From an uncultured Bacteroidales bacterium (GTDB lineage Bacteria; Bacteroidota; Bacteroidia; Bacteroidales; FEN-979): a stretch of 64,000 nt of DNA. The notes beneath the pieces are model-generated. The model was not told the origin of the DNA and searched no databases. It was given only the letters and a program-made list of their open reading frames with translations. Below, one piece after another: positions 1-64,000 of the stretch (its first letter is position 1; every line of letters begins with the position of its first letter). Location: the NCBI GenBank assembly GCA_903916595.1, contig CAIWXI010000014.1, positions 1 to 64,000 on the forward strand, in the 5' to 3' direction. A program made the translations under genes and the position numbers.

Positions 1-2253
1 CCTCCATCGTCGGTTAGTTCCAGGTGCAAGAGGGAAATTTAAAGTTGCGATGTCATTTACATAGGAGAAATAATATACATTTTTACCAAATTCACTATTT
101 TCTCCGATTGACTCAGTGACATTAGTATAGCAAACGATATCCCCGTTGAAATATGAAAGCAAATTGCAGGGATTGGCTGAGACTGTGGCATATGTTTTAC
201 AACAGGTTTGTAAGGTTTGATCATCACAACAGCAGAGGTATTGAATTCGATCATACCTTGGAAGATCTGACAATAAGGTACCACTTGATTTTCCCCCTCC
301 ATTTATTTCATCATAATTATAGGTTTTCCATATCTCATTTCGAGTGCTAATTCCATCATTAGTAATTATCGATTTGACTCGAACCCCACCACAATATTTA
401 AACATTCCATATCGGTCCGTATCAGCCCCTTCTTCTATGTTTTGAAATTGAACTTTTAGCTCGCATTTATTCCAAAGACCAACACTCACATCCATAAAAT
501 AATGCCCTTTAACAAGATGAATACTGTCCGATGTGTGACTTGGATTAAGATTATCTGGAGGTGCAGTTAGATCTAATATTGGATTATGTAAACTATCTAA
601 TATCCTCATTTCTCCAATAAATTCAGCTCCCCTACAATGCCGAAACCACATTTCCAATTTGACATTTTGATCATAATTTATTCTAAATGATGAGCTGTCA
701 TATGTTTTAGTCCCGTCACCAGCTATACAGGTATCAGCCACTATATTTCGCTCACCTGGAATAGTAACATATTGTTTAACTACATAATATCCACTCGTAT
801 AGCCATAAGTATTTGGTTCATAGTTTAATTTAGTGTAACCTCCAGTTGGAAATGATATTTGTTGAAGAATACCTACACCGGAATAAGCAGTATCGGTGCT
901 TCGATCGGCATCCCCTATATGGATTAAACTGTTGAAATCCATTCTTGGGATCAATGATTGATTATTTTTCCGATTATAAAATCCCCAATGATCTTGATCA
1001 TAACTTATAGTGCTGGGAACTAAATTTCTATCTTTATAATAAAATTTATATGGTGGTTTGTCAGTAGTGTTCTGAGAATTATACTCAGCTATACTATCTA
1101 AGAATAATCGGCAACCATCAAAAGAATTTAAATTAGGACCACTGTAACTTGTGTAAAATTTGTATTTCTTTAATGGGGTGTTATTATAAGATTGCTCAAT
1201 GGAACTTAATACTTTCCCACCATCCAGATCTTTTCGACTCTCAGTTTGGGTAGTAAAAACATATTGCTCATTGGCGGTTGTAATAGAATGGAGCTTCGGA
1301 GATGCAATATCCTCGCTAGAAAAATAATTTGTATTGAAGTAAATGGGGAAACTACAGAGTTGATAGCAAGCACCAAAATCAAGTGCGCCGGATTTAGAAC
1401 TAACAGAAGTCATTTCAGTATGTTCATTGCCATAGATTTCATAATTGAATGTTATAGAATCGCCTTTATCAGGAGAAATAATTTTAAATAGCATCCATGC
1501 TGAATTAAAGCCCAGAGAATTCTCCCATCCATTCTCGGGGCTGAAATTTGTATTGGATTGATTTTCTATGTTTTGTGTATTCTCTCCAAAATAATATTTT
1601 GTCCCATCCTCTGAGATAATTGTAAACCCTTTAATCCTCGAAGACGATAAATCAGGATCCATAACTATGTTTAAATTTTGGTACGGAATGGTTTGGATTG
1701 TTCTATTCCCCAGTGAATCAACATAAAATATAAATTGTCCGGAATAACCTCCAAAAGAAAAGTTAAACATATCGGGTTCCAAATCCCAAGTTTGATTAGC
1801 TATACTTTTTTGTTGATCATATGTAAAATACTCACTAGTTAATTCCAATGGATTTGAAGGTAAATAATGACCCAAATAGAAGTATCCCACTCCATCCTTT
1901 TCATCAGGATTACCACGAACCTGTCTGCTAATCTGTCCGCCAGCAGATAAAGACCATCCGTTCCCTACCCAACTTGAGTGTTCAGTCACGACACAACCTG
2001 AACTATTATATTGCAATTTTATCGGCACTGACAATTTCCGGCTCTTCGCTACAAATAGCGGAATTTCAATGTTGGGCTTTCCAGTATAAAGATCAACCTG
2101 TTGTGTAATTAATTTATCTAAAGATACCGCATCTGCTGATGGAATTGTTGCGGTATTTATATCTGGATAGGAAGGTTGGGACTGCTGTGCTTTTATTTCT
2201 GCTAAGAGTACAAGTAAAATAAAACTTGTCAGAATGTATATTTTTTTTGTCAT
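1..2253 (-). CDS. RHS/YD-repeat-like large secreted protein, N-terminal part (C-terminus beyond the window)
   Basis: All 751 codons from the ATG at 2251-2253 to base 1 are open; I checked the frame line by line. The product begins with a signal peptide (MTKK, hydrophobic stretch, cleavage near AEIKA-QQ). The next ~60 residues (SADAVSLDKLITQQVDLYTG, then IEIPL and WVGNGWSLSAGG) match the start of the very large Bacteroidota secreted proteins annotated as RHS repeat-associated or YD-repeat proteins, whose C-terminus usually carries RHS repeats and a variable end. That part lies left of the window, so a toxin tip cannot be judged. The region is clearly AT-rich compared with the dcw region, and Asn, Tyr and Ser are frequent. 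The family assignment rests on the N-terminal pattern only; the role is unknown. Confidence 0.8.
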   Translation of the reverse strand, partial: MTKKIYILTSFILLVLLAEIKAQQSQPSYPDINTATIPSADAVSLDKLITQQVDLYTGKPNIEIPLFVAKSRKLSVPIKLQYNSSGCVVTEHSSWVGNGWSLSAGGQISRQVRGNPDEKDGVGYFYLGHYLPSNPLELTSEYFTYDQQKSIANQTWDLEPDMFNFSFGGYSGQFIFYVDSLGNRTIQTIPYQNLNIVMDPDLSSSRIKGFTIISEDGTKYYFGENTQNIENQSNTNFSPENGWENSLGFNSAWMLFKIISPDKGDSITFNYEIYGNEHTEMTSVSSKSGALDFGACYQLCSFPIYFNTNYFSSEDIASPKLHSITTANEQYVFTTQTESRKDLDGGKVLSSIEQSYNNTPLKKYKFYTSYSGPNLNSFDGCRLFLDSIAEYNSQNTTDKPPYKFYYKDRNLVPSTISYDQDHWGFYNRKNNQSLIPRMDFNSLIHIGDADRSTDTAYSGVGILQQISFPTGGYTKLNYEPNTYGYTSGYYVVKQYVTIPGERNIVADTCIAGDGTKTYDSSSFRINYDQNVKLEMWFRHCRGAEFIGEMRILDSLHNPILDLTAPPDNLNPSHTSDSIHLVKGHYFMDVSVGLWNKCELKVQFQNIEEGADTDRYGMFKYCGGVRVKSIITNDGISTRNEIWKTYNYDEINGGGKSSGTLLSDLPRYDRIQYLCCCDDQTLQTCCKTYATVSANPCNLLSYFNGDIVCYTNVTESIGENSEFGKNVYYFSYVNDIATLNFPLAPGTNRRWR

Positions 2254-2444
2254 GATAGAAGTAATTAAAAGATTCAAATTCAGTATTATAATGACTTATT
2301 ATGAAAAGGCAGAATCAAATCGACAATATTATTTTTCACTTTATATTTTTTCTATGTCAATAGTGTGAATATGTTCCTGTTAAATTAATAAACCACGATT
2401 GCAAAAAATGACAAATAAGAGTCATTAATAATAAAATATCAGCT

Positions 2445-2701
2445 ATGGTAAATACACAAACGAAAATTACAAAAGATTTCTTTGACAAATACCAAAACTT
2501 ATTAACCGAGACCAAAAATCCAAATTTATTGGAATTTTTTTTCTAAAGGGTTAAAATCGATTATAGAGATGGAAATGGCAAATGCGATATGCAGTTTCGA
2601 ACGATCAAATAAGAGTAAAAAGTACCAATAACATGGTTGATAGGACAAAGCAAAAACGTCAACTGAGTGGAAGAACATTATGGATCATTCCAAAATCATA
2701 A
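2445..2701 (+). pseudogene. possible decayed IS256-type transposase N-terminal remnant
   Basis: Three short frames follow each other on the plus strand: an ATG-started 33-codon piece at 2445-2546, a piece from about 2548 to 2631 containing EMEMANAICSFERSNKSKKY, and a piece at 2633-2701 containing RQLSGRTLWIIPKS. Read together across two frameshifts they resemble the start of IS256-family (mutator) transposases, where an acidic helix precedes a YERS...GYRNGY segment and then a VGTLELxIPR segment. The likeness is weak and judged by eye; chance similarity is possible. No terminal inverted repeats or DDE region were found. Confidence 0.2.
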
Positions 2702-2936
2702 ATTTGTGAAGAGTTGTACGATATCATAGTTAAATAATGGCATGACCATTGGGTCAGTGGTAAAAAATATTTCGATATGGTCCCCCAAGTGGTGAAATAG
2801 AAAAAGACAATTCCTGAAGGATCCCGGAATATAAACAACACCTTCAATATACTCCCATGAAATGTAAACCAGTTAAACATGGTTTTATGATTTACAGAAA
2901 AAACATTGGACATCTTATGTTTTACTTAATATCGTT

Positions 2937-2944
2937 TACATTTG
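2937..2944 (+). promoter_or_regulatory. Bacteroidota -7 promoter element (TACATTTG)
   Basis: Exact match to TAnnTTTG, ending 31 bp before the ATG of the seven-repeat T9SS protein. No convincing -33 element is visible. Confidence 0.55.
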
Positions 2945-2975
2945 TACATAGGTTCATTCTTTAAAATCCGGAAAA

Positions 2976-4520
2976 ATGAAAAGACTCATCAGCGTAATTT
3001 GCATTTTAATTTGTGTTTATCCTCATTGCATATTTGCCCAATTTCCTATAACCTGGGAAAATTCTTTTGGAGGATCAGATGTTGAAGTAGCATATTCTAT
3101 TATACAAACAACTGATGGTGGATATATATTTACTGGGCAAACAAACTCCAATGATGGTCAGGTCACAGGTTATCATGGAAATACAGATTGCTGGGTTGTT
3201 AAAGCAGACATTCAAGGAAATATCCAATGGGAGAAGTCGCTAGGAGGGTCAGGCAGTGATTATGGTATGTCGATTGAGAAAACAACCGATGGTGGGTATA
3301 TTATTGGGGCAAATTCCTCTTCAACCGATGGGCAAGTAACGGGCAATCATGGGAATTCAGATTATTGGATTATTAAACTGGATCAAAATGGAAATATCCA
3401 GTGGCAGAATTCTTACGGGGGATCAGGCCAGGAGAAATGTTTTTATGCTGGACAGACTTCTGATGGGGGATATTATGCAGTTGGATGGACTAAATCGTCT
3501 GATGGGCAGGTTACCGGTTTTCATGGCTTAGTAGATTATTGGGTCATACGTTTAGATAATACTGGAAATCTGATATGGCAAAAAACGTTAGGAGGCTCAG
3601 GCAGAGATTATGGTTTATTTGCTCAACAAACAACGGATGGAGATTTTATTCTAACAGGAGCATCCAACTCTGCAGATGGGCAGGTTACTGGCAACCATGG
3701 CGATTATGATTATTGGGTTGTTAAAATTGATCAAAACGGTAATATTGTTTGGCAAAAATCATTAGGTGGTTCCGGAGATGATGAATCTTCCTGTATCAGG
3801 CAAGAATCTGACGGAACTTACCTTTTAACCGGATATACTGCCTCAAATGATGGTCAAGTTAATGGAAACCATGGTAATGCCGATTTTTGGGTTGTTAAAT
3901 TAGATCCAATTGGGAATATTATTTGGGGGAATTGTTTCGGAGGTTCCTATGATGAGAACTCTTCATCAATTAATCTGACTTCTGATGCAGGATCCATTGT
4001 AACTGGATTTTCTACATCAAATGATGGTCAAGTTACCGGAAACCACGGTGGAATGGATTATTGGGTCATTAAACTTAATTCTTCCGGGGATCTTCAATGG
4101 CAGCAATCTCTCGGCGGTTCCCAGGATGATTGGGGCTATTCCATAGAACAAACCTCCGATGGAGGTTATATTATTACCGGTGATTCGCAGTCAAATGACG
4201 GTCAGGTCGCTGGCAATCATGGACTTGATGATATGTGGACGGTAAAACTATCTGTATCAACAGGCATCGCTGATATTAATAGTATGTTGGATTTTAAAAT
4301 TTATCCGTGTCCTGCACAAAACGATGTGTATTTAAAATCTGATTCTGAAATATCGGATATTAAACTGTTAAACTTAAATAATCAACAAATAATAGTACCT
4401 GTTATTTCAAATGGTTCGGTCATTGACTTGGATGTTTCTTCACTGCCATCAGGTGTTTATTTTGTTTCCTTGATGCAAAAGGACACAATTATTACTAAAA
4501 AAATCTTAATCTATAAGTAA
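2976..4520 (+). CDS. secreted repeat protein with T9SS type A sorting domain
   Basis: The 514-residue product has a signal peptide (residues 1-22, ending HCIFA-Q), then seven tandem repeats of about 58 residues (residues ~23-430), then a C-terminal sorting domain. Each repeat carries LGGSG near its start, TTDGGYI, a DGQVTGNHG motif, DYWVVKLD and NGNIQW, a pattern seen in Bacteroidota proteins thought to fold as beta-propeller blades; seven repeats would fit a seven-bladed propeller (inference). The last ~80 residues (IYPCPAQN, SSLPSGVYFVSL, ending KKILIYK) are a T9SS type A signal with the usual YPNP changed to YPCP. The protein should be exported by T9SS and anchored or released at the surface. 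Binding partner and function are unknown. Confidence 0.85.
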   Translation: MKRLISVICILICVYPHCIFAQFPITWENSFGGSDVEVAYSIIQTTDGGYIFTGQTNSNDGQVTGYHGNTDCWVVKADIQGNIQWEKSLGGSGSDYGMSIEKTTDGGYIIGANSSSTDGQVTGNHGNSDYWIIKLDQNGNIQWQNSYGGSGQEKCFYAGQTSDGGYYAVGWTKSSDGQVTGFHGLVDYWVIRLDNTGNLIWQKTLGGSGRDYGLFAQQTTDGDFILTGASNSADGQVTGNHGDYDYWVVKIDQNGNIVWQKSLGGSGDDESSCIRQESDGTYLLTGYTASNDGQVNGNHGNADFWVVKLDPIGNIIWGNCFGGSYDENSSSINLTSDAGSIVTGFSTSNDGQVTGNHGGMDYWVIKLNSSGDLQWQQSLGGSQDDWGYSIEQTSDGGYIITGDSQSNDGQVAGNHGLDDMWTVKLSVSTGIADINSMLDFKIYPCPAQNDVYLKSDSEISDIKLLNLNNQQIIVPVISNGSVIDLDVSSLPSGVYFVSLMQKDTIITKKILIYK

Positions 4521-4535
4521 TAAACTCATCGATGA

Positions 4536-5470
4536 CTTTCAAATGACATCCTATTTGGCTCAATCAAACCTCTTCCTCAAATCCGGTCTGCGCAGGAAAT
4601 ACAGTCCTGTTTACTGCCCATCCCATCAATGAAAGATCATCCCCGGTTTACCAATGGAAGGTGAACAGCGTCAACGCCGGGACCAACTCATCAAACTTCA
4701 CCTATATCCCTGTTAATAATGACCAGGTCAGTTGTGTGCTGACCTCTTCACTGACGAGCTGTATGACGAACAACCCGACCACGAGTAATATGGTGACTAT
4801 GACCGTTAATCCGAACTACACGGTGTCGGTGATCATTTCCTCACCCTCGGATACGGTTTGTCAGCGGACTTCTGTTCAGCTCACCACATACCCGGCCAAT
4901 GAAGGCTTAACCACAGTATACCAATGGAAAGTGAACTGGGTAAATACCTGGGTAGACTTATCCACTTATTCCTACACGCCGGTGAACAATGATGTAGTAT
5001 GAGCTGTGTTCTTACGTCTTTTTATACTTTCTGCACAACGAACAACCTGGCCACAACCAAGGCCGTGCCGATGACCGTTATCAATAATCTTACGGCAGGG
5101 GTATCCATTTCGGCCGTTCCAAACCCGTTCTGTTCGGGAAGCAAGGTGAACTGCTCAGCCATACCCACCAATGGTGGATTTACACCTTCATACCAGTGGA
5201 AAGTGAACGGGGTCAATGCAGGGACCAATGCATCCATTTATTCTTTCGTTCCTGTGCAGGGAGATATCGTCCAGTGCGCGATGAATTCCAGCCTGTCCTT
5301 GCATCACCAATAAACCAATAACATCGAACACCATCGTGATGAATGACCTGGCCGCTCCATCTGTTTCTTTTACTCTATGTTTCGACAGTATCACCACAAT
5401 CAATGCTGCTGCGTTCAAGCTTTAAGGAGGGGTATCCATTGGAGGGGTTTATTCAGCTCCACGACCAACA
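4536..5470 (+). pseudogene. remnant of a large Ig-repeat surface adhesin
   Basis: The stretch encodes at least three decayed copies of an Ig-like repeat with the pattern NPVCAG...YQWKVNGVNAGTN...YTPVNNDVVSCVLTSS, typical of giant Bacteroidota adhesins. Reading starts without a start codon near 4540 (SSSNPVCAGNTV). The frame shifts at about 4998, where DVV hits a TGA while SCVLTS continues in another frame. It shifts again at about 5295 into CITNKPITSNTIVMN...SFTLCFDSITTINAAAFKL, and then meets a TAA at about 5422, after which GGVSIGGVYS is still readable. At least two frameshifts, one nonsense codon and no signal peptide or sorting domain mark a dead fragment. Two pieces (4661-5002 and 4999-5313) look like small genes in isolation but are parts of this remnant. 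Confidence 0.75.
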
Positions 5471-5475
5471 TTTTT

Positions 5476-5512
5476 AAAGCGTTATAATTCATGTAATTAT
5501 GACGCTTTTTTT
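5476..5512 (+). terminator. rho-independent terminator
   Basis: A 14-bp stem (5476-5489 with 5495-5508, one mismatch or G-T pair) closes a 5-base loop CATGT, and a T run follows on the plus strand. It lies after the adhesin remnant and before the 3' end of the converging T9SS gene. Confidence 0.7.
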
Positions 5513-5531
5513 ATACCAGCATCACGCCGTT

Positions 5532-7427
5532 TTACTTCAGGATAACAATTTTCCTGGTAATTACGCTGCTGCTGGTTTTGACACGAACAAAACAGATCCC
5601 CCCCGGAACATCGGCGATATCGATTGCAATTGTATTAAGTGAGCTTCCGGGGGTAAGGGTTTTAAGCAGTTGTCCTGCCATATTAAGCAGTTCAACAGTT
5701 ACAGCCTGGTTTGCATCCCTGCCCGGCAACTCAATGTTGATCTTGTCCCTGGCCGGGTTGGGAAAGATATTCAGGCCGATATTGTAAGGGCTGGTCCTGT
5801 TCGGAATGCCGGTGAATGTTCCGCCACCGGGAAGTGTATTAGTGACAAAGGCCTGGTTCACTATATCGGTCATTGCTTTCAGCTTTGAAACTGAGCCCAT
5901 TGCGCTTTTTGAATTATAATCCCTGGCCCAGTTGAACGAAAGGTCAAATTCCTGTACAGCTCCTGCATTGAAGGTAAAAGGGCCCGAAACCTGAACTCCC
6001 CTTCGGTCGCCCGGACTATTGCCGGCCGATGAATCGGTCCAGTTCTTTGGGCCGTAAGGCGGGATGCCGCCAGTACCCCAGTTCAGGGAGTCGGATTCCC
6101 CGGGGAACATAAACCTGCATGCAGGTCCGTAAGCGCCGGTACTGGCATGTCCGTTTCCTCCGTATAAAAAGGGAGTGCCGTCGAGCCAGAGTCCCTTCAT
6201 ATAACTGTAATACTGGTAATCGTATCCCGGATCAAGCATGTACGGCGGGACCCCCGAGTTGTTCGTATACTCAAACCGGCACATCCCAAGCCGTTCGTTG
6301 TCGACAATGGAATCGCCGAAAAACTGCCCGTTCACACTGTAGTCGCAAAGCCTGTGGCCATAGCTGTCATATTTGGGATTGTCAATGCCGTCGGGATCCA
6401 TGTAAGGCCCGGCAAGTATTACAACGCCCAGGGACGGGGGATTTGCACCGTACGCATATGATTCCCCGTAACCGTCGACAGGTGTTCCGTTATATCCTAT
6501 ATGTATATTCCTTTCCACATCGCAGCCAACATAGTCATCGTTAGGATAACCGATGTCGATATCAGTAAAAACCCCAAGGTATACGCTGTCATATGTGTTT
6601 TGGGAACGGTTGAAGATCTGGTAGTTCAGGAAGACAGTGTTCTTGAAAGCCGAGTCATTTGGCAGGTCCCAGGCATAGGCCATTCCATGGAATTCCAATC
6701 CCAGTTTGTTTCCGAGGGTTTCAAGGTGGGGCCCCCGGTCATCGTTGAAAATGAAGAACAATGCCTGGTCTCCCCTCATCAGGGGATAGTCGCCATCCAT
6801 AGGGCTGTATATTCCGTCGCCGTTCACATCAAAAAAGGGAGCCAGCTGTGATGCCTGTCCCATAGCGGTATTCCCGTTCCCGGGCCAGGTAAGGATATCG
6901 GTAAGAGGCTGGTAACCCGGATCGGCATAATGAGCTTTATGATATTCTATCTCGGTTTTCTTGAGGTTCCATACATGGCTCCATAGCGAATCCTGGTATG
7001 CTGAATAATAAGCAGGATCCATGACCGGGCCGCAGTAGAAATCGGGACATGAACCTGCTATTCCTGTATTCGGCCCCTGGCGGTAGCGTTCCCCTGCAAA
7101 ATGCAGAACTCCCTGGCTGTCTTTTCCGCCTATCCACATGGTGTTGGAAAAGGCTGAAGTTTTCCCGCTGCCCTTCGGAACCTCGAAGGCGGCATTTTGA
7201 TAAAAGAAGTGGCTGCCCCGTGCATAGAACAGGGCATTGATATTGTTTATGTTTAGCCAGGCACGGCCGGTATCGCTGGCAAGCAGGGTCCTTACTGCGG
7301 GGATGGAAGGATCTTTTCCGAAATTCCCGGCAGGGCCCGACGCAGGCTGTGCACAAATAAAGAGGCCTGAGCCGGCCATCAGGCATAGAAAAATCAACTT
7401 GACTGGTTTAAAAATCCGCTTATCCAT
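5532..7427 (-). CDS. secreted protein with T9SS type A sorting domain, function unknown
   Basis: The 631-residue product starts with a signal peptide (MDKRIFKPVKLIFLCLMAGS... cleaved after FICAQ or thereabouts). A long middle part has aromatic- and glycine-rich segments such as WIGGKDSQG, a calcium-loop-like DVNGDGIYSPMDGDYP near residue 200, and GVFTDIDIGYPNDDYVGCD. The last ~80 residues (IFPNPARDKI, DIADVPGGICFVRV, ending RKIVILK) form a T9SS type A signal. Comparable proteins are common T9SS cargo in Bacteroidota genomes and are usually annotated only by the sorting domain. I recognise no enzyme. A -7 element at 7544-7551 suggests an untranslated leader of about 110 nt. Confidence 0.8.
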   Translation of the reverse strand: MDKRIFKPVKLIFLCLMAGSGLFICAQPASGPAGNFGKDPSIPAVRTLLASDTGRAWLNINNINALFYARGSHFFYQNAAFEVPKGSGKTSAFSNTMWIGGKDSQGVLHFAGERYRQGPNTGIAGSCPDFYCGPVMDPAYYSAYQDSLWSHVWNLKKTEIEYHKAHYADPGYQPLTDILTWPGNGNTAMGQASQLAPFFDVNGDGIYSPMDGDYPLMRGDQALFFIFNDDRGPHLETLGNKLGLEFHGMAYAWDLPNDSAFKNTVFLNYQIFNRSQNTYDSVYLGVFTDIDIGYPNDDYVGCDVERNIHIGYNGTPVDGYGESYAYGANPPSLGVVILAGPYMDPDGIDNPKYDSYGHRLCDYSVNGQFFGDSIVDNERLGMCRFEYTNNSGVPPYMLDPGYDYQYYSYMKGLWLDGTPFLYGGNGHASTGAYGPACRFMFPGESDSLNWGTGGIPPYGPKNWTDSSAGNSPGDRRGVQVSGPFTFNAGAVQEFDLSFNWARDYNSKSAMGSVSKLKAMTDIVNQAFVTNTLPGGGTFTGIPNRTSPYNIGLNIFPNPARDKINIELPGRDANQAVTVELLNMAGQLLKTLTPGSSLNTIAIDIADVPGGICFVRVKTSSSVITRKIVILK

Positions 7428-7543
7428 AATATTTTTTTTAAGGTTATAAAACCAATTAACCTGATATTACCCCCGGGCTGAGCCCTGGACCCGCGTTCCG
7501 ACCCGATCCTCTCTTTAATAAACAGGGAAAGCAGTCATTATCA

Positions 7544-7551
7544 CAAAGATA
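7544..7551 (-). promoter_or_regulatory. Bacteroidota -7 promoter element (TATCTTTG on minus strand)
   Basis: Exact TAnnTTTG match on the minus strand, about 117 bp upstream of the T9SS cargo gene start at 7427. Confidence 0.4.
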
Positions 7552-7688
7552 ATATAAATCAGGGCTGGATCAAAATATTTTTTCAGATCACCTTTTTGAA
7601 TGATCAGATATATCTTCCGGGTGTTGTGCTGTTATTAGGTTAATTATCAGATTTAACACTGATTTAACACCGTTAAAAAAATATTTTA

Positions 7689-7696
7689 TACCTTTG
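7689..7696 (+). promoter_or_regulatory. Bacteroidota -7 promoter element (TACCTTTG)
   Basis: Exact TAnnTTTG match ending 29 bp before the ATG of the CBM48-like gene, in AT-rich sequence. Confidence 0.6.
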
Positions 7697-7725
7697 CGCC
7701 ATATTTACATTAAATAAACAAAGTT

Positions 7726-8031
7726 ATGAGTATCGAAAAGAAGTTTTTAAAAGCAAAACCAGTTTGTAAAGTCAAATTTTCTCTCTCGGGAGATCAGTAT
7801 AAATCTGCAACCTCCATCTTGCTCGTTGGTGATTTCAACAACTGGCAACTTGGTGAAACCCCAATAAAAAAGTCCAAAACCGGAGTATGGTCGGTTTCAC
7901 TGGATCTGGAAACAGGCAAAGAATACCAGTATCGCTACCTGGTTGATGGTACGAACTGGGAAAACGATTCTGATGCCGATAAATACATTCCAAGCGGACT
8001 GGGTTCAGAGAACTCTGTTCTGGCGCTGTAA
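7726..8031 (+). CDS. isoamylase early-set (CBM48/AMPK-type) glycogen-binding domain protein
   Basis: This 101-residue protein is a single carbohydrate-binding beta-sandwich. Diagnostic segments are LLVGDFNNWQ (the GxFNxW core), GVWSVSLDLETGKEYQYRYLVDG and W(E)NDSDADKYIPSGLGSENSVL, which match the stand-alone early-set domain proteins found widely in Bacteroidota. There is no catalytic domain, signal peptide or membrane segment, so it is cytoplasmic and probably binds alpha-glucan (glycogen) or acts as a regulatory partner; that role is inferred from the family. It has its own promoter at 7689-7696 and is monocistronic, converging on the next gene. Confidence 0.85.
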   Translation: MSIEKKFLKAKPVCKVKFSLSGDQYKSATSILLVGDFNNWQLGETPIKKSKTGVWSVSLDLETGKEYQYRYLVDGTNWENDSDADKYIPSGLGSENSVLAL

Positions 8032-8137
8032 GGTTTAATCCCGACACCGAAATCTCTGATTTCATTCTGATTTTCTTTGTTATTGCTGGTTAACCTCTGT
8101 TTACAGGGCCATTTTCCACACTATGCTTCAAAAGGGG

Positions 8138-8184
8138 CTATGTCCATGGCTTGGGATGCAACAAGCAACCAGCCATGGACATAG
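8138..8184. repeat. 14-bp perfect inverted repeat between convergent genes
   Basis: CTATGTCCATGGCT (8138-8151) and AGCCATGGACATAG (8171-8184) are exact complements with a 19-nt loop. It could act as a two-way transcription stop or mRNA end-protecting hairpin for the converging genes, but neither side has a T run. Confidence 0.5.
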
Positions 8185-8207
8185 TTACATCTTCCGGATA
8201 AGCCCGC

Positions 8208-8921
8208 CTACGGTTTATATACCAGGTTATCGGTGTTGATGGTTTTAGCATATTTGGAAAGCATGGCAATGCTGCTATTCTGTCCCACCATGGCTGTTGT
8301 CATGAGCTTGGCTACCAGCAACTGGTTACGGAACTGCTCAAGGGGGATATCCTCGAAATTTTTTCTCTTCTTTTGTATCTTTTCAATAAATCTGTCAATA
8401 TCCGCTGCTGCTATCTGTAACACTGTGTCACTAGCCATCACCTGCTGTACAAACACCCCAAAACCATAGAGGTTCTGCCCAATGTTGAGGGGCTTTTCAT
8501 CTTGTTCCCTGCCGTTTAAAAATCCCTCGAGCATGACTTGAGTTGCAGCCACACTTGCATTCTGGTTTTTCAGATAGGCGCTATAATCCCTCAAATCGAT
8601 CATGGGCCCGTTATATGCCCTGTCGGTCATAATGGGATGATACTGAAATAGCAGAAGGCAGGAATCGATCTGCCTGCTGGTTTTCTCGTTCACTTTCTGA
8701 AAAGTAACCAGGCTCGTTATCAGCCTCTTGAGCGCTATCGTATCTTTCACTAAATCACTTCGCATCTGGACCTCTGCTTTTGACATGGAGGAGCCACCGG
8801 AAGCACCCATGGTGCCGTGGGTTAACTTACTGTTTGCCTTGGGCAAAAGAAACGAACCGGCGATTATAACAGCGGCCACAATGGCTACGATAACCAGGAC
8901 AATCTTAGTTTGCTTTTTCAT
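8208..8921 (-). CDS. membrane-anchored protein of unknown function
   Basis: The 237-residue product has one N-terminal hydrophobic segment (residues ~7-27, IVLVIVAIVAAVIIAGSFLL) after a lysine-rich start, so it is probably an inner-membrane-anchored periplasmic protein or has an uncleaved signal. The rest is predicted to be largely helical, with many Leu/Ile/Lys and no recognised motif. Residues ~28-48 are a Gly/Ser/Thr-rich linker. I do not recognise a family. It converges with the CBM48-like gene and is divergent from the YihY gene. The CTAAGATA at 8958-8965 is a one-mismatch -7 element on the minus strand. Confidence 0.65.
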   Translation of the reverse strand: MKKQTKIVLVIVAIVAAVIIAGSFLLPKANSKLTHGTMGASGGSSMSKAEVQMRSDLVKDTIALKRLITSLVTFQKVNEKTSRQIDSCLLLFQYHPIMTDRAYNGPMIDLRDYSAYLKNQNASVAATQVMLEGFLNGREQDEKPLNIGQNLYGFGVFVQQVMASDTVLQIAAADIDRFIEKIQKKRKNFEDIPLEQFRNQLLVAKLMTTAMVGQNSSIAMLSKYAKTINTDNLVYKP

Positions 8922-9127
8922 GGTGTTTTTTTTAATTAATTTATGTGAAGGAGAGGTCTAAGATATAATAATTTCAAGTACCTTCATCAGCACTCTTTAT
9001 TAAATACAATCAAAAGAGCAAAAAGTTGGCAAAAAATATAAATAAATCATTCATGGGAACATCCTAAAAGTCATCTTTCCGTTTGTATCTTTACAGGGAC
9101 CAAGATAAAACAAAACTTTACCCTCTT

Positions 9128-10060
9128 ATGTTTAATGGGATCAGCACATGGAAACCCGTAGTCTTTCTCATCCGCCTCTCGAAAAAGATCATTCTGCCGG
9201 GTTTTGACGGACTTCCTCTTTATAATGTATTTGGCTTTTTTTTCAAAGGGATGCAGCAGGGATATATAGCTACCCGGGCATCGGCTGTTTCGTTTTCATT
9301 TTTCCTTGCGATTTTCCCCTTCCTGATCTTTCTGTTCTCTATCATTCCTTTTATCCCGATCTCAAATTTTCAGCAGGTTTTGCTTAACATCATCCGTGAT
9401 TTTATGCCCGATATGGTCTGGGCTTCGGTTAATGAAACCATTACCGACACCATTACCCGGCCCCGAAGGGGACTTCTGATATTTAACTTCCTTATGGCCC
9501 TTTACTTTTCCACGAGAGGCATGAAAAGCCTGATTGAGACCTTTAATAACACTTACCACGAAATCGAATCCCGGTCATCAGCAAAACAGTATATTGTAGC
9601 ATTGGTACTGGTCGTGATCATTTCCATTCTTCTGATTGTAGCCATCGGCCTGATGACTTTCGGGTTTGCACTGCTAAAACTGGCTCTTCCCGATATCGTG
9701 ACCAGTACGCAATTCTTTGTTCTCCTGGTTCAGTTCCTGCGTTGGTTAATCATACTTGCATTGTTGTTTCTCGCCATCTCGTTCATGTACTTTCTGGCCC
9801 CATCGCGAAAAGACCGGTTCAGGTTTATCTCGGCAGGCTCAACATTGTCGACCCTTCTTATTGTTTTAACGACCCAGGGGTTCAATTTTTATATGGATAA
9901 CTTTTCCCGCTATAATGCTCTGTACGGCTCTATCGGAACCCTGATGGTAATCCTGCTATGGATCTATGGCAATTCGTTTGTACTTCTTATCGGATTTGAA
10001 CTGAATGCAAGCATACGGGTTGCCGGGCAGGATGTTGCGGAACGATACCAGATTGAATAA
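9128..10060 (+). CDS. YihY/BrkB family inner-membrane protein
   Basis: The 310-residue product is a polytopic membrane protein of the YihY/virulence-factor BrkB family. It has a conserved N-terminal LYNVFGFFFKGMQQGYIATRASAVSFSFFLAIFPFLIFL, of which the ATRASAVSFSFFLAIFP part is the hallmark, about six hydrophobic segments, and a C-terminal YGSIGTLMVILLWIYGNSFVLLIGFELNA signature. The family was once called ribonuclease BN in error; its true role is unsettled. I chose the ATG at 9128 rather than the in-frame TTG at 9083, because the earlier codons overlap a -7-like TATCTTTA at 9086-9093. It is monocistronic and ends 2 bp from the converging flippase gene. Confidence 0.85.
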   Translation: MFNGISTWKPVVFLIRLSKKIILPGFDGLPLYNVFGFFFKGMQQGYIATRASAVSFSFFLAIFPFLIFLFSIIPFIPISNFQQVLLNIIRDFMPDMVWASVNETITDTITRPRRGLLIFNFLMALYFSTRGMKSLIETFNNTYHEIESRSSAKQYIVALVLVVIISILLIVAIGLMTFGFALLKLALPDIVTSTQFFVLLVQFLRWLIILALLFLAISFMYFLAPSRKDRFRFISAGSTLSTLLIVLTTQGFNFYMDNFSRYNALYGSIGTLMVILLWIYGNSFVLLIGFELNASIRVAGQDVAERYQIE

Positions 10061-10062
10061 GG

Positions 10063-11523
10063 CTAAACTCCGGTTTTCTTAAAAAACGAAACCACAATCT
10101 GTAACAGCTCCTTTTTATAAGTAAAATATACCAGTACAGCTGTGATCACAAACTGAATGCAACCGGGGATGATGCCTGTTCTGTCGGGCAGGAAACAATA
10201 AAGAATCAGTCCGGTTACAATTACAACAAACGGCATATAGATCAGTTTCCACTGGTTCAGGTGGTATGTAAAGACTTTCCGGCTTTCAAGATATAAAAAG
10301 AAGGCCTGAACAGGTTTGATCAGAAAATTAGCGAACACAGCACCCCACAGGCCAAATTTCCACACCAGTAAGCTGCTCATTACAACCTGTATTACAGCTG
10401 AGTATAAAAAAACCCTGGGGAGAGCTTTGGTTTGCTTGAAATAAAATATCGGCGCCAGGAAAAGATAAAAAGCCGGGCTGGTCGCATATCCCAGCGAAAG
10501 AACACCGATAAAAGCAAACGCCTGATAATAGATATGATTTCTGATCACCAGAGGCACCAGCAGAGGTATTGCTATTGTAACAAGAGGCAGGACCAGCAGG
10601 GTGATTGCAGTAAACCCGTTGTAATACCTGTTAACCTCGGTCGTACTTTCTCTCAGTCCTTTGTCTTTCCATATATTGAACACCTTTGGCTGAATAGTAT
10701 TCACAAGTCCGGTATGAAGCAGGCTGATACCCATAGTGAATTTGACCGCGAAATCAAAAATACCCACGTAAGTCGGGTCTGTCATAAAAAATTTAATCAC
10801 GTAACGATCTATGTAATTCACCACCCAGATCATCATACCGTAAACAATCATAGGGCCGCAAAAGGCAAGCATCCCGTTGAGATGCTTTCGGCTGAATTTT
10901 AAACCGAACTCATTGGTGAGCATCACCACCGACAGTACACTGGAGATCACGGCCGGAACAAATCGCCCGATAATCGGGCCGTTCAGAGTATAGGGATAGG
11001 AATAGAGTATGCCCAGGGAAGCCGCCAGAGTGATCATAAAATTCGAAATATTCAACCAGAAGAACCTTTCGGGGCGTTGCTGATTGACCAGCAGATTTGA
11101 ATAGGTCTTGAAAAAGCCATTAAAAATTGCAGTAAACACGGTGATCATTCCAAAGGGGAAGAACTGCAAAGCGGTGTCGCCCCTGAAAATGATCCTGAAC
11201 AGCAGGCTTCCGCCCATCATCATTATGAACATCACCAAAGTCCCGATAGTGATCAGAACGATCAGCACTGTTCCAATAAACTCTTTAAGCTTGCGGGGAT
11301 CATCTTTCTGCTGAAAATAATTCACGCCGATATAGGTATCCATCCCCGCCGAGGCAACAAGCTGCACAAAATACATCAGCGTAAAATAGATGGCATTGAT
11401 CCCGAACTGCTCAGGTGTGAGACTGGATGTAAAAAACGGAATCAGAATAACGCCCGTGGTATAAGGCAGAGCCCCGATCAGAGAGTAAATCATTGAGGAC
11501 CTGAAGAACTGCCTTGAAATCAT
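10063..11523 (-). CDS. oligosaccharide flippase (Wzx/MOP superfamily)
   Basis: The 486-residue product has about 12-14 hydrophobic helices across its length, starting SSMIYSLIGALPYTTGVILIPF, and fits the polysaccharide transporter branch of the MOP exporter superfamily. Such proteins flip undecaprenyl-linked sugar units to the periplasmic face. It is the third gene of a leftward operon with a response regulator and a glycosyltransferase, 33 bp downstream of the latter, which supports a role in export of an exopolysaccharide or O-antigen-like glycan. The substrate cannot be told from sequence. No polymerase (Wzy) or further transferases are in the window. Confidence 0.85.
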   Translation of the reverse strand: MISRQFFRSSMIYSLIGALPYTTGVILIPFFTSSLTPEQFGINAIYFTLMYFVQLVASAGMDTYIGVNYFQQKDDPRKLKEFIGTVLIVLITIGTLVMFIMMMGGSLLFRIIFRGDTALQFFPFGMITVFTAIFNGFFKTYSNLLVNQQRPERFFWLNISNFMITLAASLGILYSYPYTLNGPIIGRFVPAVISSVLSVVMLTNEFGLKFSRKHLNGMLAFCGPMIVYGMMIWVVNYIDRYVIKFFMTDPTYVGIFDFAVKFTMGISLLHTGLVNTIQPKVFNIWKDKGLRESTTEVNRYYNGFTAITLLVLPLVTIAIPLLVPLVIRNHIYYQAFAFIGVLSLGYATSPAFYLFLAPIFYFKQTKALPRVFLYSAVIQVVMSSLLVWKFGLWGAVFANFLIKPVQAFFLYLESRKVFTYHLNQWKLIYMPFVVIVTGLILYCFLPDRTGIIPGCIQFVITAVLVYFTYKKELLQIVVSFFKKTGV

Positions 11524-11556
11524 GTTTTTTTTCTAATGTATGAATGACTGCGGATG

Positions 11557-12627
11557 TCAGTTTAGTAATTGCCCGAACAGTTCCAGTAATTTCTCCCTGT
11601 GCTGCGGCATCGAGAAATTATTCAATGCACGCTGCCTGGCTTCAGCGCCTGTATTTAATTCCAAAGCCTGCCTAATGGCCTTTTCGAGCGCATCGGGATT
11701 ACGTTTTTTTACAATGACCCCCGTATCTCCTATGGCATCTGGTATTCCGTTCACCTCTGAGCCCACCGGTATACATTCGCAGAACATGGCTTCATTGAGC
11801 GTGAACGGCATTCCTTCGGTGATGGAAGCCTGCACAAAAACCCTGGCCCTGTTGTAATTCATGAACAGCACATCGTCGGGACAATAAAACAATACCGTCT
11901 CCAGGTTGGGTATCTCGCTCACCTGGTAATTCTGCTCAATCCATGGGAGAAACTCCTTTCTGAATCCGATCAAAGTGAACTTCTTCTCAGGCATACGCCT
12001 TGCCATTTCGATGAACAGATCGAAGCCTTTATTAAAGAAATCATTCACGCCACCCATAGTGCCCACCGTCAGAATCCTGTCGTTCTCCTTGGGAATCGAG
12101 CTGTCGCGGAAAAATTTCGTTGTATCCACCCCGTTCGAAATAATCGTCATCGGGGTCTTTATATCAGGGATGTAAAATTTTATCCCGTCCTTCTTCCCAT
12201 CGTCTGTATAGTAAAAATTTTCGTGCCAGATCAGTGACTTATGGTTCGGAATCACGTGGAATGCATTCCGCAGTGCATATTTAACGCACAACCCCCTGAA
12301 TTTCTTATAATAAACTCCTTTCTTCAGCTCCGGATAGCAGATGGCTTCCTGTCCACCGGCAAATATGATCACTTTTTTCCCCAGCAAATGGCCCATGAAA
12401 ACCAGTATTGCAGAATGGTAATCGGCGAACCAGGTTACAAAAGCCAGGGAATTTTTCTGATTTCTCAGAATAAACCATCCCAGCGAAAGCATACTGCTTA
12501 TAAACTTCCACCCCCTGCGATTTTTCGGCAAAAGAAAGGAACCCACCTGGTAGCGTTCTTCCAGAATCTGCTGGTCGATCGCGTAGAACGTGGTATCTCC
12601 GCCTTTGATATAAAGGATCTTCTTCAT
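11557..12627 (-). CDS. GT4-type glycosyltransferase
   Basis: This 356-residue protein has a GT-B fold pattern. The N-terminal half carries a membrane-proximal segment and GKKVIIFAGGQEAICYPEL, and the C-terminal half has ILTVGTMGG, ITEGMPFTLNEAMFCECIPVGS (the E-x7-E nucleotide-sugar binding signature of family 4) and GDTGVIVKKRNPDALEKAI. It should transfer a sugar from a nucleotide-sugar donor to a lipid-linked acceptor at the inner membrane. Its ATG overlaps the TGA of the upstream regulator (TGATG), and the flippase follows 33 bp later, so the three are an operon. Donor and acceptor are unknown. Confidence 0.85.
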   Translation of the reverse strand: MKKILYIKGGDTTFYAIDQQILEERYQVGSFLLPKNRRGWKFISSMLSLGWFILRNQKNSLAFVTWFADYHSAILVFMGHLLGKKVIIFAGGQEAICYPELKKGVYYKKFRGLCVKYALRNAFHVIPNHKSLIWHENFYYTDDGKKDGIKFYIPDIKTPMTIISNGVDTTKFFRDSSIPKENDRILTVGTMGGVNDFFNKGFDLFIEMARRMPEKKFTLIGFRKEFLPWIEQNYQVSEIPNLETVLFYCPDDVLFMNYNRARVFVQASITEGMPFTLNEAMFCECIPVGSEVNGIPDAIGDTGVIVKKRNPDALEKAIRQALELNTGAEARQRALNNFSMPQHREKLLELFGQLLN

Positions 12628-13787
12628 CAGTAAAGGGGATTGGCGTAACGCCGGATGTCATCACAGCGTACACTGCCTTCACAAAGAATGACAAGCCGTT
12701 CAGCCACATTCTTAAGCTCGCGGATATTGCCCGTCCATTTCATATTCTTAAGCTCTTCCATAGCCTCATCTTCAACGTTCAGCAAGGCTTTGCCCTGCTG
12801 GTTGCAATATTGTGCAATAAAATGCTGCATCAGCAAAGGGATGTCATTCAGCCTCTCGCTCAGAGGAGGCACGTCAATGATGATAACGCTGATACGATGG
12901 TATAAGTCTTCCCTGAAATTTTTATTTAAGACCTCTTCTTTCAGGTTTTTATTTGTCGCTGTAATTACCCTTACATCAACCGCGATTTCCTTCTCCCCTC
13001 CAACCCTGGTGATCTTGTTTTCCTGAAGCGCCCTGAGTACTTTCGACTGGGCCGAAAGACTCATATCGCCTATTTCATCAAGAAAGATCGTACCTCCGTC
13101 GGCCTGCTCAAAATCTCCTTTATGTTGTTTTACTGCGGATGTGAACGAGCCTTTCTCATGGCCAAACAGGTTGCTTTCGATCAGTTCTGAAGGAATAGCT
13201 GCACAGTTCACTTCTACAAAAGGCCCGTCGGACCTGTTACTCAGAGCATGGATATGACGGGCTACCAGTTCTTTTCCCGTGCCGTTTTCGCCTGTGATCA
13301 GAACCCTGGCATCGGTAGGAGCCACTTTGCGGATCATTTCCCTTATGCCATTCATGGGTTGAGATTCCCCAAGCATTTCGTAGTTCATCCCGATTTTCTT
13401 ACGGAGCAGGCGGGTCTCGCTCTCAAGTTTTCCCTTATCCATGGCATTTCTGAGAGTCACAAGCAGGCGATTCAAATCGAGCGGTTTGGCTATATAATCA
13501 TAAGCGCCTTTACGGATTGCCTCAACCGCCGTTTCAATCGTGCCATGTCCCGAAATCATGATCACCGGGGTATCTGAGAAACTCATCAGCTGGCTCAGAG
13601 CCTCGATCCCGTCCATCTTCGGCATTTTAATGTCGCACAAAATAGCGTCGTAATGATGCTCACGCGCAAGCTTTATCCCCTCCTCACCATCCTTCGCATC
13701 ATCTACCCTGAACTTCTCATATTCCAATATCTCACGCAAAGTACTCCTGATACTTTGCTCATCATCGATAACTAAAATTCTCGGCAT
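12627..13787 (-). CDS. NtrC-type sigma-54 response regulator lacking a DNA-binding domain
   Basis: The start MPRILVIDDEQSIRSTL at 13787 is chosen over an upstream in-frame codon because a -7 element lies between them. Residues 1-120 are a receiver domain with the phosphoacceptor in LCDIKMPKMDG. Residues ~135-375 are an AAA+ sigma-54 activator domain: Walker A GENGTGKE, Walker B IFLDEIGD, and the sigma-54 contact loop as GSFTSA instead of the usual GAFTGA. The 386-residue protein stops 20 residues after NIRELKN, so the Fis-type helix-turn-helix normally at the C-terminus is absent. It heads an operon with a glycosyltransferase and a flippase, so surface glycan control is plausible. No cognate histidine kinase is in the window. 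Confidence 0.85.
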   Translation of the reverse strand: MPRILVIDDEQSIRSTLREILEYEKFRVDDAKDGEEGIKLAREHHYDAILCDIKMPKMDGIEALSQLMSFSDTPVIMISGHGTIETAVEAIRKGAYDYIAKPLDLNRLLVTLRNAMDKGKLESETRLLRKKIGMNYEMLGESQPMNGIREMIRKVAPTDARVLITGENGTGKELVARHIHALSNRSDGPFVEVNCAAIPSELIESNLFGHEKGSFTSAVKQHKGDFEQADGGTIFLDEIGDMSLSAQSKVLRALQENKITRVGGEKEIAVDVRVITATNKNLKEEVLNKNFREDLYHRISVIIIDVPPLSERLNDIPLLMQHFIAQYCNQQGKALLNVEDEAMEELKNMKWTGNIRELKNVAERLVILCEGSVRCDDIRRYANPLY

Positions 13788-13803
13788 TCTTCTGATTTGA
13801 AAG

Positions 13804-13811
13804 CAAAAGTA
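13804..13811 (-). promoter_or_regulatory. Bacteroidota -7 promoter element (TACTTTTG on minus strand)
   Basis: Exact TAnnTTTG match on the minus strand, 16 bp before the regulator start at 13787. It is one of a back-to-back pair with 13825-13832. Confidence 0.6.
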
Positions 13812-13824
13812 GTTAATTCTTAGG

Positions 13825-13832
13825 TAATTTTG
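13825..13832 (+). promoter_or_regulatory. Bacteroidota -7 promoter element (TAATTTTG)
   Basis: Exact TAnnTTTG match on the plus strand, 36 bp before the ATG at 13869. It decides against the earlier in-frame ATG at 13830, which overlaps it. Confidence 0.6.
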
Positions 13833-13868
13833 CCAATGCGAAAAGCAGCGCCCTATCCTCCTACTCCA

Positions 13869-16145
13869 ATGAATAAACTCATCCGCCATCTGTCATCCTG
13901 CATCCTGCTATCCTGCATCCTGTCATCCTGCATCCAACTGGTACACGGTCAGACCTCCCCGGCCGACGCTCTGCGCTACACCTGGGCCGGCGGACTGAAT
14001 TCCTGCCAGTTCTGCGCCATCGACCTCAATCTCGACGGCATTGAAGACCTGCTTATATTTGACCGGCAAGGCAACCGTAAGCTCACGTTTATAAATCAGG
14101 GCATCCCGGGTCAGATGAGTTATACCTATTCACCTCAATATGAAGCCCAGCTGCCGGAAATGCAGGAATGGGTGATCACGGCCGATTATAACTGCGACGG
14201 TAAGATGGATATCTTTACATATAATAACGGAGGGGTAAGGGTATTTCGTAACACTTCAGCCGGAAGTCTAAGCTTTCATCTTCAGACCAACCTTCTGCAA
14301 TCATGGTATTATACCGGTTTCGTGGGAATACTGGTGACCTCGGCCGATTATCCCGCTCTCAGCGATATTGACGGGGACGGCGACCTGGACCTGCTCACTT
14401 TTTTCGGGCTTGGTTCTTATGTTGAATACCATAAGAATCTGTCTGTGGAGACTTTCGGCAACTGCGACAGTCTGGATTACAGGCTCAGCGACCACTGCTG
14501 GGGGAAGTTCAGGGAAAGCGAAGGCGGAAATCATATCACGCTGAATGCCGCTTGTCCGTATAAGACTTTGAATGATATCGTGGCTGCGGATGACATCTCT
14601 CCTCCCAAGCATACCGGCTCGACCATGCTGGCTGCTGACCTGAACGGAGACGGGCTGTCGGATCTCATCGTGGGGGATGTGGATTTTCCGAATCTTACCG
14701 CCCTGAGCAACGGGGGAACGAAAGACTCGGCACTGATGGTGAGCCAGGACACTCTCTTTCCTGCATATGACAAGCCTGTCTGGCTGTTTGACTTTCCGGC
14801 CTTGTCGTATCTCGACCTCGACAACGACGGTGTCAAAGACATGGTGGCTTCACCTTTCGACCCGGCTTATTTTCATGCCGAAAACAAAAACAGCTGCTGG
14901 TTTTATAAAAACACCGGAACGAATGCAAATCCTCATTTTGAATTCCGTACCGGTGCGGTATTTCAATCGGAGATGCTCGATTTCGGAAGCGGCTCCAACC
15001 CGGTTCCCGCCGATCTGAACCATGACGGGCTCGACGATATTGTGGTGGGTAACTATGGTTATTATGATTCATCGTATTACAAGAACGGCTCTCTCGAATC
15101 AACGTTTATTTCTTCACTGGCCTTTCTGAAAAATACCGGCACCAGCCTTGTCCCGGAGTTTGAAATGCTTACTCCTGACCTGGGCCAGGCTTCAGGTCTT
15201 AAGGTTCACGGTTTATACCCGGCGTTCTCCGACCTCAACAACGACGGAACCACCGATATGCTCTGCGGCTCGGAGGAAGGCAGGCTGTATTATTTCCAGG
15301 GCCGGGGCGACAGTGCGGGAATACCGCTTTACAGCCATCCGCAGTCAAACTACCAGCAGATAAAAACCGGAGCCTTTGGCGCACCCCAGCTTTTTGACCT
15401 GGACCGTGACGGAATGGTTGATCTGGTGGCAGGTCAGCAAAACGGCACAATAAAGTATTTCAGGAATACAGGCAGTCCGGGAAATCCAGTTTTTACTTTT
15501 ACCTCCGACAGCCTCGGGAAGGTTGATGTAACAAATCACAACCTTTCGTATTACGGTTACTGCACTCCATACTTCTTCAGGAGAAATAACATCACCTACC
15601 TTCTGGCCGGTTCTGAGCAGGGGAAGATGTTCCTTTTTTCGGGGATTGACGGCAACCTTGGCGGAAAGTTCAGCAGTATCGATTCACTGAACAGCTTTAT
15701 CGGCATCTCTGAGGACAGTCTGAGAATTGGCTGGAGGGCTTCCGGTTTTCTCTCGCATCTGAGCGATCCTCTTTTTTATAATATGATATGCGGGAATTTC
15801 AGCGGCGGACTGAATTATTTTACACGGGGCAAGGTGCCGGGAGTTGATGAGCGGAAACCTGAACCTGAATCATTCAGCCTGATAATTTATCCCAACCCGG
15901 CATTGGATGTTTTAAGGATTGCTCTGAAATCCACTGACAATAAATCCCTTTTGACTAATCCCCGCTCAAATTATATTTGTACCCTGCGGATTTTCAACCT
16001 GTTCTCAAAGGAAGTTTTTCGCTCTGAATATGTTCCCGGGGCATTAATAAACATCGGCAGCCTCCCCGCAGGTGTATACCTGGCTGAGCTTTCTGTTTCT
16101 GCTCAGTTAATTAAAACCCGGGGGAAATTTCTTGTAATCCGATAA
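13869..16145 (+). CDS. FG-GAP/VCBS-repeat secreted protein with T9SS type A sorting domain
   Basis: The 758-residue product has a signal peptide (residues 1-27, ending VHG-Q) whose hydrophobic core is encoded by a 7/8-bp tandem repeat array (13893-13935). The body contains many calcium-binding FG-GAP/VCBS motifs: DLNLDGIEDLLIF, DYNCDGKMDIFTY, DIDGDGDLDLLTFF, DLNGDGLSDLIVGD, DLDNDGVKDMVASP, DLNHDGLDDIVVG, DLNNDGTTDMLCG and DLDRDGMVDLVAG, which together suggest an integrin-like beta-propeller. The C-terminal ~95 residues (IIYPNPALDVL, GSLPAGVYLAEL) are a T9SS type A signal. It is probably a surface protein; its ligand is unknown. Promoter at 13825-13832. Confidence 0.88.
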   Translation: MNKLIRHLSSCILLSCILSSCIQLVHGQTSPADALRYTWAGGLNSCQFCAIDLNLDGIEDLLIFDRQGNRKLTFINQGIPGQMSYTYSPQYEAQLPEMQEWVITADYNCDGKMDIFTYNNGGVRVFRNTSAGSLSFHLQTNLLQSWYYTGFVGILVTSADYPALSDIDGDGDLDLLTFFGLGSYVEYHKNLSVETFGNCDSLDYRLSDHCWGKFRESEGGNHITLNAACPYKTLNDIVAADDISPPKHTGSTMLAADLNGDGLSDLIVGDVDFPNLTALSNGGTKDSALMVSQDTLFPAYDKPVWLFDFPALSYLDLDNDGVKDMVASPFDPAYFHAENKNSCWFYKNTGTNANPHFEFRTGAVFQSEMLDFGSGSNPVPADLNHDGLDDIVVGNYGYYDSSYYKNGSLESTFISSLAFLKNTGTSLVPEFEMLTPDLGQASGLKVHGLYPAFSDLNNDGTTDMLCGSEEGRLYYFQGRGDSAGIPLYSHPQSNYQQIKTGAFGAPQLFDLDRDGMVDLVAGQQNGTIKYFRNTGSPGNPVFTFTSDSLGKVDVTNHNLSYYGYCTPYFFRRNNITYLLAGSEQGKMFLFSGIDGNLGGKFSSIDSLNSFIGISEDSLRIGWRASGFLSHLSDPLFYNMICGNFSGGLNYFTRGKVPGVDERKPEPESFSLIIYPNPALDVLRIALKSTDNKSLLTNPRSNYICTLRIFNLFSKEVFRSEYVPGALINIGSLPAGVYLAELSVSAQLIKTRGKFLVIR
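13893..13935 (+). repeat. 7/8-bp tandem repeat array (ATCCTGC family), translated
   Basis: Units alternate between ATCCTGC (7 bp) and 8-bp variants ATCCTGCT and ATCCTGTC. The array encodes the SSCILLSCILSSCIQ core of the signal peptide of the FG-GAP protein. A related array lies at 53902-53935 in an intergenic region. Confidence 0.85.
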
Positions 16146-16161
16146 AGCGCTTCACCCTCTC

Positions 16162-16227
16162 CGTCATCCGTCATCTGATATCTGTCATCTGATATCTGTC
16201 ATCTGATATCCGATATCTGATATCCGC
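16162..16227 (+). repeat. 7-bp tandem repeat array (GATATCT/GTCATCT family)
   Basis: About nine degenerate heptamers (GATATCT, GTCATCT, GATATCC) begin some 16 bp after the stop codon of the FG-GAP protein. The same family occurs at 23268-23316 and, in the opposite strand sense, inside nadE (42834-42914). The rest of the 16146-16444 gap holds the mraZ control region and nothing else that I recognise. Confidence 0.85.
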
Positions 16228-16384
16228 CTAACTTGCTAACAATCTTCTGTTAAATAAATTCCCCCCACCTGACTATACTTGTTTTATTTTTTTCTCTCTT
16301 CTTACTCTGATAAGCTTTTTAAAACGTAACCTTTTTTTTAAACACCCGTACAATAGTGTTAATAAAAAGAAGTTATTAACATGA

Positions 16385-16410
16385 GTGGGTGAAAGTGGGA
16401 AATTGTGGGA
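16385..16410 (+). promoter_or_regulatory. MraZ operator: three GTGGG repeats at 10-bp spacing
   Basis: GTGGG occurs at 16385, 16395 and 16405, each separated by 5 bp. This is the arrangement bound by the MraZ octamer upstream of mraZ in other bacteria (established for E. coli and Mycoplasma-type MraZ). A one-mismatch -7 box TATCTTAG follows at 16421-16428, so binding would sit on the promoter of the dcw operon and allow autoregulation. Confidence 0.85.
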
Positions 16411-16444
16411 AAATTGACAGTATCTTAGCGCCGTTAAATAAAAA

Positions 16445-16930
16445 ATGGCCCCAGTAACCAATCTTATCGGTGAATTTGAATGCAGGCTTGACGACAAAAG
16501 CCGTGTGATTCTCCCGGCTGGTCTCAAAAAGCAGATCTCCCAGGAGGCACAGGACCGCTTTGTCATCAACAGGGGGTTTGAGAACTGCCTGGTGTTGTAT
16601 CCTATGAATGAATGGAAAGGCATCAGTGAAGAGATCAACCGTTTGAACCTTTACAACCGTAAGAACAGGGACTTCGCGAGGTATTTTTACCGCGGCGCTA
16701 CAGAGCTTGTTCCCGACAATGCCAGCCGTCTTCTTCTCCCAAAGTCCTTGTTAAGTTACGCCGGTATCGTGCGCGATGTCGTTCTGTTTGCATTCTCCAA
16801 CCGGATTGAAGTCTGGGCCAGGGACAGGTATGAAAAACTCATGACCGACGAGCCTGAAGACTTCTCCCTTCTGGCCGAGGATGTTATGGGCAAACAGGAA
16901 CACAGCGACAGTCGCCACGATGTACCATAG
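16445..16930 (+). CDS. mraZ: MraZ transcriptional regulator
   Basis: The 161-residue product has two SpoVT/AbrB-like MraZ domains. The first carries GEFECRLDDKSRVILPAGLKK near the N-terminus and the second ATELVPDNASRLLLPKSLLSYAGI; the repeated D-x-x-(S/G)-R-(V/L)-x-(L/I)-P is the family mark. MraZ forms a ring-shaped oligomer that binds GTGGG repeats and controls the dcw operon; three perfect repeats lie just upstream (16385-16410). It is the first gene of the cluster and overlaps rsmH by 11 bp, so the two are translated from one message. Confidence 0.95.
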   Translation: MAPVTNLIGEFECRLDDKSRVILPAGLKKQISQEAQDRFVINRGFENCLVLYPMNEWKGISEEINRLNLYNRKNRDFARYFYRGATELVPDNASRLLLPKSLLSYAGIVRDVVLFAFSNRIEVWARDRYEKLMTDEPEDFSLLAEDVMGKQEHSDSRHDVP

Positions 16931-17813
16931 GCCGGTAATGCTTACTGAATGTATTGAGCTTCTCGGCATAAAGCCGGGAGGCGTCTATGTTGACGCGACC
17001 TTTGGCGGTGGTGGTCATTCCCGGGAAATCCTCTCCAGACTTGAGAACGGCAGACTGATCGCCTTTGATCAGGATGAAGATGCCGTAAAGAATGCTTTTG
17101 ATGATCCCCGTTTCACTTTTGTAAATCACAATTTCAGATTCATACGGAATTTCCTGCGGCTTCACAAGCAGGTTCCTGTCGACGGCATTCTGGCCGACCT
17201 TGGTGTTTCTTCACACCAGATCGACGTTCCGGAAAGAGGATTTTCAATTCGTGGCGAAGGTTCACTCGACATGCGTATGGACCAGCGAAAACCTCTTACT
17301 GCCCACACCATTATTAATACATACACGGAGGAAAAACTGATTGAACTCTTCCGTAATTACGGAGAAATCATCAATGCAAGAAAACTTGTATCAAGAATTG
17401 CCGAAACCCGGGGGGAAAAAGAAATCGGTTCCACTACTGAGCTTGTCCTCATTGCAAAAACCTGCGCCGAAAGAGGAAAAGAGAATAAGTATCTGGCACA
17501 GGTCTTTCAGGCTTTACGTATCGAAGTAAACCAGGAAATGGAAGTCCTTGCCGATTTCCTCAGTCAGTGCCTGGATGTATTAGGAAGTCAGGGCAGGCTG
17601 GCGGTGATAAGCTATCATTCACTTGAAGACAGATTGGTTAAAAATTATTTCAGGACCGGAAATCTTGAAGGTGAGCTAAAGAAAGATTTCTACGGCAATG
17701 TGCTTTCTCCATGGAACATGGTAACCAGGAAGGCAATTGTAGCAGGGGACAAAGAAGTGGCAGAGAATGGCCGGGCGAGAAGCGCGAGGCTGAGAGTAGC
17801 GGAGAAAAAATAG
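16920..17813 (+). CDS. rsmH: 16S rRNA (cytosine(1402)-N4)-methyltransferase
   Basis: RsmH (MraW) methylates N4 of C1402 in 16S rRNA using S-adenosylmethionine. The 297-residue product begins MYHRPVMLTECIELL, the usual start, at the ATG overlapping the 3' end of mraZ; an earlier in-frame codon inside mraZ is less likely. Family motifs visible are YVDATFGGGGHS (SAM-binding), DGILADLGVSSHQ, RGFSIRGEGSLDMRMDQ and VISYHSLEDRLVKNYF. The length matches the family. The stop codon is followed at once by an octamer repeat array. Confidence 0.96.
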   Translation: MYHRPVMLTECIELLGIKPGGVYVDATFGGGGHSREILSRLENGRLIAFDQDEDAVKNAFDDPRFTFVNHNFRFIRNFLRLHKQVPVDGILADLGVSSHQIDVPERGFSIRGEGSLDMRMDQRKPLTAHTIINTYTEEKLIELFRNYGEIINARKLVSRIAETRGEKEIGSTTELVLIAKTCAERGKENKYLAQVFQALRIEVNQEMEVLADFLSQCLDVLGSQGRLAVISYHSLEDRLVKNYFRTGNLEGELKKDFYGNVLSPWNMVTRKAIVAGDKEVAENGRARSARLRVAEKK

Positions 17814-17836
17814 CGAAATGGTGAAATGGTGAAAAA
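17814..17836 (+). repeat. 8-bp tandem repeat array (GAAATGGT family)
   Basis: About two and a half units (GAAATGGT with a GCGAAATG lead) directly after the stop codon of rsmH and in its sense orientation. Same family as the arrays at 45205-45259, 55179-55214 and 57910-57976. Confidence 0.75.
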
Positions 17837-17859
17837 ATAAAAAAATGATTCAGTACTCA

Positions 17860-17913
17860 TTCAATCCTTCAATCCTTCAATCCTTCATTCCTTCAATCCT
17901 TCATTCCTTCAAT
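17860..17913 (+). repeat. 8-bp tandem repeat array (CTTCAATC/CTTCATTC family)
   Basis: Six to seven octamers CTTCAATC or CTTCATTC end immediately before the ATG of ftsL. If translation began at the upstream ATG 17845, the array would encode an 8-residue repeat (SILQSFIP, SILHSFNM). The complementary sense of the same family is found inside murG (25627-25682). Confidence 0.85.
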
Positions 17914-18411
17914 ATGACCGAACTGCGGGAAAATAAAATGAGGGAACATCCGGTGGAGACCGAATGGGAAGACATTTCCGGGAGAACCACGTCTGATAAA
18001 GAAACTGCTGCCCCGCCTAAAGAAACCAGGCAGGAAGTCAGCCCCAAAGCAAAACCGGCAAAAAAGTCTCATAAGGGCAGGAAAAGGGTTCAGGATGTCC
18101 TTGGCGGGGACTATCTGTCTACAAAATCTGTTACCAGCAATGTGCCCTTCCTCATTTATCTCACCGTGCTGACCTTGTTATATATTGCAAACACGTACAA
18201 CACCGAAAGGATGTACAAACAGATTGAAAGGACAAAGACAGAACTGAAAGAGCTGAGGTTTGAGTACATCACAACACGTTCGGCTCTCATGTTTGAAAGC
18301 AAGCTTTCGGAACTAAACAAAAGAACTCAGGCTATTGGACTGAAGGAAACGCTTATTCCTCCATACAAAATATTTTACTCTGAAGGATCGATACAGACAG
18401 GCAACAAATGA
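17914..18411 (+). CDS. ftsL: FtsL-like cell division protein
   Basis: The 165-residue product has a charged N-terminal region of about 70 residues, one membrane segment (PFLIYLTVLTLLYIANTY) and a short coiled-coil tail (ERMYKQIERTKTELKELRFEY), the bitopic layout of FtsL. FtsL joins FtsB-like and FtsQ proteins to recruit and activate the FtsW-FtsI synthase. The assignment relies on topology and position between rsmH and ftsI. I chose the ATG at 17914; 17938 is an alternative, and 17845 would add a peptide made from the octamer array. The gene overlaps ftsI by ATGA. Confidence 0.85.
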   Translation: MTELRENKMREHPVETEWEDISGRTTSDKETAAPPKETRQEVSPKAKPAKKSHKGRKRVQDVLGGDYLSTKSVTSNVPFLIYLTVLTLLYIANTYNTERMYKQIERTKTELKELRFEYITTRSALMFESKLSELNKRTQAIGLKETLIPPYKIFYSEGSIQTGNK

Positions 18412-20561
18412 CCCAGGATATAAGAAAAGGCATATTGACAAAAGTTTACCTGGTATACCTGGGGGTATTGTTGTTTGGTCTGGCCATACTGGGAAGGGCT
18501 TTTTACATCCAGAATTTCGAGAAGAAAGACATGCTCGAAATGGCCAAAAAGCAGGAAATGCAGATATTCCCGATTGAAGCGGTGCGCGGTAACATCCTTT
18601 CGGATGACGGGACTCTGCTGGCTGTTTCAGTTCCGATTTTCGAACTTCGCATGGACCTTCTTGCAGATTCCCTGACCGACGAGGTGTTCAAAAACAATGT
18701 TGATTCTCTGGCTATTTGCCTGGCCGGATTGTATAAAGACCGGTCGCCCATGCAGGTCAGGGATAAATTATGGGAAGCCAGAAGGAACCAGGAACGATAT
18801 TTCCTGATCAAACGGGATGTAAACTATCCCGAGCTGAAAAAGATCCGCAGGTTCCCGATTTTCAAGAGAGGGAAATACAAGGGCGGGCTTATTGTGATCC
18901 CCCAGTGGGAACGGGAGCTTCCGTATAAATCTCTGGCCCGAAGGATTATCGGTTATGAAAAGGGGGAGGCCGACAAAAAAGTATATGTAGGACTTGAAGG
19001 CAAATTCACGAAAGAGCTTGAGGGAGTCGGGGGTTCCAGGATGATGCGCCGGGTAGGGGGCAGCAACTGGATGCCTGTAGATATCGAGAGCCAGGTAGAA
19101 CCTCAAAACGGGCTTGACATTGTTACCACTATTGATATTGAGTTACAGGACATGGCTGAAGCTGCATTGAGGAGAGAGCTGATTGCCGACAGCGCCGATC
19201 ATGGCTGCCTGATAGTGATGGAAGTAAAAACCGGATATGTCAAGACGATGGTGAATCTCGGAAGGACGAAGAAGGGCACGTATGAAGAAGTTTTCAACTA
19301 TGCCATTGCCGAGGCAAATGAACCCGGTTCGACATTTAAACTTGCCTCATTCCTGGTTGCGCTGGATGACGGCAAGGTCGAACTAAACACTCCTATACAG
19401 GTGGGGAACGGTATTGTCTATTTTGCCGGCCATAAGATCCAGGATTCACATCCGCCTACCGCCTCGGTGTATACAGCCCAGCAGGTCTTTGAAAAATCCT
19501 CGAATGCAGGCACAGCCAAAATGATCTATGCCAACTATTCGGCTGATCCTCAGAAATACATCGACGGACTGTACCGGCTTGGACTAAACAGACCGCTCAA
19601 CCTGCAGATAGACGGAGAAAGGCCGCCTTATATAAAGAACACCAAAAGCAAATACTGGTCAGATCTCTCCCTGCCCTGGATCGCCTATGGCTACGAAGTT
19701 GCCCTGGCTCCCATACACCTTATAACATTATACAATGCCATTGCAAACAAAGGCAAAGTGGTCAAACCTCTTTTTGTGAAAGAGATACTTAAGAACGGTG
19801 TTGCAGTGAAAACATTCAAGCCGGTGGTGCTGAATCCCCAGGTCGTTTCTCCTTCGACCGTAGAGAAAGCCATGATCCTGATGGAAGGTGTCGTCCTGCG
19901 CGGCACCGGCACATCCATCGCCAGCCCGATATACAGGATAGCAGGAAAGACAGGTACCGCACAGCTGGCGCAAGACAACCGGGGGTATAACCAGGGGACC
20001 AGGAACGTCAGGTATAAAGGTTCTTTCTGCGGCTTCTTCCCTGTGGATGACCCCAGGTACAGCATGATGGTGGTCATAGTGGATCCCAAAAAAGGAAAGT
20101 ATTATGGAGGTGCGGTAGCCGCCCCGGTTTTCAGGGAAATTTCCGACAGGCTGTATGCAATGCAGAAGGACATTATCTTCCCGGCCAGGAAAGACACTCT
20201 GAACAGTCCTCTGCCCTTTGCCCATACCGGTTGGCAAAGCGATCTTCAGGAAGCTTACAGCGCTCTCGGCTACAGCACGGGCAAAGTAAATATAAAAGCA
20301 ACATGGACCCAGGTCATTTCTGCCGACAGCAAAATTGTATTATACCCACAGCTGATCTCCAGAAATCTGATGCCCGATGTAAGTGGAATGGGACTCAGGG
20401 ATGCTTTATTCCTATTGGAGCAGATGGGGCTTAATGTATCAGCCAACGGGAAAGGGTCGGTCGTGGCCCAGTCAGTCAAGCCAGGAACACTTGTAAACAA
20501 AGGAATGCCGGTTGTACTGGAACTCCAGGGTCCGAAAGCAAAAGAAAAAAAGCAGATATGA
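18408..20561 (+). CDS. ftsI: penicillin-binding protein FtsI (peptidoglycan transpeptidase) with PASTA domain
   Basis: FtsI (PBP3) cross-links septal peptidoglycan. The 717-residue product has an N-terminal membrane anchor (VYLVYLGVLLFGLAILG), a dimerisation domain, and a transpeptidase domain with the active-site serine in GSTFKLAS, the second motif SSN in FEKSSNAGTAK, and KTGTAQ. One C-terminal PASTA domain spans roughly residues 655-708 (LMPDVSGMGLRDALFLLEQMG and VKPGTLVNKGMPV). PASTA-bearing FtsI is common in Bacteroidota. It overlaps ftsL and murE by 4 bp each, implying coupled translation. Confidence 0.95.
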   Translation: MTQDIRKGILTKVYLVYLGVLLFGLAILGRAFYIQNFEKKDMLEMAKKQEMQIFPIEAVRGNILSDDGTLLAVSVPIFELRMDLLADSLTDEVFKNNVDSLAICLAGLYKDRSPMQVRDKLWEARRNQERYFLIKRDVNYPELKKIRRFPIFKRGKYKGGLIVIPQWERELPYKSLARRIIGYEKGEADKKVYVGLEGKFTKELEGVGGSRMMRRVGGSNWMPVDIESQVEPQNGLDIVTTIDIELQDMAEAALRRELIADSADHGCLIVMEVKTGYVKTMVNLGRTKKGTYEEVFNYAIAEANEPGSTFKLASFLVALDDGKVELNTPIQVGNGIVYFAGHKIQDSHPPTASVYTAQQVFEKSSNAGTAKMIYANYSADPQKYIDGLYRLGLNRPLNLQIDGERPPYIKNTKSKYWSDLSLPWIAYGYEVALAPIHLITLYNAIANKGKVVKPLFVKEILKNGVAVKTFKPVVLNPQVVSPSTVEKAMILMEGVVLRGTGTSIASPIYRIAGKTGTAQLAQDNRGYNQGTRNVRYKGSFCGFFPVDDPRYSMMVVIVDPKKGKYYGGAVAAPVFREISDRLYAMQKDIIFPARKDTLNSPLPFAHTGWQSDLQEAYSALGYSTGKVNIKATWTQVISADSKIVLYPQLISRNLMPDVSGMGLRDALFLLEQMGLNVSANGKGSVVAQSVKPGTLVNKGMPVVLELQGPKAKEKKQI

Positions 20562-22018
20562 AGAAGCTGAGTCATATACTGCCATCTGATCTGGTCCTTG
20601 AAAGCAGGGGCGATACTGATATTTTGGTGAGCGCTTTGCAGTTTGATTCCAGGCAGGTCGGGCCCGGCGATGTGTTTTTCGCTGTCAAAGGCAGTGTTTC
20701 CGATGGCCATGATTTTATACCGATAGCCATAGAGAAGGGCGCTTCTGTTATTGTTTGTGAGTCCTTCCCTGAAGAGACGCCTCTCCTCACAACCTGGATC
20801 AGAACCTCTAACAGCGCCATTTCGCTTGGAGTGATGGCATCGGCCTTTTACGGCAATCCATCGCAAAAACTGAAGCTGATTGGCATTACCGGGACGAACG
20901 GAAAGACCACCACCGTTACACTTCTGCACAGGCTCTTTACCGACATGGGTTATAATACCGGCTTACTAAGTACCATCAGGAACCAGGTACATCTGCGCGA
21001 AGTTCCCTCCACGCATACTACTCCCGACCCTGTTCAGATCAACCGCCTGCTTGCAGAAATGTGCGACGAGGGCTGTGAGTACTGCTTCATGGAAGTGAGT
21101 TCGCATGCGATAGATCAGAAGCGAATTGCAGGATTGAAATTCAGCGGAGGCATATTCTCCAACCTCACGCATGACCACCTCGATTATCATAAAACATTTG
21201 ATGCATATCTTAAAGCCAAAAAGGGCTTTTTTGATGGCTTGCCAGATGATGCTTTTGCACTTGTGAACAAGGATGACAGGAACGGAGCCGTTATGCTCCA
21301 AAATACCAGGGCTTCAAAATACACTTACAGCCTGCAGTCTATGGCCGATTTCCACTGCAGAATACTGGAAAACCAATTCATTGGCCTGCACCTTAACATC
21401 GACGGGCAGGAGGCGTGGTTTCGCCTGATCGGTTCATTCAATGCATACAATCTTCTGTCGGTATATGCAACTGCCGTGCTGCTGGGGCAGGAACCTTCGC
21501 AGGTGCTGACCATTCTTAGCAGTCTTAGTCCGGTGGAAGGCCGGTTTAATTATATCCATGGTCAGGGAAACATTACAGCGGTCGTGGATTACGCGCATAC
21601 CCCCGATGCCCTGAAGAATGTACTGGAGACCATTAACGACATCCGCCATCATAAAGAAAACCTTATTACTGTAGTTGGTGCCGGGGGCAACCGTGATGTG
21701 GCAAAAAGGCCATTAATGGCGAAAATTTCAGTACAACTCAGCGACCAGCTTATTCTAACTTCCGACAATCCGAGGTTTGAAGATCCTGATACCATCCTTG
21801 AAGAGATGGTGAAAGGCATTGACGCTTCTGATTTACCTAAAGTATTGGTAATCGCAGACCGCCGTCAGGCTATCAAGACCGCGGTGACTCTGGCCAGGGA
21901 AAACGATATCATCCTGATCGCGGGTAAAGGCCATGAAACATACCAGGAGATCAGGGGTGTAAAATACCCTTTCGACGACAGGGACATAGTGAAAGAATTA
22001 TTCTTACTAAAACCATAG
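20558..22018 (+). CDS. murE: UDP-MurNAc-L-Ala-D-Glu--meso-2,6-diaminopimelate ligase
   Basis: MurE adds the third residue of the stem peptide in the cytoplasm, using ATP. The 486-residue product has the three Mur ligase domains: N-terminal UDP-binding (FDSRQVGPGDVFFAVKG), central ATP-binding with P-loop GITGTNGKTTT, and a C-terminal domain with HTPDALKNVL and the substrate-specificity motif DNPR (SDNPRFEDP). DNPR indicates meso-diaminopimelate rather than lysine. Overlaps ftsI by ATGA; mraY follows 3 bp after its stop. Confidence 0.96.
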   Translation: MKKLSHILPSDLVLESRGDTDILVSALQFDSRQVGPGDVFFAVKGSVSDGHDFIPIAIEKGASVIVCESFPEETPLLTTWIRTSNSAISLGVMASAFYGNPSQKLKLIGITGTNGKTTTVTLLHRLFTDMGYNTGLLSTIRNQVHLREVPSTHTTPDPVQINRLLAEMCDEGCEYCFMEVSSHAIDQKRIAGLKFSGGIFSNLTHDHLDYHKTFDAYLKAKKGFFDGLPDDAFALVNKDDRNGAVMLQNTRASKYTYSLQSMADFHCRILENQFIGLHLNIDGQEAWFRLIGSFNAYNLLSVYATAVLLGQEPSQVLTILSSLSPVEGRFNYIHGQGNITAVVDYAHTPDALKNVLETINDIRHHKENLITVVGAGGNRDVAKRPLMAKISVQLSDQLILTSDNPRFEDPDTILEEMVKGIDASDLPKVLVIADRRQAIKTAVTLARENDIILIAGKGHETYQEIRGVKYPFDDRDIVKELFLLKP

Positions 22019-22021
22019 CCT

Positions 22022-23275
22022 ATGTTATACTATCTTTTTACATGGCTGCACAAAGCGTTCGGGTTCCCGGGAGCCGGGGTATTCCAGTATATTTCTTTCA
22101 GGGCCGCTTTTGCGTTGATCACATCACTGTTTATTTCTATGATCATCGGAAAATCGCTGATTGGATTTCTTCGGCGCAAACAGGTCGGGGAAACCGTGAG
22201 GGACCTGGGGCTTGAAGGGCAAAAATCAAAACAGGGCACCCCAACCATGGGCGGATTGATCATCCTTGCGGCGATCCTGGTTCCTACCCTGCTATTTGCC
22301 AAACTGCACAACATTTATATTATCCTGATCATCGTCGCAACAGTATGGCTTGGTGCGATCGGCTTCCTTGACGACTACATCAAGGTATTCAAGAAGGACA
22401 AGAAGGGATTGCCCGGCAAGATCAAGGTGCTTGGCCAGATCGGGCTGGGTCTTCTTGTCGGATTTACTATGTATTTCAGCGACCGTGTAGTGATACGGGA
22501 GAAGACGAGGAACCAGGCTTATGTGGCTTCCCAGGACATATTCAAGGTAGAAAACGCATCGGAGAGGATAAGTCCGTTTTCGAGAACTGAAATTAAATCG
22601 ACAAAAACCACCATCCCGTTTATAAAGCACAACGAGTTCGACTACAGCTGGCTTATTTCATGGATCAGTCCGAAGGCAAAAGACTATACCTGGCTCATAT
22701 TTATCCCTATCATCATTTTTATCATCATTGCAGTATCTAACGGGGCAAATCTAACCGACGGGCTTGACGGGCTGGCGAGCGGTACGTCGGCTATCATAGG
22801 AGTGACATTAGGAGTACTGGCGTATGTTTCAGGTAATACGAATTTCGCCGATTACCTCAACATTATGTACATTCCGAATACCGGGGAGCTGGCCATATAT
22901 ATTGCAGCATTTGTAGGGGCCTGTATAGGTTTTCTCTGGTATAACTCCTACCCGGCCCAGGTGTTTATGGGCGATACAGGCAGCCTTGCTTTGGGTGGCA
23001 TCATCGCTGTTTTCGCGATCATCATCCGCAAAGAGATCATGATTCCGATTTTCTGCGGGGTTTTTCTTGCGGAAAATATTTCGGTTGTAATGCAGGTAAG
23101 TTACTTCAAATACACCAGAAAGAGATTCGGGGAAGGCCGGAGGATATTTAAGATGTCGCCCCTACATCATCATTATCAAAAACTTGGATACCATGAAGCA
23201 AAGATCGTGATGAGATTCATGATCGTTGGGATCATGCTGGCCGTTTTGACGATTGTAACCCTGAAGATCAGATAG
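22022..23275 (+). CDS. mraY: phospho-MurNAc-pentapeptide-transferase
   Basis: MraY moves phospho-MurNAc-pentapeptide from UDP to undecaprenyl phosphate, forming lipid I in the inner membrane. The 417-residue product has about ten hydrophobic segments, and the motifs [17 protein letters not shown] (Mg-binding aspartates), [10 protein letters not shown] and [11 protein letters not shown], ending near [12 protein letters not shown]. It is longer than the E. coli enzyme because of an extra stretch (residues ~155-220) between helices, as in other Bacteroidota. Its stop codon lies inside the start of a heptamer array (23268-23316). Confidence 0.96.
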
Positions 23276-23316
23276 CTGTTATCTGTTATCTGATATCTGA
23301 TGGCAGATGGCTGATA
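23268..23316 (+). repeat. 7-bp tandem repeat array (TATCTGT/GATATCT family)
   Basis: Degenerate heptamers such as TATCTGT, TATCTGA and GGCAGAT start in the last codons of mraY and fill most of the 66-bp gap before the truncated murD. Same family as 16162-16227. Confidence 0.7.
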
Positions 23317-23341
23317 AAAACATACACTAAAATAAAAAGAA

Positions 23342-23890
23342 ATGACTTTAGAATCCATGGCATTACAAGGAAACACAACGATTTACGAGAATCTTGCCGC
23401 AACGGTCTCAGGGCGTATCCGTGAGACCCGCAAGGCTTGTTTCAAGGAATGGTTTTCTGATTTCAGCAATACCGAGCACAGGCTGGAGTTCGTCGCCAAC
23501 ATTCATGGCATCGAGTTCATCAACGATTCCATGTCGGTGAGCCTCAATGGTGCATGGTTTGCCCTGGAATCCATGTCGAAACCTGTGATCTGGATTGCCG
23601 GAGGGGGGAGTACTCATGAAGAAATGAAGTTCCTTAGATCAGTGGTTGAAAAGAAAGTCAAGGCTATCATCTGTCTGGGGCCGGACTATGCGTCGGTTCA
23701 TGAGGCTTTCAGCGATCTTGAAATTCCTATTGCCGACACGTATACCATGGCAGAGGCAGTAGAAGCTGCATATTATATGGGAAAGAAAGGTGATGCCACT
23801 TTGTTCTCTCCGGGATGCAGTGAGGATGAGATCTTCACAGGTCATGAAGCCAGGGGGATAGCTTTCAGAAAAGCAGTAAAGGATCTTTAA
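23342..23890 (+). CDS. stand-alone MurD C-terminal domain, probably without ligase activity
   Basis: The 182-residue product occupies the murD position of the dcw operon but covers only the last third of MurD. It starts at the end of the central domain (ALQGNTTIYENLAATVSGRI) and runs to the normal C-terminus. The UDP-MurNAc-Ala domain and the ATP domain with its P-loop and carbamoylated lysine are missing. Comparing with the MurD pattern: NDSKATN is here NDSMSVS, GGDGK is GGGST, and SPACASL is SPGCSED, so positions matching E. coli Thr321, Lys348, Ser415, Leu416 and Phe422, which hold D-glutamate, are all changed. The frame is intact and the body (HRLEFV, GIEFINDS, KPVIWIAGG, KKGDATLFSP) well kept, which suggests retained structure. 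Role unknown. Confidence 0.85.
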   Translation: MTLESMALQGNTTIYENLAATVSGRIRETRKACFKEWFSDFSNTEHRLEFVANIHGIEFINDSMSVSLNGAWFALESMSKPVIWIAGGGSTHEEMKFLRSVVEKKVKAIICLGPDYASVHEAFSDLEIPIADTYTMAEAVEAAYYMGKKGDATLFSPGCSEDEIFTGHEARGIAFRKAVKDL

Positions 23891-23900
23891 GAGAATTGCA

Positions 23901-25124
23901 ATGGCTGTCGTTTTGAAAAACATCAAAGGAGATAAGGTAATCTGGATAGTGGTTGTGATATTATCTATTTTCTCACTGCTTGCTGTCTACAGTTCTACCG
24001 GTACTCTTGCTTATAAGAAACAGCATGGGAATACCGAGTATTATCTCATGAAACATTTGCTTATCCTGGGGTTTGGTTTTGGCCTGATGTACTTTACCCA
24101 TCTTATTAAGTATACTTATTTCTCAAGGATTTCTCAGATCGGACTGATTCTTACCCTGCCCTTGCTGGCATTTACGCTAGTCTCAGGAACCAATCTGAAC
24201 GAGGCTAACCGCTGGCTTACCGTACCGATAGTAAACCTTACCTTTCAGAGTTCCGATATGGCAAAACTGTTTCTAATCATGTACCTTGCCCGGGTACTGA
24301 GCAAAAAACAGGAGCTGGTAGAAGATTTTAAGAAAGGGTTCCTTCCGGTTATTCTTCCTGTTATAGCCGTTACCATACTTATTTTACCTGCGAACTTCTC
24401 CACTGCAGCGATCCTGTTCGTCACCTGCCTGGTGCTGATGTTCATAGGCCGTATCAGTCTGAAATATATTTTTTCTCTGATCGGGCTGGGGTTTGTTTCG
24501 GTGATTATGATCTTTGCCATCGCGATTGTTTTCCCTCATCTGTTTCCCCGTGGTGAAACCTGGGTAAAACGCGTGGAACATTTTATAAACGATGAAAAAG
24601 CCAGCGCCGATGCCACTTACCAGGTAGACCAGGCTAAGATTGCCATTGTGTCGGGTGGGGTTTTTGGAAAATCGCCCGGAAAGAGCACACAGCGCAATTT
24701 CCTTCCCCATCCTTATTCCGATTTCATTTTTGCGATTATCATTGAAGAGTATGGCCTGATCGGGGGCAGTTTCGTGATGCTCCTTTACCTTATATTATTT
24801 TTCAGGGTGATTCGGATCGCCGGAAAATGCCAGGGGAATTTCGGAGCCTTGCTTTCCCTGGGGATAGGCTTCAGCATGGTATTTCAGGCCATGATCAATA
24901 TGGCGGTGGCTGTGAATCTTTTCCCTGTAACAGGTCAGACACTGCCCCTGATCAGCATGGGTGGCACTTCAATCTGGTTCACCAGCATCGCGATAGGGAT
25001 TATTCTAAGTGTAAGCAGATGGACTGAAATAGACACGAAGAATGGCACTGAACTTGAAATACTCACCGATCGGGGGAATACCCTGATGACAGAACCGGTT
25101 CCGTTAGCAGGAGCAGTAATATGA
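23901..25124 (+). CDS. ftsW: septal peptidoglycan glycosyltransferase FtsW
   Basis: FtsW is the SEDS-family polymerase that makes septal glycan strands from lipid II with FtsI. The 407-residue product has about ten membrane segments and SEDS features: ANRWLTVP, the loop before the large periplasmic region (QVDQAKIAIVSGGVFGKSPGKS), SDFIFAIIIEEYGLIGG and LPLISMGGTS. The tail after residue ~375 is short and soluble. Starts 10 bp after the MurD-like gene and overlaps murG by ATGA, placing it firmly in the operon. Confidence 0.95.
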   Translation: MAVVLKNIKGDKVIWIVVVILSIFSLLAVYSSTGTLAYKKQHGNTEYYLMKHLLILGFGFGLMYFTHLIKYTYFSRISQIGLILTLPLLAFTLVSGTNLNEANRWLTVPIVNLTFQSSDMAKLFLIMYLARVLSKKQELVEDFKKGFLPVILPVIAVTILILPANFSTAAILFVTCLVLMFIGRISLKYIFSLIGLGFVSVIMIFAIAIVFPHLFPRGETWVKRVEHFINDEKASADATYQVDQAKIAIVSGGVFGKSPGKSTQRNFLPHPYSDFIFAIIIEEYGLIGGSFVMLLYLILFFRVIRIAGKCQGNFGALLSLGIGFSMVFQAMINMAVAVNLFPVTGQTLPLISMGGTSIWFTSIAIGIILSVSRWTEIDTKNGTELEILTDRGNTLMTEPVPLAGAVI

Positions 25125-26257
25125 TAAAGATAATCATCAGCGGAGGAGGTACAGGGGGGCATGTGTTCCCGGCTATTGCCATTGCCAATGCCATCAGGGC
25201 TAAGCGGGCTGATGCTGATATTCTGTTCATTGGTGCCAGGGGAAAGCTGGAGATGGAAAAGGTCCCAGCTGCAGGGTACCGTATCGAAGGCCTCAGCATT
25301 GCCGGGTTTCAGAGAAGAATTACTTTGAAGAACCTGAGTTTCCCTTTTAAACTCTTAAGCAGTATGATCAGAGCAAAAAAACTGGTCTCAGAATTTGCTC
25401 CAGATCTTGTTATAGGTGTTGGCGGTTATGCCAGCGGACCGGTTCTGAAAACTGCTGTTTCAATGAACATACCGGCGCTGATCCAGGAACAGAATTCCTT
25501 CCCGGGTGTTACAAACCGCATGCTGGCCGGCAAAGTTCAAAAGATATGTGTGGCCTACGAAGGCATGGAAAAATATTTTCCGAAAGAGAAGCTCGTGCTT
25601 ACAGGGAACCCGATACGGCAGGATATAGAAGGGATGAAGGGTATTGAAGGAATGAAGGATAAAAGGAATGAAGGAATGAAGGTGTTTGGACTTGAGGAAG
25701 GCAAGACCACGGTGCTTGTGATTGGCGGCAGTCTCGGGGCCGGCACTATCAACAGTAGTGTTCTGAACTGTGTAAAAAACGGCAAGCCGGAGGGGAATGT
25801 ACAATGGCTGTGGCAATGCGGAAAATATTATTATGAAAACATCAGGGCAGAAGTCGGATCTCCCGGTCTGGCCGAAGTAAAAAGCAGTGTGAGTCTGTAT
25901 GCTTTTATCGACCGTATGGATCTGGCCTATTCGGCTGCCGATATAGTGATATCCCGGGCAGGGGCAATCGCGATTTCCGAGTTATGCGCTGTTTCAAAAC
26001 CCGTCATCCTGATCCCCTCTCCCAATGTGGCAGAAGACCATCAGACAAAAAATGCCATGGCGCTTTCCCAAAAAAAAGCAGCCATCCTCCTTAAGGATAA
26101 TGAAGCAGTGGAGAAACTTTCAGGAATACTTGAATTTTTGATCCGGGATATCAGTATGCAGGATGAATTAAAAAGAAACATAAAAGCCATGGCCGTTCCC
26201 GGGGCAGCAGAAAAAATCGCATCAGAAGCATTGAAATTAATACATATTAAAAGTTAA
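25121..26257 (+). CDS. murG: UDP-GlcNAc--lipid I GlcNAc transferase
   Basis: MurG adds GlcNAc to lipid I at the inner face of the membrane. The 378-residue product has the GT28 features: GGGTGGHVFPAIAIA at the N-terminus, GVGGYASGPV, QEQNSFPGVTNR, IGGSLGAGTIN in the second domain, and SRAGAIAISELCAVSKPVILIPSP for UDP-GlcNAc binding. Between the two domains (residues ~168-190) the usual linker is replaced by a stretch with three EGMK units, encoded by an octamer array at 25627-25682. This adds about six residues compared with the usual Bacteroidota linker. Overlaps ftsW by ATGA. Confidence 0.95.
   Translation: MIKIIISGGGTGGHVFPAIAIANAIRAKRADADILFIGARGKLEMEKVPAAGYRIEGLSIAGFQRRITLKNLSFPFKLLSSMIRAKKLVSEFAPDLVIGVGGYASGPVLKTAVSMNIPALIQEQNSFPGVTNRMLAGKVQKICVAYEGMEKYFPKEKLVLTGNPIRQDIEGMKGIEGMKDKRNEGMKVFGLEEGKTTVLVIGGSLGAGTINSSVLNCVKNGKPEGNVQWLWQCGKYYYENIRAEVGSPGLAEVKSSVSLYAFIDRMDLAYSAADIVISRAGAIAISELCAVSKPVILIPSPNVAEDHQTKNAMALSQKKAAILLKDNEAVEKLSGILEFLIRDISMQDELKRNIKAMAVPGAAEKIASEALKLIHIKS
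25627..25682 (+). repeat. 8-bp tandem repeat array (GAAGGAAT family), translated within murG
   Basis: Degenerate octamers GAAGGAAT, GAAGGGAT and GAAGGATA, the reverse-complement sense of the array before ftsL. They encode the EGMKGIEGMKDKRNEGMK linker of MurG. One unit is altered to GATAAAAG at the register where TGA would fall in frame. Confidence 0.75.
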
Positions 26258-26266
26258 TACGCGATA

Positions 26267-27658
26267 ATGAAACCGGAAGAAATTTCATCGGTATATTTCC
26301 TCGGTATAGGGGGCATAGGCATGAGCGCCCTGGCTCGCTATTTCAAACATCTTGGAGCTGTAGTGCACGGTTACGATAAAACCCCGACGGCATTAACAGA
26401 TCAGCTTTCGCGTGAAGGCATGAAGATTCATTTTGAAGAAAACCCTGACGAGATTCCTGATGACACCGAGCTGGTCATATACACTCCTGCCATCCCATCT
26501 GACAATAAAGAATTTACGTTTTTTCTCAGAAAAAAGACGAGGATGATGAAGCGCTCGGAAGCGCTGGGCATGATCTCTTCAAACTATTTTACTATTGCAG
26601 TTGCCGGCACTCATGGCAAAACAACCACTTCCGGGCTCATTGCCCATATCCTGAAAAGTGCGGGCGTACCTCATATTGCTTTCCTTGGTGGCATCTTGAA
26701 AAATTACGGAACTAATTTCCTGATTGAAACTTCCGGATCAAAACCGGCAATTTGCGTTGTGGAGGCCGATGAATTTGACCGGTCCTTCCTTCAGCTCAGA
26801 CCCGATATTGCTATAATCACTTCGGCTGATCCCGATCATCTCGACATTTATCATACGCAAAAGGAAATGCTTGCTGCCTTTGGAGAATTCACGGGAAAGA
26901 TTAGAAAAGGCGGGTCGCTGATACTGAAAGCTGGGGTAAAAATAAAACCACTTCAAAAATCTGACTATAATCTATTTTCTTATTCTTTAAACAAAACGAA
27001 GGCCTCAGAAGCAACGAATTCAAAAGATTTTATGGCAGCAGGGGCCGTTATAAAACAAGGCGTTTACCACTATGATTTCTGCAGTGCAAATGATGTGTGG
27101 AAGGATCTTGTTCTCGGTTTGCCTGGCTTGTTTAATCTTGAAAATGCTGTTGCGGCCACATCCGCTGTATTCCTTCTGGGATTAAGCCGTTTGAAAATAG
27201 CTAAAGCCCTGAAGTCGTACCAGGGAGTTGTCAGGAGATTTGATCTTCAGATTAAAAGACGAGATTTTGTGTATATCGACGATTATGCCCATCATCCCGA
27301 AGAACTTAAAGCCTGCATTGAAGCGGTAAGAAAAATGTATCCCGGAAGAAAGATCACCGGTGTTTTTCAGCCTCATCTGTTTTCCCGTACCCTCGACCTG
27401 GCATCGGAGTTCGCTGCGAGCCTTGACCTACTCGATGAAGTTGTATTACTTGAAATATATCCAGCCAGGGAAAAGCCCGTTGAGGGAGTTAGCAGTGCCC
27501 TGATATTGGAAAAACTGAAATGCAAGAACAAAAAGATTATCGAAAAAACTAAACTCGTGAAGTATCTGAAAGGTCTAAAGCCAGAGGTACTGCTTACCCT
27601 GGGGGCAGGAGATATTGACCAGCTTGTTAAACCCGTGAGAAGAGCTTTTGAGAAATGA
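26267..27658 (+). CDS. murC: UDP-N-acetylmuramate--L-alanine ligase
   Basis: MurC adds L-alanine to UDP-MurNAc with ATP. The 463-residue product shows the N-terminal GIGGIGMSALARYF glycine-rich UDP-binding motif, the ATP loop AGTHGKTTTSG, VEADEFDRSFLQLRPDIAIITSADPDHLDIY in the central domain, and DDYAHHPEEL with FQPHLFSRT in the C-terminal domain. All are intact, unlike the nearby MurD-like protein. It follows murG by 9 bp and overlaps ftsQ by ATGA. Confidence 0.96.
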   Translation: MKPEEISSVYFLGIGGIGMSALARYFKHLGAVVHGYDKTPTALTDQLSREGMKIHFEENPDEIPDDTELVIYTPAIPSDNKEFTFFLRKKTRMMKRSEALGMISSNYFTIAVAGTHGKTTTSGLIAHILKSAGVPHIAFLGGILKNYGTNFLIETSGSKPAICVVEADEFDRSFLQLRPDIAIITSADPDHLDIYHTQKEMLAAFGEFTGKIRKGGSLILKAGVKIKPLQKSDYNLFSYSLNKTKASEATNSKDFMAAGAVIKQGVYHYDFCSANDVWKDLVLGLPGLFNLENAVAATSAVFLLGLSRLKIAKALKSYQGVVRRFDLQIKRRDFVYIDDYAHHPEELKACIEAVRKMYPGRKITGVFQPHLFSRTLDLASEFAASLDLLDEVVLLEIYPAREKPVEGVSSALILEKLKCKNKKIIEKTKLVKYLKGLKPEVLLTLGAGDIDQLVKPVRRAFEK

Positions 27659-28458
27659 AAAAATTCTGGAAGATAGCCCTTGTGGCCCTATGGATTTTAG
27701 TGGTAGCCGGAGCCGGTGTACTTGTGGGGTTTACAAGTTTTGAACAGTATTACAGACCCTGCAAGAGAATTTACGTAACGATGGATTACGGACAGTCCGA
27801 TAAACTCATCAGTAAAGAAGATATCGATTCCCTCATCCGCAGAAATACAGGCAGAATCAGCGGTAAGCCTATGGGATGGGTAAATATAAGGCAGATAGAG
27901 AACTCCATTAAATCACAGCCATATGTCGGGAAAGTTCATATTTACGAAAGCCTCGACGGTAATATCTTCGCTGAAGTCAAACAAAGAGAACCTCTGCTTC
28001 GTATCATTAATATCAAGAACGAGACTTTTTATGTTGACTTATCAGGTCGTCTTCTGCCTCCTAATCCCTTCTCCCCGGCCCGGGTTCTTGTAGCAAACGG
28101 GAATATATCTCACTCCTACAGTGAGAATCCGAACTTCAAAGTAGAAACACCTACCACAGGCGACACCCTGGTATCTGACACTCTGCTTCTTGACTTATAC
28201 AAACTGGCCTTGTTTATTAACCGTGACCGCTTTCTTAAAGCCGAGATAGATCAGATCTATGTAACCTCCTCAGGTGAATTCGAACTGGCACCAAAAGTTG
28301 GTAATCATATCATCATGCTGGGAAGGGCTGATGATCTTGACCATAAATTTAAGAAGCTTCTTGCTTTCTACAATAAAGGGCTCAATAGCATCGGATGGAA
28401 TAAATACAATTACATCAATATAAAATACAGAAATCAAGTGGTCTGTTCAAAACTCTAG
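27655..28458 (+). CDS. ftsQ: cell division protein FtsQ-like
   Basis: The 267-residue product has a short cytoplasmic start, one membrane segment (IALVALWILVVAGAGVLVGF), a POTRA-like region (residues ~40-115, with SKEDIDSLI, NIRQIENSIKSQPYVGKVHIYESLDGNIFAEVKQREPLLRI, the last part being the beta-strand pair typical of FtsQ), and a periplasmic beta domain. FtsQ scaffolds FtsB and FtsL in the divisome. Sequence conservation is low in this family, and identification rests on topology, the POTRA pattern and the position between murC and ftsA. Confidence 0.9.
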   Translation: MKKFWKIALVALWILVVAGAGVLVGFTSFEQYYRPCKRIYVTMDYGQSDKLISKEDIDSLIRRNTGRISGKPMGWVNIRQIENSIKSQPYVGKVHIYESLDGNIFAEVKQREPLLRIINIKNETFYVDLSGRLLPPNPFSPARVLVANGNISHSYSENPNFKVETPTTGDTLVSDTLLLDLYKLALFINRDRFLKAEIDQIYVTSSGEFELAPKVGNHIIMLGRADDLDHKFKKLLAFYNKGLNSIGWNKYNYINIKYRNQVVCSKL

Positions 28459-28462
28459 GGAT

Positions 28463-29794
28463 ATGAAAAACTCAGGAATCATCGTCGGTCTCGACATCGG
28501 AACAACAAAAATCGCCGCCATTGTCGGGCGCAAAAACGAACACGGAAAAATAGAGATACTTGGTTATGGCAAAGTCCCCAGTATCGGTGTTAAACGCGGA
28601 GTCGTGGCCAATATTGAAAACACGGTTCAGTCGATACGGGAAGCTGTAGCTGAAGCTTCGGCCAAATCAGGTGTCGACATCAGGTATGTGAATGTAGGTA
28701 TTGCAGGCCAGCATATTAAAAGTCTTCAGCACAGGGGAAGCATGATCAGGGAAAATTTTGATACTGAAATCAGCCAGGAAGACATCAACAAGCTCTGCAA
28801 CAGCATGTTTAATCTGAACATGAACCCGGGTGAAGAGATCCTTGATGTGATCGCCCAGGAATTCAGCATAGACGGCGAGCATGGAATTCCCAAACCAAAA
28901 GGTATGAACGGGCGTTTGCTTGAGGCTAATTTCCATATTATTATCGGGCAGACTGCTGCAGCAAAAAACATATACAAATGTGTGCGGAAAGCGGGGCTTG
29001 AGGTCGTGGAACTTATTCTGGAACCTATAGCCTCTGCCGATGCCGTGCTGAGCGAAGATGAAAAGGAAGCCGGTGTGGTCCTGGTCGACATTGGCGGCGG
29101 AACCTCCGATGTGGCTATTTTCCATGAAGGAATTATCCGCCATACAGCTGTAATTCCTCTTGGCGGCGAGATAATCTCTGATGATGTAAAGGAGGGTTGT
29201 TCTATAATAAAGAAACATGCCGAAGAGCTTAAAATAAAATTCGGTTCAGCTCTTGCACGCGAAAACAAGGAGGAAGAGATTGTTGCAATTCCGGGTTTGC
29301 GCGGCCGGCCACCCAAGGAGATCAGTCTTAAAAACCTGGCCAGTATTATACAGGCCCGTATGGAAGAGATCATAGAACATATTTATTATGAAATCAAGAA
29401 TTCGGGTTATGAGAAAAAGCTTCTGGGAGGAATTGTACTTACCGGAGGAGGTGCTCAGATGAAACATATTGCCCAGCTTACCGAATTCATTACCGGTTTT
29501 GATACCCGGATCGGTTACCCTAATGAACATCTCAGCAATGAGATCCCTCCTGAAATGGCCAGTCCTATGTATGCTACAGGGATTGGTCTTGTTGAGATAG
29601 GCATCGATCGTTACGAGAAGGAGCAGGAAAAACTGAAAGAAGTTGAGGAAGAACCCGAAGAAGCGAAACCGGAACCGGGTAAGCAAAAGAAAGTAAAGGA
29701 GAAGAAAATAAAGGATCCTTCCAGGGTAAGAAGGTCTTTCCCGGAACTTTTCCTCGATAAAATTAAAGGCTTATTCGAGGAAGATGTTGAATAA
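28463..29794 (+). CDS. ftsA: cell division protein FtsA
   Basis: FtsA is an actin-fold ATPase that tethers FtsZ to the membrane. The 443-residue product has the phosphate-1 motif GLDIGTTKIAAIVG, the SHS2/1C insertion region (residues ~85-160), phosphate-2 VVLVDIGGGTSDVAIF and adenosine motif GIVLTGGGAQMKH. A highly charged Lys/Glu linker (residues ~385-420) precedes a C-terminal amphipathic-looking end (RRSFPELFLDKIKGLFEED), which would bind the membrane. It follows ftsQ by 4 bp and is 96 bp from ftsZ. Confidence 0.96.
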   Translation: MKNSGIIVGLDIGTTKIAAIVGRKNEHGKIEILGYGKVPSIGVKRGVVANIENTVQSIREAVAEASAKSGVDIRYVNVGIAGQHIKSLQHRGSMIRENFDTEISQEDINKLCNSMFNLNMNPGEEILDVIAQEFSIDGEHGIPKPKGMNGRLLEANFHIIIGQTAAAKNIYKCVRKAGLEVVELILEPIASADAVLSEDEKEAGVVLVDIGGGTSDVAIFHEGIIRHTAVIPLGGEIISDDVKEGCSIIKKHAEELKIKFGSALARENKEEEIVAIPGLRGRPPKEISLKNLASIIQARMEEIIEHIYYEIKNSGYEKKLLGGIVLTGGGAQMKHIAQLTEFITGFDTRIGYPNEHLSNEIPPEMASPMYATGIGLVEIGIDRYEKEQEKLKEVEEEPEEAKPEPGKQKKVKEKKIKDPSRVRRSFPELFLDKIKGLFEEDVE

Positions 29795-29890
29795 ACCGCT
29801 ATTAACAATCAATCTGTTAATAAATAAAATAAAACAGGACAAAACGAGCAGTTCAATTGACTAATTTTAAACGGATCTAATCAGTATAAC

Positions 29891-31540
29891 ATGAGCGAAA
29901 TATTAAAATTTGATCTCCCTAAAAACCAGTCATCTATAATTAAAGTTATAGGTGTTGGCGGCGGTGGCAGCAACGCTGTGACACATATGTACAACCAGGG
30001 AATTGTTGGTGTAGATTTCATAATCTGCAATACCGATGCCCAGGCCATGGAGTCCAGTCCTGTCCCCACGAAGATCCAGCTGGGAGCAAATCTCACCAGC
30101 GGCCTTGGCGCCGGTGCTGTCCCTTCGGTAGGGCGTAACGCGGCCCTCGAAAATGCTGATGATATCAGGGATATCCTTGACAAAGGAACAAAAATGCTAT
30201 TTATCACCGCCGGTCTGGGCGGCGGCACGGGTACCGGTGCCGCTCCTGTAATCGCGCAGATTTCGAAGGAGCTCGATATCCTTACAGTGGGTATCGTTAC
30301 CATTCCCTTCGCTTTTGAGGGAAGAAAACGCAAACAGTATGCCGAAGAAGGCCTTCAGCAGCTTAAGAAACAAGTCGATGCGCTGCTGATCATAAGCAAT
30401 GACAAGCTCAGGGAACTTTGCGGCGACCTGAGGTTATCGGCCGCTTTTAAAAAAGCCGATAACGTGCTTACAATGGCAGCAAAAGGCATAGCCGAAATCA
30501 TAACGGTAACCGGCCACATCAACGTAGACTTTGAAGATGTGAAAACGGTGATGCGAAACAGTGGGGTTGCTATCCTGGGAACAGGTGTGGCAGGTGGTGA
30601 AAACCGTGCTCTACGGGCTGTTGAAGAGGCGCTCAGTTCTCCTCTGCTCGACAATAATGATATTGAAGGAGCAAGTAACCTTCTACTTTACATCTCAAGC
30701 GGTACCGACGAGATCACGATGGATGAAGTGACCGAAATCACCGACTATATCCAGGCCAAAACCAAATCATCGGCTGAAGTTATCTGGGGTACCGGTTCTG
30801 ACGTCAACCTGGCTGAAAATATCAGTATTACTATCATAGCCACCGGCTTTGATCCTGAACACAGGCAGAAAGACCCTGCCAGGCCGCAGGATGTAATACT
30901 GCATACTCTCTATGGGCAAAAAGTTGAAGCTAAAGTTGAAAAGCGAATCATCGAACCGCGTATCGTTTCACCGGCGCCTATGATCCAGAATGTAATAGAA
31001 GAGATGACATTAATGTCACCGGTTCCTGAACAAATGACTGCTGAATCGGAGCCTGTAATGGAAGGTTCAATTGAACTCAGCGTCGACTCCTCTTCGCGTT
31101 CTATTGAATTCACCCTTGACAATCCTCAGATTTTCATTCAGCCGGAGACTATCGTAAGAGAGACTATCAGCATAAGGGAACCTGAACTTGTTAATGAAGG
31201 CCGCCTGCATCCGGCCCATGAACATGAACCTTTTATCAGAACCCAACCTGCAGTTCACCCCGCCACTGGCCCTAATCAGGATGATCATGACCGCAGGGCG
31301 AATGAAAGGGTAAACAAGTTACGGGCTCTCAGCGAAAAACTGAAAACACATACTCCTATTGATCCGACAAACATCTATGAGCTTGAATCGGTTCCGGCCT
31401 ACAAACGCAGGAATATAGACCTTTTAGATGTAACCCCCTCATCAGAACCCCTTGCACCCACATACTCATTTGGTGAGTCAGCTGACAGAACCTTAGAGAT
31501 CAGATCGGAAAATTCTTTTCTGCATAAAAATGTAGATTAA
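29891..31540 (+). CDS. ftsZ: cell division GTPase FtsZ
   Basis: FtsZ polymerises into the Z-ring. The 549-residue product has the tubulin signature GGGTGTGAAPVIA, the N-terminal GVGGGGSNAV, NTDAQAM, and the catalytic T7 loop NVDFEDVKTVM. The GTPase core ends near residue 325 and is followed by a long Glu/Pro/Ser-rich tail (about 200 residues) typical of Bacteroidota, and the conserved peptide VPAYKRRNIDL some 35 residues before the end, which should bind FtsA. The 96-bp gap upstream contains a near-match -7 box (TAATTTTA at 29862), so ftsZ may have its own promoter. Last gene of the cluster. Confidence 0.97.
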   Translation: MSEILKFDLPKNQSSIIKVIGVGGGGSNAVTHMYNQGIVGVDFIICNTDAQAMESSPVPTKIQLGANLTSGLGAGAVPSVGRNAALENADDIRDILDKGTKMLFITAGLGGGTGTGAAPVIAQISKELDILTVGIVTIPFAFEGRKRKQYAEEGLQQLKKQVDALLIISNDKLRELCGDLRLSAAFKKADNVLTMAAKGIAEIITVTGHINVDFEDVKTVMRNSGVAILGTGVAGGENRALRAVEEALSSPLLDNNDIEGASNLLLYISSGTDEITMDEVTEITDYIQAKTKSSAEVIWGTGSDVNLAENISITIIATGFDPEHRQKDPARPQDVILHTLYGQKVEAKVEKRIIEPRIVSPAPMIQNVIEEMTLMSPVPEQMTAESEPVMEGSIELSVDSSSRSIEFTLDNPQIFIQPETIVRETISIREPELVNEGRLHPAHEHEPFIRTQPAVHPATGPNQDDHDRRANERVNKLRALSEKLKTHTPIDPTNIYELESVPAYKRRNIDLLDVTPSSEPLAPTYSFGESADRTLEIRSENSFLHKNVD

Positions 31541-31555
31541 ACCGCCGAGGGTTTT

Positions 31556-33043
31556 TCATTTTTTTACGACTTCATATCTGTTCAGCCAGCTGTCGGCAAG
31601 GTGAATAGAATTGCCTCTCTTTTTCAAAACACGGCCAAACTGCACTATGCTGTCGGGAAATGACTCAAGCCATCCGTCTTTTATCAGGTATATCCTTGAC
31701 TGAAGAAAAACTTCCGTAGCCAGTTCAGGATTCCTCACATAATCTTTGTCATGCGGAGTGGCTTTGATATGAACAGGATCGGGGCTGGCCGTAAGATAGG
31801 AATTCCAGTACTCTGCAATAATGCCGATATCTCCCATTGATCGCATCGCCGATAATATCCTTATCCGTGAGGGCTTAATTTGCGGATAATAGAATCTGAA
31901 ACATCCGCTCAGAGAACCAATAACCACCACGATGGCAAGAATAATTTTCATCTTCGTTTTCCATTTGTTTTTTGGCGCGTTTTCAAGCCATATAATAAGG
32001 CTGATCCAGGCCGAAATAAAAAAAGTTGTGAAATATCTCCTTCCGGCCCCATTTGCGGCGACCCAGCTTGAAAATATTACAGCAGCCAGTGTAAGAATGG
32101 CTTCAAAAAGAAAAAAATAAAACCATGGATTTTCGGTAATTTTAAGCCTTGTCATCTGGTGTTTATTTTTCGAAATCCACATCAACGGTATACTTAGCAA
32201 AAGAACCCAGGAGTAGACACTTTCAATGCTGCTCTCGGAAGCAAAAAGAAAGACACCTATCACCGAGTTATAAACTATTTTTACCGTAGAGACCAGTGAT
32301 ACGGGATCAGCAAGAAATCCCTTATTGTAGATCTGTACGGGAGTGGAAACCGATTTTGCATAATGAAGAAGCAGGTAGCCTGCGACGAGCCAGAATGCGA
32401 CAATAAAAGCCGGTACCAGCAAGCCACGCCTGACCACCAATTTAACAGGATCTCTGAATGTTAACAGGTAGTATAGACTGCCAAGCAGCAGCAAGGCAAA
32501 CAGGCTAATGAGAGCCATATCAGAAACCCAGACTGCTACAATGAACATCAGGCAGGAAGATGACAGCCATGCAAGGCATTTCCATTGAACTTTCGTGCCG
32601 AATGAACGGTCGAGAAAGTTGAGGGCAAGCAGCACACAGCTTGCCTGTATGCCGTAGAGTATCAAAAGGAATTCCAAAAAATGCCAGGGTGGAAAAAACC
32701 AGATCAGGGCCAGGCATATCCTGCCATACCCGCTTTTTACAAAACGGGTAAGCGCCAGAAATCCTGCAGTCAGCACAAGATAATGCACAACGGAAACCAG
32801 GAATACGGGTGCCCAGCCCGTGAAAGTGTACAAATAATGGGTAATGAACGGAATGAGGTTCCCGGAGCGGTCCTGCCCCCAGAAATAAATATCATGAGGC
32901 AAAGAAAATGAGGGTGTCATCAGTATATTAACTGCCATGTCGGAAGTGAGAAGAGGAAAGAAATTTTCGGAAAAAGTAAAAAAAGATAAAAGTATGATCA
33001 GAAAAATTCCCGGATAAACCAGGTTGTCTGCACTGAATTTCAT
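31556..33043 (-). CDS. polytopic membrane protein, GT-C-like
   Basis: The 495-residue product has about eleven hydrophobic segments and a soluble C-terminal region (residues ~400-495). The first periplasmic loop contains LLTSDMAVNIL and WGQDRSGNLIPF, acidic-residue positions similar to those in GT-C-fold lipid-linked sugar transferases and mannosyltransferase-like proteins, but I see no diagnostic motif, so this is only a suggestion. It is the last gene of a leftward run and its ATG overlaps the stop of the SDR gene by 4 bp. It converges on ftsZ with 15 bp between stops and no visible terminator. Confidence 0.6.
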   Translation of the reverse strand: MKFSADNLVYPGIFLIILLSFFTFSENFFPLLTSDMAVNILMTPSFSLPHDIYFWGQDRSGNLIPFITHYLYTFTGWAPVFLVSVVHYLVLTAGFLALTRFVKSGYGRICLALIWFFPPWHFLEFLLILYGIQASCVLLALNFLDRSFGTKVQWKCLAWLSSSCLMFIVAVWVSDMALISLFALLLLGSLYYLLTFRDPVKLVVRRGLLVPAFIVAFWLVAGYLLLHYAKSVSTPVQIYNKGFLADPVSLVSTVKIVYNSVIGVFLFASESSIESVYSWVLLLSIPLMWISKNKHQMTRLKITENPWFYFFLFEAILTLAAVIFSSWVAANGAGRRYFTTFFISAWISLIIWLENAPKNKWKTKMKIILAIVVVIGSLSGCFRFYYPQIKPSRIRILSAMRSMGDIGIIAEYWNSYLTASPDPVHIKATPHDKDYVRNPELATEVFLQSRIYLIKDGWLESFPDSIVQFGRVLKKRGNSIHLADSWLNRYEVVKK

Positions 33044-33903
33044 GGCTTCATCTGGCTTAGCCGTTTGTAAACAATCTTTTCGAGCAAGCCGAAAGGGAGA
33101 AAGGCAGCGATCCTTAACTGAATCATGTTATTTATTCTGTACACTGCCCTGGGCCGTGGCTTACAGGATACGCCGTAGATAAAACCTGCCACCTTTTCAG
33201 GACTCAGGACCCTCCCGATTTCCTTTGAAGCCTGGGTAGCAAAAGCATGAAACGCAGATTTAAGCGGATCCCTCGCTGCCCCAGGCAGAGGTTTTACGGT
33301 GAGATCCGAAACGGTTTTAAGAAGCTCTGTGTTTATTGCCCCCGGCCTTATCACAACCACATCTATACCATGAAATCTCAGCTCCTGCCTCAACGCTTTG
33401 GCATACCCTTCAAGCAGTTTCTTCGACAGCGGATACGACATGAAGGGCATGGTAAGATTCAGGCTTTCACTGCCGATATGAATAATTCTTCCGCCGGGTT
33501 TTCGCAGCAAGGGTAAAAAAACCTGGTTCACCCGGTATGCTCCGAATACATTCACTTCAAAGATTTTTCTGAATTCGTTTACCGGAGCTTCAGATAACAG
33601 AAAATAACTGTCAATCCCGGCATTGTTAATGATCAGGTCCAGCTGAACATTTCCGGCTTTCACATGGACCAGGGCCGAACCGACCGACTCATCTGAAGTG
33701 ACATTCATGGCCAGCGACCAGAAATTGTTTCTCATTTCAGGCCGGGCGGCAAACCAGGCGATGCTTTGGGCGTCGGTGTAGGCCGGTTCTTCCAGGTCGG
33801 TGGCCACTACCTTCCAACCCCTGGAAAGAAAGGTGAAAACAAGCGCTTTTCCAAGGCCTCTTCCTGCTCCGGTGACCAGGACAGTTTTTTCTGAATCAGG
33901 CAT
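33040..33903 (-). CDS. short-chain dehydrogenase/reductase
   Basis: This 287-residue protein has the classical SDR pattern: the NAD(P) loop TGAGRGLGKAL, DLIINNAGID (NNAG), a catalytic serine in IIHIGSESL, and YPLSKK, giving the Tyr-x-x-x-Lys pair. The substrate cannot be told. The coding region overlaps the upstream reductase gene by 8 bp and the downstream membrane protein gene by 4 bp, so the three are translationally linked. The context with a geranylgeranyl-reductase-like enzyme and a GT-C-like protein suggests lipid or envelope chemistry (inference). Confidence 0.85.
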   Translation of the reverse strand: MPDSEKTVLVTGAGRGLGKALVFTFLSRGWKVVATDLEEPAYTDAQSIAWFAARPEMRNNFWSLAMNVTSDESVGSALVHVKAGNVQLDLIINNAGIDSYFLLSEAPVNEFRKIFEVNVFGAYRVNQVFLPLLRKPGGRIIHIGSESLNLTMPFMSYPLSKKLLEGYAKALRQELRFHGIDVVVIRPGAINTELLKTVSDLTVKPLPGAARDPLKSAFHAFATQASKEIGRVLSPEKVAGFIYGVSCKPRPRAVYRINNMIQLRIAAFLPFGLLEKIVYKRLSQMKP

Positions 33904-35089
33904 TGTTCATGTATTTTTTTTCTTTCCGTTTCTGGATTACAGAGGCCAGTAAACAAAGGGGGTTCCATAAAAACTTCCATTTACCGAAGGCCAGCGGGAC
34001 ATCAATAAAAGAACGTTCACCACGAAGCACTTTACCAAACGCCCTCCATACCCGTTCACTATCGCGCACCCAATGATGAATTCTAAGGGGTACTGCATTG
34101 AACAATGCACCTATATGCTTTGCCTCCAGCATCTCTGGCATGACCTCTGAATTAATTCGTTCTGAATACATTGCAAGATCAGGGTTTTCGCGATCAAGAC
34201 TACACTTTATGACTTCCGCCGCGATAATGCCGCTTGTCACTGCCCAGAAGATCCCTTCGCCTGTAAGCGCATCGGTAAGGCCGGCAGCATCGCCTGCAAC
34301 CAATACCCTGCCCGAATGGAACTCAGCTTTGCGGGTTCTGACAGGAAGAGGATGGGAACGGTTCGAAATCGTTTCCAATACAGGAATACCTGTAGAAGAC
34401 AGGAATTTCTCATAATACGCTGGCATTCGTCTTGCCATATGCGCCGGCCCTCCTATCCCTATTGAGAAATGATCCTTTTTAGGAAATATCCAGGCATATC
34501 CCCCCGGGAAAGTCCCCCAGTCGAGAAATACGGTACATGCATACTTTTGAAGCATTTCAGGAGTGGACTTCACTTCGGCTTCCCATGCCATCCCCCATTC
34601 AATATCGCTGTTCAGACCAAATGTCCTCGCAACCCGGCTCGACGCCCCATCGGCACCGATCATAAATAATGAACGGTAAACGCCTTTATCAGTCTTTACC
34701 GACACTCCGCCGGCATCCTGGCTTATTTCAGTGACTTTTTCAGAAGTACGAACCCTGGCCCCGGCTTCCCCCGCTTTCGCCAGAAGAAAATCATCCAGCT
34801 CATCGCGCATAGTACAATACATTAAAGGGAGTTCACTGGTCCGGGTATAAACATCTGTATACCCCGATGAAAAACGGAAGTCATGAACGGTGGTGTGAAT
34901 CACCTCACTCAGGTCAAACGGTATAATGGAAAGAATTTTATGCGTGAGCCCGGCTCCGCAAACCTTATAGCGGGGAAAAGAAGACTTTTCGAGTATTAAA
35001 GTACTGATTCCTGATTTCTGAAGATGCCACGCGGCTATTGTACCAGCCGGACCGGCTCCGGAAATAATTACATCCGCATCGCGATCCAT
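33896..35089 (-). CDS. FAD-dependent geranylgeranyl reductase-like oxidoreductase
   Basis: The 397-residue product has the FAD-binding GxGxxG motif in VIISGAGPAGTIAAWHL, a PRYKVCGAGLT segment with the conserved cysteine of the ChlP/BchP family, and RVLVAGDAAGLTDALTGEGIFWAV (the second FAD motif, GDAAG). Family members saturate isoprenoid chains such as menaquinone side chains or archaeal-type lipids, or act on related lipids. The ATG at 35089 is used; an in-frame GTG at 35095 overlapping the stop of the kinase gene is possible. It is one of a leftward run of envelope-type genes. Confidence 0.85.
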   Translation of the reverse strand: MDRDADVIISGAGPAGTIAAWHLQKSGISTLILEKSSFPRYKVCGAGLTHKILSIIPFDLSEVIHTTVHDFRFSSGYTDVYTRTSELPLMYCTMRDELDDFLLAKAGEAGARVRTSEKVTEISQDAGGVSVKTDKGVYRSLFMIGADGASSRVARTFGLNSDIEWGMAWEAEVKSTPEMLQKYACTVFLDWGTFPGGYAWIFPKKDHFSIGIGGPAHMARRMPAYYEKFLSSTGIPVLETISNRSHPLPVRTRKAEFHSGRVLVAGDAAGLTDALTGEGIFWAVTSGIIAAEVIKCSLDRENPDLAMYSERINSEVMPEMLEAKHIGALFNAVPLRIHHWVRDSERVWRAFGKVLRGERSFIDVPLAFGKWKFLWNPLCLLASVIQKRKEKKYMNNA

Positions 35090-35091
35090 TG

Positions 35092-36099
35092 TCACAACAG
35101 AGAAATGACTTCCTTAAGCAGTTTATCCTTATTGATCGGAACCACCCCAACCTCCTCGCATACAATGCCGCCGGCAAGATTCGAAATAAATGCAATTTCA
35201 TAAGGCGAACGCTCAGCAGCCATACAAAGAGAAGCCACACTGATCACGGTATCGCCTGCCCCACTCACATCAGAGATTGGCCGCACATGGGCTGGAATAA
35301 AAAGATTTTTATGATCCTGCTTATCTTTCATGCTGATCAGCATTCCATGTTCCGAGAGTGTAGTCATTACATAATCACACTTTATCTTTTCTCTCAGCGC
35401 CTGGGCCGCTTCATTAATAGAATCGTGGTCCTCTGCATCCAGCTCTATCTGCAGGCCTTCCTTCAGTTCTTTCAGATTCGGCTTGAATAAATTTACATGT
35501 GAGAATGATTCGAAATTCTTTCTCTTTGGATCTACGGCTACAGGAATATTCCGTTTACGGGCTTTTTTCACGACTTCCTGGATCAGCTTTGGAGTGAGAA
35601 CCCCCTTGTTGTAATCCTGAAAAATAATACAGTGCACATTCCCGGTCTCAAGAATGCGGTCGATGACCCTCGACAGAGTGAGATAATCGGCCTGAACAAG
35701 ATCATCATCCTCCTCCTCGTCAACCCTCAGCATCTGGTAAGTGTTTCCGAAAATCCTGAATTTGGTTGTGGTGATCCTTCTCTGGCTTCTGACAATACCC
35801 GAGGAATTCATCTTTTCCTTTTTCATCAGTTCCAGAAAAATATCACCTTTATCGTCAGTGCCAATCACCGAACATAAAATAGGTTTGGCGCCCATGGCTC
35901 TGATATTCATGGCAACATTGGCTGCCCCTCCCATCCGATGTTCACGTTTACGTAAAGCAACAATGGGTATAGGCGCTTCAGGCGAAATTCTTTCTACTTT
36001 TCCCCACAGATAGGAATCTACCATTACGTCTCCTATCACCATGACATTCATCCGGCTGAATGAATCAAAAAGCTTTTTATAATTAACTCCTTTGGGCAT
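35092..36099 (-). CDS. hldA: D-glycero-beta-D-manno-heptose-7-phosphate kinase (RfaE1/HldA type)
   Basis: The 335-residue product is a PfkB/ribokinase-fold kinase close to the N-terminal half of HldE. It shows VIGDVMVDSYLWGKVERISPEAPIPIV, the GGAANVAMN substrate motif and the DVSGAGDT ATP/anion-hole motif near residue 280. The cytidylyltransferase half of HldE is absent, so a separate HldC/RfaE2 would be needed for ADP-heptose, a lipopolysaccharide core precursor. The gene follows the ABC ATPase by 9 bp, which suggests one message, and the stop overlaps the next gene. Confidence 0.85.
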   Translation of the reverse strand: MPKGVNYKKLFDSFSRMNVMVIGDVMVDSYLWGKVERISPEAPIPIVALRKREHRMGGAANVAMNIRAMGAKPILCSVIGTDDKGDIFLELMKKEKMNSSGIVRSQRRITTTKFRIFGNTYQMLRVDEEEDDDLVQADYLTLSRVIDRILETGNVHCIIFQDYNKGVLTPKLIQEVVKKARKRNIPVAVDPKRKNFESFSHVNLFKPNLKELKEGLQIELDAEDHDSINEAAQALREKIKCDYVMTTLSEHGMLISMKDKQDHKNLFIPAHVRPISDVSGAGDTVISVASLCMAAERSPYEIAFISNLAGGIVCEEVGVVPINKDKLLKEVISLL

Positions 36100-36108
36100 G
36101 CTCTGGAT

Positions 36109-36843
36109 TTAAATTACAGACTTGTCAAGATGATAGTCAGCAATGGTTTTAATATTTTTATTTTTCTCGTCGGATGAGATCTTCCCGTCGATCAGGCGGA
36201 TGATACGATGAGTATGCAGGGCGATATCCTCTTCATGGGTAACGATGATAACAGTATTTCCCTTCTTGTGAATTTCTTCCAGCAAACCAAGTATCTCGAT
36301 GGATGTTTTAGAGTCGAGGTTCCCCGTGGGTTCGTCGGCAAGGATGATCGCGGGGTTGTTTACAAGAGCTCTGGCAATAGCCACACGCTGACGCTGCCCT
36401 CCGGAAAGCTCGTTAGGCTTGTGAGTCATCCTGTCTGTTAATTTTACTTCTTCAATCACAGTGGAAGCTCTCTCGATCCGTTTGGCTTTGCTGTAACCGG
36501 CATAGATCAATGGAAGCATAACATTCTCAAGGGCAGAAGAACGTGGCAACAGGTTAAAGGTCTGGAAAACGAACCCTATTTCACGGTTCCGGATCTCTGC
36601 CAGGCTGTTATCGTCCATCTTGCTCACATCATGGCCGTTCAGCATATAGCTACCGCCGGTGGGAGTATCAAGGCAACCAAGAATATTCATCAGCGTTGAT
36701 TTCCCTGAGCCCGAAGGGCCCATGATAGCCACAAATTCATTTTTACGAATGATTAATGAAATGGAGCGCAGGGCTTCAACCAGCACGGTACCTACTTTGT
36801 AATTTTTTACAATATTTTCAAGATTAATAATCTCTTTTTCCAT
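36109..36843 (-). CDS. ABC transporter ATP-binding protein, LolD/MacB type
   Basis: This 244-residue ATPase has Walker [10 protein letters not shown], the family Q-loop [12 protein letters not shown], signature [15 protein letters not shown], Walker [13 protein letters not shown] and the H-loop VTHEEDIA. The close fit to the LolD/MacB/FtsE branch ([20 protein letters not shown]) points to a partner permease of the FtsX/MacB type for lipoprotein release or export, but none is next to it here. The permease must be encoded elsewhere. Confidence 0.9.
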
Positions 36844-36860
36844 GGATCAAAGATAATTGG

Positions 36861-37655
36861 TTAAAATCGTAGTACAAAATCTTCTTTGCTTAGTTCTTCA
36901 CGAAAATAAATCACACCGAGGTGGTAAAGGTCGATGCTGACCTTTACTTCGGGCAGGGCAATAATGAGCCTCCAGGCTTCTTCCATTTCGGGCGACCAGT
37001 GTATATCGTCGAATACCGCGACAGAACCTGCATGCAGGCTGGGCAGGCATTTTTCCCAGTATCTCAGGGTAGCTTCGAGGCGGTGGTTACCGTCGAAAAA
37101 CAACAGGTCAGGAACGGGTAACATCTTTAAGGCTTCTCCAATCTTATCATCGAAAGTTCCCGACAGCACAGTAATATTTTTTTTACCTGCTTTTTCAAAA
37201 TTTGAAGCTGCAATGGCTGCCGTTTCATCGCAGCCTTCGATGGTGACGATCCTGGCGTCGGGGGCTGCTTCTGACATGTACAATGAACTAAGGCCCAGGG
37301 AAGTCCCGAATTCAAGTATTGAAACAGGCTTGTTTACCCTTGCAAGCTTATAAAGAAATTGCCCTTTGGCAGCCGACACCAGTGATCCCCGGGCCAGTTC
37401 CTTTACTTTAACTTCGCCGGAAAGCGGCGCCTTTCCTTCAGATCCGGCACCGAAATCCTTCCTGTGAATTACACTCTCGTCTCTCAGCCATTCTTTCCTG
37501 AGCCTTTCAACCCTGCTGTAAGCCGCGCAGATCGTATGGTCTTTAAGCAAACCAGCCCAGAAAGTATAAATAAAGGGTGAGTGCAGGCTATACTTAGACT
37601 GAACCGACCACCGGTGTTTTATGTAAGATGAAAAGGAATCCTTTAACCTGCTCAT
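36861..37655 (-). CDS. class I SAM-dependent methyltransferase (O-methyltransferase-like)
   Basis: The 264-residue product has a Rossmann-type core: SILEFGTSLGLSSLYMSEA (motif I), RIVTIEGCDETAAIAASNFEKAG (motif II), PDLLFFDGNHRLEATLRYWEKCLP (motif IV) and VAVFDDIHWSPEMEEAW. The layout is that of the O-methyltransferase/class I family that is common in Bacteroidota next to envelope genes. Acceptor unknown. It begins the leftward run and is divergent from the prenyltransferase gene; there is no exact -7 element upstream. Confidence 0.8.
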   Translation of the reverse strand: MSRLKDSFSSYIKHRWSVQSKYSLHSPFIYTFWAGLLKDHTICAAYSRVERLRKEWLRDESVIHRKDFGAGSEGKAPLSGEVKVKELARGSLVSAAKGQFLYKLARVNKPVSILEFGTSLGLSSLYMSEAAPDARIVTIEGCDETAAIAASNFEKAGKKNITVLSGTFDDKIGEALKMLPVPDLLFFDGNHRLEATLRYWEKCLPSLHAGSVAVFDDIHWSPEMEEAWRLIIALPEVKVSIDLYHLGVIYFREELSKEDFVLRF

Positions 37656-37783
37656 AACAAATAAAAAACAAGACCTGAGTCAGGCCCATTAAAATAACCA
37701 TATTGTTTGACGATTATTGTGCAATTAAGTTACACCTTTGGCTTCCAATTTAAAGGTGGGAACCAATTGCAAGGCACTTTTGT

Positions 37784-37791
37784 TAATTTTG
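37784..37791 (+). promoter_or_regulatory. Bacteroidota -7 promoter element (TAATTTTG)
   Basis: Exact TAnnTTTG match ending 18 bp before the TTG at 37810. It argues against the upstream TTG at 37738 as the start of the prenyltransferase. Confidence 0.5.
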
Positions 37792-37809
37792 CAAAAAAAA
37801 ACCAAAACT

Positions 37810-38679
37810 TTGCAAAAACAAGTTAAGAATATCGGCAATTATTTTTCTCTGGTAAAGATCCATCATACTCTGTTTTCACTGCCATTTGCGATGATCGGTC
37901 TTTTCCTTGCTTTTAAAGAAACGGGAGAGGGCATCAGCATAAAAACAGCTCTGCTGGTGATATTATGCGTGCTGTTTGCCAGAAATGCGGCCATGGCTTT
38001 TAACCGTTATGCCGATCTGGAATATGATCGCAAGAACCCCCGCACGGCCGGCCGCGAGCTACCGCGCAACATCATCAGCAAGCCTTCCGCCCTGGCATTT
38101 ATCATTATCAACGCCGCATTTTTCATGGGGGCGGCATTTCTTCTGAACAATCTTTGCTTCCTGCTTTCCCCTCTTGCCTTGCTCATCGTGATGGGCTACA
38201 GTTACACCAAACGGTTCACCTCCCTCTCGCATGTCTTCCTTGGGCTTGGCCTTGGGCTGGCGCCTATAGGAGCATACATCGCGGTAACGGCTCATTTTGC
38301 CATACTGCCCCTGTTATTCTCATTTTCTGTGATCTTCTGGGTTTCCGGCTTCGATATTATTTATGCGATGCAGGACGTAACATTTGACCAGAGCGAAAAA
38401 CTGAGGTCCCTGCCTGTCTTTCTGGGCAAAAAAAACGCACTTCTTCTTTCTGTCGTATTCCATATTATCTCCATCGGATTTCTTATTACAGCAGGCCTCA
38501 TCGGCCCCTTTGGCCAAATTTACTGGAGCGGCATGCTGGTATACACGGCCCTGATTATCTACCAGCACTTTCTTGTTAAACCCAATGACCTCTCGAGGGT
38601 TAACCTGGCCTTTTTTACTCTGAACGGTATCGCTTCGGTAATCTTCGGCTGCTTTGTAATTGCTGATCTTTACCTCTGA
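37810..38679 (+). CDS. mqnP: UbiA-family polyprenyltransferase, probably menaquinone futalosine pathway (MqnP type)
   Basis: The 289-residue membrane protein has about eight hydrophobic segments and UbiA motifs: NRYADLEYDRKNPRTAGRELPRN (N-x-x-x-D-x-x-x-D, first Mg site) and DIIYAMQDVTFDQSEKLRS (second, D-x-x-x-D). It starts with a KIHHTLFSLPFAMIGLFLAF segment typical of the 4-hydroxybenzoate prenyltransferase branch. In Bacteroidota this subgroup is taken to prenylate a naphthoate intermediate in futalosine-type menaquinone synthesis (family inference). The start is TTG at 37810 because a promoter lies just upstream. It converges on comM with no gap. Confidence 0.8.
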   Translation: MQKQVKNIGNYFSLVKIHHTLFSLPFAMIGLFLAFKETGEGISIKTALLVILCVLFARNAAMAFNRYADLEYDRKNPRTAGRELPRNIISKPSALAFIIINAAFFMGAAFLLNNLCFLLSPLALLIVMGYSYTKRFTSLSHVFLGLGLGLAPIGAYIAVTAHFAILPLLFSFSVIFWVSGFDIIYAMQDVTFDQSEKLRSLPVFLGKKNALLLSVVFHIISIGFLITAGLIGPFGQIYWSGMLVYTALIIYQHFLVKPNDLSRVNLAFFTLNGIASVIFGCFVIADLYL

Positions 38680-40218
38680 TTATTGTCCCCAGTTTTCCCT
38701 GTCGAGCGAACGGTAGGTTATAGCCTCGGCCAGGAATTCAGTACAGATTTCGTCTGAATTACTCAGGTCGGCAATAGTTCGTGAAACTTTTAAAACACGT
38801 TCAAACGCCCTGGCCGACAGACCAAGCTTTTCCATGGCCATTTTCAGCAGCAGGTTCGAGGCTTCATCCAGCTTGCAATACTGTCGCAACTGCCTGGGAT
38901 TCATCTGGGCATTGCAATAAACCCCTTTTGAACCCTTAAACCTGCTCTCCTGAATTTCTCTGGCCGACACCACCCTCTTTCTCATTTCATTACTGCTTTC
39001 GGCGGATGACTGATCCCTGAGGTCACGATGCGGAACAGGAGTTACTTCTATCTGTATATCAATCCGGTCGAACAATGGCCCGGATATCTTGTGAAGGTAT
39101 TTCTGTATAATGCCGGGATTACACTGGCAGGGAGTCTGCGGATGGTTGTAATACCCGCAGGGGCAGGGGTTCATGGCAGCCACAAGCATGAAGCTGGCCG
39201 GATAAGTAGTTGAAAACATGGCTCTGGAAACAGTAACCACTCTGTCCTCCATCGGCTGCCTGAGCACTTCGAGCACCTGACGGTTGAATTCAGGCAATTC
39301 ATCAAGAAACAATACACCATGATGAGCCATCGAAATCTCCCCCGGACGGGGATTGCTTCCGCCTCCCACGAGAGCGGCGGCTGATATGGTATGATGGGGA
39401 GAACGGAAGGGCCGGCTGGTGATAAGCGGGCTTGAGCCATTCAGCCTTCCGGCTACAGAATGAATCTTGGTTGTCTCCAGAGATTCCTGCAGAATAAGGG
39501 GAGGCAGGATAGATGGAAGACGCCTGGCCATCATCGTCTTTCCTGCACCCGGCGGTCCGATCAAAAGAACATTATGCCCCCCTGCTGCCGCTATCTCCAA
39601 TGCTCTTTTGATGTTCTCCTGCCCCCTTACATCTGCAAAATCGAGGGACGGATTACCTTTGGCGTTCCTGAACTCAGCATCAATATCCACCCTGCTGCGC
39701 TTTAAAGTACCCTCCCCGTTAATAAAATCAATTACCTCCTTGATATTCTCTGCCCCGTAGATTTCAATATCGTCGACTACCGAGGCTTCGCGTGCATTGC
39801 CTGCCGGCAGAATGAGACCTTTGAAGCCCAGTTTCCGCGCTTCCATCGAGATCGGCAGGGCGCCTTTGACCGGAAGCAGGCTGCCGTCGAGCGAAAGCTC
39901 CCCCATGATCATAAATTTGTCCAGCTTATCGGCTTTTATCATCTCCGAGGCGGCGAGTATACCTATTGCTATAGGCAGATCATACGATGAGCCTTCCTTT
40001 CGTATACCGGCCGGCGCCATGTTGATCACGATCTTCTTTCCCGGAATTTTATAGCCGTTGTGTTTCAGGGCCGATTCAATACGCTGGTGGCTTTCACGCA
40101 CGGCATTGTCGGGAAGTCCAACCATGAAAAACTGAATTCCCTGATCAATATTTACTTCAACGGTGATCAGCTGAGCCTGAATTCCTAATATAGCGCATCC
40201 GAAAGTTTTAACCAGCAT
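38680..40218 (-). CDS. comM: YifB/ComM family Mg-chelatase-like AAA+ ATPase
   Basis: The 512-residue product has the N-terminal Lon-like domain of the family (MLVKTFGCAILGIQAQLI, GLPDNAVRESHQRIESAL, INMAPAGIRKEGSSYDLPIA), a AAA+ core with Walker A GPPGAGKTMMARRLPSILPPL, Walker B VLFLDELPEF, the zinc-finger-like CPCGYYNHPQTPCQC, and the C-terminal helical domain with FERVLKVSRTIADL. ComM acts as a helicase in branch migration during natural transformation in Gammaproteobacteria; its role in Bacteroidota is not settled. The start at 40218 is the family's usual MLVKT. Confidence 0.92.
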   Translation of the reverse strand: MLVKTFGCAILGIQAQLITVEVNIDQGIQFFMVGLPDNAVRESHQRIESALKHNGYKIPGKKIVINMAPAGIRKEGSSYDLPIAIGILAASEMIKADKLDKFMIMGELSLDGSLLPVKGALPISMEARKLGFKGLILPAGNAREASVVDDIEIYGAENIKEVIDFINGEGTLKRSRVDIDAEFRNAKGNPSLDFADVRGQENIKRALEIAAAGGHNVLLIGPPGAGKTMMARRLPSILPPLILQESLETTKIHSVAGRLNGSSPLITSRPFRSPHHTISAAALVGGGSNPRPGEISMAHHGVLFLDELPEFNRQVLEVLRQPMEDRVVTVSRAMFSTTYPASFMLVAAMNPCPCGYYNHPQTPCQCNPGIIQKYLHKISGPLFDRIDIQIEVTPVPHRDLRDQSSAESSNEMRKRVVSAREIQESRFKGSKGVYCNAQMNPRQLRQYCKLDEASNLLLKMAMEKLGLSARAFERVLKVSRTIADLSNSDEICTEFLAEAITYRSLDRENWGQ

Positions 40219-40278
40219 GACTGAGGTCTTGGTACACCTTAATCCGCCATCAATCAAAAAGTGATATGAAAATTGAAA

Positions 40279-41271
40279 TTATTTTTCCGGTTTGTACTTT
40301 GATCCGGCCAGGATTTTCTGTGAATCCTTTTCTTTTAGCAGCTGCTCAAGGCTAACTTCGGTGTTTCTTTCCATATACTGCTTCACGATCTGCCAGCCAA
40401 TCCAGTTGCCCAGCAACGGAGGTGAGTCTTTCGAAAATTCTGCCGTGAAAGGGCCGTCGGAAGTAAACACCCTGATTATACGGCCGTCGTTGGAATACAA
40501 CATATGGTTTTCAATAACCGACGCCCAGATATGCGCCTCATTCTTCGTGATCCAGTTTACCTGCCCGGGAGTATACCCGATTTTAATCCCGTTTGGAGTG
40601 CCGGGCAGGATGACATCCATAAGGTAAAGCCTTTTCCCGGCTTCGATCATGAAGTCGAGCAGGCTTGTGCCTCCTGTCTCGACAGGAATGCCGGCATTGG
40701 CAATTACTCTCACGCAGTCTGGAACTATATACTTATCATCCATCCTCCCGTTGCGGTAGGCAGGAACCCCATCGGCCCTGTATGGAGTATAATCCGTTCC
40801 CAGATAACAATCCAGACCGATCAGGAGCACAGAATCAGAATACTGAACCGGAAACTCGTAATCTCCACCCGAGATGTAAGCGTAAACCAGGGGAATGCGA
40901 AACGAAGGAAAATAGTATTTAAAGTGTTTGAAGGCTTCGGTGAGACTGGCTTCAATGTGATTTACTTCAGGGTATCTAAGCCTGACACCTTTAATAAAAT
41001 CCTGATTTCGCGGGCTATCGAGATATTCTTTTAATGTGGATAACTTTGATGGAGTGTCGAGGCTGTCGCCCAGAAAAAGCCTGTATTTGGGCTGTAACTG
41101 AACGAGGTTGTTCCTCAAATCCGAGTTGTTTGCATTGAACAGTTCAAGATCATATCGCTGTATTTTCACAGCAGGGCAGCTGATCCCGGAGACATCGACA
41201 TCAAAGTTATTCCTGCGTCCACATCCGCAGAAAATCAAAATTAAAATCAGCAGGGCTGTAAATTGTTTCAT
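40279..41271 (-). CDS. gldB: gliding motility lipoprotein GldB
   Basis: The 330-residue product begins with a lipoprotein signal peptide (MKQFTALLILILIFCGCG, lipobox FCGC) and then the GldB pattern: RYDLELFNAN, YFPSFRIPLVYAYISGGDYEFPVQYSD, GLDCYLGTDYTPY, and IKIGYTPGQVNWITKNEAHIWASVIENHMLYS. GldB is needed for gliding in Flavobacterium and is widespread in Bacteroidota that have or once had T9SS. It is divergent from the porT-like gene. The adjoining window also carries T9SS cargo proteins, consistent with a functional system. Confidence 0.9.
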   Translation of the reverse strand: MKQFTALLILILIFCGCGRRNNFDVDVSGISCPAVKIQRYDLELFNANNSDLRNNLVQLQPKYRLFLGDSLDTPSKLSTLKEYLDSPRNQDFIKGVRLRYPEVNHIEASLTEAFKHFKYYFPSFRIPLVYAYISGGDYEFPVQYSDSVLLIGLDCYLGTDYTPYRADGVPAYRNGRMDDKYIVPDCVRVIANAGIPVETGGTSLLDFMIEAGKRLYLMDVILPGTPNGIKIGYTPGQVNWITKNEAHIWASVIENHMLYSNDGRIIRVFTSDGPFTAEFSKDSPPLLGNWIGWQIVKQYMERNTEVSLEQLLKEKDSQKILAGSKYKPEK

Positions 41272-41349
41272 GAAAAACAAACGTGATAAACGGTTGATTA
41301 TTTTTGGATAAAATTATTGAAAATAGAAAATGGGGGGTTCTTATTTCTT

Positions 41350-41357
41350 TATTTTTG
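41350..41357 (+). promoter_or_regulatory. Bacteroidota -7 promoter element (TATTTTTG)
   Basis: Exact TAnnTTTG match ending 23 bp before the ATG at 41381; it rules out the upstream in-frame start at 41330, which overlaps it. Confidence 0.6.
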
Positions 41358-41380
41358 TTTTTGAAGGTTTAAACCCCTGT

Positions 41381-42079
41381 ATGATCATGAGAAGAATTTT
41401 AATATTGTTTGCCCTAATCTGCCTGCTTCCGCTGCAGAGTGTTGTTGCTCAGAAAAAACCCGAAGTTAAACTCGGACTGAAATTTGCACCCAATCTTTCG
41501 TTTATGACAACCAGCACACAGGGTTACAGTTCCAATGGAGTCAAATTCGGTGGTGTAGTGGGGCTCGTCAGCGATTTTTATTTCGCCGAGCATTATGCAT
41601 TTTCCACGGGCTTTAACTTTTCTTTTCTTGGCGGGAAGATTACATACGCCGATAAAGTCATGCAGGACACGTCTCTGGTTTCAGGCATAATAAACAACAA
41701 TCTCAGCTTCGTTTATATCGAAATTCCGCTGATGATCAAAATGTTCACGAAGAAATTCGGCAAATTCTCGTTTTTCGGGCAGATCGGATTTGGCACCGGG
41801 TTCAGGATCGTGGCGCATTCGAACCAGGAATTTATAGGCAGCAAAGGCTTTAGCACAAATGAGCAGTACGACTATAAGGGAGAGACGACACTGATCAGGG
41901 AATCGGTGATTGTAGGTCTGGGCACAGAGTTTTATCTGGACCAGTCGACCCGCTTATTTTTAGGCTTTGGTTACAGTAACAGCCTGAATAACATTTTGAA
42001 GGGGTTTAACTTTGCGACAGGGCTGAACCAGAAAGGCTACCTGAATTATGCCGAGCTGAACCTCGGAATAATGTTCTGA
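41381..42079 (+). CDS. porT: PorT-like outer membrane beta-barrel protein (T9SS)
   Basis: The 232-residue product has a signal peptide (MIMRRILILFALICLLPLQSVVAQ) and a mature part rich in alternating hydrophobic/aromatic strands (LGLKFAPNLSF, YAFSTGFNFSF, FSFFGQIGFGTGFRIV, RLFLGFGYSNSL) ending in LNLGIMF, a C-terminal aromatic residue typical of outer-membrane barrels. The size and strand layout match PorT, a T9SS component in Porphyromonas, but barrel families are hard to separate by eye, so another porT-family barrel is possible. nadE follows 2 bp after its stop. Confidence 0.75.
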   Translation: MIMRRILILFALICLLPLQSVVAQKKPEVKLGLKFAPNLSFMTTSTQGYSSNGVKFGGVVGLVSDFYFAEHYAFSTGFNFSFLGGKITYADKVMQDTSLVSGIINNNLSFVYIEIPLMIKMFTKKFGKFSFFGQIGFGTGFRIVAHSNQEFIGSKGFSTNEQYDYKGETTLIRESVIVGLGTEFYLDQSTRLFLGFGYSNSLNNILKGFNFATGLNQKGYLNYAELNLGIMF

Positions 42080-42081
42080 GT

Positions 42082-43758
42082 ATGAAAATCGCTCTCGCCC
42101 AGCTGAACTATCGTATCGGTGATTTCGAAGAGAATGTTACCGCGATCATCCTTGGCATACATAAGGCTAAAGACCAGGGCGCCGATCTTGTTGTGTTTGC
42201 TGAATTATCTGTTTGCGGATATCCGCCCCGTGATTTCCTTGAGTTCGATGATTTTATTGAAAAATGCTACCAGGCTGTGTTGCGTATTTCTATTGAATGT
42301 ATTGATGTTGCCGCCATTGTCGGAAGCCCTTCGGTAAACCCTGCCGACAAGGGTAAACCTCTGTATAACACGGCTTATTTTCTTTCTGATGGCAGGGTGC
42401 AGGCTTTGGCTCATAAAACACTGTTGCCAAATTACGATGTGTTTGATGAATACCGGTATTTTGAGCCCAACCGGCTTCCGTATGATGTGGTTGAATACAA
42501 GGGCAGCAGGATTGCCATCACGATATGCGAGGATCTCTGGAACATCGGCGATGATTCGCTTTATGTAAGGAATCCGATGGACGAGCTGATGAAATTAAAT
42601 CCAGATCTGCTGATCAATATTGCAGCTTCTCCTTTTAATTATACCCAGCCGGTTTCGCGTTTTGATGTGCTGAAAAGGAATGCCCTGACCTATAAAATTC
42701 CGGTGTTTTATGTGAACCATGTAGGCGGACAAACCGAGTTGCTGTTCGACGGGGGGTCGATGGTGTTGGGGTCAGACGGGTTGCTGCTTGTTCAACTTAA
42801 GAGGTTCAGCGAGGATTTTCGGATACTTGAATGTCAGATAACAGATAGCGGATATCAGATAGCAGATGTCAGATATCAGATATCAGATAGCAGATATCAG
42901 ATAGCAGATAGCGGTTCCCGGATTTCATTGATCCACGATGCGCTTGTGATGGGGATAAAGGATTATTTCGTCAAGATGGGTTTTTCTAAAGCCATTCTGG
43001 GTCTGTCGGGGGGTATTGATTCGGCTGTAACACTTGTTCTTGCAGCCCAGGCCTTAGGGCCGGCCAATGTGAAAGCTGTCCTCCTTCCATCGAAATTTTC
43101 ATCTGATCACAGTATAAAAGATGCCAGGGACCTTGCCGGCAACCTTGGAGTTGCATATGAAATTATTTCCATTGAAGAATCGTTCAGGGCTTTTGAACAC
43201 AGCCTTGAGTCTCAGTTCAGGGGTCTGCCATTCAACCTTACCGAAGAGAATATCCAGGCAAGGATACGGGCCGTTATCCTGATGGCTTTATCGAACAAGT
43301 TCGGTTATATTTTATTGAATACATCCAACAAAAGTGAGGCTGCAGTCGGTTATGGCACATTGTACGGGGATATGTGCGGTGGCTTGTCGGTGCTGGGTGA
43401 TGTGTATAAAACACAGGTGTACGAACTGGCCGCGTATATCAACCGTGAACGGGAGATCATACCTCAGAATTCAATAAACAAACCTCCTTCAGCAGAGCTA
43501 CGTCAGGACCAGAAGGATTCGGATTCATTGCCCCAATACGATATCCTTGATAAGATTCTGTATCAGTATATAGAGCAGAGAAAAGGTCCGAAAGAGCTGA
43601 TGGAAGCAGGTTTTGAGGAAGCTACAGTAAGGCAGGTTTTAAAACTGGTGAACACCAGTGAATATAAGCGTTATCAGACACCTCCTATACTCAGGGTCTC
43701 CCCCAAAGCCTTCGGGATGGGCCGTCGTATGCCTATTGTTGGGAAATATCTTTCCTGA
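42082..43758 (+). CDS. nadE: glutamine-dependent NAD+ synthetase
   Basis: NadE amidates deamido-NAD with ATP, using ammonia from glutamine. The 558-residue product has an N-terminal nitrilase-type glutaminase (FAELSVCGYPPRD with Glu; LLPNYDVFDEYRYFEP with Lys; AITICEDLW with Cys) and a C-terminal synthetase with P-loop GLSGGIDSAVTLVLA, NTSNKSEAAVGYGTLYGDM and PSAELRQDQKDSDSLP. Residues ~252-279, the linker between the two domains, are encoded by a heptamer array (42834-42914) and read as a seven-residue repeat of the form I-A/S-D-S-G/R-Y-Q. The linker lies outside both active sites. Confidence 0.95.
   Translation: MKIALAQLNYRIGDFEENVTAIILGIHKAKDQGADLVVFAELSVCGYPPRDFLEFDDFIEKCYQAVLRISIECIDVAAIVGSPSVNPADKGKPLYNTAYFLSDGRVQALAHKTLLPNYDVFDEYRYFEPNRLPYDVVEYKGSRIAITICEDLWNIGDDSLYVRNPMDELMKLNPDLLINIAASPFNYTQPVSRFDVLKRNALTYKIPVFYVNHVGGQTELLFDGGSMVLGSDGLLLVQLKRFSEDFRILECQITDSGYQIADVRYQISDSRYQIADSGSRISLIHDALVMGIKDYFVKMGFSKAILGLSGGIDSAVTLVLAAQALGPANVKAVLLPSKFSSDHSIKDARDLAGNLGVAYEIISIEESFRAFEHSLESQFRGLPFNLTEENIQARIRAVILMALSNKFGYILLNTSNKSEAAVGYGTLYGDMCGGLSVLGDVYKTQVYELAAYINREREIIPQNSINKPPSAELRQDQKDSDSLPQYDILDKILYQYIEQRKGPKELMEAGFEEATVRQVLKLVNTSEYKRYQTPPILRVSPKAFGMGRRMPIVGKYLS
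42834..42914 (+). repeat. 7-bp tandem repeat array (TCAGATA/GCAGATA family), translated within nadE
   Basis: About eleven heptamers, TCAGATA or GCAGATA with variants, encode a heptapeptide repeat (three heptamers = seven codons). Every unit in the register that reads AGA-TAx carries T, not G, at the third place, so the in-frame stop TAG is avoided; units in the other registers freely carry G. Confidence 0.9.
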
Positions 43759-43762
43759 GTAT

Positions 43763-44005
43763 TCAGTTCTGAACCGATTCAACACCCTTGATCTCGGGAA
43801 TTGCGCGGATCACTGCAGTTTCAATTCCGTTTTTCAGAGTCATTTGCGAATGCGGGCAATTGCCGCACATTCCAAGAAGCCTGAGGTTTACCACCTTATC
43901 GTCGGTCATGTTAACATATTCCACATCGCCACCATCAGCCTGAAGGTATGGGCGGATCTGCTCCAGAACGTTTTTTACTTTATTTTCAAGTTCAATATCT
44001 ATCAT
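43763..44005 (-). CDS. NifU C-terminal domain (Nfu) iron-sulfur carrier
   Basis: This 80-residue protein is a lone Nfu domain: ALENKVKNVLEQIRPYLQADGGDVEYV at the start, then MCGNCPHSQMTLKNGIE with the C-x-x-C pair that binds a 4Fe-4S cluster between two monomers, and VIRAIPEIKGVESV at the end. It delivers clusters to target enzymes. Its own promoter is at 44027-44034, and an Fe-S/ATPase gene (mrp) with a related role lies upstream beyond a hairpin array. Confidence 0.9.
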   Translation of the reverse strand: MIDIELENKVKNVLEQIRPYLQADGGDVEYVNMTDDKVVNLRLLGMCGNCPHSQMTLKNGIETAVIRAIPEIKGVESVQN

Positions 44006-44026
44006 GTCTTAAAATGTTTGTTAATG

Positions 44027-44034
44027 CAAAAGTA
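44027..44034 (-). promoter_or_regulatory. Bacteroidota -7 promoter element (TACTTTTG on minus strand)
   Basis: Exact TAnnTTTG match on the minus strand, 21 bp before the start of the Nfu gene at 44005, just beyond the hairpin array 44037-44104. Confidence 0.6.
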
Positions 44035-44036
44035 GT

Positions 44037-44104
44037 GAATTTGGGATTAGGGATTGGGGATTAGGGGTTAGTTTTTTTATCCCCAATCCCTAACCCCCAA
44101 ATTC
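44037..44104 (-). terminator. repeat-built hairpin after mrp, with G-rich array and G-quadruplex motif
   Basis: Left arm 44037-44061 and right arm 44079-44104 are near-perfect complements (about 25 bp with a small mismatch), separated by a 17-nt loop with a T7 tract. The arms are made of GGGATTAGG/GGGATTGGG repeats. The plus strand 44043-44067 has four G tracts (GGG, GGG, GGGG, GGGG) with 3-4-base loops, a G-quadruplex motif. The TAG stop codon of mrp (44090-44092) lies inside the right arm. It likely ends or stabilises the mrp message. Confidence 0.7.
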
Positions 44105-45178
44105 CTCCTTTAATATATTTGAAATCGCTACCTGCTGTGCCACGGCTTCAGCAAGCTTTGTAAATGCCTGGTTTGTGAGGCTGTCGTCGCCTGCAGCGAC
44201 AGGTTTTCCCGAATCGCCTGAATCAGCTATTGCTGCCTCAATGGGGATTTGTCCGAGAATTGGGATATTCAGATCATCGGCCAATTTCCGGCACCCGCTT
44301 TGTCCGAAGATATAATATTTCTTATCGGGCATATCGGGAGGAACAAAATAAGCCATGTTCTCGACAAGACCTAAAATGGGTATCCTGATCTGTTCGTTTC
44401 TGAACATATCGGCGGCTTTTCTTACATCAGCGATAGCGACTTCCTGTGGAGTACTTACCATGATAGCTCCTGTAAGAGGAAAACTCTGAACCAGGGTCAG
44501 AGGAATATCGCCGGTTCCAGGGGGCAGGTCAATTACCATATAATCGAGTGGCCCCCATTCAATATCTGTAACCAGTTGTTTCAGTGCCGACGAAGCCATG
44601 GGGCCTCGCCAGACCAGAGCTTTAGACTGGTCGACAAAAAATCCAATGGAGATCATTTTGATGCCATACTTTTCGAAAGGATAAACATAGGCTTTCCCAT
44701 CGCGGTCATATCCTCTGGCTTTTTCATCAAGCAGTCCGAACATCAGCGGAATGGAGGGCCCGTAAATGTCGGCATCCAGCAATCCCACCTTTGCTCCTTT
44801 CTTTGCAAGGGCAATAGCCAGGTTTACCGCAACTGTTGATTTGCCGACACCTCCCTTGCCGGAACCAACGGCGATAATATTCTTAACTTCCTTCAGAAGG
44901 TCTTCATTCTCTTTTCGCTTGGTTGTAACTTTCGACGAAAGTTCGACCTCAACTTCAAGATCTTTGTCCACATGTTCATGAATAGCCGCGATACACGCCT
45001 GTTTAAGGTAATCCTTAAGTGGGCATGCCGGTGTTGTCAGGATCAGCCTAAACTTCACCCTGCCTTTTGTTATCTGCACCTCATCGATCATGTTCAGACT
45101 CACCAGGTCCTTTCCCAAATCGGGATCGATCACGTGGGAGAGAGCCTGGAGTATGTGTTCCTGGCTTATTTTTTTCAT
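44090..45178 (-). CDS. Mrp/NBP35-family ATP-binding iron-sulfur carrier (ApbC)
   Basis: The 362-residue product has an N-terminal MIP18/DUF59 domain (residues ~5-85, SHVIDPDLGKDLVSLNMID) and a deviant Walker A P-loop GSGKGGVGKSTVAVNLA, then DADIYGPSIPLMFG, MVIDLPPGTGDIPL and the ending ISNIL. The CxxC Fe-S motif usual in many family members is not evident here: the nearest segment reads YFVPPDMPDKKYYIFGQSG. It should insert or carry Fe-S clusters with ATP hydrolysis. The final residues EEFGG and the stop codon are encoded by the right arm of the hairpin array. Confidence 0.9.
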   Translation of the reverse strand: MKKISQEHILQALSHVIDPDLGKDLVSLNMIDEVQITKGRVKFRLILTTPACPLKDYLKQACIAAIHEHVDKDLEVEVELSSKVTTKRKENEDLLKEVKNIIAVGSGKGGVGKSTVAVNLAIALAKKGAKVGLLDADIYGPSIPLMFGLLDEKARGYDRDGKAYVYPFEKYGIKMISIGFFVDQSKALVWRGPMASSALKQLVTDIEWGPLDYMVIDLPPGTGDIPLTLVQSFPLTGAIMVSTPQEVAIADVRKAADMFRNEQIRIPILGLVENMAYFVPPDMPDKKYYIFGQSGCRKLADDLNIPILGQIPIEAAIADSGDSGKPVAAGDDSLTNQAFTKLAEAVAQQVAISNILKEEFGG

Positions 45179-45204
45179 TTTATTAACGTTAGATTATTTG
45201 TAAA

Positions 45205-45259
45205 CCATTTCACCATTTCACCATTTCACCATTTCACCATTTCACCATTTCACCATTTC
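45205..45259 (-). repeat. 8-bp tandem repeat array (GAAATGGT family)
   Basis: About seven perfect octamers, read CCATTTCA on the plus strand and GAAATGGT on the minus strand. The array starts in the last codons (MVKW and stop) of the alkyltransferase-like gene and is in its sense orientation. It separates this gene from mrp. Confidence 0.9.
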
Positions 45260-45583
45260 CTTCCCCGGCTCCCAAAACATCTTTTCAAATTCTATTACCC
45301 TGTCGTCCTTCACCTGTATTCCCTCGCTTTCGAGCAGTTGCTGCATCACCTTTGGCCCTCCAAAATGATGCTTTCCTGTAAGAAGACCGTTCCGGTTCAC
45401 CACACGATGGGCAGGAACGTTGTTTTTTCCGGCATGTGAAGCCGTCATGGCCCAGCCGACCATCCGCGCCGAACCCCTCAAACCCAGGTATTCTGCTATT
45501 GCTCCGTAGGAGGTCACCCTTCCACAGGGTATCTTTTCCACGACCTCGTACACATTTTGAAAAAAGGATTCCTTCAACGGCAT
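45242..45583 (-). CDS. MGMT-like alkyltransferase-like protein lacking the catalytic cysteine
   Basis: The 113-residue product is a DNA-binding MGMT/Ada C-terminal-type domain: VYEVVEKIPCGRVTSYGAIAEYLG (helix-turn-helix), ARMVGWAMTA, and VPAHRVVNRNGLLTGKHHF. In true O6-methylguanine transferases the motif is PCHRV; here the acceptor cysteine is alanine. Such alkyltransferase-like proteins bind O6-alkylguanine and hand the lesion to nucleotide-excision repair (known for ATL proteins in other organisms). The last four residues and the stop are made by the octamer array. Confidence 0.85.
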   Translation of the reverse strand: MPLKESFFQNVYEVVEKIPCGRVTSYGAIAEYLGLRGSARMVGWAMTASHAGKNNVPAHRVVNRNGLLTGKHHFGGPKVMQQLLESEGIQVKDDRVIEFEKMFWEPGKEMVKW

Positions 45584-45591
45584 GGCAGGAA

Positions 45592-45927
45592 CTATAATTC
45601 CTTCTTCAGCTCCAGAAGGAAGCCTTTGACATGGTTTAGGGAATCGATGATCTGCACAGTATTTACAACATCCTCGTGGTTCTGTCTGAGTTTGTCCCTG
45701 GCTCCCTGCAGAGTGAAACCTCTTTCCTTAACCAGATAGTATATCAGTTTAAGGTTCTCAATATCGTGTTTCGTAAACAATCTGTTCCCTTTTTTGTTTT
45801 TTTGTGGTTTAAGGATATCGAATTCCTTCTCCCAGAAACGTATTAGCGACTGGTTCACTTCAAAAAGTTCAGCCACCTCCCCTATTGTATAATAGAGCTT
45901 TTCTATTCTGCGATCCTGTTTCAGCAT
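45592..45927 (-). CDS. MerR family transcriptional regulator
   Basis: The 111-residue product starts MLKQDRRIEKLYYTIGEVAELFEVNQSLIRFWEKEF, a MerR winged helix-turn-helix, followed by LKPQKNKKGNRLFTKHDIENLKLIYYLVKERGFTLQGARDKLRQN and a short coiled coil. It lacks a C-terminal ligand-binding domain, like the HspR/BldC-type small MerR proteins found in Bacteroidota. The target is unknown. The ATG at 45927 is chosen because the more upstream in-frame ATG at 45975 lies inside the 3' end of the peptidase gene; 10 bp then separate the two genes. Confidence 0.85.
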   Translation of the reverse strand: MLKQDRRIEKLYYTIGEVAELFEVNQSLIRFWEKEFDILKPQKNKKGNRLFTKHDIENLKLIYYLVKERGFTLQGARDKLRQNHEDVVNTVQIIDSLNHVKGFLLELKKEL

Positions 45928-45937
45928 ATACAGAAAA

Positions 45938-46912
45938 TTAATCCATTGTTTGTGAAGGTTGTTGTGAAAGCTCAAGCATCATCTGAAACTGCTCAGGAGA
46001 TATATCATTAAAGAAAAAGTAAACCGGGTCAAGAGCAACCATGTTTTTCCGAACCTCATAATGAAGGTGAGGTGAAGTTGACTTTCCTGTATTTCCCACA
46101 TAACCGATGACCTGCCCCCTTTGTATTTTCTGGCCTTCCTTTACAAAGATCCTTGAAAGATGGGCATAAACCGTCCTGTAGGTGTAACCGTGATCGATAA
46201 TAATCTCATTCCCAAAACCTCCCGTTCCATCCCTTCCTGCAAAATCAACAGTGCCGTTACCTGTAGCGTACACCTCGGTTCCAACAGCTGCAGTAAAATC
46301 CATGCCTTCATGGAACTTTCTAACCTTGTAAAAAGGGTCCATCCTCGTTCCGAAGTAGGAGCCTGTCCTGCGTAGATCATTATTCTTTACAGGCTGTATG
46401 GCAGGAATGCATGAAAGCATCTGCTCCTTGTTTTTTGCCATTGTGAATACATCATCGAACGATTTGGACTGAGCATGCAGTTGGCCAAGGATAGCATCTA
46501 TTTTTTTTGATGTCTCAACCACCAGATCCTCATTTGTGTAGCCTTTGAGATTTTCATAACGATCGATGCCTCCGATACCGGCTTCTCTCAGTGAACCAGG
46601 AACAGGTTCTGCTTCGAAAATCACACGGTAAATATTGTCGTCCCGGTCCTGTAGATTCCTGATAACCTTGGTGACCAGCTGAAGCTGGCCGTTCAGCAGA
46701 CTATACTGGAGATTCAGCTGTTCAATTTCCCTTTTCTGCGCTTTCATTTTACGTGAATCCACGAAGTTAAAAGCAAGCAAAAGCACGGCAACAGCAAATA
46801 CAACACCCGTCGAGAGGTGAGTAAATAAATACAACAGCCTTTTTTTGAAGGTAGTCTGAACCCGGTCGAAAGTGAGTGCTTTTTTATTGAACTTGTATTT
46901 TACCTTGCTCAT
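45938..46912 (-). CDS. M23 family metallopeptidase (LytM-type)
   Basis: The 324-residue product has one membrane segment (residues ~30-50, LSTGVVFAVAVLLLAF), a coiled-coil region (residues ~55-90) and a C-terminal LytM domain with the zinc-binding pattern KFHEGMDFTA, HxH in SPHLHYEVRK and DHGYTYRTVYAHLS. Such proteins hydrolyse cross-links or activate amidases at the cell envelope. The start MSKVKYKF at 46912 fits the divergent promoter at 46960-46967. Downstream, a MerR gene follows by 10 bp. Confidence 0.9.
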   Translation of the reverse strand: MSKVKYKFNKKALTFDRVQTTFKKRLLYLFTHLSTGVVFAVAVLLLAFNFVDSRKMKAQKREIEQLNLQYSLLNGQLQLVTKVIRNLQDRDDNIYRVIFEAEPVPGSLREAGIGGIDRYENLKGYTNEDLVVETSKKIDAILGQLHAQSKSFDDVFTMAKNKEQMLSCIPAIQPVKNNDLRRTGSYFGTRMDPFYKVRKFHEGMDFTAAVGTEVYATGNGTVDFAGRDGTGGFGNEIIIDHGYTYRTVYAHLSRIFVKEGQKIQRGQVIGYVGNTGKSTSPHLHYEVRKNMVALDPVYFFFNDISPEQFQMMLELSQQPSQTMD

Positions 46913-46959
46913 TCGGCCTGAAATAATAGAATCGCTCAAAACAGGAGAGCTAACTCATG

Positions 46960-46967
46960 CAAAATTA
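46960..46967 (-). promoter_or_regulatory. Bacteroidota -7 promoter element (TAATTTTG on minus strand)
   Basis: Exact TAnnTTTG match on the minus strand, 47 bp before the start of the M23 peptidase gene. With 46978-46985 it forms a tight divergent pair. Confidence 0.5.
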
Positions 46968-46977
46968 AGTAAATAAT

Positions 46978-46985
46978 TACCTTTG
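46978..46985 (+). promoter_or_regulatory. Bacteroidota -7 promoter element (TACCTTTG)
   Basis: Exact TAnnTTTG match, giving a leader of roughly 58 nt before the alaS ATG at 47050. Confidence 0.6.
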
Positions 46986-47049
46986 CACCCTATTTCAAAT
47001 TCACAATAATTGTTAAAGCCCTTTAATGAACTGTTAATCTTCTGTTTAA

Positions 47050-49728
<2,679 letters not shown>

Positions 49729-49749
49729 GTTCCCCTTTTGCTGATTTTC

Positions 49750-52392
49750 ATGAAACGATCCCGCTTTTTCATATCAGCATTAACAATATTCCTGGGCTTC
49801 ATCTCACTGGGTGGCTTCAGTGAAGGATCGAAGCAGCTGAACAAAGGATGCCAGCTTTGGTCAACTTACCTCTATTTGTGCAACGATTTCACTAATCACT
49901 GCACTGACACCAATGGAATACGTTCGCAGTTTGCCACTTATGATGAAACCCACCATGCACCTGACAATTCCAAACTTTATTTTGTAGCCCGTGCAAATGA
50001 GGTCGTTTATATGGGGTTTAACGGGTCTCCAACTGATACCTCCGCGGGATTGGATATCGTATACCGAATATGTGACAGCAGCGGAGCCGTGGTGTACGCC
50101 GAAGATTACCTTCCGAAAGTTACAGGTGCAACGGGGTACATTCCCGGATTGTCAGAGGCCTGCGACGGGCCTGACCAGATCTCTTCTACAGGTAACGGGT
50201 ATAATGCAATAGAGTGGACGCCACCAAAACCTGGCACTTATTATATTGAATTTTCAGAGAAATTAAACGGATCATTTTATTATGGCAGGTTTTGGCTCTT
50301 TTTATTTGACATAACCATCTATGACAATATAACATCATCTGTAAAACCCGGAAGATTATTCTCCAAAGCCTGGCAGTTCGCTTCCAATGCGTTTACAGGA
50401 ATTAATTACATTTTGTCGGATGACGGCATTGTTACTTCGGCTGAGTTTGACCAGATGAACGGGGGCGGCTGGATACAGTATGCCAACCAGACAGGCTGCG
50501 GTAACACTAACTGGGTTGACGACAGGAAATCTCTGTTCAACCAGCAAGCCTTGTTCCCCCAGTATAAAATATTCCTGAACTCACCCGACCCGGCTGTTTT
50601 TACTATCGCAACGAGTCTCGGGCAGATCATCCCGCCTGATCCTGCCGGCACCAGGAACTGTGACGGGACCATAGACTACGTTGTAAATGTTGACAAAGCG
50701 GGAAATGTCCAGATCCAGCTGAATTTTATTCCATCGACCTATATCTCCCGGGTGATAAACCAGATTGTTAGTCCGGGGTCAAACACCATTCACTGGGACG
50801 GGAAGGACGGAAGCGGGATAGAAGTACCTAATAATGTGGCCGTGGGATTGGTAGTGACCTATATTAACGGGCTTACAAACCTGCCCCTGTATGATGTGGA
50901 AAGCAACGATTCAGGCATTCTTGTAACCCTGGTCGCACCCACAGGCAGCCCTCTAAAAGTTTACTGGGACGACTCAAATATCTGGGACGGTAACTGCACG
51001 GGATGCCAGGCAGGCCGGGGACAAAACAATGAGGATGTCAAAACAAACGTTTTTACAGGAGGCTGTGCAAACCCGGTAATATACCCGCCAGGCTGTCATA
51101 AATGGCCACTTTCAGGAAAAGGCTGGGGAAACCTCAATACAATAAATTCCTGGTGGTATACCGTCACCGCAAGCTCCTCTTATCCGTCTATTACCGAATG
51201 GCGAAGCCCCAAGCTCCTGTTGTTCGTTGACGGGCCGCTAACAGCCTGCGCAGGCACCAAAGGAGTATATATTTCAGTCTATCCGGATCCCAACACCGAT
51301 CAATATCACTGGGGATACACCGGCACCGGCCTTACCTTCATCCCCTCGGCAATCACAACTGTTCCTTCAGTTACCCTGGATTTTTCCCTTACAGCCACTC
51401 CCGGTAACATTACTGTTTACGGGACCAATACCAACTGCAGCGGCACACCCAGCCCGGTTGTCAGCCTTACTGTGATCATCACAGGCTCCATCGTCGTTCC
51501 CAACCTGGGGCCCGACCGGACCGTTTGCCCGGGCCCCCAGGCTTTACTGGACGCAGGACCTGGATATCCTGCATATCTCTGGTCCACCAATGAAACCACC
51601 CGCAGTATTACAGCAACCCAATCGGGAAAATACTGGGTGAGGGTGGGACAAAACGGTTGTACCGCCAGCGATTCCGTCAACCTTGTGGTTTTTCCTTTGT
51701 ACCCGACGATACTGAAACCCGATACCGCGATCTGCGAAGGGCAAAAATACACCCTGAATCCAGTCGGGAACTTCACATCCATACTCTGGAGCACCGGCGA
51801 CACTTCAAAAACCATTACGGTCACCACCGGGGGCCACTACTGGGTGCATACTGTTGATGTTGACAACTGCCCGGGAGCAGACACCGTGAGAATTGCACTT
51901 AAGCCGGCAATAAATGTAAATCTTGCCAGGGATACCTCACTGTGTTCCGGTTCTTCTGTTGTACTTCACGCCACTGTTCCCGGTGCCGCTTACCTGTGGC
52001 AGGACGGCTCAAGGGATTCCCTGTTAACGGTGACTCAACCCGGGACTTACTGGGTGAGAGTGAGCCACGACAGCTGTGCCGTGTTAGACACCTCGACTGT
52101 AACCCTCTGCATGGGTGGCATTTATTTTCCAACCGCCTTTGCCCCGGGCAGCACTGTCGGGAATAATTATTTCCGTCCCCTCGGACCAGCCTTGTTAAAG
52201 TTCACTCTCAGTATTTTTGACCGCTGGGGACAGCAGGTTTGTATTACCGGCAACCCTGAAACCGGTTGGGACGGGACATCCAGGGGAATCTTCTGTCCTC
52301 CTGGAGTATACGTTTATATGGTATCTTATGAATTAGCTACCTCTCCCGGCATAACAACCAAAGCCGCGGGAACTGTTACTCTTGTCAGGTGA
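49750..52392 (+). CDS. secreted Ig-like-repeat protein with T9SS type B (gliding-associated, CHU_C) sorting domain
   Basis: The 880-residue product starts with a signal peptide (MKRSRFFISALTIFLGFISLGGF); the ATG at 49750 is used rather than an upstream TTG. The body includes WDGKDGSGIEVPNNVAVGL (a FlgD-Ig-like segment) and three Ig-like repeats at residues ~580-800 with the GPDRTVCPGPQALLDAGPGYPAYLWSTNETTRSITATQSGKYWVRV pattern. The C-terminal ~90 residues (YFPTAFAPGSTVGNNYFRPLG, SIFDRWGQQVC, WDGTSRG, PPGVYVYMVSYE) form the gliding motility-associated CHU_C domain, which directs T9SS secretion. Function unknown beyond surface location. Confidence 0.88.
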   Translation: MKRSRFFISALTIFLGFISLGGFSEGSKQLNKGCQLWSTYLYLCNDFTNHCTDTNGIRSQFATYDETHHAPDNSKLYFVARANEVVYMGFNGSPTDTSAGLDIVYRICDSSGAVVYAEDYLPKVTGATGYIPGLSEACDGPDQISSTGNGYNAIEWTPPKPGTYYIEFSEKLNGSFYYGRFWLFLFDITIYDNITSSVKPGRLFSKAWQFASNAFTGINYILSDDGIVTSAEFDQMNGGGWIQYANQTGCGNTNWVDDRKSLFNQQALFPQYKIFLNSPDPAVFTIATSLGQIIPPDPAGTRNCDGTIDYVVNVDKAGNVQIQLNFIPSTYISRVINQIVSPGSNTIHWDGKDGSGIEVPNNVAVGLVVTYINGLTNLPLYDVESNDSGILVTLVAPTGSPLKVYWDDSNIWDGNCTGCQAGRGQNNEDVKTNVFTGGCANPVIYPPGCHKWPLSGKGWGNLNTINSWWYTVTASSSYPSITEWRSPKLLLFVDGPLTACAGTKGVYISVYPDPNTDQYHWGYTGTGLTFIPSAITTVPSVTLDFSLTATPGNITVYGTNTNCSGTPSPVVSLTVIITGSIVVPNLGPDRTVCPGPQALLDAGPGYPAYLWSTNETTRSITATQSGKYWVRVGQNGCTASDSVNLVVFPLYPTILKPDTAICEGQKYTLNPVGNFTSILWSTGDTSKTITVTTGGHYWVHTVDVDNCPGADTVRIALKPAINVNLARDTSLCSGSSVVLHATVPGAAYLWQDGSRDSLLTVTQPGTYWVRVSHDSCAVLDTSTVTLCMGGIYFPTAFAPGSTVGNNYFRPLGPALLKFTLSIFDRWGQQVCITGNPETGWDGTSRGIFCPPGVYVYMVSYELATSPGITTKAAGTVTLVR

Positions 52393-52460
52393 GGCATAAT
52401 GGCAAAACAGAACCTGCCAGGGAAGAATTCATCGCATTCCGGCTTTTTATCATAACCGCT

Positions 52461-52468
52461 TATCTTTG
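52461..52468 (+). promoter_or_regulatory. Bacteroidota -7 promoter element (TATCTTTG)
   Basis: Exact TAnnTTTG match ending 23 bp before the ATG of the AlkD-like gene at 52492. Confidence 0.6.
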
Positions 52469-52491
52469 TTTATCAAATTAATCCCTGATCC

Positions 52492-53214
52492 ATGATCTCC
52501 CCTGAAAAAAAATTCAAAGAAACCGAGGACTTTTGCAAATCAAATGCCGACGAGGCCATCGTTAAAAAATATTCAAAGTATTTTAAGGAAGGCTATGATG
52601 CCTGGGGAGTGAGTTCTGAAAAGATTAACCAATGGGTCTCCGATTTGCTTGCACTTCCCGCCTTTTCCAATGAACAGGTTAATTCTACCTGCCTGCTGCT
52701 GGTAAAATCGCCAAAATACGAGATGACTTCTATTGCAGGCTTATTACTCAAAAAGACTCAGAAACAGTGGAACCAAGAAACCGTTGTTACACTGGAAAAG
52801 ATCTTCCAGAACGGCATCGGCAACTGGGCCCATACGGACTGGATCTGCAGTGAGATCATTCCCGACATGATCAAAAAACAGCTTATGTCGATAGATTCAT
52901 TGAAACCATGGAGAAAAGCCGAAAACAGGTTTCAGCGAAGGGCGGCCGTCGTGGGTCTTATAAAAGCCATGAAAAAAGCTACTGACTTCGGGCCGTATTA
53001 TGATTTTATTGATCCTATGATGGCGGATGGCGAAAGGGTGGTTCACCAGGGTTTGGGATGGTTCCTCAGAGAAACCTGGAAAAAACAGCCAGTACCCACC
53101 GAAGAATTTCTGCTGAAGTGGAAAGATTCGGCAGCCCGTCTTATTTTCCAGTACGCGACTGAAAAAATGACTCCCGATCAGAAACTCAGGTTCAGGAAAG
53201 ATAAATCGAAATAG
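52492..53214 (+). CDS. AlkD-like DNA alkylation repair protein
   Basis: The 240-residue all-helical product fits the DNA alkylation repair (AlkD/HEAT-repeat) family: KKYSKYFKEGYDAWGV near the N-terminus, then helix pairs such as EMTSIAGLLLKKTQKQW, WAHTDWICSEII, RKAENRFQRRAAVVGLIKAM and GLGWFLRETWKKQP. Family members remove cationic alkylated bases such as 3- or 7-methylpurines without base flipping. Own promoter at 52461-52468; converges on an unknown membrane protein gene. Confidence 0.85.
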   Translation: MISPEKKFKETEDFCKSNADEAIVKKYSKYFKEGYDAWGVSSEKINQWVSDLLALPAFSNEQVNSTCLLLVKSPKYEMTSIAGLLLKKTQKQWNQETVVTLEKIFQNGIGNWAHTDWICSEIIPDMIKKQLMSIDSLKPWRKAENRFQRRAAVVGLIKAMKKATDFGPYYDFIDPMMADGERVVHQGLGWFLRETWKKQPVPTEEFLLKWKDSAARLIFQYATEKMTPDQKLRFRKDKSK

Positions 53215-53228
53215 TCGGCTCTGCACAT

Positions 53229-53783
53229 TTACATGAGCAGGCGAGCCTCGTCTTTGACGTAATTCAGGGCTGCTGCAGTCGCCAGGTTTTCATTCCCGAC
53301 ACTGATATCGAAAATGGCGCGAACGAGGGCTGAGGAATTGTCCTCTGTTGCCATTTGACTTGCCGCCCGGTTTATTATAGCCACGGATTCTTCTCTTGCA
53401 TTCTTAATCATTTCCCATGCGGTTGGCGACATATAAACCTGCTGGCTGAGGTTATAGTCGAACTCCTCCCTTATAGTTCGTACCAGCGCCAAATGAAGTT
53501 CCAGGGCATTCATCTCTGATCTCTGTATCCGAAGCACAAGATTCACCGGTTGGATGCGTTCAAGATAAAGTACAATCCTTTCATAAGCTTGCAGTTTCAA
53601 AGGGAGTATTATCCTTTTTGACTCAGTAATATCATTGTTTACCGTCGCTACTGCCTTCCGGTAACGATTCTTCTTCCTGAAATAAAATGAAATCAGCAGC
53701 CAGGCGGCCAGTGAGCCCAGTCCGATAATCATAAAAGCGTGGATGACATCAGTGATGAGGGTGGTCCAGAAGAAATTGTCCAT
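53229..53783 (-). CDS. membrane-anchored protein of unknown function
   Basis: The 184-residue product has one N-terminal membrane segment (residues ~12-33, DVIHAFMIIGLGSLAAWLLISFYF) followed by a basic patch and a helical domain with RIILPLKLQAYERIVLYLERIQPVNLVLRIQ, NALELHLALVRTIREEFDYNLSQQVYMSP, a pattern I have seen in conserved Bacteroidota proteins without known function. The ATG at 53783 is chosen over the upstream in-frame start at 53837, whose extra codons run up against the octamer array. Conserved but uncharacterised. Confidence 0.75.
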   Translation of the reverse strand: MDNFFWTTLITDVIHAFMIIGLGSLAAWLLISFYFRKKNRYRKAVATVNNDITESKRIILPLKLQAYERIVLYLERIQPVNLVLRIQRSEMNALELHLALVRTIREEFDYNLSQQVYMSPTAWEMIKNAREESVAIINRAASQMATEDNSSALVRAIFDISVGNENLATAAALNYVKDEARLLM

Positions 53784-53828
53784 GGGGGTCGAGGTTTTGG
53801 GCAAAGATAAGGAAATTAAACGGGAAGG

Positions 53829-53880
53829 CTGGGTCACTGGGTCACTGGGTCGCTGGGTGACTGGGTCACTGGGTAGCTGA
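53829..53880. repeat. 8-bp tandem repeat array (GGTCACTG family)
   Basis: Six octamers GGTCACTG, GGTCGCTG, GGTGACTG and GGTAGCTG. It lies between a divergent gene pair (membrane protein on the minus strand, aminotransferase on the plus strand). Confidence 0.85.
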
Positions 53881-53901
53881 TTTTCCAGATACCGGTGCGA
53901 A

Positions 53902-53935
53902 GCATCTTATCCTGCATCCTGCATCTTGCATCCTA
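53902..53935 (+). repeat. 7-bp tandem repeat array (CATCCTG family)
   Basis: Heptamer units of GCATCCT and variants (GCATCTT). It belongs to the family that forms the signal peptide core at 13893-13935 and ends just before the promoter at 53947. Confidence 0.75.
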
Positions 53936-53946
53936 ATTATTTTTAC

Positions 53947-53954
53947 TATTTTTG
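53947..53954 (+). promoter_or_regulatory. Bacteroidota -7 promoter element (TATTTTTG)
   Basis: Exact TAnnTTTG match ending 30 bp before the aminotransferase ATG. A CTTG at 53925-53928, 18 bp upstream and within the heptamer array, could serve as the -33 element. Confidence 0.6.
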
Positions 53955-53984
53955 TAGATCACAAATCATTACAACTACTCGAAC

Positions 53985-55187
53985 ATGACAGCACTTGCCA
54001 ACAGGATCAATTACCTGGCTGAATCAGAGACATTAGCCATGTCGCGTAAAAGCCGCGAATTACGGGCCGAAGGTAAAGATGTGATCAATCTGAGCCTTGG
54101 GGAACCGGACTTCAACACACCCGAATACATCAAAAATGCCGCGAAAGAGGCCATTGATCAGAACTTCTCTTTCTATTCCCCGGTTCCGGGCTATGAAGAC
54201 CTGCGGAAGGCCATCTGCACAAAACTGAAAAGAGATAACAACCTCACCTATGAACCTTCGCAGATCGTGGTCAGCACGGGTGCAAAGCAGTCCATAGCCA
54301 ACGTGGTTCTGAGCCTGGTCAATCCAGGCGATGAGGTACTTGTCCCCTCCCCTTACTGGGTTTCGTACAGGGAGATCATCAAGGTGGCTGAAGGCAAAGC
54401 GGTGTACATCCCTGCAACCATTGAAAATGAATTTAAAGTCAGTCCAGAGCAGTTCGAAGCAGCCATCAGCCCTAAAACAAAACTGATGATGTTCAGCTCC
54501 CCCTGCAATCCAACAGGTTCGGTTTATACCAAAGACGAGCTTGAAGGAATTGCCAGGGTATTTGCAAAACATCCCGGAATATTTATTCTGGCGGATGAGA
54601 TTTACGAACACATAAACTTTGTTGGCAAACACCAGAGCATTGCCCAGTTTGACTTTATCAGAGACAGGGTAATCATCGTAAACGGAGTTTCCAAGGCTTT
54701 TGCCATGACCGGATGGCGCATTGGGTATATTGCAGCTCCGCCGGAAATCGCTAAGGCTTGTGATAAACTGCAGGGGCAGTTCACTTCGGGAGCCAGCTCC
54801 ATTGCACAGAGGGCTGCTTTGATGGCCGAGATCACCCCTCCCGATACTCCCGAAATCCGCGAGATGCAGAAAGCTTTCCGTGAACGCCGCGACCTGATGC
54901 TCGAAATGCTGGCCGAAGTGCCTGGATTTATACTTAATCACCCCGAGGGAGCATTCTATATTTTCCCCGATATTTCTTATTATTTTGGGAAGTCGGATGG
55001 CACTATAAAGGTTGACAATTCGAATGATTTTTGCATGTACCTGCTCAATAAGGTATTTGTGGCGCTTGTTCCGGGTGATGCTTTTGGCGATCCTAACTGC
55101 ATCCGTTTCAGCTATGCCACATCAAAAGAGAAACTGACAGAGGCGGTGAGGAGGATAAAGGAGGCGCTGGGGCAGCTTAAATGGTGA
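53985..55187 (+). CDS. PLP-dependent aspartate aminotransferase-type enzyme
   Basis: The 400-residue product is a class I aminotransferase: NLSLGEPDFNTPEYIKNAA at the start, YSPVPGYEDLRKAI, SSPCNPTGSVYTKDEL, ADEIYEHINF, the PLP-lysine in NGVSKAFAMTGWRIGYI and the C-terminal arginine in NCIRFSYATS. It resembles the AspC/PatA-like 1-gamma subgroup, with aspartate and oxaloacetate the likely substrates (inference). The final codons QLKW and the stop are part of the octamer array that follows. Confidence 0.9.
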   Translation: MTALANRINYLAESETLAMSRKSRELRAEGKDVINLSLGEPDFNTPEYIKNAAKEAIDQNFSFYSPVPGYEDLRKAICTKLKRDNNLTYEPSQIVVSTGAKQSIANVVLSLVNPGDEVLVPSPYWVSYREIIKVAEGKAVYIPATIENEFKVSPEQFEAAISPKTKLMMFSSPCNPTGSVYTKDELEGIARVFAKHPGIFILADEIYEHINFVGKHQSIAQFDFIRDRVIIVNGVSKAFAMTGWRIGYIAAPPEIAKACDKLQGQFTSGASSIAQRAALMAEITPPDTPEIREMQKAFRERRDLMLEMLAEVPGFILNHPEGAFYIFPDISYYFGKSDGTIKVDNSNDFCMYLLNKVFVALVPGDAFGDPNCIRFSYATSKEKLTEAVRRIKEALGQLKW

Positions 55188-55214
55188 AATGGTGAAATAG
55201 TGAAATAGCGAAAT
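55179..55214 (+). repeat. 8-bp tandem repeat array (GAAATGGT family)
   Basis: Units GAAATGGT, GAAATAGT and GAAATAGC, beginning in the last two codons of the aminotransferase and in its sense orientation. Confidence 0.85.
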
Positions 55215-55247
55215 CTGATAAAAACAAAAAACAAAAAAATAAAAGAC

Positions 55248-57041
55248 ATGACAACGAACAGCAAATTAAACAAATGGGTTGAAGATTGGGCCGCAATATG
55301 CCAGCCCGACAAAGTATACTGGTGCGACGGTTCTGAAGAAGAAAACAACCGCCTTCTCGACCTTATGGTGAGTACAGGAATGGCTGTTAAACTGGATGAG
55401 AAAAAAAGACCGAACTCATACTATTTCCAGAGCGATCCCAGCGATGTGGCCAGGGTCGAGAACCGTACCTACATCTGTTCTGCAAAGCAGGAAGATGCCG
55501 GTCCGACGAACAATTGGATGGCCCCGGCCGAAATGAAAACATTGCTCCTTGGTATGTACACGGGATGTATGCGTGGCCGCACCATGTATATTATTCCTTT
55601 CAGCATGGGCCCCCTGGGTTCAAAGATCGCCCATATCGGCATCCAGATCACCGATTCTCCATATGTAGTGGTAAATATGCGCACCATGACCAGAATGGGA
55701 TCAGCTGTAATTGATGTTCTGGGCAACGGTGATTTCGTACCTTGTATTCATTCGGTGGGTGCTCCCCTGGAACCGGGTCAGAAGGATGTAAAATGGCCCT
55801 GCGCCCCGATTGAGAAGAAGTACATTACCCATTTCCCAGATACCAACGAAATCTTATCATTTGGCAGCGGTTATGGCGGAAATGCCCTTCTCGGCAAAAA
55901 ATGTTTCGCTCTCAGAATCGCTACAAATATGGCCCGGAGGCAGGGATGGCTTGCCGAACACATGCTTATCCTGGGGATCACTAATCCGCAGGGAGTAAAG
56001 AGATATTTTGCAGCTGCGTTCCCCAGTGCCTGCGGCAAAACCAACCTTGCGATGCTTATACCCACTATCCCAGGCTGGAAAGTTGAAACCGTTGGCGATG
56101 ACATTGCCTGGATGAAGTTTGGTGAAGACGGCAGGTTGTATGCCATCAATCCGGAAGCAGGTTTCTTCGGCGTTGCTCCTTATACTTCCATGGAGACCAA
56201 CCCGAACGCCATGCTTTCCTGCGCCTCCAACACCATTTTCACAAACACTGCGCTTACTCCCGACGGCGATATCTGGTGGGAAGGCATTGGTACTGATATT
56301 CCGGCAGGTTCCATCACCTGGGACAATAAAGTCTGGGATTCTTCAGTAACTACCCCGGCAGCCCATCCTAACGCCCGATTTACCGCTCCTGCAAAGCAGT
56401 GCCCTGCCATTGATCCCGATTGGGAAAATCCCAAAGGAGTCCCTATCTCGGCTTTCCTCTTCGGAGGCCGCCGTCCCGGCACTGTACCCCTGGTTTACCA
56501 AAGCTTCGACTGGAACCATGGCGTATTCCTTGGATCCATTGTTGGCTCGGAAGTCACAGCTGCTGCAATCGGACTGAAAGCCGGCGTTCGCCGCGATCCT
56601 TTTGCCATGCTGCCTTTCTGCGGGTATCATATGGGCGATTACTTCGGCCATTGGGTGAGCATGGGAGAAAATGCTCCGGATCCAACAAAACTGCCAAAGA
56701 TATTCAACGTGAACTGGTTCCGCAAAGGGGCTGACAATAAATTCCTATGGCCTGGTTATGGCGACAATATCCGCGTTCTGAAATGGATCTTCGAAACCCT
56801 TGAAGGCACTGCCGACGTTGTGGAAACACCTATCGGCTATGTTCCCGGTAAAACTGCCATTGACGTTAGTGGCTTACCCGATCTTGCTGCGAAAATGGAT
56901 AAGATCCTTGAGGTGAATACCCAGGATTGGCTTGCAGAATGTGATCTGATCGCGGAACACCAGGCTATCTTCGGCGACAGACTTCCTGCCGAAATGGCAA
57001 ACGAATACGAAAAACTGAAAGCAAGGCTTCAGAAATCATAG
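55248..57041 (+). CDS. pckG: GTP-dependent phosphoenolpyruvate carboxykinase
   Basis: PckG interconverts oxaloacetate and phosphoenolpyruvate with GTP. The 597-residue length and motifs match the GTP class: [37 protein letters not shown], the P-loop [44 protein letters not shown], and [21 protein letters not shown]. The ATP-dependent type more usual in Bacteroides is thus replaced or supplemented here. A cobalamin adenosyltransferase gene starts 14 bp after its stop, suggesting co-transcription and a link to methylmalonyl-CoA/propionate metabolism (inference). Confidence 0.96.
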
Positions 57042-57055
57042 TTTTGACCGGCCCG

Positions 57056-57616
57056 ATGACAGGCGAAAACAAGATTTATACAAAAGGCGGAGATAAAGGT
57101 GAGACTTCCCTTCTTGGCGGCACTCGTGTAAAGAAAAGCCATGAAAGGGTTGAAGCATACGGCAACCTGGATGAACTGAACAGCTTTATCGGGCTCATCC
57201 GTGACCAGAATATCAACCCTCATTATATTGATGTTCTGGGCCGTGTGCAGGAAGTTCTTTTTATTTCCGAGGCGCTTGTTGCCCGGGATCCGGAAAAGGA
57301 AACAGTTAATCTGCCTCATTTCGGGGATGATGACATCCGCAGACTTGAACAGGAAATAGATACCATGAACGAGGATCTTCCCGAGTTAAAGAATTTCATT
57401 CTCCCGGGAGGCCATATTACCGCTTCATACTGCCATATCGCCAGGACCGTTTGCCGCAGGGCCGAACGATCGCTCATACGTCTGAACGAAAACAATACGG
57501 TTGATGAAATAATAATACGTTTCATCAACCGTTTATCGGATTATCTGTTTGTACTTGCACGAAAAACGTGTAAAGACCATGGTGCGAAAGAAAGACTTTG
57601 GATTACACGCAGATAA
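57056..57616 (+). CDS. cob(I)yrinic acid a,c-diamide adenosyltransferase (PduO/MMAB type)
   Basis: The 186-residue product begins GENKIYTKGGDKGETSLLGGTRVKKSHERVEAYGNLDELNSFIGL, the ATP-binding signature of PduO-type ATP:corrinoid adenosyltransferases, and has FILPGGHITASYCHIARTVCRRAERSL and INRLSDYLFVLARK at the C-terminus. It makes adenosylcobalamin, the cofactor of methylmalonyl-CoA mutase. The ATG at 57056 is used rather than an upstream TTG. It sits directly after pckG. Confidence 0.92.
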   Translation: MTGENKIYTKGGDKGETSLLGGTRVKKSHERVEAYGNLDELNSFIGLIRDQNINPHYIDVLGRVQEVLFISEALVARDPEKETVNLPHFGDDDIRRLEQEIDTMNEDLPELKNFILPGGHITASYCHIARTVCRRAERSLIRLNENNTVDEIIIRFINRLSDYLFVLARKTCKDHGAKERLWITRR

Positions 57617-57652
57617 AAAAGATTGTATTTGTTTTTCTGATTTTATTTTTTA

Positions 57653-57660
57653 TACTTTTG
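57653..57660 (+). promoter_or_regulatory. Bacteroidota -7 promoter element (TACTTTTG) with a possible -33 TTTG
   Basis: Exact TAnnTTTG match ending 25 bp before the DUF2795 gene ATG. TTTG at 57628-57631, separated by 21 bp, fits the -33 element. Confidence 0.7.
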
Positions 57661-57685
57661 CAGCTATTTTTAAACATTTGTAGAA

Positions 57686-57907
57686 ATGTACTGGACACTT
57701 GAACTGGCCTCTAAACTTGAAGATGCTCCGTGGCCTGCCACGAAAGATGAGCTTATCGATTGGGCTATCCGCTCAGGCGCTCCTCAGGAAGTAGTTGAAA
57801 ACCTCAAAGAAATTGAGGATGAAGGGGAAACCTATGAACGTATCGAAGACATCTGGCCTGATTATCCGACCAAGGACGATTTTTTCTTTCACGAAGACGA
57901 GTATTAA
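57686..57907 (+). CDS. DUF2795-type small conserved protein
   Basis: This 73-residue protein reads MYWTLELASKLEDAPWPATKDELIDWAIRSGAP..., then ENLKEIEDEGETYERIEDIWPDYPTKDDFFFHEDEY. The pattern, with its very acidic C-terminus, is that of small DUF2795 proteins conserved across Bacteroidota. Function unknown. It has a good promoter and is followed by an octamer array and the converging rsmD. Confidence 0.85.
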   Translation: MYWTLELASKLEDAPWPATKDELIDWAIRSGAPQEVVENLKEIEDEGETYERIEDIWPDYPTKDDFFFHEDEY

Positions 57908-57909
57908 AT

Positions 57910-57976
57910 TGTGAAATAGCGAAATAGCGAAATGGTGAAATGGTGAAAATTCCAATTTCGCAATTTCACTATTTCA
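57910..57976. repeat. 8-bp tandem repeat array (GAAATAGC/GAAATGGT family) with inverted half
   Basis: The left half (57910-57950) is in the sense of the upstream DUF2795 gene; the right half (about 57953-57976, AATTTCGCAATTTCACTATTTC) is the reverse complement, thus in the sense of the converging rsmD. The two halves can pair into an imperfect hairpin followed by a T run, which could stop transcription from both sides. Confidence 0.75.
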
Positions 57977-57984
57977 ACATTTTT

Positions 57985-58521
57985 TCACTTTTTCCTGAAA
58001 AAAGTGAAATTCACTTCCCCGTAATTCCTGTGCTGCTCAAAACCGGAAACTCCGCTGAAATCATATTTTTTAGGATGTTCGAGGATGAATAATCCCCCGG
58101 AAACCAGCAGAGTCCCGCTAAGCACAAGCTCTGGCAGGTCGGGCAGCTGGGGCAGATCATACGGCGGATCGGCAAAAATAAGGTCCCATGTATCGAAGGT
58201 CTGCTTCACGAAAGTAAAAACATTTGCTTTTACCGGAAAAAGATTTTCTATTTTCAGCTCCATTCCGGTACGATGAATAAAACTTAAACACCGAGGTTCC
58301 TTTTCAACAGAAGTGACACGCTTGCAACCTCTCGAAACAAATTCAATGGAGATGCTGCCGGTTCCGGCAAACAGGTCAAGTACGCCGATGGATTCATAAT
58401 CCACAAGATTGTTAAGGACATTGAATAAAGCTTCTTTGGCGAAATCGGTAGTGGGTCGCAACGGAAGATTATTCGGGGGATGCAGCTTCCGGCCTTTGAA
58501 GGTGCCGCTTATGATCCGCAT
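57985..58521 (-). CDS. rsmD: 16S rRNA (guanine(966)-N2)-methyltransferase
   Basis: RsmD methylates G966 of 16S rRNA. The 178-residue product starts MRIISGTFKGRKLHPPN, then LRPTTDFAKEALFNVLNN, VLDLFAGTGSISIEFVSRG (motif I), and LIFADPPYDLPQL, carrying the DPPY catalytic motif. The length and order match the family. Its start overlaps the 3' end of the DUF3822 gene by 13 bp, the neighbour usual in Bacteroidota. Confidence 0.95.
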   Translation of the reverse strand: MRIISGTFKGRKLHPPNNLPLRPTTDFAKEALFNVLNNLVDYESIGVLDLFAGTGSISIEFVSRGCKRVTSVEKEPRCLSFIHRTGMELKIENLFPVKANVFTFVKQTFDTWDLIFADPPYDLPQLPDLPELVLSGTLLVSGGLFILEHPKKYDFSGVSGFEQHRNYGEVNFTFFRKK

Positions 58522-59399
58522 GAGTTGAAATTAAGCAGGGGATAGTAAGACTGAGGGGCAATGACATCAAACACCGGACTGTATTTAAATGTCTCGTTTC
58601 TCCTTCCGAATTCCATGTTCTTCACGTATCTGTATATAAGTTCGAATAGATTGGACCCGCGGTCGATGTTCCCAAGCAGTACCACAGATGACAGTTCAGG
58701 GTTCAGCCCAAGCTGTTCCAGTATGAAAATGAGAAAATACACAACATCCTCGGCAACCATCCATGTGAACGTGTTCAGGTATTGTATCTGTTTTCCATCA
58801 TAAATCAGTATGTCAAAACTTTTTTCTTTGATATGTAAAAAAATCCGGTTCGCGTTGATTCGTGCTTTAAAATTCATCCATACAGATTGTATAAGAATGG
58901 TCGACAGGCTTGATATCCGGGCTGAAGGGAACAGCTGTTTAACAGATTCTTCGAGCGCTTTTGGGATAGCGTAAACATTGTAATTATCAAACTGCTGAAT
59001 ATGGTCGGCAAGAACATGTTCATCGGCTGCTACCTGGTAATTAAACTTCAGAAAGATCTCCGCCTCCTGAGCATCGAAGAGTGGGCCGGGAATAAGCGTG
59101 TTTTTCTTCCCCTCATAAGCAATCTTTACCGACTTGAAAGGGTTTTTCAGCCATGGATTTGCTGTGAGAACACTCTTTAGGAAATCGTCGAACGACAATT
59201 TAAACCCTGGTTTGGCTTTCGGGATAAAATCATTGCGGCGGTAGTCCTGAATTAAAACATATTTATTCAGACGATAGTCCATTACACAATATGCTATATG
59301 GGCTTCGCTGAATTGCAAGGAAAGTCCGTAATTTCTCGTTTCCTGGCCGGTAAATGTACTATCGGCCCGGTTCACAACAACAGTATAAAAATCAGGCAT
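58509..59399 (-). CDS. DUF3822 family protein
   Basis: This 296-residue soluble protein resembles the DUF3822 family, proteins of about 260-300 residues that sit beside rsmD in Bacteroidota and have an actin/ASKHA-like fold predicted for part of the sequence. Conserved pieces include YGLSLQFSEAHIAYCVMDYRLNKYVLI and HIKEKSFDILIYDGKQIQYLNTFTW. It overlaps rsmD by 13 bp. Function is not established. Confidence 0.8.
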   Translation of the reverse strand: MPDFYTVVVNRADSTFTGQETRNYGLSLQFSEAHIAYCVMDYRLNKYVLIQDYRRNDFIPKAKPGFKLSFDDFLKSVLTANPWLKNPFKSVKIAYEGKKNTLIPGPLFDAQEAEIFLKFNYQVAADEHVLADHIQQFDNYNVYAIPKALEESVKQLFPSARISSLSTILIQSVWMNFKARINANRIFLHIKEKSFDILIYDGKQIQYLNTFTWMVAEDVVYFLIFILEQLGLNPELSSVVLLGNIDRGSNLFELIYRYVKNMEFGRRNETFKYSPVFDVIAPQSYYPLLNFNSCGS

Positions 59400-59403
59400 G
59401 CGT

Positions 59404-60681
59404 TCAGACGATCAAGACGAATATGATATTTACTGCAATAATAATTATAAATCCTGAAACCAGGATGATCCATGATTTTCGTCCCGAGAAGAAACAACCA
59501 TATACAAGTTTCAGAACATTGTTGCTGACCAGGGCCTGAAGTGTTGCCATTGCTACAGCGTCAATACTCACACTGAATTTGCCCTGGAACAGGTTGATCA
59601 GGAAAGGATCTATATCTGTAAGGCCCACGATGTACGACATCACATTCAGTCCCGTTGTTCCGAAACGGTTCACCACGGCATAGGTGATCAGTGAGAAGGC
59701 AATATACAAGGCCGTAAAAATAAGTGCGACCTTGAATTCCAGCGGATTTTTATCCTCCGTAAGGCCTTCCTTGACACTGCTTTGAGCTTTATCCCTGAAG
59801 AAAATAAACAACGCTATTCCGGAAGAAATAAGGGCCAGAACTATAAAATAAATCCAGGTCCTGAGAAACAATTCGTAGTTAAAGATTAAAATAATCAACA
59901 GTATTCTCACGTACATCATCGCAGTCGCAAATACAATGGCGGCCATATATTGTTTCAGATGGGCCTGGTCGTCATGGCTTTTCCTGGCCAGTATTATCGT
60001 GGTGGCAGTACTGCTATACATGCCTCCGAGTATGCCTGAGATAATAATACTCCCGTCCTTGAAAACAAATTTCTTCAGCAGATATGAGATGTAGGATATA
60101 GTTGAAATTACGACAACCGCCAACCAGATCTTGTATGGGGTGAGGCTGATCCCCGGTATAAAAGGGATATCCGGAACAAGTGGAAGAATGACCCCCGCGA
60201 TGATGAGAAATTTGCCCAGAGTAAGAAATTCGTTACGATCGAATTTATGCGAAATATTGATAAAAAGTTCTTTGAGCTCGGCAAAAATCAGCACAGTCAC
60301 TACGATCAGCAAAACCATCCATTTTGGTTGTGTAAGGATAACAGGCCCCAGGCTGTATGTTATCAGGGCAATTACGATGGTAGTGATGCCATAATCGCTA
60401 TGAATTTTTATATGAAAGTAATACGCGATGGCAAGGATTACAATCAATGCGAGTCCGCCACCTACAAACAACTTGTATCCTGCCGGATCAAGCAAAGCAA
60501 GAACATAGCCCAGCATTCCTATAAATGTGAAGGTTCTGTCTGTGCCGAAAGTTTGCCTTGCATCATCTTTCTGCTGATGAAGCTGGCGTTGGGAAAGGCC
60601 AATCAGCAAAGAAAAAACCGTGATGATTAAAAAATCAATCATGGTCCGGGGAATCTGGTTAATGTATTCCATAACACTCAA
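59404..60681 (-). CDS. MgtC/SapB-like membrane protein with DUF4010
   Basis: The 425-residue product has about twelve hydrophobic segments. The N-terminal third (LLIGLSQRQLHQQKDDARQTFGTDRTFTFIGMLGYVLALL) fits MgtC/SapB, and the remainder fits DUF4010 (GMYSSTATTIILARKSHDDQAHLKQYMAAIVFATAMMYVRILLI, TDIDPFLINLF). These fused proteins are found in many bacteria; an ion- or stress-linked role is guessed from MgtC. It lies 3 bp from the HsdR-N-like gene and 4 bp from DUF3822, so a leftward operon with rsmD is likely. Confidence 0.85.
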   Translation of the reverse strand: MSVMEYINQIPRTMIDFLIITVFSLLIGLSQRQLHQQKDDARQTFGTDRTFTFIGMLGYVLALLDPAGYKLFVGGGLALIVILAIAYYFHIKIHSDYGITTIVIALITYSLGPVILTQPKWMVLLIVVTVLIFAELKELFINISHKFDRNEFLTLGKFLIIAGVILPLVPDIPFIPGISLTPYKIWLAVVVISTISYISYLLKKFVFKDGSIIISGILGGMYSSTATTIILARKSHDDQAHLKQYMAAIVFATAMMYVRILLIILIFNYELFLRTWIYFIVLALISSGIALFIFFRDKAQSSVKEGLTEDKNPLEFKVALIFTALYIAFSLITYAVVNRFGTTGLNVMSYIVGLTDIDPFLINLFQGKFSVSIDAVAMATLQALVSNNVLKLVYGCFFSGRKSWIILVSGFIIIIAVNIIFVLIV

Positions 60682-60684
60682 AAT

Positions 60685-61158
60685 TTAATCATGAAACTGT
60701 TCATGAAGTTCATTGTACGCTGGAAATTCTTCAAGAAAAATATAACTCCCTTTCTCAGGGTCCATACGGCAAATATAATGCTGTATTCCATTAGTGAGGA
60801 CAAGGTAAGAGACTTTTAAAGTAAAATTATACATCGCCAGCTGGTCGAATGCTTTTTGTGTGATCTCAACCGAGGGGGCCTTGCATTCGACTGCCATCAG
60901 TGGTTTTCCTTCTCGTCCGTAAATGACTATATCACTGCGTTTCGTCAGGTGGTTATATGTCAGGGTGGCTTCAACATGAAGCAAAGAAGCAGGATAGCCG
61001 TGATGATTGACCAGAAAATTAATAAAGTGCTGCCTCACCCATTCTTCGGGAGTAAGCCTGACAAATTTTTTGCGGACAGGGTCAAAGATTTCCTGTTTAC
61101 CATTCTGTTTTTCGCGTATCCTTTCAGGATATTCAGGTAGTTTAAGTCTGGGCATCAT
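60685..61158 (-). CDS. stand-alone HsdR N-terminal-like nuclease domain
   Basis: The 157-residue product matches the HsdR_N_2 family: EEWVRQHFINFLVNHHGYP, then HVEATLTYNHLTKRSDIVIYGREGKPLMAVECKAP, which gives the PD-(D/E)xK nuclease residues D in SDIVIY and E-x-K in VECKAP. It lacks the helicase and specificity parts of a type I restriction system, and no hsdM or hsdS is nearby. Such lone domains are conserved beside holA in Bacteroidota and their role is not known. A -7 element at 61166-61173 lies directly upstream. Confidence 0.85.
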   Translation of the reverse strand: MMPRLKLPEYPERIREKQNGKQEIFDPVRKKFVRLTPEEWVRQHFINFLVNHHGYPASLLHVEATLTYNHLTKRSDIVIYGREGKPLMAVECKAPSVEITQKAFDQLAMYNFTLKVSYLVLTNGIQHYICRMDPEKGSYIFLEEFPAYNELHEQFHD

Positions 61159-61165
61159 CTTCCAA

Positions 61166-61173
61166 CAAATATA
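61166..61173 (-). promoter_or_regulatory. Bacteroidota -7 promoter element (TATATTTG on minus strand)
   Basis: Exact TAnnTTTG match on the minus strand just before the HsdR-N-like start at 61158, so the transcript would have a very short leader. Divergent from 61195-61202. Confidence 0.4.
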
Positions 61174-61194
61174 AGGATAAAGATGATAAATGGC

Positions 61195-61202
61195 TATCTT
61201 TG
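61195..61202 (+). promoter_or_regulatory. Bacteroidota -7 promoter element (TATCTTTG)
   Basis: Exact TAnnTTTG match. It overlaps the in-frame ATG at 61190 and so rules that start out for holA. Confidence 0.6.
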
Positions 61203-61237
61203 TAAGGCAGGAATTTATGTTAAGCCTGCTGATTCAT

Positions 61238-62248
61238 ATGGCCAGGGAGACCGGTTTCGAAAACATCATATCCGACCTTAAAAATAAAATATATTACCCG
61301 GTATACCTTTTATTCGGGGAAGAACCGTATTTCATCGACCTTATTTCTGATTTTATTGAAGGGAACATTTTAAGCAGTCAGGAAAAGGAATTCAATCAGA
61401 ATATTGTTTACGGCAAGGATGTTAATGTGGCAACGGTAGTGAGTTATGCAAAGCGCTATCCGATGATGTCGAATTACCAGGTTCTTATTGTGAAAGAAGC
61501 CCAGGATCTTACCGACATAGAATCTTTTCTGCCCTATGTCCAGGACCCGGTGAAATCGACGATCCTGGTTTTGTGCTACAAATACGGGAAGATCGACAAA
61601 CGCAAATCCCTTTTCAAAGCTGTCGAGAAAACAGGGGTTGTGATGGAATCTGCTTTTTTTTATGATAACAAGATCCCTGAATGGATCAATACTTATGTGA
61701 GAGAACGAGGGTTCTCAATCTCACCCAAGGCTTCCGTTCTGCTTGCCGAATTTGTGGGGAACGAACTCTCGAAGATCGTTAATGAACTGACTAAACTTTT
61801 TATCAACCTGCCTGCCGGCTCTGAAATAACCGAAGATGTAATTGAAAAGAACATTGGGATCAGCAAAGATTTTAATGTGTTTGAACTTCAGAAGGCCTTA
61901 GGAAAAAAAGACGTTTATAAAGCCAACATGATCATACGGTATTTTGGAGCAAACCTGAAGGATAACCCGCTCGTGAAGATCATTCCGATACTGTATTTAT
62001 TTTTTACCAAGATTCTTCTCTACCATTATCTTCCTGATAAATCGCGCAACAATGCAGCGGCTGCATTGTCGGTTAACCCCTTTTTTATACAGGATTACCA
62101 GACCGCGGCAAGGAACTACCCGGTTCACCGGCTTGTGGCCGTGATCTCAGACCTGAGAGAATATGACCTGAAGGCAAAAGGGCTTGATAATGCCACAGCT
62201 ACTGATGGCGAACTCATGAAAGAACTTGTGTTTAAAATTTTGCACTAA
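61238..62248 (+). CDS. holA: DNA polymerase III delta subunit
   Basis: HolA opens the sliding clamp in the clamp-loader complex. The 336-residue product begins MARETGFENIISDLKNKIYYPVYLLFGEEPYFIDLISDFI, the conserved start (LxGEExYxID) of the delta family; the middle holds KRYPMMSNYQVLIVKEAQDL (AAA+-like domain I/II) and the C-terminus is all-helical (FELQKALGKKDVYKANMIIRYFG). The ATG at 61238 is used; 61217 is possible, while 61190 overlaps the promoter. It overlaps the converging acyl-CoA ligase gene by 4 bp. Confidence 0.92.
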   Translation: MARETGFENIISDLKNKIYYPVYLLFGEEPYFIDLISDFIEGNILSSQEKEFNQNIVYGKDVNVATVVSYAKRYPMMSNYQVLIVKEAQDLTDIESFLPYVQDPVKSTILVLCYKYGKIDKRKSLFKAVEKTGVVMESAFFYDNKIPEWINTYVRERGFSISPKASVLLAEFVGNELSKIVNELTKLFINLPAGSEITEDVIEKNIGISKDFNVFELQKALGKKDVYKANMIIRYFGANLKDNPLVKIIPILYLFFTKILLYHYLPDKSRNNAAAALSVNPFFIQDYQTAARNYPVHRLVAVISDLREYDLKAKGLDNATATDGELMKELVFKILH

Positions 62249-64000
62249 GATTCCTCTTCCAGTCTATAGTTATACTCTTTCGACCGGTAAGTATCTTCAA
62301 TAAGCCTCGCGTATTTCTCCTGAATAAATTTCCTCCTGAGTTTCAGTGTCGGCGAAAATTCTCCCGAATCAACGCTCCAATCACCCGGAAGCAGCCTGAA
62401 TTTTTTTATTTTCTCGGTTTGTCCAAGTTCAAGATTAAAGCGTTCGACCTCCTCCCGAAACCGTTTGATGATTTTTGTATTCCTGATGGCTTTTTCAGGG
62501 CTTATAAAGCTGATCTCTTTTACCTTGCACCATCCACTGAGATATTCCATATTCGGGACTATCAGGGCTGCCGTGTACTTACGGTTCTCACCAATCACAA
62601 TAATATGCTCAATAAAAGGTGATTCCCTGAATTTCTGCTCAATCACCTGTGGTGCGATATATTTACCTGTTGAAGTTTTAAATATTTCTTTTTTACGGTC
62701 TGTGATCCTGAGATATTTCCCGTCTTCCAGAACACCAAGATCTCCTGTATGGAACCAACCTTCATCATCAATAACTTCACTGGTCCGTTCAGGACGATTA
62801 TAGTATCCCATCATCACATTGGGCCCACGGCAAAGTATTTCATTATCCCCGGCGATCCTCACTTCGACTCCAGTAAGAACAGGGCCGACAGTACCAAACC
62901 TGATCCCGTCCTTCCCGAAGGTAGACACAGCGATAACAGGAGATGTTTCCGTGAGACCGTAGCCTTCCATTAACGGGATGCCTGCAGCCCAAAAGACCCT
63001 GGCCAGACGTGGATGCAAAGCCGCCCCTCCCGAGATTATCAGTCTTACCCTTCCTCCAAGCGCTTTTTTCCATTTATTGAAAACCAAAAGCCTGGCAATA
63101 AACAGCTTGATATCATAAAATAATCCCAGCCGGTGATTTAGTTCAAATTTATGACCCTGACTCAAAGCCCAGAAAAAAATCATTTTCCTGATCCCTTTCA
63201 TGTTTTTTCCGCGAATTACAGTACGGTCATAAATCTTTTCCAGCACCCGGGGCACGGCTGCAAAAGTATCAGGCTTCACTTCCCGGATCTGGTCTCCTAC
63301 TTTTTCGATATTCTCGCAGTAGTAAATTGACATCCCGAAATACTGGTACAGATAGTTCAGCATCCGCTCATACACATGGCATAAAGGTAAAAAACTAAGA
63401 ACCTTATCCTGGCTTGTAAAATCAGGGATTGCAGCACAACTCATGAAATTGCTTATCAGGTTACTATGCGAAAGCATCACACCTTTAGGGCGGCCTGTGG
63501 TTCCTGAAGTGTAGATAATTGTCGCCAGATCCTGAGGTTTTATTTCAGCCTTTATCTGGTCCAGAACCTCTGGTGCAGGATGTTTTATTCCCAGCTCGAG
63601 CAGCTCTTTCCAGTGTCTTAAGCCCTTGACTCTTTCGATACTGAATATCTCTTTAAGACTGGCCACATTGGGGCATATCTTTTTTACCCTTTGGTATATT
63701 TCACTATTTGAAACAATCAGGTATTCAGAATTTGAATCATTCAGGATATAACAATATGTATCATCACTCACTGTAGGATAAATAGGAACCTGAACAGCCC
63801 CTATTTGCATGATTCCCATATCAAAAAAATTCCACTCAGGACTATTTAACAGGACTGTTGCAATTTTCGCATCTTTTTTGACCCCAAGTGAAAGAAGTCC
63901 ATAACTGATGGTTCTTGAATAACCAATATAATCGGCCGAGGAATACGAATGCCATTTGCCTGCTTTACGTTTCAGCAGTGCATCAGCCTTGGATGGATAG
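62245..64000 (-). CDS. long-chain acyl-CoA synthetase (AMP-forming), 5' end cut by window edge
   Basis: The frame stays open to the right edge; 585 codons are visible (the last one, reading inward from 63999, is Tyr), and the start lies outside. An internal ATG at 63819 is not the real start, because upstream residues (WHSYSSADYIGYSRTISYGLLSLGV, SPEWNFFDMGI) fit the family. Motifs are the AMP-binding TIIYTSGTTGRPKGVMLSH, GYGLTETSPVIAVS, GWFHTGDLGVLEDGKYLRITDRKKEIFKTSTGKYI. It activates fatty acids with ATP and CoA; FadD15-type in Bacteroidota. Confidence 0.92.
   Translation of the reverse strand, partial: YPSKADALLKRKAGKWHSYSSADYIGYSRTISYGLLSLGVKKDAKIATVLLNSPEWNFFDMGIMQIGAVQVPIYPTVSDDTYCYILNDSNSEYLIVSNSEIYQRVKKICPNVASLKEIFSIERVKGLRHWKELLELGIKHPAPEVLDQIKAEIKPQDLATIIYTSGTTGRPKGVMLSHSNLISNFMSCAAIPDFTSQDKVLSFLPLCHVYERMLNYLYQYFGMSIYYCENIEKVGDQIREVKPDTFAAVPRVLEKIYDRTVIRGKNMKGIRKMIFFWALSQGHKFELNHRLGLFYDIKLFIARLLVFNKWKKALGGRVRLIISGGAALHPRLARVFWAAGIPLMEGYGLTETSPVIAVSTFGKDGIRFGTVGPVLTGVEVRIAGDNEILCRGPNVMMGYYNRPERTSEVIDDEGWFHTGDLGVLEDGKYLRITDRKKEIFKTSTGKYIAPQVIEQKFRESPFIEHIIVIGENRKYTAALIVPNMEYLSGWCKVKEISFISPEKAIRNTKIIKRFREEVERFNLELGQTEKIKKFRLLPGDWSVDSGEFSPTLKLRRKFIQEKYARLIEDTYRSKEYNYRLEEES

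Follow-up and report, generated by a model that had tools for sequence, protein, structure and literature searches.

A stand-alone MurD C-terminal domain in the murD slot of a Bacteroidales division operon, and a candidate internal start in full-length murD genes of the order

The short open reading frame between mraY and ftsW

The window analysed here is a stretch of 64,000 nucleotides from an uncultured Bacteroidales bacterium, and on its forward strand it includes the division operon genes murE (20558–22018, intact in profile scans), mraY (22022–23275; TIGR00445, 328.8 bits), ftsW (23901–25124; PF01098, 253.8 bits), murG (25121–26257, an open reading frame (ORF) named from reading its sequence, without a family-library scan) and murC (26267–27658, intact; TIGR01082, 348.2 bits). 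The murD slot between mraY, the 5' neighbour, and ftsW, the 3' neighbour, is occupied by an ORF of 182 amino acids on the same strand (23342–23890). This matches the MurD model TIGR01087 at positions 264–440 of 441 only (E 1.5e-34; 119.9 bits, below the family cut-off of 211.95 bits), and it passes the threshold for the Pfam Mur_ligase_C domain (PF02875; 29.4 bits, cut-off 28.4). An earlier note on this DNA had described the last third of MurD alone, in an open frame between mraY and ftsW, and these matches confirm that observation of a stand-alone MurD C-terminal domain (CTD). The protein shares its slot, its fold and its CTD homology with the MurD ligase of other division operons, but the TIGR01087 coverage shows that the substrate and ATP domains are missing. 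An AlphaFold model (34 aligned rows) had a mean pLDDT of 78.7, with ten-residue blocks at 83–93 over residues 51–160, 69 over 161–170 and 87–90 beyond, and just 51–63 over residues 1–50. The model resembles MurD CTDs, and the top Foldseek matches were MurD structures, with alignments of about 145 columns (7u35, E 3.9e-12, query TM 0.70).

The dN/dS of the short CTD, a comparison proposed in the earlier note, was far below 1 in all 28 pairs from eight genomes of the genus (0.018–0.137, with several of the synonymous distances near saturation), and the domain is under purifying selection as a protein. It is somewhat less constrained than ftsW, as seven of these pairs gave 0.015–0.035 for ftsW and 0.026–0.063 for mraY. 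The truncated form was also looked for in relatives, and was found with an open frame in 35 of the 37 sampled genomes of the family, as well as in the wider order; in the two exceptions, ftsW is at a contig start (G036) or the genome is 69% complete (G029). The earlier note had allowed that relatives might retain a full-length murD and that an assembly error might account for the short one here, but the short form in 35 family genomes excludes such an error. A decaying pseudogene or assembly artefact, for which the truncation itself speaks and nothing further, is refuted by the same open frames together with dN/dS values well below 1. It is also very improbable that the ORF is a passive remnant serving only to space mraY and ftsW or to couple their translation, since its amino acids are conserved and it has been kept across the family, despite a fit between the two genes that can be tight (mraY-to-CTD gaps of 2–5 nt in three out of 12 listed members of the same family).

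The spacer before the CTD in the window contains a degenerate heptamer array (23267–23316), which we do not consider to be part of the mechanism. The array that the earlier note described does exist, but the suggestion that it marks a deletion was rejected because the gap length is variable (2–129 nt among the same 12 members) and similar heptamers occur in further spacers of the window and beside the second murD of this genome. Arrays of this ATCTGAT type were seen in the genome at 16163–16226, 23267–23316 and 42834–42912 and at 11644–11685 of locus L039, and one of them falls within the coding sequence, towards the 5' end, of the glucosaminidase gene that follows murD2.

The residues that hold D-glutamate in E. 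coli MurD had been reported as replaced in the short protein, and in the window sequence this is so, with Met at K319, Val at T321, Thr at K348, Glu at S415, Asp at L416 and His at F422 (positions follow the E. coli literature numbering). It is not the case for the group as a whole, as the 34 short rows often keep them (K319 in 20, T321 in 17, K348 in seven and S415 in 24). The short CTD can be called catalytically dead, as the earlier note had it, because the ATP and substrate domains are missing, but the loss of glutamate-site residues is lineage-specific. When 25 short rows were compared with 48 full-length rows, H267, N268, N271, T321 and K348 were found to be relaxed in the short forms, and D317, N324, W327, W341, I342, K362, V363 and F429 were maintained.

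A second ligase and the distribution of the short form

The earlier note had also proposed that the ligase function had moved to another gene, and the genome search that it suggested recovered one MurD over the cut-off in the profile search of the window's genome, a full-length protein on a different contig (C96, 294 bits). Directly 5' of this is a MurL homologue (NF041275, E 2.5e-69, 79–400 of 458 aa), which scores 233.9 bits against the cut-off of 700 of this Xanthomonadales model, and the glutamate racemase MurI was not found in this draft genome (best E 1.4, 97.78% complete). Xanthomonas uses MurD2 to add L-Glu and MurL to invert it on the UDP-MurNAc-dipeptide, and the preference for L-Glu depends on a Glu and an Arg that correspond to D182 and K348 of the E. 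coli enzyme (PMC8788868). The C96 ligase has both residues, and MurD2-type ORFs of MurL loci have Glu at D182 in 34/34 rows (two loci being included twice) and Arg at K348 in 33/33 readable rows. On these residues and neighbours, a MurD2-type ligase with a MurL homologue next to it appears to have taken over the ligase step, and such a route would explain the displacement of the operon MurD. The arrangement is like that of Xanthomonas in that the MurL homologue adjoins a Glu/Arg-type ligase where MurI was not found; it differs in that the host belongs to the Bacteroidota, which are not named in the available passages of PMC8788868, the MurL homologue falls below the Xanthomonadales cut-off, the activity is a predicted one, and the old murD persists, either as the CTD or as a full gene. 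We note that MurL and MurD2 are held in a single open frame in G115 and G142, as apparent fusions of 885 and 949 codons (G115:C12:29775–32396 and locus L072, G142:C329).

Among 149 genomes of the order, MurL was detected in 55 and MurI over the cut-off in 89, with both in none and neither in five (the MurL count includes G111, with a 36-residue piece only, and G088, with a piece at a contig end). A large clade of the order has MurD2 and MurL and no detectable MurI; this gene content is observed and the corresponding enzyme activities are predicted from it. The operon-type MurD of the 55 MurL genomes was a stand-alone CTD in 22, full-length in 30 (including G088, G131 and G142, where a contig ends within the gene) and undetected in three. 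Two of these three, G056 and G164, have assemblies without the operon ftsW. In the third, G113, and in no other MurL genome, the CTD was not found although an operon-type ftsW is assembled; the CTD may be dispensable there because this ftsW has no adjoining CTD (at locus L242, G113:C160:20000–27000, ftsW lies apart from mraY with no MurD CTD within the 7 kb read). No stand-alone CTD was found in the 88 readable MurI genomes out of 89 (G042 is split over two contigs, and G053, 70% complete, was without a match).

One further genome, G051 (2.1 Mb, 98% complete), has the short CTD between mraY and ftsW (locus L051, G051:C4:290000–309000), yet MurI, MurL and a full-length MurD were all not found in it by profile searches; a murC ORF was also not listed between its murG and the genes that follow. 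When the 22 genomes with the short form were taken together with G051 and G113, a MurD over the cut-off was found in 20 of the 24, with contig-end pieces in G094 and G175 and none in G090 and G051. A second set of genomes on named contigs, representing 50 of 80 loci, gave MurL in 13, MurI in 36, both in none and neither in one, and is not independent because it overlaps the first (at least G303/G088, G308/G125, G324/G154 and G327/G062). The short form is order-wide and recurrent, and the separation of MurI from MurL across the order would bring a large group of Bacteroidota into the range of the MurD2/MurL route.

It should be noted that the full-length operon MurDs of MurL genomes retain K115, N138, E157, D182, H183, K198, K319, T321, K348 and S415 in the rows that are not cut, with N271 changed to Asp in 2/30. 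Since the catalytic residues are intact, the old MurD catalysis seems still to be selected in these genomes, and a simple takeover by MurD2 does not explain such retention where MurI was not detected. These 30 full-length rows (e.g. loci L090, L122 and L133) have, where they are not cut, the D-Glu-type D182 and K348 and come from genomes in which MurI was not detected.

A tree of mraY and ftsW with 82 rows (34 with the short form, 30 full-length with MurL and 18 with MurI) required 12 changes of the short state, of which the well-supported branches force at least five, and it included sister pairs of mixed state (G062 full and G175 short, support 95; G183 full and G070 short, support 99). A single clade of the 32 short rows of the MurL set was rejected under a model without mixtures (log-likelihood lower by 155, p-AU 0.0053; 11 changes in the free tree). 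The tree of the CTD itself showed five changes, with only one forced by well-supported branches and with long branches meeting; the domain is too short and long-branched for counting origins, several of which this tree does not show, and we dropped it for this purpose. The mraY and ftsW tree supports the reading that several lineages lost the upstream two thirds of murD independently and that each retained the CTD.

An internal methionine with a start-like mRNA context

The ATG start codon of the short ORF (23342–23344, forward strand) is homologous to an internal Met in the full-length MurDs of the order. Twenty short loci were available from outside the family, and 14 of these start at the Met that is position 1 of the profile and one at position 2, with the remaining five having diverged N-termini. 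Met was present at −9 or −11 before the G-x-H-N motif in 114/115 full-length genes that could be anchored on it (from a set of 117 unique genes, many of which came from 80 loci picked for similarity to the short form), and at the start column in 78/80 of those similarity-picked loci (four short and one cut). The MurI genes of the order, which were not picked for similarity, had Met at −9 or −11 in 46/58 and lacked it in 12/58. The residue following the internal Met is Thr or Ser in 96/114. Mucilaginibacter pedocola (L220) and Draconibacterium sediminis (L196) are among the species whose murD has this Met.

In Flavobacterium johnsoniae, initiation takes place without Shine-Dalgarno sequences and is modulated by low mRNA structure together with A at −3, −6, −12 and −13 (PMC6847099). 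The 18 bases 5' of the internal ATG in the 114 genes are 45.8% A and 8.2% G, compared with 47.1% and 15.2% for 90 presumed true starts and 31.2% and 23.8% for 728 other internal ATGs. Predicted folding energies were −4.5 kcal/mol for the internal ATG, −7.1 for the true starts and −11.0 for the other internal ATGs. A was found at −3 in 68% and at −12 in 67% of the genes, but at −6, where it is not enriched, in only 14%. As a computational signature, the context of the internal ATG resembles that of true starts.

The lack of structure was ranked against synonymous recodings drawn with each gene's own codon use, and amino-acid choice alone is not the source of the signal because the comparison is made among such recodings. 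The internal site had a rank of 0.80, compared with 0.41 for random windows and 0.35 for another common Met located about 17 residues downstream, and a scan along the gene on a reduced set of positions found a single low-structure peak around the internal ATG, with no such peak in the same scan of 29 MurD2 genes. The MurL-negative genes of the named-contig set gave 0.80 (32 of 35). An initial sample of 18 MurI genes gave 0.66 and was not significant (12/18 above 0.5, sign test p 0.24). The enlarged set of 58 MurI genes gave a rank of 0.69 where the Met is present (38/46 above the gene's own background, p 1.4e-6) and 0.48 where it is absent (6/12, p 0.79), and the difference between the two groups (p 0.0008) was also seen in a matched GC range, with kinship being ignored in all of these p values.

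Beyond the order the signal is weak, both in the rest of the class (0.57 with Met, n=8; 0.32 without, n=3) and in other classes (0.61 with Met, n=19; 0.52 without, n=13), and a phylum-wide sample had Met at −9 in 25/43 readable genes (50 loci, with seven left out for want of an ORF match). An extension of the internal-start claim to the phylum was dropped, and we restrict the claim to the order and sampled near relatives because both Met and signal are partial or weak outside it. An internal promoter was considered as well, using TAnnTTTG, which we take to be the promoter motif, and was rejected; the motif occurs once near the internal ATG and 37 times elsewhere in 115 genes, and per kb it is less frequent around the ATG.

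This signature suggests that the full-length murD carries an internal start at the Met about nine residues before G-x-H-N, from which a free CTD of 182 amino acids would be made in addition to the ligase. We consider that there is about one chance in two that the short ORF in the window is the surviving second product of such a two-product murD. A lesser though real possibility is that full-length genes use no internal start, the Met and its A-rich surroundings being features of a flexible segment between domains. After each deletion this segment would simply have offered the best start from which a domain able to fold could be made, with a job for the CTD arising later. This would be in keeping with the hydrophobic character of the aligned position (Ile, Leu, Phe or Val in 16/58 MurI genes), with the placing of Met at −9, −11 or −7, which alternates as in a strand, and with the weak signal outside the order. 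It sits less well with the low structure, which goes beyond amino-acid choice, and with the way that the signal tracks the Met and is absent from the common Met downstream.

What a free C-terminal domain might do

The free CTD would be non-catalytic, most likely with a docking or regulatory function close to MraY, MurG, FtsW and the Mur ligases. In other bacteria, Mur ligases have interactions with MurG and MreB (PMC6420597), and these interactions make docking or regulation beside MraY, MurG and FtsW the likeliest job for the domain, though we suggest it only tentatively. It is improbable that the CTD instead partners or regulates MurD2, or senses glutamate or a nucleotide. The CTD does occur with MurL in 22 genomes, and with neither MurL nor MurI in G051. 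Against this reading, a full-length MurD was not found in G051, and the drift of the ligand residues T321 and K348 in short forms argues against a conserved glutamate sensor.

The wider reading, which we put forward with some reserve, is that murD of the Bacteroidales type may be a gene within a gene, encoding both the ligase and a free, unrecognised and non-catalytic CTD belonging to the wall or division machinery, and that lineages which switched to MurD2 and MurL repeatedly deleted the rest of it. This would be similar to RpnS, a C-terminal domain made from an internal start within a larger gene (PMC10327210), and ArcB has also been named as an internal-start pair (PMC11005335). The murD case differs from both, as far as the available parts of these sources go, in being predicted from conservation and mRNA context, and in having several lineages that retain the inner product only. 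No report of a stand-alone MurD CTD or of an internal murD start was found among the open-licence literature matches listed, which argues only weakly that none exists.

As an enzyme of the cell wall, MurD has been studied closely and is a target for drugs, and if the CTD does have a separate job then murD knock-outs and inhibitors would conflate two functions, and the organisms with the CTD only would be natural separation-of-function mutants. A structural role for a Mur ligase fold is known from PAP11, a MurE-like protein of the plastid RNA polymerase. This is like the role proposed here for the CTD, and unlike it in that PAP11 is a whole ligase of a different Mur family working in an organelle. 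We note that the fold search with the CTD model also included plastid polymerase chains (8qma_O, 8r6s_Q, 8ras_Q and 8w9z_N), the last of which is named as MurE ligase-like.
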